From positions 1 through 43,108 of the forward strand of contig JAMXLF010000039.1 in the NCBI GenBank assembly GCA_024281055.1: a DNA stretch of 43,108 bases. Reading direction: 5' to 3'. Under the pieces are notes generated by a model, which had not been told where the DNA came from, searched no databases, and was given only the letters and a program-made list of their open reading frames with translations. Numbering within the stretch: position 1 is the first letter of the stretch; every line of letters begins with the position of its first letter. Positions 1 to 43,108 of this stretch are shown in pieces. The stretch comes from Geobacteraceae bacterium. Lineage in GTDB: Bacteria > Desulfobacterota > Desulfuromonadia > Geobacterales > Geobacteraceae. The position numbers were made by a program, and so were the translations under genes.

Positions 1-21
1 GCCGGGAATGGGAATAATCCC

Positions 22-49
22 TTGATTTTTTCCCCTGCTCGGTTATTAT
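22..49 (+). promoter_or_regulatory. Possible sigma-70 promoter of trxA
   Basis: TTGATT at 22-27 and TATTAT at 44-49 are separated by 16 bases, about 45 bases before the trxA start. A strong ribosome-binding site, AAAGGAG, follows at about 82-88. The match is moderate and rests on sequence inspection only. Confidence 0.4.
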
Positions 50-95
50 TATCACTACTTCCGGGCAGATAAAAACAGGACAAAAGGAGACTTAC

Positions 96-425
96 ATGGC
101 CAGCGACAAGGTTCTCACCTTTGGTGACAATAACTTCGACAGCGAGGTGCTGCAGGCGGGAACGCCGGTCCTCGTTGATTTCTGGGCCACCTGGTGCGCG
201 CCCTGCAAGGCGATTGCTCCCCTCATCGATGCCGTAGCCGAAGAGTACGAGGGAAAAGTCAAGGTCGGCAAGGTCAATGTGGACGACAACCCCAACACGC
301 CGGGCAAGTACGGTGTGCGCGGCATCCCGACCGTCATCCTCTTCAAGGACGGCAAGGTTGTCGATCAGGTGGTGGGGGCGGTTCCCAAGGCCCAGCTGGA
401 AGCCCTCATCAAGAAGGCCCTCTAA
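96..425 (+). CDS. trxA: Thioredoxin
   Basis: This is a classical cytoplasmic thioredoxin of 109 residues, the usual family length, which reduces protein disulfides using electrons from thioredoxin reductase. The active site is WCAPCK at about residues 31-36, after the FWATWC strand-turn. The cis-proline loop RGIPTVILF follows at about residues 75-83, and the C-terminal helix is typical. WCAPC differs from the common WCGPC by Ala for Gly, which occurs in the family. The ATG start is supported by AAAGGAG seven bases upstream. A second thioredoxin-fold gene starts three bases after the stop, so the two are probably co-transcribed. The identification is secure from motifs and length. Confidence 0.95.
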
Positions 426-427
426 GA

Positions 428-967
428 GTGACCGGTCGCGTTTCCAGGCAGAATCCCTCCGAGGGGAGGCTCATTGCGGCGCTGGCCGCTGCCCTGCTGC
501 TAGCCTTGCTGCTCGCCCTGCCGGTGCCGGCCCTGGCGGTGCCCCAGAAGGGGAAACCGGCTCCCCCGTTCAAGACGGTGACCACCTCCGGACAGCAGGT
601 CACCTTGGCCAATTACAAGGGATATGTGCTCATCATGGATTTCTTCGCCACCTGGTGTCGGCCCTGCCAGTTGACGATCCCCCACCTCATCGAGCTCAAC
701 CGCAAGTTCGGCAGGCAGGGGCTGCAGGTCCTCGGCATGAGCGTCGGCGATGAAGAAGCATCGGTCAGGGAATTCATCTCCGAGAAGAAGATCAGCTATC
801 CGGTGGCTGTGACCGACGAGGACCTCCAGACGGACTACGGGCTGCGCTCCATCCCGGTCATGTACGTCGTCAACAAGAAAGGAGTCATCGTCGAGACCTT
901 CCGCGGTTACAACGACGAAGCAGAAAAGAAGATGGAAGTGTTGATCAGGAAGCTCTTGGCGGAATAG
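428..967 (+). CDS. TlpA/ResA-like exported thioredoxin-fold protein
   Basis: The protein has 179 residues if translation starts at GTG 428, three bases after the trxA stop. The open frame continues upstream, but only antisense-like sequence overlapping trxA would be added. An N-terminal hydrophobic stretch rich in Ala and Leu (about residues 15-38) is a signal peptide or membrane anchor. The AhpC/TSA-like TlpA domain follows, with active site WCRPCQ at about residues 76-81 and cis-proline loop SIPV near residue 140. Family members keep periplasmic thiols reduced, often for cytochrome c maturation. No cytochrome gene lies next to it here, so the substrate is unknown. No strong ribosome-binding site is seen before the GTG, which fits translational coupling to trxA. 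Confidence 0.85.
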   Translation: MTGRVSRQNPSEGRLIAALAAALLLALLLALPVPALAVPQKGKPAPPFKTVTTSGQQVTLANYKGYVLIMDFFATWCRPCQLTIPHLIELNRKFGRQGLQVLGMSVGDEEASVREFISEKKISYPVAVTDEDLQTDYGLRSIPVMYVVNKKGVIVETFRGYNDEAEKKMEVLIRKLLAE

Positions 968-972
968 GACCT

Positions 973-1167
973 GTTCAACGTTCAAGGTTCAATGTTCAAA
1001 GTTGAAAAGTCAGGCCAAGCACCTGTCACGATATTCTACAAGAGCAATTAATTTTCAATAGAGAAAAAAGGCGATGCGTCCAAGGACCACCGCCTTTTTC
1101 TTTGCCACTAGCTCCGATTTTGAACCTTGAACATAGAACCTTGAACCTTGAACGTTGAACGTTGAAC
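973..1167. repeat. Inverted heptamer arrays between tlpA-like gene and uvrC
   Basis: Five forward units of the GTTCAAN type lie at 973-1007, and seven inverted units of the NTTGAAC type lie at 1119-1167. A spacer holding a terminator separates them. The last inverted unit shares its final base with the uvrC stop codon (1167-1169 on minus). The same unit family recurs at about 7.4, 7.85, 8.35, 28.57 and 42.6 kb. Confidence 0.85.
1064..1104. terminator. Bidirectional intrinsic terminator
   Basis: An A-tract plus GGCG at 1065-1073 pairs with CGCC plus a T-tract at 1091-1099. An inner GTCC/GGAC stem lies at 1078-1087. It lies between convergent genes and can serve the trxA/tlpA transcript on plus and uvrC on minus. 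Confidence 0.75.
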
Positions 1168-2999
1168 TAGTCGTCCTTGCCGTGAAACCTCTCCCACACC
1201 GCTCTCGCCGCCTTATCGCTCATCCCTCGCACGTTGGCCAGTTCCTCGACCGTGGCTTCCTGCACCCGTTTGAGACTGCCGAAATGGCGCAGCAGTTCCT
1301 TGCGCCGTTTTTCCCCCACGCCCGATACCGTGTCGAGGGCGGAGGCGAGGGTGCTCTTTCCCCGCAACGTGCGGTGGTAGGTGATGGCGAATCGGTGGGC
1401 CTCGTCCCTGATCCGCGCCAGGAGGAGGAGAGGGGCCGAGTTCTGACGCAGGACCACCGGGTTTTTCCGCCCCGGGAGAAATACCCGTTCGTCGCTCCGT
1501 ACGATCTCTTCCTGGGCCATTTCCCTGGCTACGCGGCTCTTGGCCAAGGCGGCCATGTCGATCCCTTCCACTCCCAGCTCGCGGAGGACGGCGGTCAATA
1601 CGCTCAGCTGGCCGAGGCCGCCGTCCACGACGATCAGGTTCGGCACGTCCATGGATCCCTCCTGAGGCCGGAAACGGCGGGCCAGCACCTCGTGCATCAT
1701 GGCAAAATCGTCGGCCCCGGGGACGGTCCTGATCCGGTAGCGCCGGTACCCTCCCTTGTCGGGCCGGCCATCGGTGAAGGTGACCCGGCTTCCCACGGCC
1801 AGCTCCCCCTGGATGTTGGAGATGTCGTAGCACTCGATGCGCCGGGGGAGCTTCTGCAGGTGGAGCCGTTCCTGGAGCTCTGCTAAAACCGCTTCGGAGC
1901 TTTCCTTCCCCTGCTGCCGTTCCCGGGCGGCGGTGGCGGCATTCTTTGACGCCAGCCGGACCAGGTCGGCCTTGATGCCTCGGTGGGGGGAGGTGACGTG
2001 CACCCGCGCTCCCCGTTTTTCCGACAGGAGCTCCGCCAGGGCCGCGGGTTCGGCGATGGGGAGCGGCAGGAGCACTTCGGCAGGAACATAAACGTCGCGG
2101 TTGTAGTATTCGCCCAAGAAGGAAGCAACCCCTTCCGCGTCGTCCATCTCCCAGGCGAGGGTATAGGTGCGGCTGCCGATCAGCTTGCCGCCGCGGATGA
2201 AGAGGATGGCCAGCTCCAGCAGGCTCCCGTCCCGATACAGGCCGAGGACGTCCTGGTCCCCCCCGGCGGTGACCATCTTCTGCTGCTCTACGGTCACCTC
2301 GATGGCGCGGATCCGGTCGCGGAACGTGGCAGCCTCCTCGTAGCGATGGGCGGCGGCGGCCTCGGCCATTCTCCGTTGGTAGAGCCTGACGAGGTCACGG
2401 TCTTTTCCCGCGAGGAAGAGGGCTGCTCCCTCTGCCAGGACGGCGTAATCTTCCCTGGTGATGAGACCGTGGCAGGGGGCCGAGCACTGCCGGATCTGGT
2501 AGAAGAGGCAGGGGCGGCCCCGCCTCCGGCAGGTTTCGAGGGGGTAGTGGCGCAGGGGAAAGAGCTTGGAGAGCTCTTTCAGTACTTCCCGGGCGGACGA
2601 GGCCGATGAGTAGGGACCGAAGTAGCGGGCTCCGTCCCGGGTCACCTTGCGGACGATGGTGAGGCGCGGGAACTCCTCGGCCATATCGAGACGGAGCGAG
2701 AAATAGGTCTTGTCGTCGCGCAGATTGAAATTGTAGCGGGGACGGTAGCGCTTGATGAGGGTGTTCTCGAGGATCAGCGCCTCTTTCTCGGTGTCGGTGA
2801 CGATCACCTCCAGGTCCGCCACCCGCTCCATGAGAAAGCGGATGTGCCAGCGGGAATCGCGGGCCGGGGTGAGGTAGGCACGGACCCGTTTCTTCAGGTC
2901 CTTGGCCTTTCCCACGTAGAGGACCGTCCCGTCCTTCCCCTTCATGAGGTAGACCCCCGGGGAGGAGGGGACGGTGGCTATTGTGGAGGTGTCGATCAT
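1167..2999 (-). CDS. uvrC: UvrABC excinuclease subunit C
   Basis: UvrC makes the dual incisions in nucleotide excision repair after UvrB has verified the damage. The 610-residue length is typical. The N-terminal GIY-YIG nuclease domain shows PGVYLM and LYVGKA at about residues 14-34. A Cys-rich segment ([20 protein letters not shown]) follows at about residues 158-177. A UVR helix pair that contacts UvrB is near 205-240. The RNase H-like domain with YDISNIQG lies at about 390, and C-terminal helix-hairpin-helix motifs are at about 555-605. The ATG at 2997-2999 is immediately preceded by an AATTATG heptamer array and has no visible Shine-Dalgarno sequence. The stop codon touches a second heptamer array. 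The partner uvrB is at the far right of the window. Confidence 0.97.
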
Positions 3000-3001
3000 A
3001 G

Positions 3002-3121
3002 AAGGTTGAATTATGAATTATGAATTATGAATGTTGAAGGATGAAGGACGAAAGACCGCCAGCCATTAACGTTCCCGCTTTGTGGGTTGATTTCATAATT
3101 CATACTTCAACCTTCATAATT
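3002..3121. repeat. Inverted AATTATG-type heptamer arrays
   Basis: Eight units in 7-base phase run from 3002 to 3057, beginning AAGGTTG AATTATG and drifting to AAGGACG. After a 36-base spacer, four inverted units (CATAATT, CATACTT and similar) occupy 3094-3121. The right arm encodes the last residues and stop codon of the sulfite-reductase-like gene. The left arm abuts the uvrC start. The architecture matches the GTTCAAN arrays but the unit sequence differs. Confidence 0.8.
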
Positions 3122-3768
3122 GCTTCCCGGAAGTTCTCGATCCCCATCTCCTCGACGAGGCGCCCCAGCCGCACTTCCCGTCCCGAGTTCTTGTAGAAGG
3201 CGATGATCTTCGCCACTATCGCGAGCACTTCCTCTTCGGTCGGGACGTCGTCCGCGAGCATCTCGGCCAGGCGCGGGCGAGCGCCGGCATTGCCGCCGAC
3301 ATAGATCCGCCACCCCTTCGGCGTCCCCATGACGCCGATGTCCTTGACCGCTACTTCGGCGCAGGAGAGCATGCAGCCGGAGACCCCCATCTTCATCTTG
3401 TTGGGAAGTTCCATGGCGTGGTAGGCCGCGTCGAGCTTGAGCCCCAGGGAGAGGGAATCCTGGACGCCACGCTTGCAGTAAGTGGTGCCGGGGCAGATCT
3501 TGACGCTCCGCACGCAGAGGCCGATTGCTGCTCCCGGTTGCTGGGCGAGTTCTTTCCAGACTGTGTCCAGGTCCTCCTCGTGTACGCCGATCATGGCGAT
3601 GCGCTGGGCCGAGGTGAGCTTGAGCGCGAGCCGGTACTTGTCCGCCACGTCGCAGATCTTGCGCAGGGTGGCGGTATCGGTGAGCCCGCCGGGGATATGC
3701 GGGGCGATGGCAAAGGTCTCGCGGTCGCGCTGCAGGATCGCCCCGTTGGCCAGAATGTCTTTTTTCAT
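3100..3768 (-). CDS. Small siroheme/[4Fe-4S] sulfite-reductase-like protein
   Basis: The protein has 222 residues and resembles the low-molecular-weight assimilatory-type sulfite reductase family found in sulfate- and metal-reducing anaerobes. It contains the ferredoxin-like nitrite/sulfite reductase half domain in the N-terminal part. The cofactor signature follows as C-x5-C (CPGTTYC) at about residues 93-99 and C-x3-C (CMLSC) at about 132-136. This is the spacing that binds a [4Fe-4S] cluster bridged to siroheme. Full-length assimilatory enzymes are about twice this size, so this is a single-repeat version. GGAGGA just upstream supports the ATG. It stands alone with no electron-donor gene, so the physiological substrate is uncertain. 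The last codons (MKVEV and stop) are read from a heptamer repeat. Confidence 0.8.
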   Translation of the reverse strand: MKKDILANGAILQRDRETFAIAPHIPGGLTDTATLRKICDVADKYRLALKLTSAQRIAMIGVHEEDLDTVWKELAQQPGAAIGLCVRSVKICPGTTYCKRGVQDSLSLGLKLDAAYHAMELPNKMKMGVSGCMLSCAEVAVKDIGVMGTPKGWRIYVGGNAGARPRLAEMLADDVPTEEEVLAIVAKIIAFYKNSGREVRLGRLVEEMGIENFREAIMKVEV

Positions 3769-3870
3769 GGTTCCTCCGTGGTGTGACTTTCTTTTAGAAT
3801 TAGCATATTGCGTCGGGAAAATAAAGCGGTGCTTGTATCGCCCCTTGTGGTAGACACGGGCAAGTTGCCA

Positions 3871-3899
3871 TTGACTAACCGTGCGGAAAATGATAAGAA
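3871..3899 (+). promoter_or_regulatory. Possible promoter of the EPS export genes
   Basis: TTGACT at 3871-3876 and TAAGAA at 3894-3899 are spaced by 17 bases, about 50 bases before the wza-like start. The surrounding 3769-3951 stretch is a divergent intergenic region, AT-rich near 3890-3950, and holds no other gene I can support. The -10 match is weak. Confidence 0.35.
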
Positions 3900-3951
3900 A
3901 TACTCCTTATTTTATTTAATCTTTCATGTATTGATTGTGTTCGGGATTTGT

Positions 3952-5010
3952 ATGAATTTGCTCAACAGGCTTTGGGGGGGCATGCTCCTCGTCGTGGTTT
4001 TCCTGCCGTTCGTGCCGGCATGCGCTCCCTACAGCGACCTCCGTCCCGGCACCGTCAAGCAGATCGGACCCTCGGCTGTGGTCGAGCGGCAGGAGGTGGC
4101 GGTCCCTGCCATCGAGGCCGGGCCGCCTCCTTCCCCTGATTACGTCATCGGCCCCAATGATGTCCTCTTCGTGAACATCAGCGGTCACCCCGAGTTTCTC
4201 GTCGCTCCCGGAAATATGAACAGCAAGGTGCAGGGGAGCCGGGTGGACGGCAACGGCAACGTTCACCTCCCGCTGGCGGGCGCGGTTTATGTGGCGGGAC
4301 TGACCGTGGCCCAGGCCCAGGAGCGGATCCAGAAGGCGTTGCGCAAGTACCTGCAGGAGCCATGGGTGGTGGTGGAGATTGCCGACTACAAGAGCCGTCC
4401 ACTCTACCTTCTCGGTCAGTTCAAGAACCCCGGCACCCAGTACATGGACCGCCCCCTTACTCTCCTCCAGGGGATCGCCCTCGGGAGCGGTTACGACACC
4501 AATGCCAGCCTCCGCGGCGCTCGTCTCATTCGGGCCGGTAAAACCATGCCGGTGGATGTGTACGACCTTCTCACCTGGGGGGACTCCCGGGCCAACGTCT
4601 GGCTCCAGCCCGGGGACACCATCTATATCCCGGATATCCTCTCCCAGCAGGTGTTTATCTTCGGGGCGGTGAAGAAGCCCGGCCCGGTGCCGATGCAGCA
4701 GGGTGGGCTCAACATTGCCCAGGCCATCGCCAACGCCGAACTGCGGGAGACCGGCTACGACTTCCATCACGTACGCATCATCCGCTCCCTTTCCACGACC
4801 CGCGGCGAGCTCCTCGTCGTCGACTTCGACCGGGTCCTGCGGGGTGAAGCCCTTCCTATCCCGCTCATGGGAGGAGACATCGTCTACGTCCCCAAGAGTG
4901 AGTTCGGTACCTGGAACGACGTCATCGCCGACATCATGCCGACCCTCCAGGCCATCAGTGCTCTCTTGCAGCCGTTTGTCAACATAAAGTTTCTGAGCGA
5001 GCATAACTAG
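3952..5010 (+). CDS. Outer-membrane polysaccharide export lipoprotein (Wza/OPX family)
   Basis: The protein has 352 residues from ATG 3952. The frame is open from a TTG at 3808, but only the 3952 start gives a clean lipoprotein signal: a hydrophobic run ending in FVPAC, with the lipidated Cys at residue 24. The polysaccharide export domain follows at about residues 58-150, beginning YVIGPNDVLFVNISG. SLBB-type domains then start at YLLGQFKNPG and VFIFGAVKKPGPV. Wza-type proteins form the outer-membrane pore through which group 1 capsule or EPS is exported, working with a Wzc-type inner-membrane kinase, which is the next gene. The C-terminal hydrophobic segment (near residues 325-345) may be the amphipathic pore helix. 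This is the first gene of the EPS locus. Confidence 0.9.
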   Translation: MNLLNRLWGGMLLVVVFLPFVPACAPYSDLRPGTVKQIGPSAVVERQEVAVPAIEAGPPPSPDYVIGPNDVLFVNISGHPEFLVAPGNMNSKVQGSRVDGNGNVHLPLAGAVYVAGLTVAQAQERIQKALRKYLQEPWVVVEIADYKSRPLYLLGQFKNPGTQYMDRPLTLLQGIALGSGYDTNASLRGARLIRAGKTMPVDVYDLLTWGDSRANVWLQPGDTIYIPDILSQQVFIFGAVKKPGPVPMQQGGLNIAQAIANAELRETGYDFHHVRIIRSLSTTRGELLVVDFDRVLRGEALPIPLMGGDIVYVPKSEFGTWNDVIADIMPTLQAISALLQPFVNIKFLSEHN

Positions 5011-5057
5011 CAGCTGTTCAGCCCGTTCGCTGAAGCGCTATCAGGATTTCGTCACCC

Positions 5058-7400
5058 ATGAACCAGCCACCAACCCCACTTCCCGCTATGCACCATCCAC
5101 AGCATGAAGAGGTCCACCTCCGGGATTACCTCAACGTCATCCGTCGGCGTCGCAAGCTATTTCTCATTGCTTTCGGGGTGGTCCTTTGCGTCGTCGTCCT
5201 CTACACCTTCACCATAAAGCCGGTCTATGAGGCGTCAGCCACCCTCCATGTGAAGGACGAGAAGTCGAAGACCGGCGTGCTCGGCGAGCTTGCCCTGAGC
5301 GAGGTAAGCCCGGTCGATTCCGAGATCGAGATCATCAAGGCGCGCACCAACGCCGAGCAGGTGGTGAAATCCCTCCACCTGGACTGGCGTCTCCGGGACC
5401 GGGTGCCGGGGATGAGCTTCCGGCTGCTGGATTTTACCAGCAGCGCCGTAAAGCCGGTCTACAAGCTGGAGTTGACCAGCGCTGATGGCTACAAGGTCTG
5501 GGACGAGGACGGCCACCTGGTAGGCATCGGCAGGAGCGGCATCCCCATGCAGGGGAAGGGGATTACCCTCCAGCTCGACGACCTCAAAGGTAAGCCGGGG
5601 GATACCTGCGGCCTTGTGCTCCACTCGTTCAACGGAACGGTGTCGGGCTTGCAGAAGCAGACCAAAGCGGTTGAGGTCGGCAAGAAGACCAACATCATCA
5701 GGATTTCCTACCCGGACACCGACCCGGAACTGGCACGGGACGTGGTCAATACCCTGGTTCAGGCCTACCTCGAAAAAACCGTGGCCCTCAAGGCTGAGGA
5801 GGCGAGCAAGACCGTGGATTTCGTCGGGGACCAGCTCAACGGCGTGCGCCAGACTGTCGACGCCGCGGAGAAAGACCTCCAGGCCTACAAGAGCAAGTCC
5901 GGGGTGATGCAACTCGACACCGAGGCCCAGACCCTCATCGAGAACGTCTCCGATGTGGAAAAACAGCGGGCCGAGGTCGTCATCCAGAAGAAGCAGGTGG
6001 AGTTCGCCCTCTCCTCCCTCAAGGACGCGGCTCGCCGCGGCGTCGTCTATTCTCCGTCGGTCCTCGGCGATAACCCCCTCGTGGCGGGGATGGCTTCCAA
6101 GCTGGCCGACCTGGTTGTGCAGAAACGAGCGCTCATCTCGGAATATACCGAGGCCGCTCCCCAGGCGAAGGCCCTCCAGGGGCAGATCGACGAGCTGCAG
6201 CGCAAGCTCCAGGCAACCTACGAAACAGCCCTCAGGAACCTGGACAAGCAGGAAGGCACGATCGTCCAGGGGTTGGGGGTCCTCGAAGGGAGGCTGCGCC
6301 AGCTGCCGGGCGCCGAGCGTGACCTGGCGCGGCTCACGCGGCTCGCCAAGGTGAACGCCGACATCTATACCTTCCTCCTCCAGAAGCACGAGGAGGCCCG
6401 CATCGCAAAGGCCTCCACCATCAGCAACATCGACATCGTCGACCCGGCCATCACCCCTGACCGGCCGATCAAACCGCAGAAGGTGAAGAACCTCATTCTC
6501 GGCCTCCTGGTCGGCTGTATGTTCGGGGTCGGGCTCGCCTTCTTCCAGGAGTACCTGGATGATACCATCAAAGATCCGGAACAGGCCAAGCGGATTCTTG
6601 GACTGCCGGTCCTGAGCGTCATCCCCTACCTGAAACCAGCGGAGGGAAGCGGCACCATCGACGCCGTCGCCCTCCTGGAACCGAAGTCGGCCGGGGCCGA
6701 GGCGTTCCGGAGTCTGCGGACGGCGCTCCACTTCTCTTCCCTCGACCGGGATGCGAAGGTCCTGCTGGTGACCAGCGCCTTCCCCGCCGAGGGAAAGTCC
6801 ACCGTCTCCGCCAATCTCGGCATCCTCCTGACCCAGAACAACGCCCGGGTCCTCCTGGTTGACTGTGACCTGCGCCGTCCCTCCCTGCACACCAAGTTCA
6901 GCCATTCCAAAGTGCCGGGCCTCACTGAGATCATTTCCGGCGCCGCATCCCTGGCCGGCGCCATCCATTCCACCGGCGTCGAACGGCTCGACTTCGTCAG
7001 CGCGGGGACGATTCCGCCGAATCCGGCGGAGCTTCTCGGTTCCGACGCAATGCGGCGCTTCCTCGAAGAGGCCCGCGGGCAGTATGACCGGATCATCCTT
7101 GACGCTGCGCCGGTCCTTGCCGTTACCGACACGGCAGTTCTCTCTTCTCTGGCGGACCAAGGGCTGGTCGTCATGGAGATGGAACGGGTCCCGGCCAAGG
7201 CCGCGCAACGAATGCGTGATATTCTTCACGCCACCGGCATGCGGGTTTCCGGCTTTGTCTTCAATGACAAGAAAAACCACGGCCAGGCTTACGGCTACGA
7301 CTACTACGGCTACTACGGGTATGGCTACAATGCGTATTACGGAGAAGAGCAAGCTTCGGCCAAGGGGCAGAGTTGGTGGAGAAAGCTCCTGAAAAGATAG
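5058..7400 (+). CDS. Wzc-type polysaccharide co-polymerase and tyrosine autokinase
   Basis: A 780-residue inner-membrane protein that couples chain-length control and export through the Wza pore to tyrosine phosphorylation. The Wzz domain begins with TM1 at about residues 33-53. Long periplasmic coiled-coil segments lie between about 220 and 400. TM2 at about 477-497 follows the proline-rich RPIKPQKVKN motif. The BY-kinase domain has Walker A (AEGKS) near residue 580, Walker A' (LLVDCDLRRP) near 600 and Walker B (IILDAAPV) near 680. The C-terminus carries the tyrosine cluster that is autophosphorylated, about ten Tyr between residues 743 and 765. The full two-domain length is typical of proteobacterial Wzc. 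Its likely phosphatase is encoded by the gene at 7866. It is 47 bases downstream of the wza-like gene. Confidence 0.93.
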   Translation: MNQPPTPLPAMHHPQHEEVHLRDYLNVIRRRRKLFLIAFGVVLCVVVLYTFTIKPVYEASATLHVKDEKSKTGVLGELALSEVSPVDSEIEIIKARTNAEQVVKSLHLDWRLRDRVPGMSFRLLDFTSSAVKPVYKLELTSADGYKVWDEDGHLVGIGRSGIPMQGKGITLQLDDLKGKPGDTCGLVLHSFNGTVSGLQKQTKAVEVGKKTNIIRISYPDTDPELARDVVNTLVQAYLEKTVALKAEEASKTVDFVGDQLNGVRQTVDAAEKDLQAYKSKSGVMQLDTEAQTLIENVSDVEKQRAEVVIQKKQVEFALSSLKDAARRGVVYSPSVLGDNPLVAGMASKLADLVVQKRALISEYTEAAPQAKALQGQIDELQRKLQATYETALRNLDKQEGTIVQGLGVLEGRLRQLPGAERDLARLTRLAKVNADIYTFLLQKHEEARIAKASTISNIDIVDPAITPDRPIKPQKVKNLILGLLVGCMFGVGLAFFQEYLDDTIKDPEQAKRILGLPVLSVIPYLKPAEGSGTIDAVALLEPKSAGAEAFRSLRTALHFSSLDRDAKVLLVTSAFPAEGKSTVSANLGILLTQNNARVLLVDCDLRRPSLHTKFSHSKVPGLTEIISGAASLAGAIHSTGVERLDFVSAGTIPPNPAELLGSDAMRRFLEEARGQYDRIILDAAPVLAVTDTAVLSSLADQGLVVMEMERVPAKAAQRMRDILHATGMRVSGFVFNDKKNHGQAYGYDYYGYYGYGYNAYYGEEQASAKGQSWWRKLLKR

Positions 7401-7405
7401 CCTTT

Positions 7406-7440
7406 GTTCAAGGTTCAAAGTTCAATGTTCAAGGTTGCAA
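7406..7440. repeat. Forward GTTCAAN heptamer array left of an S23 gene
   Basis: Four perfect GTTCAAN units lie at 7406-7433, followed by a degenerate fifth unit, GTTGCAA, to 7440. The array lies six bases after the wzc-like stop codon and 22 bases before the S23-family gene. The matching inverted array is at 7844-7871, on the other side of that gene. Confidence 0.85.
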
Positions 7441-7462
7441 CTAAAAACCGAAAGTCTGAGTC

Positions 7463-7828
7463 GTGAGAATAGAAAACTTTGAAGATATAGAAGCATGGAA
7501 AGAAGCAAGGTTGTTGGTCAGTCAGATTTACGCCTGTTTCAGGGATTGCAGGGATTTCGGATTCCGGGACCAGATTCAGCGAGCAGCGATTTCAATCATG
7601 GCTAATATAGCGGAAGGCTTCGACCGAGGAAGCAACAAGGAATTTGTCCAGTTTTTGATCATTGCCCGCGGTTCGATTGCTGAAGTGAAGAGCCTCAGCT
7701 ATGCTGCTTTGGATATCGGTTACATCGCCAACGATCAGAGCGCCGTCATTCAAAACAAATGTGTGAAACTCAGCAATCTGATCAACGGCTTCATCAGGTA
7801 CTTGAGGAGTTCAGAAAGAAAATGCTGA
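7463..7828 (+). CDS. Four-helix-bundle protein of the S23 (23S rRNA intervening-sequence protein) family
   Basis: A 121-residue helical protein starting at GTG 7463. The family hallmarks are visible: an N-terminal (D/E)xxAWKEAR helix, FRDQIQRAAISIMANIAEGF at about residues 35-54, then a polar helix beginning SNKEFVQFL and a small-residue helix ARGSIAEVKSL. Members were first described inside insertions of 23S rRNA genes, and most are free-standing with unknown function. The Avd protein of diversity-generating retroelements has a related fold. No rRNA or reverse transcriptase is nearby. The gene interrupts the usual wzc-phosphatase order and is enclosed by oppositely oriented heptamer arrays, which suggests it arrived as a cassette. 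No strong ribosome-binding site is visible. Confidence 0.85.
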   Translation: MRIENFEDIEAWKEARLLVSQIYACFRDCRDFGFRDQIQRAAISIMANIAEGFDRGSNKEFVQFLIIARGSIAEVKSLSYAALDIGYIANDQSAVIQNKCVKLSNLINGFIRYLRSSERKC

Positions 7829-7843
7829 ACCCGGGATCGAAAC

Positions 7844-7871
7844 CTTGAACATTGAACCTTGAACATTGAAC
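7844..7871. repeat. Inverted heptamer array right of the S23 gene
   Basis: Four units in exact 7-base phase alternate CTTGAAC and ATTGAAC, complementary to the array at 7406-7440. The last unit contains the TTG at 7866-7868 that is the only usable start codon of the following phosphatase gene. Confidence 0.85.
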
Positions 7872-8630
7872 AGGTTTCCTAAGACAGACTGGCACTGCCA
7901 CATCCTTCCCGGCCTGGATGATGGCGCGGGGAGCCTGGACGAGGCGGTGGCGATGGCCGCGGCCCTTCGGGATGCGGGTTTTTCCACGGTCCACTGCACG
8001 CCCCATCTCATCAGAGGGTGTTACGAAGCGGACAATGCCACTGTCAGAAAGGGAGTCGAAGTGCTCCAGGGAGAACTCGACCGGCGGGGGATCGCCCTGC
8101 GCCTCCTCCCCGGCCGGGAGTATTACCTGGACGAATACCTCGCCGAGTACCTGACGGACCCGCTCCCTCTCGGCGACACCCGTTTTCTCCTCATCGAAGT
8201 CCCTGCGCACACTCCTGTTGACTTCGTTAAGGAAACTTGCTTTCGGGTCTGCAGTAGCGGATACACCCCGATGATAGCCCATCCTGAGCGTTGCCGGCTC
8301 TTTGATCTCCCTGCACCCGCCTCGGGCAGGCTCCGGGAGATGTTCAAGGTTCAAGGTTCAAGGTTCAACGTTTTTAAGTCAACATCGAACGTTGAACATC
8401 GAACGTTGAACGCTCCATCAAATAGTCTGTTGGACTATTTAGTGGAGATAGGCTGTGCCTTCCAGGGAAATCTGGGGAGCTTCACCGGCCGGTACGGCGA
8501 GCGGGTCAGGCAGGCTGCCGAGCGACTGCGGGAGGCGGAGGTCTACAGCCAATTGGGGAGCGACGCCCATGGGGTTGAGCATATCCGCGGCATGAGCTTT
8601 CCTATGATCCGTTTCCCTGATCGTTCCTGA
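7866..8630 (+). CDS. PHP-family protein-tyrosine phosphatase (YwqE/CpsB/CapC type)
   Basis: A 254-residue metal-dependent phosphatase expected to dephosphorylate the Wzc-type kinase encoded 466 bases upstream. The PHP metal-binding motif is DWHCHILPGLDDG at residues 8-20. CTPH, the GREYY segment, AHPERC and the C-terminal GSDAH motif (near residue 239) are all present. The start must lie before the HCH motif, and an in-frame stop at 7860-7862 leaves only TTG 7866, inside a heptamer repeat and without a visible Shine-Dalgarno sequence. A second heptamer inverted repeat (8342-8411) is read through in frame. It adds about 25-30 residues between AHPERC and the LVEIGCAFQGN segment, at a position where family members have a short link. 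Whether the enzyme is active or efficiently translated is therefore uncertain. Confidence 0.85.
   Translation: MNRFPKTDWHCHILPGLDDGAGSLDEAVAMAAALRDAGFSTVHCTPHLIRGCYEADNATVRKGVEVLQGELDRRGIALRLLPGREYYLDEYLAEYLTDPLPLGDTRFLLIEVPAHTPVDFVKETCFRVCSSGYTPMIAHPERCRLFDLPAPASGRLREMFKVQGSRFNVFKSTSNVEHRTLNAPSNSLLDYLVEIGCAFQGNLGSFTGRYGERVRQAAERLREAEVYSQLGSDAHGVEHIRGMSFPMIRFPDRS
8342..8411. repeat. Heptamer inverted repeat inside the phosphatase gene
   Basis: Four GTTCAAN units at 8342-8369 are followed by a 14-base spacer and four inverted units at 8384-8411, alternating ATCGAAC and GTTGAAC. The RNA could fold into a long hairpin. The reading frame stays open through it. Confidence 0.85.
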
Positions 8631-8788
8631 CCCGTCCTCCCCCTGGAAACCATACAAGCATCTCCTTTCCGTTCGTTTTCTCCAGACTTTCTTCCTGGAT
8701 GAGTACCACGTTTCCTCCCCTCTGCCGCCCTGAATATGGGCGTTTCGGATTGTTGCGCCGTAAATTGCGGAAACGTAGGCGAAAAACA

Positions 8789-8817
8789 TTGACTATATTA
8801 ATTATAATAAATAAAAT
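8789..8817 (+). promoter_or_regulatory. Sigma-70-type promoter for the leader and giant gene
   Basis: TTGACT at 8789-8794 and TAAAAT at 8812-8817 have ideal 17-base spacing, in a strongly AT-rich patch (about 8785-8860). The region 8631-8788 after the phosphatase gene holds no gene or repeat I can support. Confidence 0.6.
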
Positions 8818-8885
8818 ATTGGTTAATTAATTATGGTATCAGTATATTGCGTAATTGCCTTGAAATTTACTTCGGGAGGGCTTTG

Positions 8886-8960
8886 ATGAAAAGGCTAGTG
8901 TGGCCGGACATCGGTCAGGAACTTCTGTTCCGTCCTTGGTTGGTCAGGCAATGCTCGTAA
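8886..8960 (+). CDS. Possible 24-residue leader peptide
   Basis: A very short frame with an excellent ribosome-binding site: GGGAGGG at 8874-8880, five bases before ATG 8886. It ends at TAA 8958-8960, eight bases before a terminator stem. The peptide begins MKRLVWPDIG and holds two Trp and no run of one regulatory amino acid. The same segment folds into two adjacent hairpins (8901-8917 and 8918-8931), so it could instead be a non-coding structured leader or small RNA. I cannot identify a riboswitch class. Confidence 0.35.
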   Translation: MKRLVWPDIGQELLFRPWLVRQCS

Positions 8961-8967
8961 GATATTG

Positions 8968-9018
8968 GGCCGTTGGAGCTGGTGTTAATGCCGGTGCAGC
9001 GGCCTTTTTTGTTTTTTT
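8968..9018 (+). terminator. Intrinsic terminator in the leader of the giant gene
   Basis: GGCCGTT at 8968-8974 pairs with AGCGGCC at 8998-9004, with an inner CTGG/CCGG stem. Two T-tracts follow (9005-9010 and 9012-9018). It lies downstream of the likely promoter at 8789-8817 and only 34 bases before the start of the 2255-residue gene. Transcription of that gene therefore seems to need readthrough or another promoter. This looks like attenuation or a separate small RNA. Confidence 0.75.
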
Positions 9019-9051
9019 ATTCGGTCATTGAATACTTTCTGGGAGGGATGT

Positions 9052-12000
9052 ATGCACAATGTTAAGTGTCTCGTGAGTTCGATGCGGCGGCATTTCATGG
9101 TGTTAGGGTTTGCGCTGCTGTTCATGCTGGCTGCCTTTTCTCATGCGATGGCGGTTAGCCAACCGTTCATGGTGAAAGACATTAACAATGTAGGGTCAGG
9201 CACCTACTCAATTACGAGCTCGCTTGTTACCATCGGGTCAGTGACTTATTTCGCGGCAGTCGATGATGATCACGGCTCAGAGCTATGGAAAACTGACGGG
9301 ACAGAAGCAGGCACGGTCATGGTAAAGGATATCTGCCCTGGCAGTTCCGGCTCTTTTCCCGACAATCTGACAAACGTGAACGGCACGCTCTTTTTCACGG
9401 CGGATGACGGGGTCAATGGGAGAGAGCTCTGGAAGAGCGACGGCACGGCAGATGGCACCGTCATGGTGAAGGATATATCCCCCGGCTCAATGTCATCTAA
9501 TCCTGCCTATTTCACCAATGGAAACGGCACTCTCTTTTTCGCGGCGGACGACGGGGTTCATGGCAGGGGACTATGGAAAAGCGACGGAACAGCGGAAGGC
9601 ACGGTGCTGGTCAAAGATATAACTCCCGGGGGAGGAACCTCGGACCCGCTCCTCACAAATGTCAATGGCACCGTCTTTTTCAGAGCAGCCAATCCAGTTT
9701 ATGGCCTGGATCTCTGGAAAAGCGACGGGACGGCCGCCGGCACAACGCTCGTTTGGTCGGTAAACGGGTATGGTCTGCAAGAGCTCACCTCTGTGAACGG
9801 CAAACTATTCTTCGGTGTCTATCAACAACTGTGGGTCAGCGACGGGACTACGGCCGGTACAGTCAAGGTTGCGGACGTCTGTTACTCTTCTTACTGCGCC
9901 AACCCCACTTCCCTTACCAATGTGAATGGTACAGTATTCTTCGCCACCAACTGGCCGACTGTGTATCTCTGGAAGAGCGACGGGACGGCGTCCGGGACCG
10001 TCCGCATCAAGGAGGTAGCACCTAACAACATTTCTGCCCCAGCTTATCTTACCAATGTCAACGGCACGCTTTTCTTTAATTTTATGAATGAACTGTGGAA
10101 GAGCGACGGAACCTCGGCCGGTACGGTACCCGTGAAAGACCAGTACTTCAATCCTTCCGATCTCATCAATGTCAACGGCACCCTGTTTTTCACGGCCGAC
10201 GACGGGGCCGTCGGTAGAGAGCTCTGGAAAAGCGATGGGACTGATGCCGGGACCGTATTGGTGAAGGACATTTATCCCGGCCCTGGTCCTTCCTATCCAT
10301 CCTCTTTGACCAATGCGAATGGCACGCTCATTTTCTCCGCTTCCGACCCGATCAATGGAGGTGAACTCTGGAAGAGCGACGGGACGCCGGAAGGCACGGT
10401 AATGGTGAAAAATATCTTTTCCGGTACGGGAGGCTCGCTGCCTACCAGCTTGACTGACGTGAACGGCACACTCTTTTTTGCGGCAGATGACGGGCTTAAT
10501 GGGATTGGGCTCTGGAAGAGCGATGGAACGGCTGCCGGAACTGCGCTCGTCAAGGATTTTTACACTAGCCCAGGGTCAATTAGACCTGACAATTTTCTCA
10601 ATGTGAACGGCACGCTATTTTTCGCGGCTGATGATGGTGTGAATGGTCGCGAACTCTGGAAGAGCGACGGAACTGCAGCCGGTACAGTGCTTGTCAAGGA
10701 TATTTTTCAAGGCGCTCAAGGCGCTTATCCTTCTTATCTCACTAATGTGGCGGGCACGCTCTACTTCATGGCCACCGACCAGGATCACGGCGCTGAGCTC
10801 TGGAAGAGTGACGGGACTGCGGACGGGACGGTGCTGGTAAAGGACATCTATCCAGGGATGAATGGCTCAAATCCCAATCCTCTTACTAACGTGAACGGGA
10901 CGCTTTATTTCACTGCCGATGATGGGAACAATGGGAAAGAACTATGGAAGAGCGACGGGACTGCGGACGGGACGGTGCTGGTAAAGGACATATATCCGGG
11001 CGCGGGAGCTTCCTATCCTAGCTATTTGACAAACGTTAACGGGACACTGTATTTCACGGCTAACGACGGTACGAAAGGGGCGGAACTCTGGAAGAGCGAC
11101 GGAACTGCGGACGGGACGGTGTTGGTAAAGGACATCAACCCGGGCGCTGGGTCCTCCATCCCCAGCTATTTGACCGACGTGAACGGCACCCTCTTTTTCA
11201 ATGCTGATGACGGGGTAAATGGTAACGAGCTGTGGAAGAGCGACGGCACTGCAGCCGGCACCGTTATGGTCAAGGATATCTTTCCCGGGGGCTCCTCATA
11301 TCCGTGGAACCTCATGAATGTGAACGGCACCCTGTTCTTCGTTGCCGACGATGGAATCCACGGGTCCGAATTATGGAAAAGCGACGGCACGGCGGCCGGC
11401 ACCGTCATGGTGAAGGATATCAAACCCGGCAGCGGTTCATCGAATCCCAGTGGGCTCACGATGGTGGGGAATAAGCTTTATTTTTTCGCGGACGACGGCG
11501 TCCATGGGCCCGAATTGTGGACCAGCGACGGTACGGATGCGGGCACGGTCATGGTGATGGACATCTTGCCCGGCAGCGGTGGCTCGATGGACTTTTACTC
11601 TCAGACCATGCTGAATATCAAGGGAAATCTCTTCTTTGTTGCCAACGACAGGCTCCATGGTTACGAGCTCTGGGCGCTTGATTTGACCCCTCCTGTTACC
11701 GCGATCAGCCTCCCGACTTCGCAAGAAATCATCGCCGGATCGACGTACACGATTGCCGGATCGGCAACGGATGCATTGACCGGCGTGGCCCTGGTCGAAG
11801 TTTCCACCGACGAGGGGGCCACCTGGAATTCCGCCGTAGATACCTCGGGCAATGGCAGCTGGTCGACTTGGAGCTACACATGGGCACTTCCCACAGATGG
11901 CTACTATATCATTCGTGTGCGTGCCACTGACAAGTCGGGAAATATCCAAGACCCGGTGACTGGCCGGGGAGTGACGGTGGACAACTACACAACATCTGTG

Positions 12001-15000
12001 GAAGGACTCACTGTCAAAGCAGATGGATTAGGACTCGGCACCGTCACCGGGCCGAACATCAGCTGCATATCCGGTGCGCCAGATGATTGCGGTTCTTCAT
12101 TCAGCAGGGGCACTCCTGTAACCCTCACGGCGACAGCATCTTCGGGCTCCGTTTTTGCCGGTTGGAAGGGGCAATGCTCCGAGGTCTCTGGAAATCAATG
12201 CACTGTGGTCATGAATGTTCCCAAGAGCGTCACGGCCACCTTCAACATGAATTGCGGGGTCGGCCCCTGTCCGGAGGTTGTGGCCAGCGGTAACATCGGG
12301 GGCGCCCCCTCCATCAATTCCCTGGGAGAAATCGTGTGGAACCAGCCCGACCAAAGCCTCCCCCTCCTCCAGGTAGTCTCGTCACAACGCGGGCTGCTGT
12401 TTAACGATCAGGTCAGCCGTTCTGGACCCGCCATCAATAGCATGAGCGATATGGTCTGGTCGGAAGGGTCCGGCCCGGGTACCGTCATGTTGCGGGGGAC
12501 CATCGGCGGGCATCTGGTGACGGTGGCGACAGCGGCGTGGATCGGCAATGCTGACATCAACGACCGGGGGGAAGTGGTCTGGGTTCAGCATGACGGCAGC
12601 AACCCCGACCCCACCTCCACCCAGATTTACTCGAACCTGCACGGGCAGCTCACCAGCGGCAGTTTTAAAGATGACATGCCCTCCATCAATAACCAGGGGG
12701 ACGTGGTTTTCATTCGGAGAGACATTCAGGGGCATCGGCCGCAGGTTTACAAGCTTGCGGCGGGGACCACGGCGCCGGTCGCCGTGACAAACGACGGACT
12801 GGACCACGACCGCGCGGCCATTACGGACAGCGGCGAAATCGTGTGGACTGAGCATGACACGGTGAATATGACCCCTGGACGGATCGTTTCGTCCACCAGG
12901 GGAGTGCTCTTCTCGCCGCCAAGGAACATCTATAATGTGGATATGAACAACTGCGGTGAAGTTGCCTTCCTTGATGATAATAACACCCTGTACCGGCTGG
13001 GGAGTTCGGAAGCATGTGTCACCTATCCTGCGCCGAACGACACGCGGGAGCAGGCATCGGCGGTCTCCTTCGGGGGGATTTTCACCGGCGTGGTGGACGT
13101 CGCGGCAAACCCGGTCGACTGGTACAAATTCAACGCGGCGGCCGGCGACACGATCCACATCACGGTGAACTACGACAACCGGGCGCCGAATATGCTGGCA
13201 ATTGGCCTGTACGATGGCCAGGGGACCCTGATCAGTGGGCCGACGACGCCCAGTCCGCTCGGCATCCAGGTACCGGCGAAGTCCAGCGGCATCTACTACC
13301 TGAAGATGGAGTCTCAGGGGGGGCGGTTCGGCTACACGGTGTCCCTCAACAAGCACAGCAGCAACTGCGGAGCGGCGGTCTGTCCCGAGGTGGTGGCCAG
13401 CGGCATCCTTGGCTGGGGCACCGCCATCAACTCCCTGGGTGAGGTGGTCTGGAGCCAGTACGACCAGGCGAGTGGCTGGAAACAGATATTCTCCTCACAG
13501 CGGGGGCAGCTTACCGCCGACCCTTCTAACCATAACAGCCCTGCCCTCAACAATATGGATGACCTGGTCTGGGTGGAGGCCAGCGACTCTTATCCCTACA
13601 CCTACACCCTGCGGGGTATCATTGCCGGCCAGCCGGTCGTAGTGGCGACCAGTCAGAACTGGATCAACAAGGCTGACATCAACGACCGGGGAGAGGTGGT
13701 GTGGAATCAACCGGATTCGAACAACTTCAGCCAAATCTTCTCCAACGTACGTGGGCAGTTGACGAGCGGGAGTGTGTATCACGACATGCCCTCCATCAAT
13801 AATCAGGGGGACATTGTCTATACGCAAAGTGATCCGGCACAGCCGGGGCCTGCCCAGGTCTACAAGCTGGCGGCCGGGGCTGCGACGCCGGTGGCGGTGA
13901 CCAACGACAGTATTGATCATCAGTACCCCGCGATAAATGACGCCGGCGAGATTGTCTGGGTGGCGATGAATAGTCCGACGGGGGGGGAGCAGCTCATCTC
14001 GAGCGTGAGGGGAGGGCTTGTATCGACGGCGGCGTGGTTCATGGTTACTGACTTGAACAACTGCGGGGATGTCGTCTATCTCGTGGATAATAACGGGCAG
14101 ACCACGCTCTACCGTCTGGGAGAGAGCTCCCCTTGTATGGCGGTGCCGGCCCGCAGCTATCTCCTCTGGGTCACGAAGAGCGGCAACGGCAGCATCGTCA
14201 GCAACCCCGCCGGGATCAACATCGCGGCGTCAGGCCAGTCCGGCGGCGCCGGGTTCGCCGTCAACAGTCAGGTGACTCTGACGGCCACCGCTGCAGCCGG
14301 GTCGGTCTTCACCGCTTGGGGCGGGGCGTGTGCGGGGACGAGCGGGACGACGTGCACGGTGACGATGGATCAGGCGAAGGGGGTAACGGCGGAGTTCGCC
14401 CTGCAGGCGGCGGCGCCGTCATACTTCACGGTCCCGGCCAACGTCAACAGCCTGGGTAACGTAACCGTTTCCACCGGGACCTCTTCGACTTCGGGTGCCC
14501 AGTATGTCTTCCAGTACAGCTCTGACGGCGGTGCCACCTGGGCCACCTACAACAGCGGCAGCGTCCGCAATCCGACCTTCACCCTGGCTTCGGGGACGTA
14601 CCTGTTCCAGGTGTACGTTGTTGCCGACAATTACCTCCCGAGCTCCGTCAGGGCGGCCAGCAATCCCTGCGTGGTCAGCAACGTCGCCATAGCGCCGGCG
14701 CTTCTCACTGTACCCATGACTACCACCGGTTCAGGGACCGTCGGCATTTCCGCGGCGGCTTCACCGACACCGGGTGCGCAGTATGTCTTCCAGTACAGCG
14801 CCGATGGCGTCAGCTGGACCACATACAACAGCGGCAGCGTCCGCAATCCGGCCCTCACCCTCCCTGCTCCGGGCACTTACCAGTTCCAGGTCTACGTAAC
14901 GGCCGCCGGTTACGCCCCGAGTGCCATCACCGCCGGCAGCAACACCTGCACCTTCTCCGGCGTTGCGGTGGCACCGGCGCTGCTCACGGTACCCACGACT

Positions 15001-15819
15001 ACCACCGGTTCAGGGGCCGTCGGCATTTCCGCGGCGGCCTCACCGACACCGGGTGCGCAGTACGTCTTCCAGTACAGTACGGATGGCACCAACTGGACCA
15101 CGTACAACAGCGGCAGCGTCCGCAATCCAGCCCTCACCCTCCCTGCTCCGGGCACGTACCGATTCCAGGTCTACGTAACGGCCGCCGGTTACGCTCCGAG
15201 TGCCATCGCCGCCGGCAGCAACACCTGCACCTTCTCCAACGTCGCGGTAGCTCCGGCACTGCTTACTGTACCCACGATAGCTGCTCCAGCAGGGACGGTC
15301 GGCATTTCCGCGGGAGCGTCCCTGACACCTGGGGCGCAGTATGTCTTCCAGTACAGCGCGGATGGCGGAGCAACCTGGACCACATACAACAGCGGCAGTG
15401 TGCGTAACCCGGCCCTCACTCTCCCCGGTCCAGGCACGTACCGGTTCCAGGTCTACGTGACCGCTCCAGGGTTTGTTTCCAGCCCCGTTGTCGCCGGCAG
15501 TACCACGTGCACCTTCTCCAACGTCGCCATGGCCCCGGCCAACCTGTACATCCCGGCCAGTACCACCACCGGGAGCATCTATGTCAGTGCCGGCGCCTCC
15601 CTCACCCCGGGGGTCTACTACCGCATCCAGGACAGCACCGACGGCGGTGCCAGCTGGACCACCATCTACCAGGGTGCCCAGCGCAACCCGACCCTGAACC
15701 TGGGGGTGGCGTCCGGGAAAACCTACCGGTTCCAGGTCCAGACCTACGATCCGACCCTGCCGACGCCACTCTTCCAGCCGAGCAGCTGGACGGCCGGCAG
15801 TAATACCATCACTTGGTAG
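9052..15819 (+). CDS. Giant secreted repeat protein (ELWKSDGT repeats, InlB-like, PPC and tandem C-terminal domains)
   Basis: A protein of 2255 residues from ATG 9052, placed five bases after GGGAGGG; an upstream TTG at 9028 lacks such a site. Residues about 15-35 form a signal peptide ending SHAMA. Residues about 65-875 contain 17 copies of a 48-residue repeat with consensus ELWKSDGTAAGTVLVKDI followed by LTNVNGTLFF; beta-propeller folding is likely. Then come an Ig-like segment (about 879-975), a divergent InlB-type segment with GWKGQCSEVSG (about 986-1066), and INSLGEIVW/INDRGEVVW repeats (about 1070-1320). A PPC-type domain (about 1328-1433), a second INSLGEVVW set (about 1440-1697) and a second InlB-like segment (about 1702-1783) follow. 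The C-terminal end is about five tandem repeats of about 93 residues with YVFQYSADG and YNSGSVRNPAL. No catalytic motif or known sorting signal is seen at the C-terminus. It is probably a surface or matrix protein tied to the EPS. Confidence 0.85.
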   Translation: MHNVKCLVSSMRRHFMVLGFALLFMLAAFSHAMAVSQPFMVKDINNVGSGTYSITSSLVTIGSVTYFAAVDDDHGSELWKTDGTEAGTVMVKDICPGSSGSFPDNLTNVNGTLFFTADDGVNGRELWKSDGTADGTVMVKDISPGSMSSNPAYFTNGNGTLFFAADDGVHGRGLWKSDGTAEGTVLVKDITPGGGTSDPLLTNVNGTVFFRAANPVYGLDLWKSDGTAAGTTLVWSVNGYGLQELTSVNGKLFFGVYQQLWVSDGTTAGTVKVADVCYSSYCANPTSLTNVNGTVFFATNWPTVYLWKSDGTASGTVRIKEVAPNNISAPAYLTNVNGTLFFNFMNELWKSDGTSAGTVPVKDQYFNPSDLINVNGTLFFTADDGAVGRELWKSDGTDAGTVLVKDIYPGPGPSYPSSLTNANGTLIFSASDPINGGELWKSDGTPEGTVMVKNIFSGTGGSLPTSLTDVNGTLFFAADDGLNGIGLWKSDGTAAGTALVKDFYTSPGSIRPDNFLNVNGTLFFAADDGVNGRELWKSDGTAAGTVLVKDIFQGAQGAYPSYLTNVAGTLYFMATDQDHGAELWKSDGTADGTVLVKDIYPGMNGSNPNPLTNVNGTLYFTADDGNNGKELWKSDGTADGTVLVKDIYPGAGASYPSYLTNVNGTLYFTANDGTKGAELWKSDGTADGTVLVKDINPGAGSSIPSYLTDVNGTLFFNADDGVNGNELWKSDGTAAGTVMVKDIFPGGSSYPWNLMNVNGTLFFVADDGIHGSELWKSDGTAAGTVMVKDIKPGSGSSNPSGLTMVGNKLYFFADDGVHGPELWTSDGTDAGTVMVMDILPGSGGSMDFYSQTMLNIKGNLFFVANDRLHGYELWALDLTPPVTAISLPTSQEIIAGSTYTIAGSATDALTGVALVEVSTDEGATWNSAVDTSGNGSWSTWSYTWALPTDGYYIIRVRATDKSGNIQDPVTGRGVTVDNYTTSVEGLTVKADGLGLGTVTGPNISCISGAPDDCGSSFSRGTPVTLTATASSGSVFAGWKGQCSEVSGNQCTVVMNVPKSVTATFNMNCGVGPCPEVVASGNIGGAPSINSLGEIVWNQPDQSLPLLQVVSSQRGLLFNDQVSRSGPAINSMSDMVWSEGSGPGTVMLRGTIGGHLVTVATAAWIGNADINDRGEVVWVQHDGSNPDPTSTQIYSNLHGQLTSGSFKDDMPSINNQGDVVFIRRDIQGHRPQVYKLAAGTTAPVAVTNDGLDHDRAAITDSGEIVWTEHDTVNMTPGRIVSSTRGVLFSPPRNIYNVDMNNCGEVAFLDDNNTLYRLGSSEACVTYPAPNDTREQASAVSFGGIFTGVVDVAANPVDWYKFNAAAGDTIHITVNYDNRAPNMLAIGLYDGQGTLISGPTTPSPLGIQVPAKSSGIYYLKMESQGGRFGYTVSLNKHSSNCGAAVCPEVVASGILGWGTAINSLGEVVWSQYDQASGWKQIFSSQRGQLTADPSNHNSPALNNMDDLVWVEASDSYPYTYTLRGIIAGQPVVVATSQNWINKADINDRGEVVWNQPDSNNFSQIFSNVRGQLTSGSVYHDMPSINNQGDIVYTQSDPAQPGPAQVYKLAAGAATPVAVTNDSIDHQYPAINDAGEIVWVAMNSPTGGEQLISSVRGGLVSTAAWFMVTDLNNCGDVVYLVDNNGQTTLYRLGESSPCMAVPARSYLLWVTKSGNGSIVSNPAGINIAASGQSGGAGFAVNSQVTLTATAAAGSVFTAWGGACAGTSGTTCTVTMDQAKGVTAEFALQAAAPSYFTVPANVNSLGNVTVSTGTSSTSGAQYVFQYSSDGGATWATYNSGSVRNPTFTLASGTYLFQVYVVADNYLPSSVRAASNPCVVSNVAIAPALLTVPMTTTGSGTVGISAAASPTPGAQYVFQYSADGVSWTTYNSGSVRNPALTLPAPGTYQFQVYVTAAGYAPSAITAGSNTCTFSGVAVAPALLTVPTTTTGSGAVGISAAASPTPGAQYVFQYSTDGTNWTTYNSGSVRNPALTLPAPGTYRFQVYVTAAGYAPSAIAAGSNTCTFSNVAVAPALLTVPTIAAPAGTVGISAGASLTPGAQYVFQYSADGGATWTTYNSGSVRNPALTLPGPGTYRFQVYVTAPGFVSSPVVAGSTTCTFSNVAMAPANLYIPASTTTGSIYVSAGASLTPGVYYRIQDSTDGGASWTTIYQGAQRNPTLNLGVASGKTYRFQVQTYDPTLPTPLFQPSSWTAGSNTITW
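9279..11690 (+). repeat. Tandem 144-base coding repeats
   Basis: About 17 in-phase copies encode the ELWKSDGT module. Spacing measured between adjacent copies (10651 and 10795) is exactly 144 bases, and a few copies are shorter. Copies near 10790-11130 are the most similar at DNA level, which suggests recent expansion or gene conversion. Confidence 0.85.
14430..15790 (+). repeat. Tandem 279-base coding repeats
   Basis: About five copies encode a 93-residue module at the C-terminus of the giant protein. The central copies are near identical: the same ten-base string occurs at 14861 and 15140, 279 bases apart. The outer copies are more diverged. Confidence 0.85.
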
Positions 15820-15863
15820 TGAACTGAACGCTGGAAAATGTAGAAAAATTAGGAATGAATAAT

Positions 15864-15893
15864 GAGGGTGATCGAAAGATCACCCTCTTTTTT
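15864..15893 (+). terminator. Intrinsic terminator after the giant gene
   Basis: A perfect 10-base stem, GAGGGTGATC at 15864-15873 and GATCACCCTC at 15878-15887, is closed by a GAAA tetraloop and followed by six T residues. The next 224 bases (15894-16117) hold no gene I can support. That stretch includes only a direct repeat of GTTAACAAG near 16053 and 16097. Confidence 0.95.
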
Positions 15894-16117
15894 GCCCACT
15901 GACCTAAATATGGCATCGTGTACGGAACTACACAGTGAATTCGACTTAACGTAGTGCAAAGCTTGAGCTTTTATCTGATGGCCGGTTGGGGCAATAAGAC
16001 TTTAAATGTTTATAGAGGTATGATAGATTGAAGCGCAATAAGGCCGTTATTGGTTAACAAGTTGTAATCACAGCTCTCTAGCAAATCTGGGCAAACGTTA
16101 ACAAGCTATGAGCGATT

Positions 16118-18349
16118 ATGTTTCGGATGATCTGTAGTCTTTTATTGATATTGCTGCTTGCCTCTGGAAGCGATGCCGCAGAGATCGACGCCTCGGCGTA
16201 CAAGAGCTTTTCCGCTTGCATTGCATCCCCTGCAACGGCCGGCAAGACCATCCTGGTGTCTGCGCCAATGCCGATAGATTCCATCATGATCCCGGCTGAC
16301 CGGCATCTCAGGTTCGTTGCCAAAGGCATGCTGGTCGCACAGGCCGGGGCGACCCCGATCGTTCGGACATCGTGGGAGGCTGGCCGGGTTCAGATATTCA
16401 AAGGGGAGGGGACCGGCAGGTTCATCTTTCAGCCTGCATCGGGGAAGCAGTTGAAACTGTACTGGGAATGGTTCGGTGCCAGGGGAGACGGCAAAACAGA
16501 CAACGCTACTGCCCTCCAGTTCATGTGGAGCTGCCTGGATGCCTCCGATCACAACACCACGTGGCTGTTCGACCTAGTGCCGAAAGGCCATTACCGGTAC
16601 TCGTTCAACCGGTTCCTGCGGCTTAAGAACTTCGTGCTGGAAGGCAACGGAGCCAGCCTGCAGAATATCGCCAGAGACAGCTATGACTATCCGCGCTATC
16701 CGCTGGTGGTGGGTGGGAAAGGGAGGGACTTCTTCCAGGATTCTTACCGGGGGCCGGAAAAGTACGGTTATCTCATAAAGAGTGCCGCTCCGGGCACCAC
16801 GACGGTGAGGCTTAAACAGGCCGGCGATGCATCGCATTTCTTCGTGGGAGGGGCGGTAGTCGTCTATTCATACGACCGCCAGTTCGGCGGCTATCCTCCC
16901 AATCCCAAATTCTATGATTATGCGCGGGTGAAGGCTATTAACGGCGGTGTCATCACGCTGGATACCCCGGTATCTCACTCGCACAGCGATAACTATCCCG
17001 AGATACCGTCGATTCCTTCGTCCAGGGGGAAGGCACGTATCGCGCTGATTGACCGAAGGGACGACAGGGGAGCAGTAGTTAACGAAATGGCCCATAGAAT
17101 CACCATGCGGAATTTCACGCTACTCGATAACCCGAATTTTAACTCCATAGCCCAGTATCTCCTGGCCGAGTCGATTGAAGAGTTTACCATCGAGGGTGCC
17201 AACATCAACATGTTCGAGCCGACCGAGTCAATCGACGTCGTTGCACGCAATTGCACCTTCAGGGGTCACACGGACTACGATAAATTCATGGTGCGCGGCC
17301 TGTTCGAAAACTGTGACATCCAGCAAGGATTGAGGGGGGTCGGCCCGAAAAACCTTACGCTCCGCAACAACAGGATCGGCGGGACAGTCAGGACGTGCGC
17401 GGACGTGGTGACAGTTATCGGTAACACCTTCACCGCCCAAACTGCGCCGGGGGATCGCCAGCATGCCTTTGTCGTGGCGAACAACCGGCAGGCCGTCATC
17501 AACAACAACCGGTTTGTCGGCAAGAACAATTCCACCGACGAAAGCGTTGGCAGTTACGGCGGGGACACGAAGAAAATCCGGATAGCCGGGCCGGTTTCCA
17601 TTGCCAACAATTACACGATCACCATTCCGATGAACGATTTAGGGTGCCAGCAGTTTCTGGCCGCAATCGAGCCGGGAGCACTGGTCTATGCCGGGGAGCG
17701 TATCAATTCCCGGTACACCACCCGCAACAATTTCGGCGCGGTGCAAGCGATCCGCGACAGCGGAGACAACGGCAGGACCGCACAGATCGACATCCGGTTT
17801 GACAGGACCGTGAAGGCGAACGATTACGTCGTTGCGGTCCTGCCAGTTGTTGTTGACGTGGAAAACAATTCCTATGAAGGTGCAAAACATGTCTTCTCAA
17901 TGGGGCCGGCTGTTGCGACCCTGGAGGATTATCTTAACAACGGTGTCTATACCTATCGGTTTGACCGGGATATCTCCACTGTGACATTCGATGTATTCCA
18001 TAGGATCAACAAGATCGTTGTAGAAGTTGTTAAGCCGTATACCGGCACCCAAAAGAACGCCTTTCTTTTCCTGGCAGATGTCGCGCCGGATTTTCATTCG
18101 ATTCTAGACAGGATCGATCTAAAAATAGCGGGGAGGCGTGAGATAACCCTGTCGGGCACGGCCGGATCCGCGGTGACCGACAAAATCACAGCATTACCAG
18201 CCGGTAACTTCCCCAACTATTTCAGCTTCTGGAATACCAACTCTGTTGGGGGAAAATACTATCAATTCACCGATAATGGTAATCAAATGGCCGTAGTCAA
18301 TGTCAAAATAGTTACTGATAAAGCGGCCTTTAATAGCCCAATGAAATAA
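16118..18349 (+). CDS. Exported right-handed beta-helix (pectate-lyase-like) protein
   Basis: A 743-residue protein with a short signal peptide (MICSLLLILLLASGSDA after ATG 16118; ATG 16127 is also possible). The pectate-lyase-superfamily entry motif appears at about residues 117-128 as WFGARGDGKTDN, the phrase that opens many beta-helix polysaccharide-acting proteins and phage tailspikes. Asn-rich coils follow, for example NCTFRGHTDY and NLTLRNNRIGG. A beta-sandwich-like C-terminus (about 560-743) follows. Between an export cassette and the Wzx flippase, a role as EPS lyase, hydrolase or epimerase, or as a structural binding protein, is reasonable. The catalytic residues cannot be assigned by eye. 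It has its own upstream gap after a strong terminator, so it probably has its own promoter. Confidence 0.7.
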   Translation: MFRMICSLLLILLLASGSDAAEIDASAYKSFSACIASPATAGKTILVSAPMPIDSIMIPADRHLRFVAKGMLVAQAGATPIVRTSWEAGRVQIFKGEGTGRFIFQPASGKQLKLYWEWFGARGDGKTDNATALQFMWSCLDASDHNTTWLFDLVPKGHYRYSFNRFLRLKNFVLEGNGASLQNIARDSYDYPRYPLVVGGKGRDFFQDSYRGPEKYGYLIKSAAPGTTTVRLKQAGDASHFFVGGAVVVYSYDRQFGGYPPNPKFYDYARVKAINGGVITLDTPVSHSHSDNYPEIPSIPSSRGKARIALIDRRDDRGAVVNEMAHRITMRNFTLLDNPNFNSIAQYLLAESIEEFTIEGANINMFEPTESIDVVARNCTFRGHTDYDKFMVRGLFENCDIQQGLRGVGPKNLTLRNNRIGGTVRTCADVVTVIGNTFTAQTAPGDRQHAFVVANNRQAVINNNRFVGKNNSTDESVGSYGGDTKKIRIAGPVSIANNYTITIPMNDLGCQQFLAAIEPGALVYAGERINSRYTTRNNFGAVQAIRDSGDNGRTAQIDIRFDRTVKANDYVVAVLPVVVDVENNSYEGAKHVFSMGPAVATLEDYLNNGVYTYRFDRDISTVTFDVFHRINKIVVEVVKPYTGTQKNAFLFLADVAPDFHSILDRIDLKIAGRREITLSGTAGSAVTDKITALPAGNFPNYFSFWNTNSVGGKYYQFTDNGNQMAVVNVKIVTDKAAFNSPMK

Positions 18350-18436
18350 GCAAAGCAGTTTGTTAGTACGGTTTTGCCAAGTGTTATGTCAGCCATGTGA
18401 AAATATCTCCCAAGATGATAGTTTCGGATCGTAATC

Positions 18437-19765
18437 ATGACGGTTAAGGAAGGCGCGAGCGTTTCGCCTGAAAAGCGTTCCCGTACCAGTTCCTATGTCG
18501 GGACCTTCGCCACGAATCTCTTCATCCAGGGATGTACGATTCTACAGGGAATACTTCTGGCCCGACTCCTTGGGCCTGCCGGTCGGGGTGAATTCGCGGC
18601 CATTATACTCTGGCCAACGTTGTTCGCCGGCGTCGGCATCCTCGGCGTCAACATGGCGATCGCGCGCCGGGCAGGGAGGGCTGCCGATTACGAGTCGCTG
18701 GTACGGACTGCCGTTGCCGCTGCCCTCTTAACCGGCGGTGCCACGACGGTGGTTTGCGGTGCATTCCTCCCGTACCTTTTTCCTGCGACCCTGAGACATG
18801 TGTTGCCTGCAGCGTACCTGTTCCTGCTGTTCATTCCCCTCAACCATATGGGGACTAACCTCCAGGGGGTCGATCATGGCAGAGGCAATTTCTGGCTCCT
18901 CAACGTAACCCGGGCGCTCATTTACCCGACATTCTTTATTGGACTTCTGTTGTGCTGGTTTTTCGGTAAGGACAAGGTTTTCTGGATTGCCGTGGCCCTT
19001 CTGGTCGCCAACGGTGCCGCGGTTGCCGTCCGGTTGTACAGCAAGGCAGGTGCCATGCTGTCACGCAGGGCGATTTTTCAGACGGACGGTCTCCTGCGCG
19101 AGAGTTTTCCCTTTTTCAGCGCCAACCTCCTCACTATTCTTCATCAGCAGTTCGACAAGGCCCTGCTGGTCTGGCTGCTGTCCGCGCGTGAAATTGGTTT
19201 CTACACGATCGCACTGTCTGCCGGCAGCCTGCTCAATGGACTCAACCAGGCCTTGGGGACTGTCACCTTTACGGATGCGGCGCAGCGTGTTCCCGGCACC
19301 GGCTTTCCGGCCCTGGCCCGGATTCTTCGCCGTGGCGCGATCCTGTCCCTTTTTGGGGGAGTGGCGTTAGGATTTTGCCTCCCGTTCCTGCTCCCCCTGG
19401 TGTATGGCGCATCCTTCTCGCAGGCCGTTCCCGTGGCGTTGTGGCTTCTCCCGGGGGTTGTGATTGCCGGCCTGGGGGACATCGTCAATCAGGACATGCG
19501 TGGGCAGGGGAAACCCATTGCCGGCGTCGCTTCGAAAATTCTGGGTCTTGTTGCGATTGGGACTGTGGGTACGGCGTTGGCCGGACGAATGGGGGCGAGC
19601 GGTATAGCTGTCGGGTATCTGGTTGGAGAGATGCTCAGTTTCCTGGGCTTGCTGGCCGTCTCGCTGAGATTTTACCGGGATGCCCACCTTGCCGACCTTG
19701 TTCCGGCCAGGGGCGACATGTCTTTTATCTGGCAAAGGATCGTCCGTATGGGGGGGAGGGCCTGA
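18437..19765 (+). CDS. Wzx-type polysaccharide flippase
   Basis: A 442-residue polytopic membrane protein of the MATE-like polysaccharide transporter family, which moves undecaprenyl-linked repeat units across the inner membrane. The N-terminal helix pair shows FATNLFIQGCTILQGILLAR followed by LLGPAGRGEFA, the LGPxxxGxFA pattern that marks Wzx proteins. About 12-14 hydrophobic helices span the length. ATG 18437 gives the usual length. The stop overlaps the start of the next gene by one base (19765), showing an operon. It pairs functionally with the Wzy-like polymerase at 22136. Confidence 0.9.
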   Translation: MTVKEGASVSPEKRSRTSSYVGTFATNLFIQGCTILQGILLARLLGPAGRGEFAAIILWPTLFAGVGILGVNMAIARRAGRAADYESLVRTAVAAALLTGGATTVVCGAFLPYLFPATLRHVLPAAYLFLLFIPLNHMGTNLQGVDHGRGNFWLLNVTRALIYPTFFIGLLLCWFFGKDKVFWIAVALLVANGAAVAVRLYSKAGAMLSRRAIFQTDGLLRESFPFFSANLLTILHQQFDKALLVWLLSAREIGFYTIALSAGSLLNGLNQALGTVTFTDAAQRVPGTGFPALARILRRGAILSLFGGVALGFCLPFLLPLVYGASFSQAVPVALWLLPGVVIAGLGDIVNQDMRGQGKPIAGVASKILGLVAIGTVGTALAGRMGASGIAVGYLVGEMLSFLGLLAVSLRFYRDAHLADLVPARGDMSFIWQRIVRMGGRA

Positions 19766-20286
19766 TGAGCTTGACGTACAATCTGACGGGGATATTCTTC
19801 AGACTTTTCAACCGTCAGCTAACAATGGAGAAAGGTGCCAGGATCGATCCCCGGGCTTTCGTTGCTCGTGGAGGCACAGTCCATATCGGCGAGAACAGCA
19901 TTGTCCGGGCCGGGACCATGCTCCTTCCTTCAAGTGGCAGAATTCATATCGGCAAACGAACCAGCCTGAATCAGTACGTTGTTATCAATGGTGAAGGTGG
20001 CGTGAAAATCGGCGACGATGTCATGATTGCTGCATTTACCTCGATCTTTGCAGCCAATCATCGCTCCGACCGGGTCGATGTACCAATGCGGCAACAAGGC
20101 ATGTATAGCAAGGGGGGCATCGTCATTGAGGACGACGTATGGATAGGTACCCATTGTGCCATTCTTGACGGCGTCACAATCGGCCATGGCAGCATCATTG
20201 CGGCCGGAGCGGTAGTGAATCGGGATGTCCCGCCCTTCAGTATCGTTGGTGGTGTCCCCGGGAAGGTAATTGGGACAAGGACGTAG
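19765..20286 (+). CDS. Left-handed beta-helix (hexapeptide) acyltransferase
   Basis: A 173-residue transferase translated from an ATG that overlaps the wzx stop; GGGGGGAGGG just upstream acts as ribosome-binding site. After a short hydrophobic N-terminus come hexapeptide repeats of the type VKIGDDVMIAAF and IVIEDDVWIGTHCAILDG. The trimeric active-site region carries AANHRSD, with the likely catalytic His near residue 95. The closing motif is IVGGVPGKVIG. Such enzymes O-acetylate or otherwise acylate sugars from acyl-CoA. The acceptor sugar cannot be deduced. It is one of three related acyltransferases in the EPS locus. Confidence 0.87.
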   Translation: MSLTYNLTGIFFRLFNRQLTMEKGARIDPRAFVARGGTVHIGENSIVRAGTMLLPSSGRIHIGKRTSLNQYVVINGEGGVKIGDDVMIAAFTSIFAANHRSDRVDVPMRQQGMYSKGGIVIEDDVWIGTHCAILDGVTIGHGSIIAAGAVVNRDVPPFSIVGGVPGKVIGTRT

Positions 20287-20319
20287 AGAAAGCCTACAGA
20301 CAATGGGGAAACCATAATA

Positions 20320-21588
20320 GTGACTGGTTCACAACACAAAATTCCGCAAGTCCTTGTCTGCCAGCACGGAGCAAGACGGCGCTACGTCGTTCCGCGAATG
20401 CTTGAGGCTGCTGGGATGCTTGCCGCTTTGTATACGGATTCCTCTGCCAACAGCCCGCTTGGGAAAATAGCCCGATTTTTAGGGAAAAGTGCTCCAGCTC
20501 GAATTCAGCGGTTGGCAAGGCGAGAGATACGGGGTGTTCCTGAAGGGAAGATTTACAGTTCCGATGCACTTGTATACCGCGATATGATCCGGCGCTTGGC
20601 AAAAATTGATTATACTGAATACGATCAGTGGTGCCACGTTCTGTCTGAGAAAATGATAACGTGGTCTACTAACGCCTCGTTACCACACATTGATATAATT
20701 TATAATATGTTCTGCGAAAACTTGGAATTTATAAGGTATGCAAAGCAGCATATGAAGACAACTATTGTTTCAGATATATACGCTCATCCTTTCGGCGATG
20801 TCATTGTTGCAAATGAAGCTCAACGGCTAGGACTCGATTATGTCAGGGCAAAGGGTATTCAAAATATTGATATACAATACATTAAAGAGACTTGCGACCT
20901 TAGTGACGTTTTGCTGTGCCCATCACAATTTGTTGCCGACGGAGTTTTAGGCATAGACTCAGCCTATGCCGACAAAATTCTGATCTGCCCATACGGATCT
21001 TCAATCGAGTACGATCACGGCGAAATGCAGCCAAAGAGAGGACAGGTATTCTGGGCTGGAGGAGATTGGGTCCGCAAGGGATTGCATGTGGTTGCGGCGG
21101 CGGCTGACACGCTTAAAGTGAAGTACCCTTCCATGAGGTTTCGTGTCGCCGGGATCACTGATGAAGCCGTGATCAGGATGGCGAGATTCCGGAACCTGGA
21201 ATTCGTCGGGAAGTTAAACTATGAGGAGATGAAATCCGAATTCCTGAACGCTGATTGCTTTGTGCTGCCCTCATTTTCAGAAGGGATGGCCGGTGTTGTT
21301 GTCGAGGCTTTGGCGGCCGGATGCCCAGTGATCACCACAAAAGCATCCGGCATCGACGGGCTTCTGGATGGTATTAATGGTTTTGTCGTTCCGGAGGGAA
21401 ATGCCGAAGAAGTTGCGCGTCGGATTGAGATCCTTTACGAGAACAGAGAAGTGAGGACCGAAATATCAAAGCAAGCTCTGAATCTCTCAAAAAGCTACAC
21501 AATGGATAGTTGGCAACAGCGACTCGTTAACGCTCTATTGGATATTATGGAGGGGGCGAATGGAACGACAACCCCAATTTCGGGATAA
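20320..21588 (+). CDS. Family 4-like glycosyltransferase
   Basis: A 422-residue GT-B glycosyltransferase starting at GTG 20320, 33 bases after the previous gene. The C-terminal nucleotide-sugar domain shows the family signature SFSEGMAGVVVEALAAGCPV at about residues 319-338, in which two Glu residues lie seven apart, followed by GIDGLLDGINGFVVPEG. GGDWVRKGLHVV at about residue 246 is the usual start of the donor-binding half. The N-terminal acceptor domain is poorly conserved, so sugar specificity is unknown. From here to about 25.8 kb codon use becomes AT-rich, unlike the flanking genes. The 3' end overlaps the next gene by 29 bases. Confidence 0.88.
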   Translation: MTGSQHKIPQVLVCQHGARRRYVVPRMLEAAGMLAALYTDSSANSPLGKIARFLGKSAPARIQRLARREIRGVPEGKIYSSDALVYRDMIRRLAKIDYTEYDQWCHVLSEKMITWSTNASLPHIDIIYNMFCENLEFIRYAKQHMKTTIVSDIYAHPFGDVIVANEAQRLGLDYVRAKGIQNIDIQYIKETCDLSDVLLCPSQFVADGVLGIDSAYADKILICPYGSSIEYDHGEMQPKRGQVFWAGGDWVRKGLHVVAAAADTLKVKYPSMRFRVAGITDEAVIRMARFRNLEFVGKLNYEEMKSEFLNADCFVLPSFSEGMAGVVVEALAAGCPVITTKASGIDGLLDGINGFVVPEGNAEEVARRIEILYENREVRTEISKQALNLSKSYTMDSWQQRLVNALLDIMEGANGTTTPISG

Positions 21589-22120
21589 TTTTCTCAAGAT
21601 TATCAAGCGGCAAAACGTTACACCGGTCCAGGTTTTGTCGCTTGCACTGTACTACCTGCTCGCCAGGCATCTCCCGGGAGGAAACTGCCTACGATCTTTC
21701 CTGGCAAGACGTATCTTTAAAAAAGTTGGCAAGGACGTCACAATTCTCAAGGGCGTTAATTTCGGTAGTGGAATCAATATCGAAATAGGGGACTATTCTT
21801 CCTTGAATCGAGGTTGCTGGATTGCCAACGATACCAACATCGGCGACGATGTCATGATGGGGCCGGAAATAATAATATTGTCTGGCAGCCACAATTTCGA
21901 GCGCATAGACATTCCGATGCGTGAACAAGGCGCCCCGTCGCGTCGTCCTGTGATAATTGGAAATGACGTCTGGATCGGAACACGATCGATCATCCTGCCG
22001 GGGATCACTATAGGTAGCCATGCGATTATCGGAGCGGGCAGCGTTGTCACCAAAGATGTCCCCGAGTGGGCGATTGTCGGTGGGAATCCGGCCAAGTTCA
22101 TTCACTCCCGTAAGGACTAA
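21560..22120 (+). CDS. Hexapeptide-repeat acyltransferase
   Basis: A 186-residue transferase starting at ATG 21560 inside the end of the preceding glycosyltransferase gene. GGAGGGGG at 21549-21556 is a strong ribosome-binding site supporting this overlap. An N-terminal region of about 60 residues precedes left-handed beta-helix repeats (INIEIGDYSSLNRGCWIAND). Then come the catalytic-loop motif SGSHNFERID, with its His near residue 111, and VIIGNDVWIGTRSIILPG. The end motif WAIVGGNPAKFI is typical of sugar O-acetyltransferases. It is closely similar in plan to the 19765 and 27113 gene products. Confidence 0.87.
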   Translation: MERQPQFRDNFLKIIKRQNVTPVQVLSLALYYLLARHLPGGNCLRSFLARRIFKKVGKDVTILKGVNFGSGINIEIGDYSSLNRGCWIANDTNIGDDVMMGPEIIILSGSHNFERIDIPMREQGAPSRRPVIIGNDVWIGTRSIILPGITIGSHAIIGAGSVVTKDVPEWAIVGGNPAKFIHSRKD

Positions 22121-22135
22121 ACTGGATGGGTTCAG

Positions 22136-23413
22136 ATGTCTGATATATTGCTGCTATTGTTGTTGTTTGTCTGCATCGGCTGTGGTCTTCAAGGAATGGC
22201 CAGGGCGGAGCGTGTCTACGAGCCATTGCTTCCGATGGCTTCTGTATTTATTGGATTCGTCTGGATTCAGCTGCACGGGTTGTGGCGTAATGAATGGTCA
22301 CTCCCTCACGGTTCCCTTAGCAAAACGTGCTTCATGGCTCTTCTCTGCATCCTCGCATTTTGGTGGGGGTATTCGCGCAGAGTACGGCCGCTGCGCATGC
22401 TGTCCGGAGAGTATGACACGCGACGGCTTTTGCTGGCGAGCCTCTGTCTGACCCTGTTTGGCGCTGTCTTCTTTTTCTTGATCAGCAGGTTGCCTGAAGA
22501 GATGGTGAATGCATCCCAATGGAGTGGCTTGGCCGTTGCCTATCGGTTTTTTGCCCAGACCGTGGGCTATGGATTCGCAATCGCCTGCCTTCTCTGGGCA
22601 CGGTTTCGCAGCCGTCCGGCGCTTGTTGTCGCAATTGCCGGGGGGGGGCTGTACCTCGACCGGATTGTTCTGGCTGGCCGTCGTGCGGACGCTGCCGAAT
22701 TCTTCTTTATCATCGTGCTGGCACTGATGTTTGGGCGCGGGTGGCGCATTCCCCGCCTTGGAATGCTGCTCGTTATGATCTTCATGGTCTTGGGCATGAA
22801 CAGTACGGGTCAATATCGGACGCTTGCAGAAGAGGCGCGATGGTATTCCCCTTTGATGGTTGGGTCGATCAATTTCGTTAAAAACATGGAAGATATCTTT
22901 TGGAACGGCGGTGAAGAGATGAAAAACGCCCTTTACATCGTCAACGCATACGATGAGACGGGTGATTTCGATTATGGCGCCTCTTACTGGAACCAGTTCA
23001 TTTTCAATTATGTTCCCGCCCAATTGGTCGGTGCCGAAGCTAAGACCGGTCTCCAGATCGAAAAGCCTGACCTCGCTGCGAAGGTCTTTGGCCACAGGGC
23101 ATCTACAGGATCGACGATGACAGGATTGGCGGACAGCTTCGGTTCCTTCTGGTATTTCGGGGCATTCAATTTTGCAATTGTCGGTTTCGTCTTGCGAAAA
23201 ATATGGAATGCGGCGAAATATGGATCGATGGCCGCTCAGCTTCTCTATATGCTGCTCATAACGAAGGCCCTCCATGTCATCACTCACCATACGGACTGGT
23301 TTTTTTTCCCGTGGATACATATGGCCATCTTCTTCTTTCCTTTTCTGTTTTGGGCTCGCCTCCCTGCTCGCCTAGTTGGAGGGAACCTTGAAGGAGCTAG
23401 GTGTCAGATTTAG
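22136..23413 (+). CDS. Wzy-like O-antigen/EPS polymerase (polytopic membrane protein)
   Basis: A 425-residue protein with about 10-12 predicted membrane segments. It opens with DILLLLLLFVCIGCGL and has a long loop at about residues 225-330 between late helices (GQYRTLAEEARWYS to RASTGSTMTGLADSFG). This topology and its place between flippase and glycosyltransferase genes point to the polymerase that joins repeat units in the periplasm. The primary sequence of Wzy proteins is poorly conserved, so the assignment rests on topology and context. ATG 22136 is 16 bases after the preceding stop. Confidence 0.7.
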   Translation: MSDILLLLLLFVCIGCGLQGMARAERVYEPLLPMASVFIGFVWIQLHGLWRNEWSLPHGSLSKTCFMALLCILAFWWGYSRRVRPLRMLSGEYDTRRLLLASLCLTLFGAVFFFLISRLPEEMVNASQWSGLAVAYRFFAQTVGYGFAIACLLWARFRSRPALVVAIAGGGLYLDRIVLAGRRADAAEFFFIIVLALMFGRGWRIPRLGMLLVMIFMVLGMNSTGQYRTLAEEARWYSPLMVGSINFVKNMEDIFWNGGEEMKNALYIVNAYDETGDFDYGASYWNQFIFNYVPAQLVGAEAKTGLQIEKPDLAAKVFGHRASTGSTMTGLADSFGSFWYFGAFNFAIVGFVLRKIWNAAKYGSMAAQLLYMLLITKALHVITHHTDWFFFPWIHMAIFFFPFLFWARLPARLVGGNLEGARCQI

Positions 23414-23503
23414 AATTTAACTATTTATGACTGCCATTTAAGGGGCTTCTGTCTGGCCACAAGCGCTCAGCTGCCACAAGCCTTTCTAATACGAGTATTG
23501 CGA

Positions 23504-24697
23504 ATGAAAGTAACTAACCTAATTGCATCAATCGATAGAAGTTCGGGTGGCGTTGGTGAAATGTTGCAGCACCTTTGTAAGACGCTGTTTTTGCAAGAAA
23601 GAGTGGAAATAGAGATTTTAAGTCTCATCCATGAACATACTTTTGATGACATTACTGGTTGGGAACCGCTAAAGCCACGGGTGTTCCCAATTAAATACAA
23701 GAATCTTTACAGGTACACCAAATTTGGATATTCGCCTGAAATGTGTTCATGGGCACGCAATAGCGAATTCGATATTGTACATACACATGGTTTATGGATG
23801 TATCCTTCAGTTGTGAGCTTGCTGTTAAGCATGCACAATAAACGCCCTTACATAATGTCTGTTCACGGCATGCTGGACCCGTGGGCACTGAAAAATTCAA
23901 GGCTTGCAAAAAAGGTATTGGGAGCACTATACGAAAACAAGCACCTGAAGAAGGCTACTTGCGTTCATGCTCTCTGCGAGCCAGAAAAGCAAGCAATACG
24001 GAAATACGGCCTCACCAATCCAATTTGCACTATCCCAAATGGTGTGTCCATTCCAGATAATAAAGCTATCAGTCTCCCTCCATGGCAAGAACAGACAGTA
24101 AATGGCAGAAAAGTTCTCTTGTTTCTTGGTAGAATTCATCCTAAAAAGGGGCTTGTTAATCTAATTAATGCCTGGTCATTGTTGTTGCGGCAATCTTCTA
24201 GAGAAGCAAAAGAATGGATTCTTGCAATTGCGGGATGGGATCAATTAGATCATGAAGCTGTTATTAAGAGACTTGTAAAGGATCTGGAGGTTGATAACAG
24301 TGTGCTATTCTTGGGCCCTCAATTTGGAGAAAAGAAGCTGGCCGCATACCGCAATGCTAATGCCTTCATACTGCCATCGCTAAGCGAAGGATTGCCTATG
24401 ACAGTACTTGAGGCGTGGGCTAACGGTCTTCCTGTACTAATGACAAAAGAATGTAATTTGCCGGAGGGTTTTTGTGCCAATGCGGCAATTCAAATAGGTA
24501 CCGACATAGCTGGCATCGGAAGCGGCCTTCAGCAGCTTGTGTCCATGCACGAAGACGAACTCTGCCACCTTAAGGAAAATGCATTGCGGTTGGTGAAGGA
24601 AAATTTCAGTTGGCAAAGAATTGCCTCTGATATGAAATCTGTATACGAGTGGATGCTTGGGGGTGGCCCCGTTCCATCTTGTGTTCGTACAGACTGA
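23504..24697 (+). CDS. Family 4-like glycosyltransferase
   Basis: A 397-residue GT-B enzyme starting at ATG 23504; an in-frame TTG six bases earlier is less likely. The N-terminus MKVTNLIASIDRSSGGVGEM is the usual first strand and glycine loop. HTHGLWMYPSVV and SVHGMLDPWAL at about residues 88-130 are typical of EPS glycosyltransferases with acceptor-binding His residues. LLFLGRIHPKKGLVNLI begins the donor domain near residue 206, and SLSEGLPMTVLEAWANGLPV near 287 is the E-x7-E signature. It is AT-rich like its neighbours. It ends 16 bases before the methyltransferase start. Confidence 0.9.
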   Translation: MKVTNLIASIDRSSGGVGEMLQHLCKTLFLQERVEIEILSLIHEHTFDDITGWEPLKPRVFPIKYKNLYRYTKFGYSPEMCSWARNSEFDIVHTHGLWMYPSVVSLLLSMHNKRPYIMSVHGMLDPWALKNSRLAKKVLGALYENKHLKKATCVHALCEPEKQAIRKYGLTNPICTIPNGVSIPDNKAISLPPWQEQTVNGRKVLLFLGRIHPKKGLVNLINAWSLLLRQSSREAKEWILAIAGWDQLDHEAVIKRLVKDLEVDNSVLFLGPQFGEKKLAAYRNANAFILPSLSEGLPMTVLEAWANGLPVLMTKECNLPEGFCANAAIQIGTDIAGIGSGLQQLVSMHEDELCHLKENALRLVKENFSWQRIASDMKSVYEWMLGGGPVPSCVRTD

Positions 24698-24713
24698 TTT
24701 GATGGAGACTATT

Positions 24714-25598
24714 ATGGAAGGAATGAAATGTAAAATTTGCGGCAGCGTCTGTTTTTCTGATGTAGTGAGCAATGGCTACACCTATTGGAAATGCAAAAGT
24801 TGCTTTACGTCACAGGTGATTCCACAGCCCACTCCGGCTGAACTGAATCAATATTACACAAAATTTCATCTTTCCCTGGATGAAGGAGGAGTTTATGCCG
24901 AGTACGAAGAAAGAATCCAGGAAGATTTCAAATGTAAAGTCGATTTGGTAGCTAAATATATTACCGGAAAAGATTCCAAATTACTTGATGTGGCTTGTGG
25001 AAAGGGTTTTTTTCTTAAACAATGCAGTCAGTTGAATGTTGAAACGTTGGGGATTGATCTGTCTCAAAGTGCTGTTGAATTCGCTGAAAATAAGCTTAAA
25101 GTTAAAGCTATATGTGGCAGATTAGAAGATAGGAACCTCCAAGACAGCTTTAAGAACAAATTTGACATAATAACAATGTGGGCGGGTATCGAGCATGTCC
25201 CTAACCCTGCTGAAGTTGTTCAAGCGGTTTATCATGGCTTGAAACCTGGCGGCATTTTTATTATGGACACAGGCCTTGGGAACGCTCCATTCGAAAAGTA
25301 TCTAACCGGACATTCACAGTGGTATTCAGCACCTGAGCATCTTTTCGTATTTAGTGTTGAGGGGTTGGCTCGGTTGGCAAACGATGCTGGCTTTCAGTTA
25401 CTGAGGATCGATAAGGATTTCGATCGAAATATTGCCAGAAGATATGTGAGAAAATTACGTCATGCATATCTATGTCTGGTCAGTCACCTTTTCATAAAGC
25501 CTGTTTTGGGAAGTAAAGCCTTCATGACCATGAAGGAAAGCGCGAAATGGCCTATCGGAAAACTCGTTAGCCTGACGTATAGGAAACCAAATGAGTAA
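24714..25598 (+). CDS. Class I SAM-dependent methyltransferase with N-terminal zinc-ribbon-like motif
   Basis: The protein has 294 residues from ATG 24714, which has GGAG six bases upstream. ATG 24702 and ATG 24723 are alternatives. The N-terminus carries CKICG and CKSC, about 18 residues apart, a four-Cys metal-site pattern seen in many surface-sugar methyltransferases. The Rossmann core shows LLDVACGKGFFLKQC (SAM-binding motif I), GIDLSQSAVEFA (motif II) and DIITMWAGIEHVPNP. LKPGGIFIMDTG then follows. It probably methylates a sugar or chain end of the EPS. The stop overlaps the next gene's start by eight bases. Confidence 0.85.
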   Translation: MEGMKCKICGSVCFSDVVSNGYTYWKCKSCFTSQVIPQPTPAELNQYYTKFHLSLDEGGVYAEYEERIQEDFKCKVDLVAKYITGKDSKLLDVACGKGFFLKQCSQLNVETLGIDLSQSAVEFAENKLKVKAICGRLEDRNLQDSFKNKFDIITMWAGIEHVPNPAEVVQAVYHGLKPGGIFIMDTGLGNAPFEKYLTGHSQWYSAPEHLFVFSVEGLARLANDAGFQLLRIDKDFDRNIARRYVRKLRHAYLCLVSHLFIKPVLGSKAFMTMKESAKWPIGKLVSLTYRKPNE

Positions 25599-26499
25599 TA
25601 AGCTTTCTGTCACGGCTATAATAATGACATTGAACGAACAGATTAATCTCCCCGATTGTCTGGCATCGATCAAGGATCACGTCGATGATATCATTGTTGT
25701 CGACTCTTTTTCTTCGGACGCGACTCTTGAGATCGCGAATAAATACACTGCCAAAATATATCAAAACAAATTCCTTAACCATTCCAAACAATTTATCTGG
25801 GCCTTGAACAACACGGAGATCAAGAACGAATGGATCCTCCGCCTCGACGCGGACGAACGCTGGACCCCGGAGGGGTTCGCCGCGCTGCGGGACATCATCG
25901 AGAACGACCGGGCCGACGGGGTGTACGTGAAGATGAAGATTTTCGTCATGGGGCGCTGGATCAAGCACGGCGGCTTTTATCCCAACTACTTCCTGCGGGT
26001 GTACAAGCGCTCCAAAGGCTCCATGGAAGACCGCTGGATGGACGAGCACATCCGGGTCGACGGCCGGACCGTTGTCTCGGATATCGACGTGATCGAAGCC
26101 AACTACGACCGCCAGAAAAACCTCGTGCTCTGGACGACCAAGCACAACGGCTATTCCACCCGCGAGGCGGTGGAGTTTCTCATCGCGAAGCACAGGCTTG
26201 CCGAGGTGGATACCGTGGCCAGTCTCTCGGGCACAAAGACGGAAAGGAAACGCTGGCTGAAGGAGAACGTCTACTTCAAGGTGCCGCTCTTCGTCCGGCC
26301 GTTCCTCTACTTTTTCTACCGCTACTTCCTCAAGCTCGGTTTTCTCGACGGCATCCAGGGGTTCATCTTCCACACCCTGCATGCCTTCTGGTACCGCTTC
26401 TTGGTCGACGCCAAGGTGTACCAGATCGAGAAGAACGCCAGGGACGAGGGGACCGACATCAGGACCGCGATCAGGACCCATTACGGGCTGGACGTGTAA
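25591..26499 (+). CDS. Family 2 glycosyltransferase (WaaE/KdtX-like)
   Basis: A 302-residue GT-A enzyme. The N-terminal nucleotide-binding strand is VTAIIMTLNEQINLPDCLAS, followed by DDIIVVDSFSSD at about residues 31-42 and the metal-binding region LRLDADERWTP at about 84-94. These are hallmarks of the subfamily that includes LPS heptose and glucose transferases. The C-terminal half has a hydrophobic, basic segment (LFVRPFLYFFYRYFLKLGFL) that may touch the membrane. Composition changes inside the gene: the first about 70 codons are AT-rich like upstream genes, and the rest is GC-rich with C/G third positions. A recombination junction near 25.8 kb is likely. Confidence 0.9.
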   Translation: MSNKLSVTAIIMTLNEQINLPDCLASIKDHVDDIIVVDSFSSDATLEIANKYTAKIYQNKFLNHSKQFIWALNNTEIKNEWILRLDADERWTPEGFAALRDIIENDRADGVYVKMKIFVMGRWIKHGGFYPNYFLRVYKRSKGSMEDRWMDEHIRVDGRTVVSDIDVIEANYDRQKNLVLWTTKHNGYSTREAVEFLIAKHRLAEVDTVASLSGTKTERKRWLKENVYFKVPLFVRPFLYFFYRYFLKLGFLDGIQGFIFHTLHAFWYRFLVDAKVYQIEKNARDEGTDIRTAIRTHYGLDV

Positions 26500-26501
26500 C
26501 C

Positions 26502-27101
26502 GTGGCAAAGAAGCAATTGAAGAGATTTGCCTGTCTTGCGGGCTTCCTATGCATCGTCCTGGCCGTGATCGGCTTTCTCCGGGCCGGCGTTTTCCTCTCC
26601 TCCCCGGCCAGGCAGCCCGTGAAGGCCGATGCCATGGTGATCCTCGGCGGAGACGCCGGGGCGCGCACGCTCAAGGGAATTGAGCTCTACAAGAAGGGGT
26701 ACGCCGCGCGAGTGATCCTCACGGGGCTCGACGAGGGGGAGCCGGAGGCGCAGAACTATTACCTCCACTGGCGGTCGCAGATGCTGATCGGCGCCGGCGT
26801 GCCGAAACGGGCGCTGCAGTTCGACACGGTTTCGAAAAACTCCTGGGAAGAGGCCGCAAACACGCTGAAGCGGGCGCAGGCCGCCGGCTGGAAAACGGTG
26901 CTGGTGGTGAGTGATCCGCCTCACATGCGGCGTCTCAAGTGGGTCTGGGGCAAGCTGCAGCGGGGGACCGGCGTGGACGTCGTCCTGGTGGAAGCTGTGC
27001 CGTCCTGGTGGGAGCCGCAGCGGTGGTGGAAGAACGAGATTTCCGCGAAGTTCGTCGCCAACGAGTATCTGAAGATAGCCTATTACCTGGTCGCCCATTA
27101 G
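26502..27101 (+). CDS. DUF218 (YdcF/ElyC-like) membrane-anchored protein
   Basis: A 199-residue protein starting at GTG 26502, two bases after the preceding stop. The longer open frame upstream overlaps the glycosyltransferase in a shadow frame. A single N-terminal membrane segment at about residues 10-32 precedes the DUF218 core. That core shows ADAMVILGGDAGART, ARVILTG, SKNSWEEAANTLKRAQ and VVSDPPHMRRLKWVW. Members of this family occur in envelope and EPS loci, and ElyC affects lipid-carrier-dependent envelope synthesis in E. coli. The reaction is unknown. Placement between a glycosyltransferase and an acyltransferase suggests a role in EPS assembly. Confidence 0.85.
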   Translation: MAKKQLKRFACLAGFLCIVLAVIGFLRAGVFLSSPARQPVKADAMVILGGDAGARTLKGIELYKKGYAARVILTGLDEGEPEAQNYYLHWRSQMLIGAGVPKRALQFDTVSKNSWEEAANTLKRAQAAGWKTVLVVSDPPHMRRLKWVWGKLQRGTGVDVVLVEAVPSWWEPQRWWKNEISAKFVANEYLKIAYYLVAH

Positions 27102-27112
27102 GGGAGAACGCC

Positions 27113-27667
27113 ATGGCGGTAAATCTTTCCACGTTCGATAACTCCTGGTACAATCCCGGCCGCGGGTTCATTGTCCGGACCCTCTGGCATTTCGTGAACG
27201 CCGTCTTTCTCCAGTCTCCGCTGAACCCCTCCTCCGGGCTCAAGACGGCAGTGTTGCGGCTCTTCGGGGCGAGAATCGGCAGGGGGGTCGTGCTGAAGCC
27301 CTCCATCAACGTGAAGTACCCGTGGAACCTGGTGATCGGCGACTATTCCTGGATCGGCGAACATGCCTGGCTCGACTCCCTGGCTCCGATCACCATCGGC
27401 AGCAACGTCTGCGTGTCGCAGGGGGTCTATTTCTGCACCGGCAACCATGACTGGACCGACCCCGCCTTCGGCCTCATCGTCAAACCGATTATCATAGAGG
27501 ATGGCGGCTGGGTCGGGACGCGGGCCACGGTGCTTCCCGGGGTTACCGTGAAAAGCCATTCCATCGCCGCCGCCGGCTCGGTCATCGCCAAAGACACGGA
27601 GCCGTACATGATCTATGCGGGAAACCCGGCGGTTGCGGTTAAAGAACGTAAAATCCGTGAGGCGTAA
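27113..27667 (+). CDS. WcaF-like colanic-acid-type O-acetyltransferase
   Basis: A 184-residue hexapeptide acyltransferase from ATG 27113, preceded by GGGGAGA. The N-terminal NLSTFDNSWYNPGRGFIVRT closely follows the WcaF pattern. Beta-helix coils include INVKYPWNLVIGDYSWIGEH and ITIGSNVCVSQGVYFCTGNHDW, with the catalytic His in NHDW near residue 108. VGTRATVLPGVTV and MIYAGNPAVAVKER follow. It transfers an acetyl group from acetyl-CoA to an EPS sugar. The final residues REA and the stop codon are read from the start of a GTAAGGC-type repeat array, so the native C-terminus may have been altered. Confidence 0.88.
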   Translation: MAVNLSTFDNSWYNPGRGFIVRTLWHFVNAVFLQSPLNPSSGLKTAVLRLFGARIGRGVVLKPSINVKYPWNLVIGDYSWIGEHAWLDSLAPITIGSNVCVSQGVYFCTGNHDWTDPAFGLIVKPIIIEDGGWVGTRATVLPGVTVKSHSIAAAGSVIAKDTEPYMIYAGNPAVAVKERKIREA

Positions 27668-27799
27668 AAGGCCGTAAGGCGGAAGGCGTGAAAAAGGCCG
27701 TAAGGCGGAAGGCGTAAAGGCCGTAAGGCGGGAAGGCGTAAAAGGCCGTAAGGCGTGTTACCCCTCACGCTTTACGCCTGACGCCTCACGCTTTACGAG
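27657..27799. repeat. GTAAGGC-type repeat cluster with inverted arm
   Basis: Forward units GTAAGGC and GGAAGGC separated by GTAAAAGGCC-like links run from about 27657 to 27757. Six inverted units in strict 7-base phase follow at 27758-27799, for example TCACGCT and TTACGCC. The left edge encodes the end of the wcaF-like gene. The right edge supplies the ribosome-binding site (GAGG at 27797-27800) of the second S23 gene. Confidence 0.8.
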
Positions 27800-27806
27800 G
27801 TTGAGT

Positions 27807-28166
27807 ATGGAGAAGCCCCACAAGAAGCTTGATGCCTGGAACCTTGCCATGGCACTCGTCAAGGAAGTGTACAGAGCAACCGCCGATTTCCCATCCGCTG
27901 AAAGGTTCGGATTGACTGATCAGGCGAGAAGGGCGGCAGTCAGCATCCCAAGCAATATCGCAGAAGGGGCGGCAAGAAATACGAAGAAGGAGTTCATACA
28001 CTTTCTTCACATTTCCCAAGGCTCTCTCAGTGAACTGGATACGCAACTGGAACTGTCTAAAGAACTTGGCTATCTCGACGAGACTGTCTGGAGGACGCTG
28101 GACGAAACGATGACAAGGATTGATAAGATGCTGACAGGCCTCATACGTTCGCAGAAATCAAAGTAG
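27807..28166 (+). CDS. Four-helix-bundle protein of the S23 family (second copy)
   Basis: A 119-residue helical protein from ATG 27807, with GAGG six bases upstream; an in-frame TTG at 27801 is less likely. Family features are KKLDAWNLAMALVKEVYRA, FGLTDQARRAAVSIPSNIAE at about residues 32-52, EFIHFLHISQGSLSELDTQL and a C-terminal amphipathic helix. It is clearly homologous to, but diverged from, the 7463 gene. Function is unknown. As with the first copy, it breaks into an EPS gene string and is framed by heptamer arrays, here of the GTAAGGC/TTACGCT type. It may encode a small oligomeric nucleic-acid-binding protein. Confidence 0.87.
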   Translation: MEKPHKKLDAWNLAMALVKEVYRATADFPSAERFGLTDQARRAAVSIPSNIAEGAARNTKKEFIHFLHISQGSLSELDTQLELSKELGYLDETVWRTLDETMTRIDKMLTGLIRSQKSK

Positions 28167-28171
28167 TTTCT

Positions 28172-28199
28172 TTACCCCTTACGCTTTACGTTTTACGGA
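28172..28199. repeat. TTACGCT-type heptamer array right of the second S23 gene
   Basis: Four units in strict 7-base phase, from TTACCCC and TTACGCT to TTACGGA, lie between the S23 stop (28166) and the glycosyltransferase GTG (28207). The order starts with TTACCCC, like the inverted arm at 27758-27799. Confidence 0.8.
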
Positions 28200-28206
28200 T
28201 TCTAAC

Positions 28207-29022
28207 GTGACCATCTCAATAATCACCGCCACCTGCAACAGCGCATCCACCATCGCGGATTGCCTGGCAAGCGTCAATTCCCAGGAGGTCCCGGTTGAGC
28301 ACCTCATCGTCGACGGCGCCTCGGCGGACGATACGCTGGCGATTATCCGCCGGCATTCCCCTGCCGCCCGCATCCTGTCCGAGCCGGACAAGGGGATCTA
28401 CGACGCCATGAACAAGGGGATCGCCCTGGCGACGGGCGAGGCGGTCGGCATTCTCAATTCGGACGATTTTTACGCCGACAAGGATGTCCTGGCCAGGGTC
28501 GCTGCAGTCTTCGCCGACCCGGCCGTCGATGCCTGTTACGGCGATCTGGTCTACGTCAAAGACCGTTCAATGTTCAATGTTCGATGTTCAACGTTTACCG
28601 ATGACCGGTCCCCGGTCCCCGGTTCCCGGTCCCGGTTCCAAATCATTCGCTACTGGAAATCGGGAGAATTCAGCCCGGAGAAGTTCTACTGGGGCTGGAT
28701 GCCGCCCCATCCGACGTTCTTCGTGCGCCGGCGGGTCTATGAGCAGTACGGCCTTTTCAACCTGGCCCTGGGGTCGGCGGCCGACTACGAACTGATGCTC
28801 CGTTTTCTCCTCAAGCATCGGATCCGCACCGTCTATATTCCACAGGTACTGGTCACGATGCGAGCTGGCGGGGTAAGTAACGCCTCGTTTGGGAATCGCC
28901 TGAGAGCGAACCGCATGGACCGTGAGGCATGGCGGGTGAACGGACTGAAGCCGCACCCCTGGACCCTCTTCATGAAACCGGTGCGGAAGATCCCCCAGTG
29001 GCTCACAAGGCCTGCTGTTTAG
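28207..29022 (+). CDS. Family 2 glycosyltransferase with an in-frame heptamer insertion
   Basis: A 271-residue GT-A glycosyltransferase of the WcaA-like group. The start GTG 28207 gives the expected MTISIITATCNSASTIADCL; no clear ribosome-binding site lies upstream, where a heptamer array sits. LIVDGASADDTLAII, SEPDKGIYDAMNKGI and GILNSDDFYAD, the metal-binding aspartates, are near residues 36-95. WGWMPPHPTFFVRRRVYE and GSAADYELMLRFL complete the acceptor region. Between DLVYVKD and IIRYWKSGEFSPEKF the frame reads through a heptamer array (28565-28639) that adds about 24 residues rich in Arg, Ser and Pro. Relatives normally have a short loop here, so the added loop may be tolerated at the surface. 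Confidence 0.87.
   Translation: MTISIITATCNSASTIADCLASVNSQEVPVEHLIVDGASADDTLAIIRRHSPAARILSEPDKGIYDAMNKGIALATGEAVGILNSDDFYADKDVLARVAAVFADPAVDACYGDLVYVKDRSMFNVRCSTFTDDRSPVPGSRSRFQIIRYWKSGEFSPEKFYWGWMPPHPTFFVRRRVYEQYGLFNLALGSAADYELMLRFLLKHRIRTVYIPQVLVTMRAGGVSNASFGNRLRANRMDREAWRVNGLKPHPWTLFMKPVRKIPQWLTRPAV
28565..28639. repeat. Heptamer arrays of two families fused inside a glycosyltransferase gene
   Basis: Units GTTCAAT, GTTCAAT, GTTCGAT and GTTCAAC occupy 28565-28592. Without loss of 7-base phase, GTTTACC and GATGACC lead into GGTCCCC-type units from 28607. The last units (28628-28639) are six bases long. Phase is continuous over nine units (63 bases, 21 codons), so the frame is preserved. Confidence 0.8.
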
Positions 29023-29096
29023 GAAGACTACGGGCAACAACTGCTCAACCGGATTGCGATTGATGTATTTGCACTGAACCAGGAGACGGCTTCGTC

Positions 29097-30755
29097 ATGA
29101 ACCTCATGACCTGCTTCTACATATTCATGACCGCCCTGTTCGCGGCGCTCATCATGGTCCCCTTCCTCCACAGATGGGCCCTCGACACCGGTGCCGTGGA
29201 CACCCCCGACGACCGCAAGGTGCACCAGGCGGCGGTCCCCCGCATCGGCGGGATCGCCATCAGCCTCGCCTTTCTCTTCTCCATCCTGGTATTCGTCGAC
29301 ATCTCGCGGGAGATGCGGGGTATTGCCGCGGGGGGGCTGATTCTCTTCTTTACCGGCCTCGTGGACGACCTCTACGGGCTTTCCCCGAAAAGAAAGTTCT
29401 TCGGGGAGATCTTCGGGTGCCTCATCGCCACGACCATAAGTCATCTGCATGTCCACCGCCTCGGCGACCTGTTCGGTGCCGGCCCGATCGAACTGCCGGT
29501 GTGGGTGGCGATCCCCTTCACGATCGTTGCCGTGGTGGGGGTCATCAACGCCATCAACCTCGTCGACGGCCTCGACGGGCTCGCCGGCGGGGTGTCGGTG
29601 ATTGCCCTGGCTGCGTTTTCTTTCCTGAGTTACCAGGCCGGCAATTTTCAGGTGCTGGTCCTCTGCGCCGGGCTGCTGGGCGGGGTGCTCGGGTTTCTCA
29701 AGTACAATTTCTTCCCCGCCCGCATCTTCATGGGAGACGCGGGGAGTCTGGTGGTCGGGTTCGTCCTGGCGTTCATCGCGATCTACCTGACACAGGTTCC
29801 GGGATCACGCTTAAGCCCGATGGTGCCGCTCGTGGTGCTCGGTCTCCCGATCATCGACACCCTGCGGGTGATGGTGAAGCGCCTGCTGCGCAGGGCGAGC
29901 CCGTTTGCGCCGGATATGACCCATGTGCATCACAGGATTCTGGACCTGGGCCTCCAGCATCGGTTCACGGTCATCGTCATCTACGGACTGTCGGTATTCT
30001 GGGCGGCATTTGCCGTCATCAATCACGATGCTCGCGACAGTATCCTGCTCTTCTGCTACGTCCTGTATTCGGGAGCTTTCTATCTCGGAATCCATAATCT
30101 GCGGCGCAACCGGGGATGGCTGTCGTTTCTCGGCAACGACTCCGCCCGGGGGATACGGGAGTCGGTTACCTACCTGCGGTTTGCCGACCTGGTGGCGCAC
30201 GCGGACTCCATCCTCCTCGCGCTGATCCTTGCGTACCTTGCCCTCGCCGCAGCGACGGGCACGCAGGCGAGCGACTGGTTTGTCCAGATGGCCCTCACAC
30301 TGGTCATTGCCAGCATTGCCCTCCTTTACCTCACCCGCGACACGCGGAACCATTTCGTCCTTGCCATGCTCTACTTTGCCTCGATGCTGGTGGCCTTTAC
30401 GGTGGCCCGTCACGGCAGCGCCGAAATGGTAGCGGGGGTAAGCCTGAAGCGCGTTTCCGACTGTGTGCTCCTTGCGCTGGTTTCTGTCATTGCCCTCCGT
30501 TTGCTCTTCAGAAGGCCGGCCGAGTTCTTCCTGACGAGCGTTGACTACCTGTTCCTCGGGGTCAGCGTGTTTCTTGCCGTCGTGGCCCCCCAGGTGGACC
30601 CGTCCCACCGGATGACCGGCGTTCTTGCCCGGGGTATCGTCCTGTTTATGGGGCTGAAGATTGCAGCGTCGAAAGGAGTGGGGCAGTCGAAGGTCCTGGT
30701 CTACGGGATGCTCGCGGTCCTGGCTGCCATAGTGGTAGAGGGGTACCTCTTCTGA
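29097..30755 (+). CDS. WecA/MraY-type polyprenyl-phosphate sugar-1-phosphate transferase with extended C-terminus
   Basis: A polytopic 552-residue enzyme that starts repeat-unit synthesis by moving a HexNAc-1-phosphate from UDP-sugar to undecaprenyl phosphate. Signatures are VPRIGGIAI near residue 46, the Mg-binding GLVDDLYGLSPKRKF near 87, NAINLVDGLDGLAGG near 152-166, RIFMGDAGSL near 211 and a DMTHVHHRILDLG loop near 273. The catalytic core ends near residue 330. About 200 further residues add roughly five to six membrane helices, making the protein longer than the usual 350. ATG 29097 and ATG 29106 are both possible starts. As the last gene of the EPS run it supplies the lipid-linked primer. 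Confidence 0.9.
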   Translation: MNLMTCFYIFMTALFAALIMVPFLHRWALDTGAVDTPDDRKVHQAAVPRIGGIAISLAFLFSILVFVDISREMRGIAAGGLILFFTGLVDDLYGLSPKRKFFGEIFGCLIATTISHLHVHRLGDLFGAGPIELPVWVAIPFTIVAVVGVINAINLVDGLDGLAGGVSVIALAAFSFLSYQAGNFQVLVLCAGLLGGVLGFLKYNFFPARIFMGDAGSLVVGFVLAFIAIYLTQVPGSRLSPMVPLVVLGLPIIDTLRVMVKRLLRRASPFAPDMTHVHHRILDLGLQHRFTVIVIYGLSVFWAAFAVINHDARDSILLFCYVLYSGAFYLGIHNLRRNRGWLSFLGNDSARGIRESVTYLRFADLVAHADSILLALILAYLALAAATGTQASDWFVQMALTLVIASIALLYLTRDTRNHFVLAMLYFASMLVAFTVARHGSAEMVAGVSLKRVSDCVLLALVSVIALRLLFRRPAEFFLTSVDYLFLGVSVFLAVVAPQVDPSHRMTGVLARGIVLFMGLKIAASKGVGQSKVLVYGMLAVLAAIVVEGYLF

Positions 30756-30907
30756 CCGGATGACCCGCATGCTGCGCTGTTCCGTTCCGGCCATGTATTT
30801 GCTTGCTTTTTCCGCCGCAATTGTAGTATTCACAGATGAAGCCGTTTCCATACCTTGTGGGATGGCCCGTGCAGACTTTGATGTTATTTTCATAAGGAGG
30901 GACTGAA

Positions 30908-32011
30908 ATGAAACGATGCCAGACAACCGTCGCGGCGGCGGTGCTGTTGATGGGGATGCTTCTGCCCTTTGCGGCGCGGGCCGAGAACAAGGCCTATTCA
31001 CTTTCGTTGACGCCGTTTGCCGGCGGATATATCTTCGAGGGGAATCAGCACCGCCGGGACAGCACGGTCTATGGCCTTTCTGCCGGCTACAACTTCACCG
31101 AGAACTGGGCGCTTGAGCTTACCGGGACCTACAGCCCCGACGTCCACTCGACAGTCATCCCCCAACAACAGACCGTGAATCTTTATCAGGTACGCGGCGA
31201 CATACTCTACCATTTCATGCCGGAACAGCGCTTCGTACCGTATGCGGCTATCGGCGGAGGCGTCCTCTTTTTCGAGCCGCGGAATGGGTCTACCGACCGC
31301 GATGCCATGGCCGACGTCGGCGCCGGGTTCAAGTTTTTTCTCACCGATTCCGTCGCGCTGCGGGGCGACCTTCGCTACATCCTCGATTTCACCACCCATG
31401 ACATCACCCGGACGCGCACTCAATACAACAATTTCAGCTACACCGCCGGTCTGACCTTCCAGTTCGGCGGGGTGAAGCAGCAGGCTCCCGAAGCCGCGCA
31501 ACCGGTGCCGAAGCCCGAGCCGGCCCAGCCGGCAGCCGAGGTCGTGCCGCAAACCCCTGCAGCTGTCGAAAAGCCCGCGCCGGTGCAACCGGCCCCGGTT
31601 GAACTGACCCCGGCCCCGGTGAAGGAGACTCCAGCACCCCCAGCGCCTGTTGAGGAAGGGCCGGTCACCCTGCAGGCCGGCAAGCGGGGCGCAGTGCCGG
31701 CGGGGAAAATCATGGTGACCGGCATCAGCATCGACCAGAGTGCGCTGGAGATAACGACCACCGGGCGGATCACGAATTACAGGACCTTCACGCTGTCCCA
31801 GCCGTCCCGGCTGGTCATCGACATCAGCAACGCGGTCAATGGCCTGGGGGCGGTCAGGGTACCGGTCCACAAATTCGGCATCCTCGCCGTCCGCTTCGGG
31901 TCCCATCCGGATCACCTCCGGATCGTCCTTGACGCGGCCCAGGGGAAACTCCTCCCGTACCGGATCATCGAAACCGGCAACGGGCTGAAGGTCATCATGA
32001 CGGCTCCGTAG
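30908..32011 (+). CDS. Outer-membrane beta-barrel protein with C-terminal AMIN domain
   Basis: A 367-residue exported protein with an ideal AAGGAGG ribosome-binding site. Its signal peptide is at residues 1-25 (LLPFAARA, then E). Residues about 28-195 form an OmpA/OmpW-like eight-strand barrel with alternating strands such as YGLSAGYNFTENWALELTG and closing FSYTAGLTFQFGG. Residues about 198-255 are a Pro/Ala-rich linker with repeated PAPV and QPAP. The C-terminal about 100 residues are an AMIN domain (TLSQPSRLVIDISNAV, ILAVRFGSHPDHLRIVLDA), a fold that binds peptidoglycan or secretin partners. The protein could tie the outer membrane to the wall. It is 152 bases after the EPS transferase and ends at a strong terminator. 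Confidence 0.83.
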   Translation: MKRCQTTVAAAVLLMGMLLPFAARAENKAYSLSLTPFAGGYIFEGNQHRRDSTVYGLSAGYNFTENWALELTGTYSPDVHSTVIPQQQTVNLYQVRGDILYHFMPEQRFVPYAAIGGGVLFFEPRNGSTDRDAMADVGAGFKFFLTDSVALRGDLRYILDFTTHDITRTRTQYNNFSYTAGLTFQFGGVKQQAPEAAQPVPKPEPAQPAAEVVPQTPAAVEKPAPVQPAPVELTPAPVKETPAPPAPVEEGPVTLQAGKRGAVPAGKIMVTGISIDQSALEITTTGRITNYRTFTLSQPSRLVIDISNAVNGLGAVRVPVHKFGILAVRFGSHPDHLRIVLDAAQGKLLPYRIIETGNGLKVIMTAP

Positions 32012-32038
32012 CGCTAAGCGCTTCACCGTTCATCGAGA

Positions 32039-32074
32039 CGAAAAAACCGGGGCAGGAATGCCCCGGTTTTTTCG
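32039..32074. terminator. Intrinsic terminator, copy 1
   Basis: A long perfect stem, six A plus CCGGGGC at 32041-32053 and GCCCCGG plus six T at 32060-32072, with loop AGGAAT, lies 28 bases after the barrel-AMIN stop. One more pair of CG bases extends it on each side. A 32-base identical copy lies at 32837-32868. Confidence 0.95.
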
Positions 32075-32105
32075 TCATGTGTGGTGTGCAAGGTGAACGC
32101 TCAGC

Positions 32106-32465
32106 TTAATAAGCCTTCAGCAACCCCTGAATTTGCCCTGCCAATCCTGGCAAGTCGTTTTGGATCGTCTTCCAGACAATTTCCATGTCAACCATGAAAT
32201 AGCCGTGGGCCAAGGCGTTTCGCATTTCGTATGCGATCCCCCAGGGGACGTCGGCATGTGCGGCGGCAAAATCGGGATGGTACCGTTCGATGTTACGCGC
32301 CGCCTCGCCGATGATCTCGAAATTCCGTATTACCGCATCCTGGGTTTTCTCATCCTCCAGGAACGTTTCCAGATTCATTGGTCTGACGTAGCGATCGATG
32401 CGACTGATCGCATCAAGGATATGATTGAGGTAGTCTCTGACCCTGAGGTTGTCGGTTCGACTCAT
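32106..32465 (-). CDS. hepT: HepT-family toxin (DUF86 ribonuclease)
   Basis: A 119-residue helical protein of the HEPN family. The catalytic RNase motif R-x4-H-x-Y is intact as RNALAHGY (Arg82, His87, Tyr89). In the studied MntA/HepT systems, HepT cleaves RNA and is silenced when the partner nucleotidyltransferase adds AMP groups to the motif tyrosine. The gene overlaps mntA by four bases (ATGA at 32462-32465) and is downstream of it, the normal order. The stop codon is 32 bases from a terminator shared with the convergent barrel gene. All key residues are present, so the toxin is probably active. Confidence 0.92.
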   Translation of the reverse strand: MSRTDNLRVRDYLNHILDAISRIDRYVRPMNLETFLEDEKTQDAVIRNFEIIGEAARNIERYHPDFAAAHADVPWGIAYEMRNALAHGYFMVDMEIVWKTIQNDLPGLAGQIQGLLKAY

Positions 32466-32752
32466 AGTGGTATGGCTTCCTTGATGACCTGCTCCCGGAA
32501 ACCGACAGGCAATGAATTAGGAGTCACCACGTCCACGGGAACGCCAAGCATCGTGCGCAGTTCGAGTCTGATGGCTCCGATATCCATAAGGGTCGTTTCG
32601 GGTGTGGGATCCACCAGCAGGTCGAGGTCACTGTCGTCGGTGTCTTTACCATGCAGCACGGAGCCAAAGACGCGGACATTCTTAACCCGATGGTTCAAGG
32701 TTATGCGTTGTATCTCTTCGCGATGGAATTGCAGGGCCGCAGAAGGTTTCAT
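32462..32752 (-). CDS. mntA: MntA-family antitoxin nucleotidyltransferase
   Basis: A 96-residue minimal nucleotidyltransferase. The signature GS-x10-DxD is complete: Gly30-Ser31, then Asp42 and Asp44 (GSVLHGKDTDDSDLDLLVD). A further acidic residue lies in PVDVVTP near residue 74. It neutralises HepT by AMP transfer. The start ATG (32750-32752 on minus) has GGAGG five bases upstream. The pair is the only plus/minus interruption between the barrel gene and the next operon and looks like an inserted cassette. Confidence 0.92.
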   Translation of the reverse strand: MKPSAALQFHREEIQRITLNHRVKNVRVFGSVLHGKDTDDSDLDLLVDPTPETTLMDIGAIRLELRTMLGVPVDVVTPNSLPVGFREQVIKEAIPL

Positions 32753-32836
32753 GGCACCTCCGGTTGGGTTGTTGTGACAAGTTCTTTTGCTGCAATGGAT
32801 TTTATCATAACATGTCGTACTTACGGCAGCAAAGGC

Positions 32837-32868
32837 AAAAAACCGGGGCAGGAATGCCCCGGTTTTTT
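32837..32868. terminator. Intrinsic terminator, copy 2
   Basis: Identical over 32 bases to 32041-32072 (six A, CCGGGGC, AGGAAT, GCCCCGG, six T). The two copies flank the mntA-hepT pair 796 bases apart. Being symmetric, it can stop transcription in both directions, including the minus-strand operon ending at 32945. Confidence 0.93.
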
Positions 32869-32880
32869 GTGAGGTTTTAC

Positions 32881-32913
32881 AGACCGCCGAAGTTTTCGAA
32901 ACCTCGGCGGTCT
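32881..32913. terminator. Long inverted repeat after the six-gene minus-strand operon
   Basis: AGACCGCCGA at 32881-32890 pairs with TCGGCGGTCT at 32904-32913. An inner GTTT/AAAC stem closes a TCG loop. It lies 32 bases past the stop of the last operon gene. No T-tract follows on minus, so it may be an RNA 3'-end stabiliser or assist the nearby terminator. Confidence 0.6.
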
Positions 32914-32944
32914 TGCTGGCTGATGGTTTGATCGCAGTTCGACG

Positions 32945-35584
32945 TCAGTTCGCGTAAAAACCCGCCTTGATAACCTTGTGCATGGGGTTATTGTCCCCGA
33001 GACGGAGCTCGTAGAGTTTCTTCTTCATGCTCAGGTCGACGGCCCGGTCGGCCTGGTAAAGGGATACGTCGGTGACGAGCGCGGCTAGTTTCGTCGCATC
33101 GGCCGACTCCCTGCCTTCCTGCCGGTAGGCTGCACAGGCCCTGATCACCTCATTGCCAAGGGTCACCGCATCGTCCTTCTTCGCCAGCAGGCGGTCTCCG
33201 GCGTCACGGAGCCCGGTGCAGGGAACACCATCGGCCATGCAGCGGTTGAGCTGTCCCCGGACTTCCGCCGTGAGGGCCGCCAACTGGTCGGCAGCGGCGA
33301 GGTAACGGTCGGCGAGGCGGTGCACGGCGCTGCGCTGGCTCTCCCCGGGGGGTTGGGCGGTGAAACCGGTGCCTTTACCCTTGTTCGCCGTCTTTCTGGC
33401 CGGTGCGGGGGATGGAATTTCCCCCTGCCAGCTGCGGGCCAGCGCCTTCAGTTCATCCAGCCGGTCTATGTCGGTCCTGCCCGACAGGTTGTTCTTGGCC
33501 TTGTACATGTTCCATTCGATGGTATCCCTGACGCCGCGCTCGCAGAAGCTCTTGTTGGCGTCGAGGCACCGGGCCGTGACGCTGTTCGCAGCCATCCTGC
33601 TCAGGATGTTGTCCACCGACCTGGTGACGATGGGGGTGTTGATGTTCTTGCTCATCACCGCATAGACGTTGATGCTGTCGTCGTAGGGATAGACCTCGAT
33701 CGCCTTCAGCAGATAGCTGATGGACTGATCGTGCAGTTCGATCCTGGTGTTGTATGTGTAGACGATTCTCTTCAGCTGCGACAGCATTTTCAGGCATTCC
33801 GCATCGGCGAAATAGGCCGAATCGGGCATGATTTCGCGGTGGCCGTTTGCGGTGTACTCGTCGAACAATTTCACGTAGCGGAGCAGTGCCCGTTCTGCCG
33901 GCTCCGCATTGTCCATGACGCTCTGGAAGTCGTCCTTGTCCATCTGCTGAAGGTAGTAATCGCCGACGAGGACTGCATTGCGCCGCAGGGCGTTCCAGAG
34001 CTTCTGGGCGCTGTCGATGTAGGCCTTGCGGCTCTCAAATCGCAGCTGATCCCACCCCTCGGTTTCCCGGGCCGCCAACTCCCGGTACAGGGCGACCGCC
34101 GTGCCGGCGTCGGCTTTGCCCGGAGTTGCGGCCAGTTGCGCGTAGGCAGTCGGGGGGAGCGTCTCCTTCATCCGCGCCAGCGCCAGGTTGACGAGCTCCA
34201 GATAGCTCGTGGCTGCGTTTACCCTTCCCTGGCCGGTCTCCGACCATTCGTACGCGAGCCGCAGGAATTCCCGGGCTTCGCCGAAGAGCTGCCCCACCGG
34301 TGCTCCCTTGTCATGCGCATCGAGCGCCGCGGTGAGGAGGGCGCTGCGGCGGAGCCCCTCGCGCATGGCCACCGCGTAGTTGAGCCGGAAATTGTCGGAT
34401 TCGGGGCCCGACAGAAACCTGCGCACGTCGGTGAGGAGTTGCGCCAGGTCCTTCTCCCGTCCACTTACGGCCGGGGTATCGCTGCGATAGCCGAGCAGCC
34501 AGACGGCCGAGCCGAGTGATTCGAGACCGTCCATGCGGGCTTCGATGATTCCCTTGGTGAGGATCACGTCGGCGAGGTTCCAGCCGTACTGGCGCCGTTC
34601 CAGCTCAGCAGGGGCGGGCTTGCCGGCGGTCGTCGGCTCCCCCCCCAGGACGGCGTCGTTCAGCAGGGCATAGGCATCGTACTTCAGCGAGGCGGCGTTT
34701 CTGGCCTGCACGTCGGCCAACGTGCGCGGATAGTAATACCAGAAGGCAAAGTCGGTATACATGAGCTTGTCTTCGAATTTTTCGCTGAGGGAGATCGCCT
34801 CCCCGAGGCTCTTCCTGTCCCCCGTGCGCAGGTACTGGACCGTCTTGGCCGCGGCCATCCGCCGGTAGCTCTCGTCCTTCTGGATGACGCACTTGAAGTT
34901 GCGGGCCAGCTCGTCAGGGAATGCCTCTGCGAGGAGGGACTTGTTGACGCAGACGCGGTTCTGCGCGTCGTTGTGCTCGTTGACGAGGCTCTTGGCGGCA
35001 TAGGAAAGGTGCACCCCCGCGAACCGCTCCGCCTCGAAAAGGGGCTCTTCGCGCACGATGCGGGTCAGTTCGCCGGGGAGGAGCTGCTCGGCCTTTGCGA
35101 GAGCCGCATCGGCCGCGGCTGTGTTCGCGGCGGCTTCGGGGATCTGGCCGGGAGGCGGGACGGGCTGGGCGGAAGCGTCGATGGCCTGCCGTGTCTCCGG
35201 TGAGAGCTTGTCGAAGAGCATGCGCGCCACCGGGGCCTTTCGCTCACGCAACTGCCGGATGAGCTTGCGGCTGTCGAGAAAATCTGCGGCGCAGTAGGTG
35301 AGCGGGCCGCAGGAGGCGCCGGCGCGGTTCTTGTCGGTATAGACGATCGGCACGGCCATGCGCCGTTCCCAGGCGGCTATGTAAGCTGGGAGGTCCTGTT
35401 TGATGCGCGCCTCGTCCCGTTGCAGCTCGGCAGCAAGGTCGGCCCGGCCGTGCCAGGTGTGGGCGGCTATCCCGTCGAGAACCTGGTCCCATTCGGGGGC
35501 CGGCGGAAGGTCTCCCGCAGAGACGGCAAAGGGAAAGGAGCATGACAGCAGCGCGCCAAGGAGCAGGTTTCGGAGTACTCGCAT
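32945..35584 (-). CDS. Large exported protein of unknown family (paralogue of the 35719 gene product)
   Basis: An 879-residue protein with a signal peptide at residues 1-23 (LLLGALLSCSFPFAVSA, then G). The mature part is mostly helical and I recognise no known domain. It aligns by eye with its neighbour over much of its length: LPAYIAAWERRM matches LAAYIAEWNGRL, AAAKTVQYLRTGDRKSL matches AIAQTVDYLQSENLESL, FRLNYAVAMREGLRR matches YRLNFTVAVIEAQRL, and EIMPDSAYFADAE matches AVIPDSACFGAAE. It differs by an N-terminal insert containing SCGPLTYC and a longer C-terminus with several Cys. It is the last gene of the Ton/Tol-like operon, 134 bases after its paralogue. It is likely a periplasmic effector or scaffold of that machine. 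GTGAGG lies upstream of the ATG. Confidence 0.75.
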   Translation of the reverse strand: MRVLRNLLLGALLSCSFPFAVSAGDLPPAPEWDQVLDGIAAHTWHGRADLAAELQRDEARIKQDLPAYIAAWERRMAVPIVYTDKNRAGASCGPLTYCAADFLDSRKLIRQLRERKAPVARMLFDKLSPETRQAIDASAQPVPPPGQIPEAAANTAAADAALAKAEQLLPGELTRIVREEPLFEAERFAGVHLSYAAKSLVNEHNDAQNRVCVNKSLLAEAFPDELARNFKCVIQKDESYRRMAAAKTVQYLRTGDRKSLGEAISLSEKFEDKLMYTDFAFWYYYPRTLADVQARNAASLKYDAYALLNDAVLGGEPTTAGKPAPAELERRQYGWNLADVILTKGIIEARMDGLESLGSAVWLLGYRSDTPAVSGREKDLAQLLTDVRRFLSGPESDNFRLNYAVAMREGLRRSALLTAALDAHDKGAPVGQLFGEAREFLRLAYEWSETGQGRVNAATSYLELVNLALARMKETLPPTAYAQLAATPGKADAGTAVALYRELAARETEGWDQLRFESRKAYIDSAQKLWNALRRNAVLVGDYYLQQMDKDDFQSVMDNAEPAERALLRYVKLFDEYTANGHREIMPDSAYFADAECLKMLSQLKRIVYTYNTRIELHDQSISYLLKAIEVYPYDDSINVYAVMSKNINTPIVTRSVDNILSRMAANSVTARCLDANKSFCERGVRDTIEWNMYKAKNNLSGRTDIDRLDELKALARSWQGEIPSPAPARKTANKGKGTGFTAQPPGESQRSAVHRLADRYLAAADQLAALTAEVRGQLNRCMADGVPCTGLRDAGDRLLAKKDDAVTLGNEVIRACAAYRQEGRESADATKLAALVTDVSLYQADRAVDLSMKKKLYELRLGDNNPMHKVIKAGFYAN

Positions 35585-35621
35585 AAATGGGCCTCACCTC
35601 TTCATATCGGGTCGTTCGTTA

Positions 35622-35711
35622 CCCCTCACCCGGCCTGCGGCCACCCTCTCCCACGGGGAGAGGGTTTGATGTATTCCCCCTCGCCCTCAGGGAGAGGGGC
35701 AGGGGTGGGGG
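35622..35711. repeat. REP-like palindromic repeat between operon genes
   Basis: A perfect CCCTCTCCC/GGGAGAGGG hairpin at 35644-35664 sits inside partly complementary outer arms (CCCTCACCC near 35623 and AGGGGTGGGG near 35701). The CCCTCACCC-CTCTCCC-GGGAGAGGG layout is a dispersed intergenic repeat type in many proteobacteria. It fills most of the 134-base gap between the two paralogous genes. Confidence 0.7.
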
Positions 35712-35718
35712 AGAAAAA

Positions 35719-37698
35719 TTACAGTCCCGCGTTGAGACTGTTCGCATCTTTCAGCAGCCGGGTGTAGGGAGTGGTCTTCTGCATCTCTTCTACGTAAAAG
35801 GCCCGCAGGAGATGGTGCACCGAATGGTCCGGCTTGCGTTGCAGCTCGCCCCGCAACCGCTGTAACGAGGCTGCGACCGGTCCCGCGTCGGCACCGTCGC
35901 TGCCGGGGGATGCGGCAAAAATCCTGTCGATGGCTCCGGCATACCCCCGGACGGTCGCAGCCGACTCGCCCTTCTCCCCTTCGAGCCACTTCTGCACCGC
36001 GGGCGACTGCTTGAAGCGGTCCGCAAGGGGGAGGAAGTAATCGAGGAAGAGGTTGTAGCGGCCGTCGCGCCGGAGTACGGCGGCCGTCTGGGCGATCTCC
36101 CGTGGGGCGAGAGGAAAGAGCTCCGCAGCCTGGAGACGACGGACGAACCAGAGGTTATAGCCGGCGCTGTCCGTGCTGTAGGTATAGGTGCGCAGGTAGG
36201 CGTGGGCGAGTTTTTCCGCCGCCTCGGCAGCGCCGAAACAGGCTGAGTCGGGGATCACCGCGGGGAATCCCTTGTTTGTCTGTGCGGCGAAAAAGTCGAG
36301 GTAGGAATTGAGCACCGCCTGCATCGGCGCGGCAACGGCAAAGATGCTCCGCTGGTCGGTGGCGGCGTCGAGTTTCAGCTGGTAGAAATCGCCCGTCCAG
36401 AGAGCCAGCTCCATGATGGTCCGCCAGAGCCGGTGTGTTGCCTTCAGGTACAAGTCGCGGTTGGCATAGCCTGCCTTGTCCCAGCCGCCGTCGGTGTAAG
36501 CGGCGAGGTCGTTGAAGATGTCCATCGCCTTGAGGAGGGTTGACGAGCCGTCGTGGGCGGGGAGCATGGCAAAGAAAGGGTACGCCGGTGCCTTTCCATT
36601 GTCGGCCAGACGCTGGATGGCGAAACTGGTGATGTCTAGGTAATCGGCGACTGCCAGGGCCGCGCCGCTGCTCCGATGGGAGGCGGCCCACTTGAGGGCG
36701 TAATCGTCGAAGAGCCGCGACTGCTCGAAGAGCGTCCGTGCTTCGTCCGTCATCCCCGCGGTGTCGAGCCTGGCGGCGGCGAGTTTCTGCAGTCGCTGCG
36801 CCTCGATGACCGCCACGGTGAAGTTGAGCCGGTAGCGGTCAGCGTCGGGGGCCACGAAGCCGTCGGCGATCCGCCGGACGAGGGTGGTGAGGTAATCGCC
36901 CTCGCCCGGACTCTCCGCCAGATCCCGGTCGCGCAGCATCAGGAACAGCGGCCCCAGGGCGTTAAGGTCTCCCATTTTCCGGTCGATGATCGCCCGGTTG
37001 ACCACCAGGTTGACAATATTGCGGTAGAGATAGGGGGCGCTTTTGCCGGAGGCCGCCGTGGCCGGGCTGCCGCCTGCCGTTCCCTGCTCGATGTACATGA
37101 CGGCGTTGTTCCACATATCGAAAACCCGGGCGACGAATTGCCCGGAGTCGTTCACCTCAACGGCCTGCAGTGCCTTGACGAACCCGGTCCAGAAGGCCAC
37201 CTCCGGCATCGTCGTCTTGTCCTTCAGCTTGTCGAGGAGGAGTTCCGCGCCGTTCAGGCTCTCCAGGTTCTCGCTCTGGAGGTAGTCGACCGTCTGGGCT
37301 ATGGCCAGCCGCAGGTAATCCCGCTCCCGGTAGGCCGGTTGACGACTGGCCTGGTCGGGGCTGGCGGTGTCGGCGGGGCCGGCCAGCCTGCCGTTCCACT
37401 CGGCGATGTAGGCGGCGAGTGTTTCCCCGATCTCCTGTTCGCTCTTTTTCCGCCAGTCCCTGATCTCGGCCCGATCCCAGTAGGTGAGCTCGTAGGCCAC
37501 GTCGAGATACGGCCCCCATTCCCTGATCGCTGCCTGAGGCTTGTCGGTATTCGCCGCCGCTGCGCTCTTTGCCGCCGCGGCGGTTTTCTTCTTTTTCGGG
37601 CCGGCTGCCTGTACGGCGGTTGCCCCCACCAGCAGACAGAGCATGACGACCAGGGAAACGAACCGCCGGTCAACGGCCTTTAAGGCACCTGTAAGCAT
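35719..37698 (-). CDS. Large exported protein of unknown family (paralogue of the 32945 gene product)
   Basis: The protein has 659 residues from ATG at 37696-37698, supported by GGAG eight bases upstream; a TTG six bases earlier is too close to that site. A signal peptide (RRFVSLVVMLCLLVGATAVQA) is followed by a Lys/Ala-rich stretch and then a long helical body without a family I know. The homology to the 879-residue neighbour starts near residue 60 and runs to about 520, so the two arose by duplication. The 5' end overlaps the TonB-like gene by 29 bases, implying coupled translation. A periplasmic location and partnership with the TonB-like protein are inferred from order and signals. No enzymatic motif is visible. 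Confidence 0.75.
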   Translation of the reverse strand: MLTGALKAVDRRFVSLVVMLCLLVGATAVQAAGPKKKKTAAAAKSAAAANTDKPQAAIREWGPYLDVAYELTYWDRAEIRDWRKKSEQEIGETLAAYIAEWNGRLAGPADTASPDQASRQPAYRERDYLRLAIAQTVDYLQSENLESLNGAELLLDKLKDKTTMPEVAFWTGFVKALQAVEVNDSGQFVARVFDMWNNAVMYIEQGTAGGSPATAASGKSAPYLYRNIVNLVVNRAIIDRKMGDLNALGPLFLMLRDRDLAESPGEGDYLTTLVRRIADGFVAPDADRYRLNFTVAVIEAQRLQKLAAARLDTAGMTDEARTLFEQSRLFDDYALKWAASHRSSGAALAVADYLDITSFAIQRLADNGKAPAYPFFAMLPAHDGSSTLLKAMDIFNDLAAYTDGGWDKAGYANRDLYLKATHRLWRTIMELALWTGDFYQLKLDAATDQRSIFAVAAPMQAVLNSYLDFFAAQTNKGFPAVIPDSACFGAAEAAEKLAHAYLRTYTYSTDSAGYNLWFVRRLQAAELFPLAPREIAQTAAVLRRDGRYNLFLDYFLPLADRFKQSPAVQKWLEGEKGESAATVRGYAGAIDRIFAASPGSDGADAGPVAASLQRLRGELQRKPDHSVHHLLRAFYVEEMQKTTPYTRLLKDANSLNAGL

Positions 37699-38662
37699 TT
37701 TCAAGCTCCTCGCATCTGTTGGATGGCCTGCGTCCCTTGGCGGGATAAATCATAAGGTTGAACGACGAGATCCGTTGCGTTCCCTTGAACCGGTACTCCC
37801 CCGACCCATCGCGACAGCTCTGCTGCGAACCGACGGCCCCCAGCACCGCCGTGATCTTTTCTTCCTCTTCCCCGGGACTGGCGCATATGTCGAGGCTCGC
37901 CAACGACACCCCTCGGGAAAGGGCCAGTGACGAGCCTTTCGCGCTTTCCACCGCGCCGGTACCTGTTTCGCGGCTTCTTGCTGCTACGACACGGGGTGCG
38001 CTCTCTCCCGTTGACCCGGCGGAACGCTCCCTGCGGGCGAAATGCAGCTCCGGTCCCGTTCCCGTCGGCACTCCTTCCGACACCCTTGCCCGTCGCAGGG
38101 GGGTAACCCGGCCGGTGGCGGCGGGAGCATCGGCTGCCGCGGCGCCCCGGGTCCGCGTGATGGTCGTCGGTTCGAGGGAGGCTTCGGTTGCCGTGGCGGC
38201 ATTCCTCCGTACGCGGGGAGCAGCAGACGTTCCGGCGTCCGCGACCTGCGCTCTCTGCCGGGCAATCCGCGGCTGATACTCCGTGACGTCGGGAGTGCGC
38301 GGGGCGGCAGGCCGGGTGATGGTGGGGGGAGGCATCTCCTCCGGCGGCCGCTCCAGCGGTTTCTGCCCACTCTGCGGCGGTTCCGGGGGTGGCTGCAGCA
38401 ATGGTTCCACCGGCTTGACGTGCGGCGGTTCCGGAAGGATGGGGGGCATCAGCTCCAGCCGGCTCGTGTCGATGACTGTCGTTTGCCGCGGGGCCTTTGG
38501 GACCGCAAAGCGGCAGACCAGCACCGGAACGCAGAGCCACACGGCCAGCACTAGAAGTTTCAGCCAGCGTGGCGCAGGGGCGGGCCCGGGAGACGCGGCG
38601 ACAAGGATGCGCTCCAGCCTGGTTCCGCCGTGGCCGTAGGCTATGCGCATCAGCCGGCTCAT
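37670..38662 (-). CDS. TonB-like anchored proline-rich protein with unfamiliar C-terminus
   Basis: The protein has 330 residues from ATG at 38660-38662, which overlaps the ExbD-like stop (ATGA); a longer frame begins upstream at 38713. One membrane helix lies at about residues 33-52 (WLKLLVLAVWLCVPVLVCRF), as in TonB. A proline-rich stretch at about 73-120 (PPILPEPPHVKPVEPLLQPP) could span the periplasm. A low-complexity Ala/Arg/Thr/Ser region follows. The C-terminal about 75 residues have four Cys (260, 283, 317, 326), probably disulfide-bonded, and lack the TonB C-terminal pattern. By position and topology it should transmit motion from the ExbB/ExbD-like motor to an unknown partner. Confidence 0.72.
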   Translation of the reverse strand: MSRLMRIAYGHGGTRLERILVAASPGPAPAPRWLKLLVLAVWLCVPVLVCRFAVPKAPRQTTVIDTSRLELMPPILPEPPHVKPVEPLLQPPPEPPQSGQKPLERPPEEMPPPTITRPAAPRTPDVTEYQPRIARQRAQVADAGTSAAPRVRRNAATATEASLEPTTITRTRGAAAADAPAATGRVTPLRRARVSEGVPTGTGPELHFARRERSAGSTGESAPRVVAARSRETGTGAVESAKGSSLALSRGVSLASLDICASPGEEEEKITAVLGAVGSQQSCRDGSGEYRFKGTQRISSFNLMIYPAKGRRPSNRCEELENAYRCLKGR

Positions 38663-39129
38663 GGCTTTGCTTCTTGCTCCAGATGGACCACCGCGCTTTC
38701 CTTCACGTTCCACAGCTTGCTGACGAGCGCCGCCGCCTGGAGGAGGTCGCTGCTGAAGGATTCGGGGAGCGGCACGACCACCGGGCGCGGCGCGCCTTTC
38801 CGTTCGGTGTTCACCACCTGCAGGGCTGCGCCGAGTTCCGCGAACGTCATCGGGGCGCTGCGCGACACCTCGTTGCCCCCGACGATGCGGGTCACCCGGT
38901 ACGGCCGGTCGGAGTGCTTCTCAATGAGCACCTGCCGGTAGTCCTTGTTGGCTTTCAGGGCCGTCAGCTCCGGGTTCTTCGCCACGACCGGCGCGGGGAG
39001 CTGCATTTCCGCAACGGGTGTGGCGGCGGTGTTGAGCCGCGCGAGCTGGGTCCATACGAGCAGGAGCAGGAAGGCAACATCCGTGAAGGAGAAGAGCCAG
39101 GTGTGCCGTGCGATGCGTTTCATGCCCAT
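38659..39129 (-). CDS. ExbD/TolR-like protein
   Basis: A 156-residue protein, with a possible start at the second Met (39123). One membrane helix at about residues 11-30 contains the channel-lining aspartate in FTDVAFLLLLVW (Asp17), equivalent to the essential Asp of ExbD and TolR. A periplasmic domain of about 120 residues has a strand pattern like that of ExbD (YRVTRIVGG, APMTFAELGAALQ, PVVVPLPES). It would couple proton flow to force together with the ExbB-like protein encoded just upstream. Its stop overlaps the start of the TonB-like gene by four bases. Confidence 0.82.
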   Translation of the reverse strand: MGMKRIARHTWLFSFTDVAFLLLLVWTQLARLNTAATPVAEMQLPAPVVAKNPELTALKANKDYRQVLIEKHSDRPYRVTRIVGGNEVSRSAPMTFAELGAALQVVNTERKGAPRPVVVPLPESFSSDLLQAAALVSKLWNVKESAVVHLEQEAKP

Positions 39130-39148
39130 GGGTGGTCGCCCCCTCGCC

Positions 39149-39724
39149 TCAGAGTTTCACGCTCAGCCCGCGGTCGATGCATCTCCTCGATCGCATGGTC
39201 AGAAAGAGGCAGATCGCCTCGAGGCTCACGTAGTACATCAGCGCCAGGAACGTCGACCAGAGCTTGGTGCCGATGGCCCCCTTGTTCAGGGCATTGGTGG
39301 GGTCGCCGGTATAGAGGAAGATAACGATCATGCCGGCGACGGTCCCCCAGAGGCCGATGGGGGGGAGGAGATTGGCGCACATGTAAATCTTGTTGACGTA
39401 GCGGCCGTCGTAGCCGTTTTCCGCCACCTGCCGCGTGGCGTCGCGAAGGAAGGCCTGATGCGCCCCGTAGCCCCGTTTTTCCTCGTCCTGTGCCGTCGAC
39501 CAGAGCATCTTGGCGACGCTCTCGGCCAGCCCGTCGGCCGGCGACATCGCTTGGCCCTTGACCCGGTCGAGATGGGCGGGATCGCTCCCCCGGGCGTGGA
39601 GGAAGGCTCGCACGGCCATGACGCACCCAAGAAGGAAGATGGTCGTGGTGAGCGACATCGATATCCGCAGCGACCAGACGTTGAAGGTTTCAGGATTAAT
39701 TGTGATGAGGCCGAAAAACTCCAT
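39149..39724 (-). CDS. ExbB/TolQ/MotA-family proton channel protein
   Basis: A 191-residue protein with three membrane helices at about residues 17-42, 115-139 and 153-176, as in ExbB and TolQ. The second helix carries the family motif GLWGTVAGMI at 124-133. The third (IGTKLWSTFLALMYYVSLEA) carries the conserved small/Thr face. A cytoplasmic loop of about 70 residues separates helices 1 and 2. The length is shorter than ExbB (about 240) but keeps the core. AAGGAG lies ten bases before the ATG. The gene is 14 bases after the preceding one and 19-25 bases before the ExbD-like gene. Confidence 0.83.
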   Translation of the reverse strand: MEFFGLITINPETFNVWSLRISMSLTTTIFLLGCVMAVRAFLHARGSDPAHLDRVKGQAMSPADGLAESVAKMLWSTAQDEEKRGYGAHQAFLRDATRQVAENGYDGRYVNKIYMCANLLPPIGLWGTVAGMIVIFLYTGDPTNALNKGAIGTKLWSTFLALMYYVSLEAICLFLTMRSRRCIDRGLSVKL

Positions 39725-39738
39725 GATCAGCGCACTCC

Positions 39739-40296
39739 TTATTTCTGCCCGGCAACGGCGGCCTTGGCCAGTTCCTCGTCGAGCAGCCGTATCCCTTCGT
39801 CGAGCGTGGTGGTCTTGCCGGGAAGCTCGACCGAGATCTTCTGGTACGAGCCGAACCGGTTCTTCATCTCGGCAACGACTTTCCTGGCGGCGTCACCCCG
39901 GTTCAGGTCCATGAAGAGGCGTGCCTTGATGAACATGATCTCGGCCGTCAGCCGGGTGGTTTCGAGGGTCGCATGCTGCAGGCTCTGCGCCAGGAGATTG
40001 TCCACGTGCTTTTTCAGGAAATCGTCCACGGGGTACTGGAGTTGGGCGAGCGCCTTGGTATCGCCGTTGCTGCGGAAATTCTCCGCGAAGACCCGGAAGG
40101 CCTCGGTATCCCTCTTGGCGGTCTGGAGGCGGCGCTTGAGTACGGCCTGATCCTCCTGGGATGGGGGGAGGAGCAAGGCCTGGTTATCCTCCCGCGAGTT
40201 CCCGCCGTGGGCGATACCGCAGGAAATGAGCAGGGTGAGCCCTGCGATGAAAACCGCCGCCTGTGCCCTCAGTGCATGCTTGATCCGTTCGTTCAT
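39739..40296 (-). CDS. Small exported helical protein, first gene of the Ton/Tol-like operon
   Basis: The protein has 185 residues from ATG at 40294-40296, with AGGGG seven bases upstream; a TTG at 40302 is in frame but less likely. A signal peptide at about residues 8-30 (AAVFIAGLTLLISCGIAHGG) contains a Cys in ISCGIA that could be a weak lipobox. The mature part is helical and charged (AVLKRRLQTAKRDTEAFRVF) and has no family I recognise. It may be a periplasmic accessory subunit. The tight gap to the channel gene places it in the same transcript. Confidence 0.65.
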   Translation of the reverse strand: MNERIKHALRAQAAVFIAGLTLLISCGIAHGGNSREDNQALLLPPSQEDQAVLKRRLQTAKRDTEAFRVFAENFRSNGDTKALAQLQYPVDDFLKKHVDNLLAQSLQHATLETTRLTAEIMFIKARLFMDLNRGDAARKVVAEMKNRFGSYQKISVELPGKTTTLDEGIRLLDEELAKAAVAGQK

Positions 40297-40351
40297 AAAC
40301 AAACCCCTGTATGCATGTCGTTATCGATCCTCTTCGTTCTCTCCGGCTAAC

Positions 40352-40395
40352 AAAAAAGGGCCGCCGCACCGGCTTCAAACCGGCACGAACGGCCC
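40352..40395 (-). terminator. Intrinsic terminator between the membrane-protein gene and the Ton/Tol-like operon
   Basis: On minus, GGGCCG (complement of 40390-40395) pairs with CGGCCC (complement of 40358-40363), followed by six T; an inner CCGG/CCGG stem lies at 40369-40382. It most simply ends the transcript of the gene at 40540-41220. It also sits only 56 bases upstream of the operon's first start codon, so an attenuator role is possible. The whole gap (40297-40539) shows no gene. Confidence 0.75.
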
Positions 40396-40468
40396 CTGTT
40401 CATCTCTCGATTCCACCCAGCCAACACCGCCTCCACATATCATTGCATCCGTCAGATGTTTCCCTGTT

Positions 40469-40498
40469 TACATACACTGACAGACCCCTGTTATGCAA
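40469..40498 (-). promoter_or_regulatory. Weak candidate promoter upstream of the operon
   Basis: On minus, TTGCAT (40493-40498) and TATGTA (40469-40474) are 18 bases apart. If used, the transcript would pass the hairpin at 40352-40395 before reaching the first gene. The match is weak and other positions are possible. Confidence 0.25.
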
Positions 40499-40539
40499 GA
40501 AATAAAAGAGGTGCCAGGGAGGATTGTCGTGAAGGCGAT

Positions 40540-41220
40540 TCAGCGGCGCGGAAAGCCTGAGATTTTCAGTGCTGCGAGGACGAGGGCGGGAACGACGATG
40601 GCAATGGCCTCGGTGGCGGGGGCAAAGGGGACGCCCAGGCCGGCGACGACCTTGAGCACGGCGAGGAGGAGAAAGGAGGCGATGAGCGAGGGTTGCCGGT
40701 AGAGGACGTCATGGAAGAGGAGAAAGGTCATGAGCGTGATGAGAAGGGTGCCACAGCCAAGGGTAGCCGGGGAGACAAGGGCCGCGGGGAGCAGGAGCGT
40801 GCCGTAGAACGTGATCTGGAGCCCCAGCGAGAGGCGTCTGAACCCTGCAAGATTCCTGAGATATGCCCCGGTGAGAACGGCGTAGAGATAGACGGGAACG
40901 GCCACCAGGAGAAAAGGGAGAAAGGGAGATGTCGAGCCTTCGGTATGGCTCGTGACGCCGGGGTGCAGGGTACCGCCGAGGATGAAGTACATGGGAATGA
41001 GGAGGAGGAGAGGGAGGTAATGGCGCAGCAGAGCGGCCCATTCATGGCGTGCCAGACGCTGCGCAGCCGCCAGCCAGAGCGGATAGATAACGGCGACGGC
41101 AAGGGGCGGGCCGACAGTGGCGGGGGAGGCGATGCCACCGGCAAGGCTCGTGAGGGAGGCGGCCAAGGCCACGCCGGCCGGGAGAAATTCATGCCAGGCT
41201 ACTGGAGGAGATCGTCGCAT
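40540..41220 (-). CDS. Polytopic membrane protein of unknown function
   Basis: The protein has 226 residues from ATG at 41218-41220; the frame is open further upstream, but that part is low-complexity and overlaps the MFS gene in another frame. Six to seven hydrophobic helices are evident, for example VALAASLTSLAGGIASPATV, LPLLLLIPMYFILGG, FLPFLLVAVPVYLYAVLTGA and VVPALVLAALKISG. Charged residues are few and lie in short loops. I recognise no family motif. It follows the MFS gene on the same strand after 121 bases, so the two may be co-transcribed, and it ends before a terminator at 40395. Confidence 0.65.
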   Translation of the reverse strand: MRRSPPVAWHEFLPAGVALAASLTSLAGGIASPATVGPPLAVAVIYPLWLAAAQRLARHEWAALLRHYLPLLLLIPMYFILGGTLHPGVTSHTEGSTSPFLPFLLVAVPVYLYAVLTGAYLRNLAGFRRLSLGLQITFYGTLLLPAALVSPATLGCGTLLITLMTFLLFHDVLYRQPSLIASFLLLAVLKVVAGLGVPFAPATEAIAIVVPALVLAALKISGFPRR

Positions 41221-41263
41221 GGGGGTTCCGTTCTGTCGTGAGAGGATGGCACGGTCGTAATGT

Positions 41264-41293
41264 TCCTCCGCGTTCCTCTGCGTACTCTGCGGT
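41264..41293. repeat. Short decamer-phase repeat
   Basis: Three ten-base units of the form TCCTCTGCGT stand in tandem, the first and third diverged, in the gap between the MFS and membrane-protein genes. They resemble in design the heptamer arrays but with a different period. Confidence 0.4.
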
Positions 41294-41341
41294 AACTGCT
41301 GTTTCTGGTTAAATTGTACCAGACCGGGGGATTTTTTCTCT

Positions 41342-42586
41342 TCAGGTGAGACCTTCGGCCCTGGCCATGTCCGCCGCGATGAACCTGCTGCAGAGGAAGC
41401 AGAAGGCGGCTGCAACGGTAATGGCGACCGGAGCGACGAGAAGTGCCCCGCGCAGCCCCCACCGGTCGGAGAGCCAGCCGAGCAGGGTGGGGGAGACCGC
41501 GTCGCCGAGGGCATGGATGAAGAAGATGTTGACGGCGAAGGCCATGGCGCGCACTCCCGGCCGCGTCACGTTGACGATGACGGTGTTGAGGGGGCCGGTG
41601 TTGAGGAAGAGGAAGAACTCGGCACAGAACATGGCGCCGAGGCAGAGGGGGAGCGAGGTGGTGAGGATCGCCGCCGCGGCTATGGGGGTGCCGATGACAA
41701 AGCCCCAGCCGGAGAGGTGGAGATAGCCCTTGACGCTTCGTGCCTGGAGCCGGTCGCCGAGCCAGCCGCCGGTGAGGGTGCCGGTGATGCCGGCCAGCAC
41801 GGTGAGGGCGCCGAAGAGGGTGTTGCCGCGGGCCACGTCGAGGCCGTGGGCCCGGTTGAGGAAGGAGGGGACCCACTGAGCGAGCCCCCCCAGGGCGAAG
41901 GTCATGGCGGCCATGGCGAGGGTGTTGGTGACGAAGGAGCGGTTGGCGAAGAGCGCGGCATAGCCACCGCTGCTCTCCTCCTGCACCTCCGCCGGCGCAT
42001 CGCCCGCGCCGCGCCGGGGTTCCCGCAGGAACATGACCGGCAGGGCGAGGAGGAGCCCCGGAACCCCCACCAAGAGGAAGGCGGCATGCCAGCCGAAACG
42101 CTGACCGATGTTTCCCCCGAGGAGGTAGCCGAGAGCGCTCCCCACGGGAATCGCCAGGTAGAAGTAGGCGAGGACCCGGCCGCGCCGCTCGCGGGGGAAG
42201 TAGTCGGCGAGGAGCCCCGGCGACACCGTGCCGAAGCTTGCCTCCCCCACCCCGACCAGGGTCCGGGCCGCCAGGAGCGTCCGGTAACCGGGGGCGAGGC
42301 CGGCTCCGGCCGTGGCCAGGCTCCAGGCGGCGAGCCCCGCGGCGGCGAGCCGCACCCGGCGCATGCGGTCGCCGAGCCAGCCGAAGAGCGGCGCGGATAC
42401 CATGTAGCAGAGCATGAAGGAGCTGCCGAGAAAGCCGAGCTCCGTGTCGGAGAGGGCGAGGTCGCTCTTCACCAGGGGAAAGACCGCGTAGAGGACCTGG
42501 CGGTCGATGTAGTTGAGGAGGTTGACCGCGAGGAGGAGGGTCAGGGCGTAGCGGGGATAATGATTGTTTGTCGGGAACGTGGGCAT
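41342..42586 (-). CDS. Major facilitator superfamily transporter, spinster-like
   Basis: A 414-residue, 12-helix secondary transporter. ATG at 42584-42586 has AGGA seven bases upstream; an in-frame TTG in the adjacent repeat is less likely. Signatures are NYIDRQVLYAVFPLVKSDL in helix 1, typical of the spinster subgroup, and the MFS motif GWLGDRMRRVR near residue 75. SFGTVSPGLLADYFPRERRG is in helices 4-5 and GGWLGDRL is the second-half repeat of the motif. Eukaryotic spinster proteins move sphingolipid-like or lysolipid cargo, but bacterial substrates are mostly unknown. It lies between an unknown membrane protein and uvrB, with a heptamer inverted repeat just upstream. Confidence 0.88.
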   Translation of the reverse strand: MPTFPTNNHYPRYALTLLLAVNLLNYIDRQVLYAVFPLVKSDLALSDTELGFLGSSFMLCYMVSAPLFGWLGDRMRRVRLAAAGLAAWSLATAGAGLAPGYRTLLAARTLVGVGEASFGTVSPGLLADYFPRERRGRVLAYFYLAIPVGSALGYLLGGNIGQRFGWHAAFLLVGVPGLLLALPVMFLREPRRGAGDAPAEVQEESSGGYAALFANRSFVTNTLAMAAMTFALGGLAQWVPSFLNRAHGLDVARGNTLFGALTVLAGITGTLTGGWLGDRLQARSVKGYLHLSGWGFVIGTPIAAAAILTTSLPLCLGAMFCAEFFLFLNTGPLNTVIVNVTRPGVRAMAFAVNIFFIHALGDAVSPTLLGWLSDRWGLRGALLVAPVAITVAAAFCFLCSRFIAADMARAEGLT

Positions 42587-42597
42587 AAGTAAATCCT

Positions 42598-42669
42598 GTT
42601 CAAGGTTCAATGTTCAACGTTCAAGGTTTGAAGCGGATAACATTGAACGTTGAACATTGAACATTGAAC
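42598..42669. repeat. Heptamer inverted repeat between uvrB and the MFS gene
   Basis: Four GTTCAAN units and a degenerate fifth at 42598-42632, a nine-base spacer, and four NTTGAAC units at 42642-42669. The left edge is 12 bases from the MFS start codon. The right edge is one base from the uvrB stop codon. Confidence 0.87.
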
Positions 42670-42670
42670 G

Positions 42671-43108
42671 CTATTTCAGTTTCAACTCCATCTCCTCCAG
42701 CCTCTTTATCCGGTCGCGCAGCTCGGCCGCCTTCTCGAAGTCGAGCTTCTTCGCCGCGGTGAGCATTTCCTTGTTGAGCTTCTTCACCAGCTTCGGGATG
42801 TCCTTGGCCGGTAGGTATTCTTCTTCCTCCTCGGCGGCCACGGGAATGGTGTAGTAGTCCCGCTCCTCGATGGATTCGAGGATGGTGCGCAGCCCCTTCT
42901 TCACGCTCTGGGGGGTGATGCCGTGCTCTTCGTTGAACTCCATCTGCAGCTGCCGGCGCCGCTCGGTCTCGGCGATGCAGCGCTCCATGGAGGCGGTCGT
43001 GGTGTCGGCATACATGATGACCCGGCCGGCGACGTTCCGCGCGGCCCGGCCGCAGGTCTGGATGAGGGAGCGTTCGGAGCGGAGAAACCCCTCCTTGTCG
43101 GCGTCGAG
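42671..43108 (-). CDS. uvrB: UvrABC excinuclease subunit B, C-terminal part (runs off the window)
   Basis: The visible 145 residues are the C-terminus of UvrB, the damage-verifying helicase-like subunit of excision repair. The segment [19 protein letters not shown] is helicase motif VI with the arginine fingers. It is followed by GRVIMYAD, the linker [20 protein letters not shown] and the C-terminal UVR domain ([20 protein letters not shown]) that binds UvrC. The 5' end lies beyond base 43108, so length and start cannot be judged. An acidic stretch (EEEEEYLP) before the UVR domain is a minor peculiarity. The stop codon is one base from a heptamer array. Confidence 0.97.

Follow-up and report, generated by a model that had tools for sequence, protein, structure and literature searches.

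What is a gene of the S23 family doing between two genes of a polysaccharide operon, enclosed by oppositely oriented arrays of a heptanucleotide repeat? The question is posed by a contig of a Geobacteraceae bacterium (JAMXLF010000039.1, assembly GCA_024281055.1), all 43,108 nucleotides of which were analysed and are called the window here. An earlier note on this DNA had described the arrangement as a small mobile cassette, and this layout was borne out (Table 1). The two arms are reverse complements at 30 of 32 positions, both mismatches fall in the free seventh base of the heptamer unit, and the S23 ORF lies between them. The upstream gene (5058-7400) carries Wzz, GNVR and AAA_31 domains and is wzc-like, while the downstream gene (7866-8630) carries a CpsB_CapC domain and is cpsB-like; the latter starts inside the right arm and keeps its reading frame through a further, S23-less hairpin. 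A triple-heptamer pattern, GTTCAANGTTCAANGTTCAA, has 254 matches in this 4.44 Mb genome when at most one mismatch is allowed, and the reversed-pattern control has none. The genome contains three S23 genes, one of which is the window's second, with arms that score below the cut of 15 used in the following comparisons.

Table 1. Cassette components, further GTTCAAN arrays and the window's second S23 gene.
Feature	Position	Strand
Left arm, (GTTCAAN)4GTT, five GTT cores, reads toward the S23 gene	7405..7436	+
S23 / four-helix-bundle gene, GTG start, 121 aa	7463..7828	+
Right arm, array in inverted copy, overlapping the 5' end of the cpsB-like ORF	7841..7872	-
GTTCAAN hairpin without S23, 70 bp, within the cpsB-like ORF	8342..8411	
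Another inward GTTCAAN array pair, spacing 120 bp	973..1167	
Another GTTCAAN hairpin without S23	42598..42669	
Lone GTTCAAN array in a glycosyltransferase ORF, no inverted partner found	28565..28591	+
Second S23 gene; weak arms at 27699-27719 and 28170-28190, score 13.5	27801..28166	+

The product of the enclosed gene belongs to PF05635 (110.1 bits, curated cut-off 33.8) and to TIGR02436 (105.7, cut-off 24, E 1.4e-30); the second S23 gene has an NF033474 match that lies below the cut-off of that model. PF05635 is the sole domain of the enclosed ORF, in which neither a transposase nor a Y1 domain was found, and as no catalytic domain is recognised in S23, other enzymes would have to carry out any movement. 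A defence function was dropped after PADLOC gave no match for S23 or for one GxxExxY protein (see below). The AlphaFold2 model shows four helices (pLDDT 97.5), and the predicted fold is a four-helix bundle like those of 2gsc (Z 19.9) and 2rld (Z 16.9), each deposited with five chains. It also resembles DGR Avd (8ub7; Z 14.9, rmsd 1.7 over 106 residues), with a score little above that of the first other family, the unrelated pectin methylesterase inhibitor (Z 13.6), and the protein has no Avd model match at 0.001. Thus, the window's S23 is predicted to share its fold with the pentameric S23 structures and with DGR Avd. A likeness of PF05635 to Avd is already in print, in a passage of PMC10053308. 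In excerpts of PMC4990558, the Xanthomonas protein of 2gsc is said to form a homopentamer of four-helix bundles, and the family is said to have solved structures and to occur in 23S rRNA intervening sequences but to have no known function. Purifying selection acts on S23, as seen from 639, 427 and 2275 differences at codon positions 1, 2 and 3 (49 pairs) and from a median dN/dS of 0.08 (14 equal-length pairs with a usable estimate).

The generality of the layout was assessed with 185 S23 genes, after de-duplication, from the window's family, from named genomes of many phyla and from viral contigs. This set includes orthologues, and its named-genome loci were gathered by a peptide pattern, among the matches listed, with conservation of those residues partly built in. 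Flanks were compared for the 180 genes with 300 bp on both sides, and a frame was called at an inverted flank-match score of at least 15, the score cuts having been chosen while viewing the data. Inverted flanks enclosed 149 of the 180 genes (64/74 in the family, 61/77 in named genomes and 24/29 in viral contigs) and 31 fell below the cut. The corresponding counts are 24 of 896 for cross-locus pairs, 29 of 180 for direct orientation and 14 of 365 for other ORFs. Among the latter, 11 of 365 have period-7 arrays on both sides. In 80 named S23 loci, among the matches listed, a period-7 array was present on 59 of 160 sides and on both sides of 20 loci, compared with 2.8% of sides and 0.11% for both sides at 936 random positions in the same loci. 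All five plasmid loci read, from 19 records found, pass the cut; two of them (L348 and L349) represent a single S23 region, adjoining a phage integrase family gene, that is present on two Calothrix brevissima NIES-22 plasmids. The excess of arrays around S23 genes in other genomes on which the earlier note had staked its proposal is thus present, and the cassette layout is real and general among S23 genes.

The best arm period was 7 in 121 of the 149 frames, 8 in 17, 9 in 5, 6 in 3 and other values in 3; with shuffled arms, period 7 came out best in 26 of 149. Reverse transcriptases and Y1 transposases were rejected as owners of the period-7 arrays: of 30 reverse-transcriptase loci, 25 had enough flank and none of these showed an inverted frame, and none of 29 Y1_Tnp loci has period-7 arrays, other inverted flanks being present at 7 of the 29. 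The GxxExxY genes (PF13366, a PD-(D/E)XK family) of the same genomes proved unsuitable as a plain negative control, having no period-7 arrays but inverted repeats of other periods. Inverted frames surround 26 of 29 such genes with S23-type borders and 22 of 29 with ORF borders, the best period is 8 to 10 in 22 of the 26, and period-7 arrays occupy 1 of 60 sides, a count that includes L202, left out of later counts. Loci L178 to L207, except L202, have inverted repeats of period about 8-10 whose sequence differs by locus. No confirmed relative of GxxExxY was found in the viral contigs. GxxExxY genes have the appearance of a second family built on the same plan, and framing by inverted repeats is thus not unique to S23.

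The link drawn earlier was to GTTCAAN as such. What recurs is instead period 7 and inversion, with a repeat sequence private to the protein lineage. Mean arm similarity is 0.037 for S23 pairs of the same genome with less than 50% identity (n=37) and 0.32 for non-orthologous pairs at 60-70% identity (n=127), arm and protein similarity are correlated (Mantel r 0.276, p 0.001), and 13 family loci with GTTCAA arms belong to a single S23 subclade. Thus, the arms go with the S23 protein lineage, not with the genome. The inward strand is G-rich, with G exceeding C in 125 arms and the reverse in 17. Lengths of period-7 arms have two modes, near 26 and near 31 bases, which correspond to four or five cores; counted directly, 76 of 206 such arms have four cores, 63 have five and 19 have three. 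Of 94 loci, only 45 have the same automatically assigned core triplet in both arms. Sampling of stretches from the window's own genome (G000) gave 75 GTTCAAN arrays, of which 52 contain five GTT cores. Together with the five chains of 2gsc and 2rld, five-core arrays suggest one core per S23 subunit; the suggestion is weakened by the four-core arms, and because arms span four or five cores an exact pentamer stoichiometry is only suggested.

Our preferred reading, to which we give a slightly better than even chance, is that 7405-7872 is a copy of a widespread small element in which an S23/Avd-fold ring binds its own repeat arms, and that the hairpins are its derivatives. Such an element would consist of one S23/Avd-fold gene between inverted arrays, mostly of four or five short tandem repeats and mostly of period 7; the arms would be its ends, and their core would go with the protein lineage. 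S23, a pentamer in solved relatives, most likely binds the inward-reading strand of its own arms, at about one core per subunit, and may have a part in moving or keeping the elements, while hairpins without S23, such as that in the cpsB-like ORF, would be short derivatives of the same design. Arm binding would be the simplest account of arms that track the protein, although joint inheritance alone may make the two resemble each other and could give the same pattern. A bolder version, which we put forward tentatively and hold to be rather unlikely in full, would make S23 the recognition ring of a pan-bacterial selfish element, with cores belonging to each lineage, ends that are binding arrays and not cut sites, dispersed hairpins as non-autonomous derivatives, and the 23S rRNA intervening sequences as members inserted into rRNA genes. 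Each lineage's S23 would read its own core, about one per subunit, in the manner of TRAP, which recognises triplet repeats in RNA.

Most GTTCAAN arrays in the window's genome are hairpins without S23. In 27 stretches of this genome and the window, 34 close array pairs face inward and a single one outward, the latter lying between two neighbouring pairs. The 34 inward pairs without S23 favour a rival reading, one that we consider improbable, in which S23 is a passenger: the inverted arrays would be hairpin repeats in their own right, propagated by some other route, with S23 genes persisting inside them and having no action on them. The same reading draws support from array families that are abundant in genomes where S23 was not found: G019 has 184 GGGRCT array matches and no S23 match, and G013 has 84 GTTCTA matches with two partial S23 matches only. 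GTTCAAN itself, by a statistic that ignores relatedness, has 9-115 matches in 14 genomes with GTTCAA-armed S23 and 0-8 in 33 without. These counts point both ways on the two roles that the earlier note had offered for S23, agent or passenger of array spread: those of GTTCAAN track GTTCAA-armed S23, but the GGGRCT arrays of G019 occur with no S23 match. Heptamer abundance as proof of S23-driven spread was rejected, since it is clean for GTTCAAN and fails for GTTCTAN and GGGRCTN (counts compared with arms by eye). One of the 14 genomes, G021 (L268), has a frameshifted S23 with GTTCAA arms and 76 GTTCAAN matches.

Hairpins of another heptamer, without S23, also occupy sites that hold S23 elsewhere (L226 and L228 versus L250; L213 and L223 versus L276; L239 versus L275), as passengers might. 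Against the passenger reading stand the frames themselves, found at 149 S23 genes and at few other ORFs, the enclosure of S23 by 83 of 129 inward pairs that are 250-3000 bp apart (in an S23-centred sample), and the fact that arms follow the protein. The free seventh bases of 31 short hairpins pair less often than expected (15/113 versus 33 expected), but pairing is also low in a control shifted by two units (24/122 versus 36 expected), so the register of this effect is not firmly established. Seventh bases are under-paired in short hairpins of the window's genome (e.g. L261-L287) and over-paired in S23 cassettes; selection against perfect palindromes is perhaps the cause of the under-pairing.

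Junctions between wzc and cpsB were read in 18 loci, with 13 weaker wzc matches left out. S23 is present at five (the window's own, three other full-length genes and one truncated), GxxExxY genes are present at three, and four are empty (L150, L159, L160 and L165); the remaining six loci have no adjacent cpsB, or a longer gap without S23 or GxxExxY. Orthologous junctions without the cassette, for which the earlier note had called, thus exist. The same note had held that S23 at this place in distant species would speak against a mobile cassette, and this applies in part: the four further junctions with S23 belong to other genera and show either different arms or no detected arms, and orthology across genera is seen for many S23 loci, among the matches listed. 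The occupied junctions of other genera and the cross-genus orthology indicate that the site is reused and that inheritance is often vertical. Elsewhere, flank comparison gave clean empty sites in genomes of related genera (e.g. L011, L013 and L020 versus L189; L014 versus L238), at which no clear target-site duplication was seen by eye, in flanks only 64-90% identical. No sign of recent transposition was seen for the S23-carrying form: the S23 genes in 45 same-genome pairs are never near-identical (highest 0.63), and many loci are orthologous.

A second alternative, less probable again, places the element at the level of RNA: the arms would pair in the transcript and RNase III would cut out the S23 segment, as in the intervening sequences of 23S rRNA. 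The Coxiella 23S rRNA intervening sequence offers a precedent: according to part of PMC4990558, it is cleaved by RNase III, ends in inverted repeats and contains an S23 ORF preceded by tandem heptamers. Orientation is also as such an element would favour: of 142 S23 genes, 90 share the direction of both neighbours, 22 oppose both and 30 are mixed (p 6e-11); however, this bias is not specific to S23, for GxxExxY genes lie with their neighbours in 22 of 27 loci, against them in one and mixed in four. Selection for RNA pairing would be expected to leave a G-U bias in the mismatches between arms, and none was observed (160 versus 174), on which ground RNA pairing was rejected as a constraint on the arms. 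A 23S rRNA setting was likewise rejected, five short 23S probes having no match in the loci examined and Rfam none on the window. The cassette and the intervening sequence are alike in that inverted repeats enclose one S23 ORF; they differ in that the cassette is part of a polysaccharide operon instead of an rRNA gene, and in that its arms are themselves arrays of a lineage-specific repeat. That S23 is a host regulator with dispersed arrays as its operators is the least probable alternative, for although S23 is under purifying selection, holds positions orthologous across genera (among the matches listed) and has one core repeated across the whole genome, 30 hairpins of the window's genome are not mainly upstream of genes (14 between codirectional, 8 between convergent and 4 between divergent genes, and 4 inside ORFs), and junctions swap both cargo and heptamer.

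The preferred reading, in which S23 would form a ring on the arms of its own element, also has to be set beside other known systems. REP and REPIN sequences are dispersed short inverted elements, on which the associated RAYT gene (TnpA_REP) is thought to act. Our elements are similar in combining dispersed short inverted elements with a candidate acting gene, but S23 has no Y1 (HUH) transposase domain and the Y1_Tnp loci have no period-7 arrays. The likeness to DGR Avd is one of predicted fold; the sole RVT_1 match of the window's genome is on contig C71, whereas the window is on C39. An insertion sequence or MITE would be expected to have a transposase and a target-site duplication; the window's ORF has no transposase domain, and the empty sites, compared by eye in flanks only 64-90% identical, show no clear duplication.

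Tandem heptamers have been described as heptanucleotide repeats of Geobacter, Xanthomonas and Beggiatoaceae, and passages of these papers report inverted convergent heptamer pairs in Xanthomonas and in-gene repeat families without frameshift in Geobacter (PMC4692102, PMC2700814, PMC2996986, PMC4679880). To the extent of these passages, the arrays studied here are alike in their tandem heptamers, inverted pairs and in-frame insertion in genes. The terms "S23" and "four helix" are absent from the main texts, as available, of PMC4692102 and PMC4679880, as are "four helix" and "23S rRNA" from the available text of PMC2700814 and "23S rRNA" from that of PMC2996986. No report tying S23 to such arrays was found in searches confined to one open-access library of papers. 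S23 would supply a partner for heptamer repeats that have been reported without one in several bacterial groups. In addition, with array frames that are lineage-specific, the sequence next to an S23 gene spells out a predicted ligand, which makes S23 function directly testable.

Three minor features of the region were noted. At 28565-28639 of the window, in the glycosyltransferase ORF, the GTTCAAN array is followed by CCGGTCC heptamers. An ORF of 2263 aa (9028-15819) contains 144-bp and 279-bp tandem repeats. By eye, array-like peptides lie in the same linker of CpsB-like proteins from several genera, encoded by differing repeats (the hairpin in the window's cpsB-like ORF; L149, L152, L153, L155 and L157).
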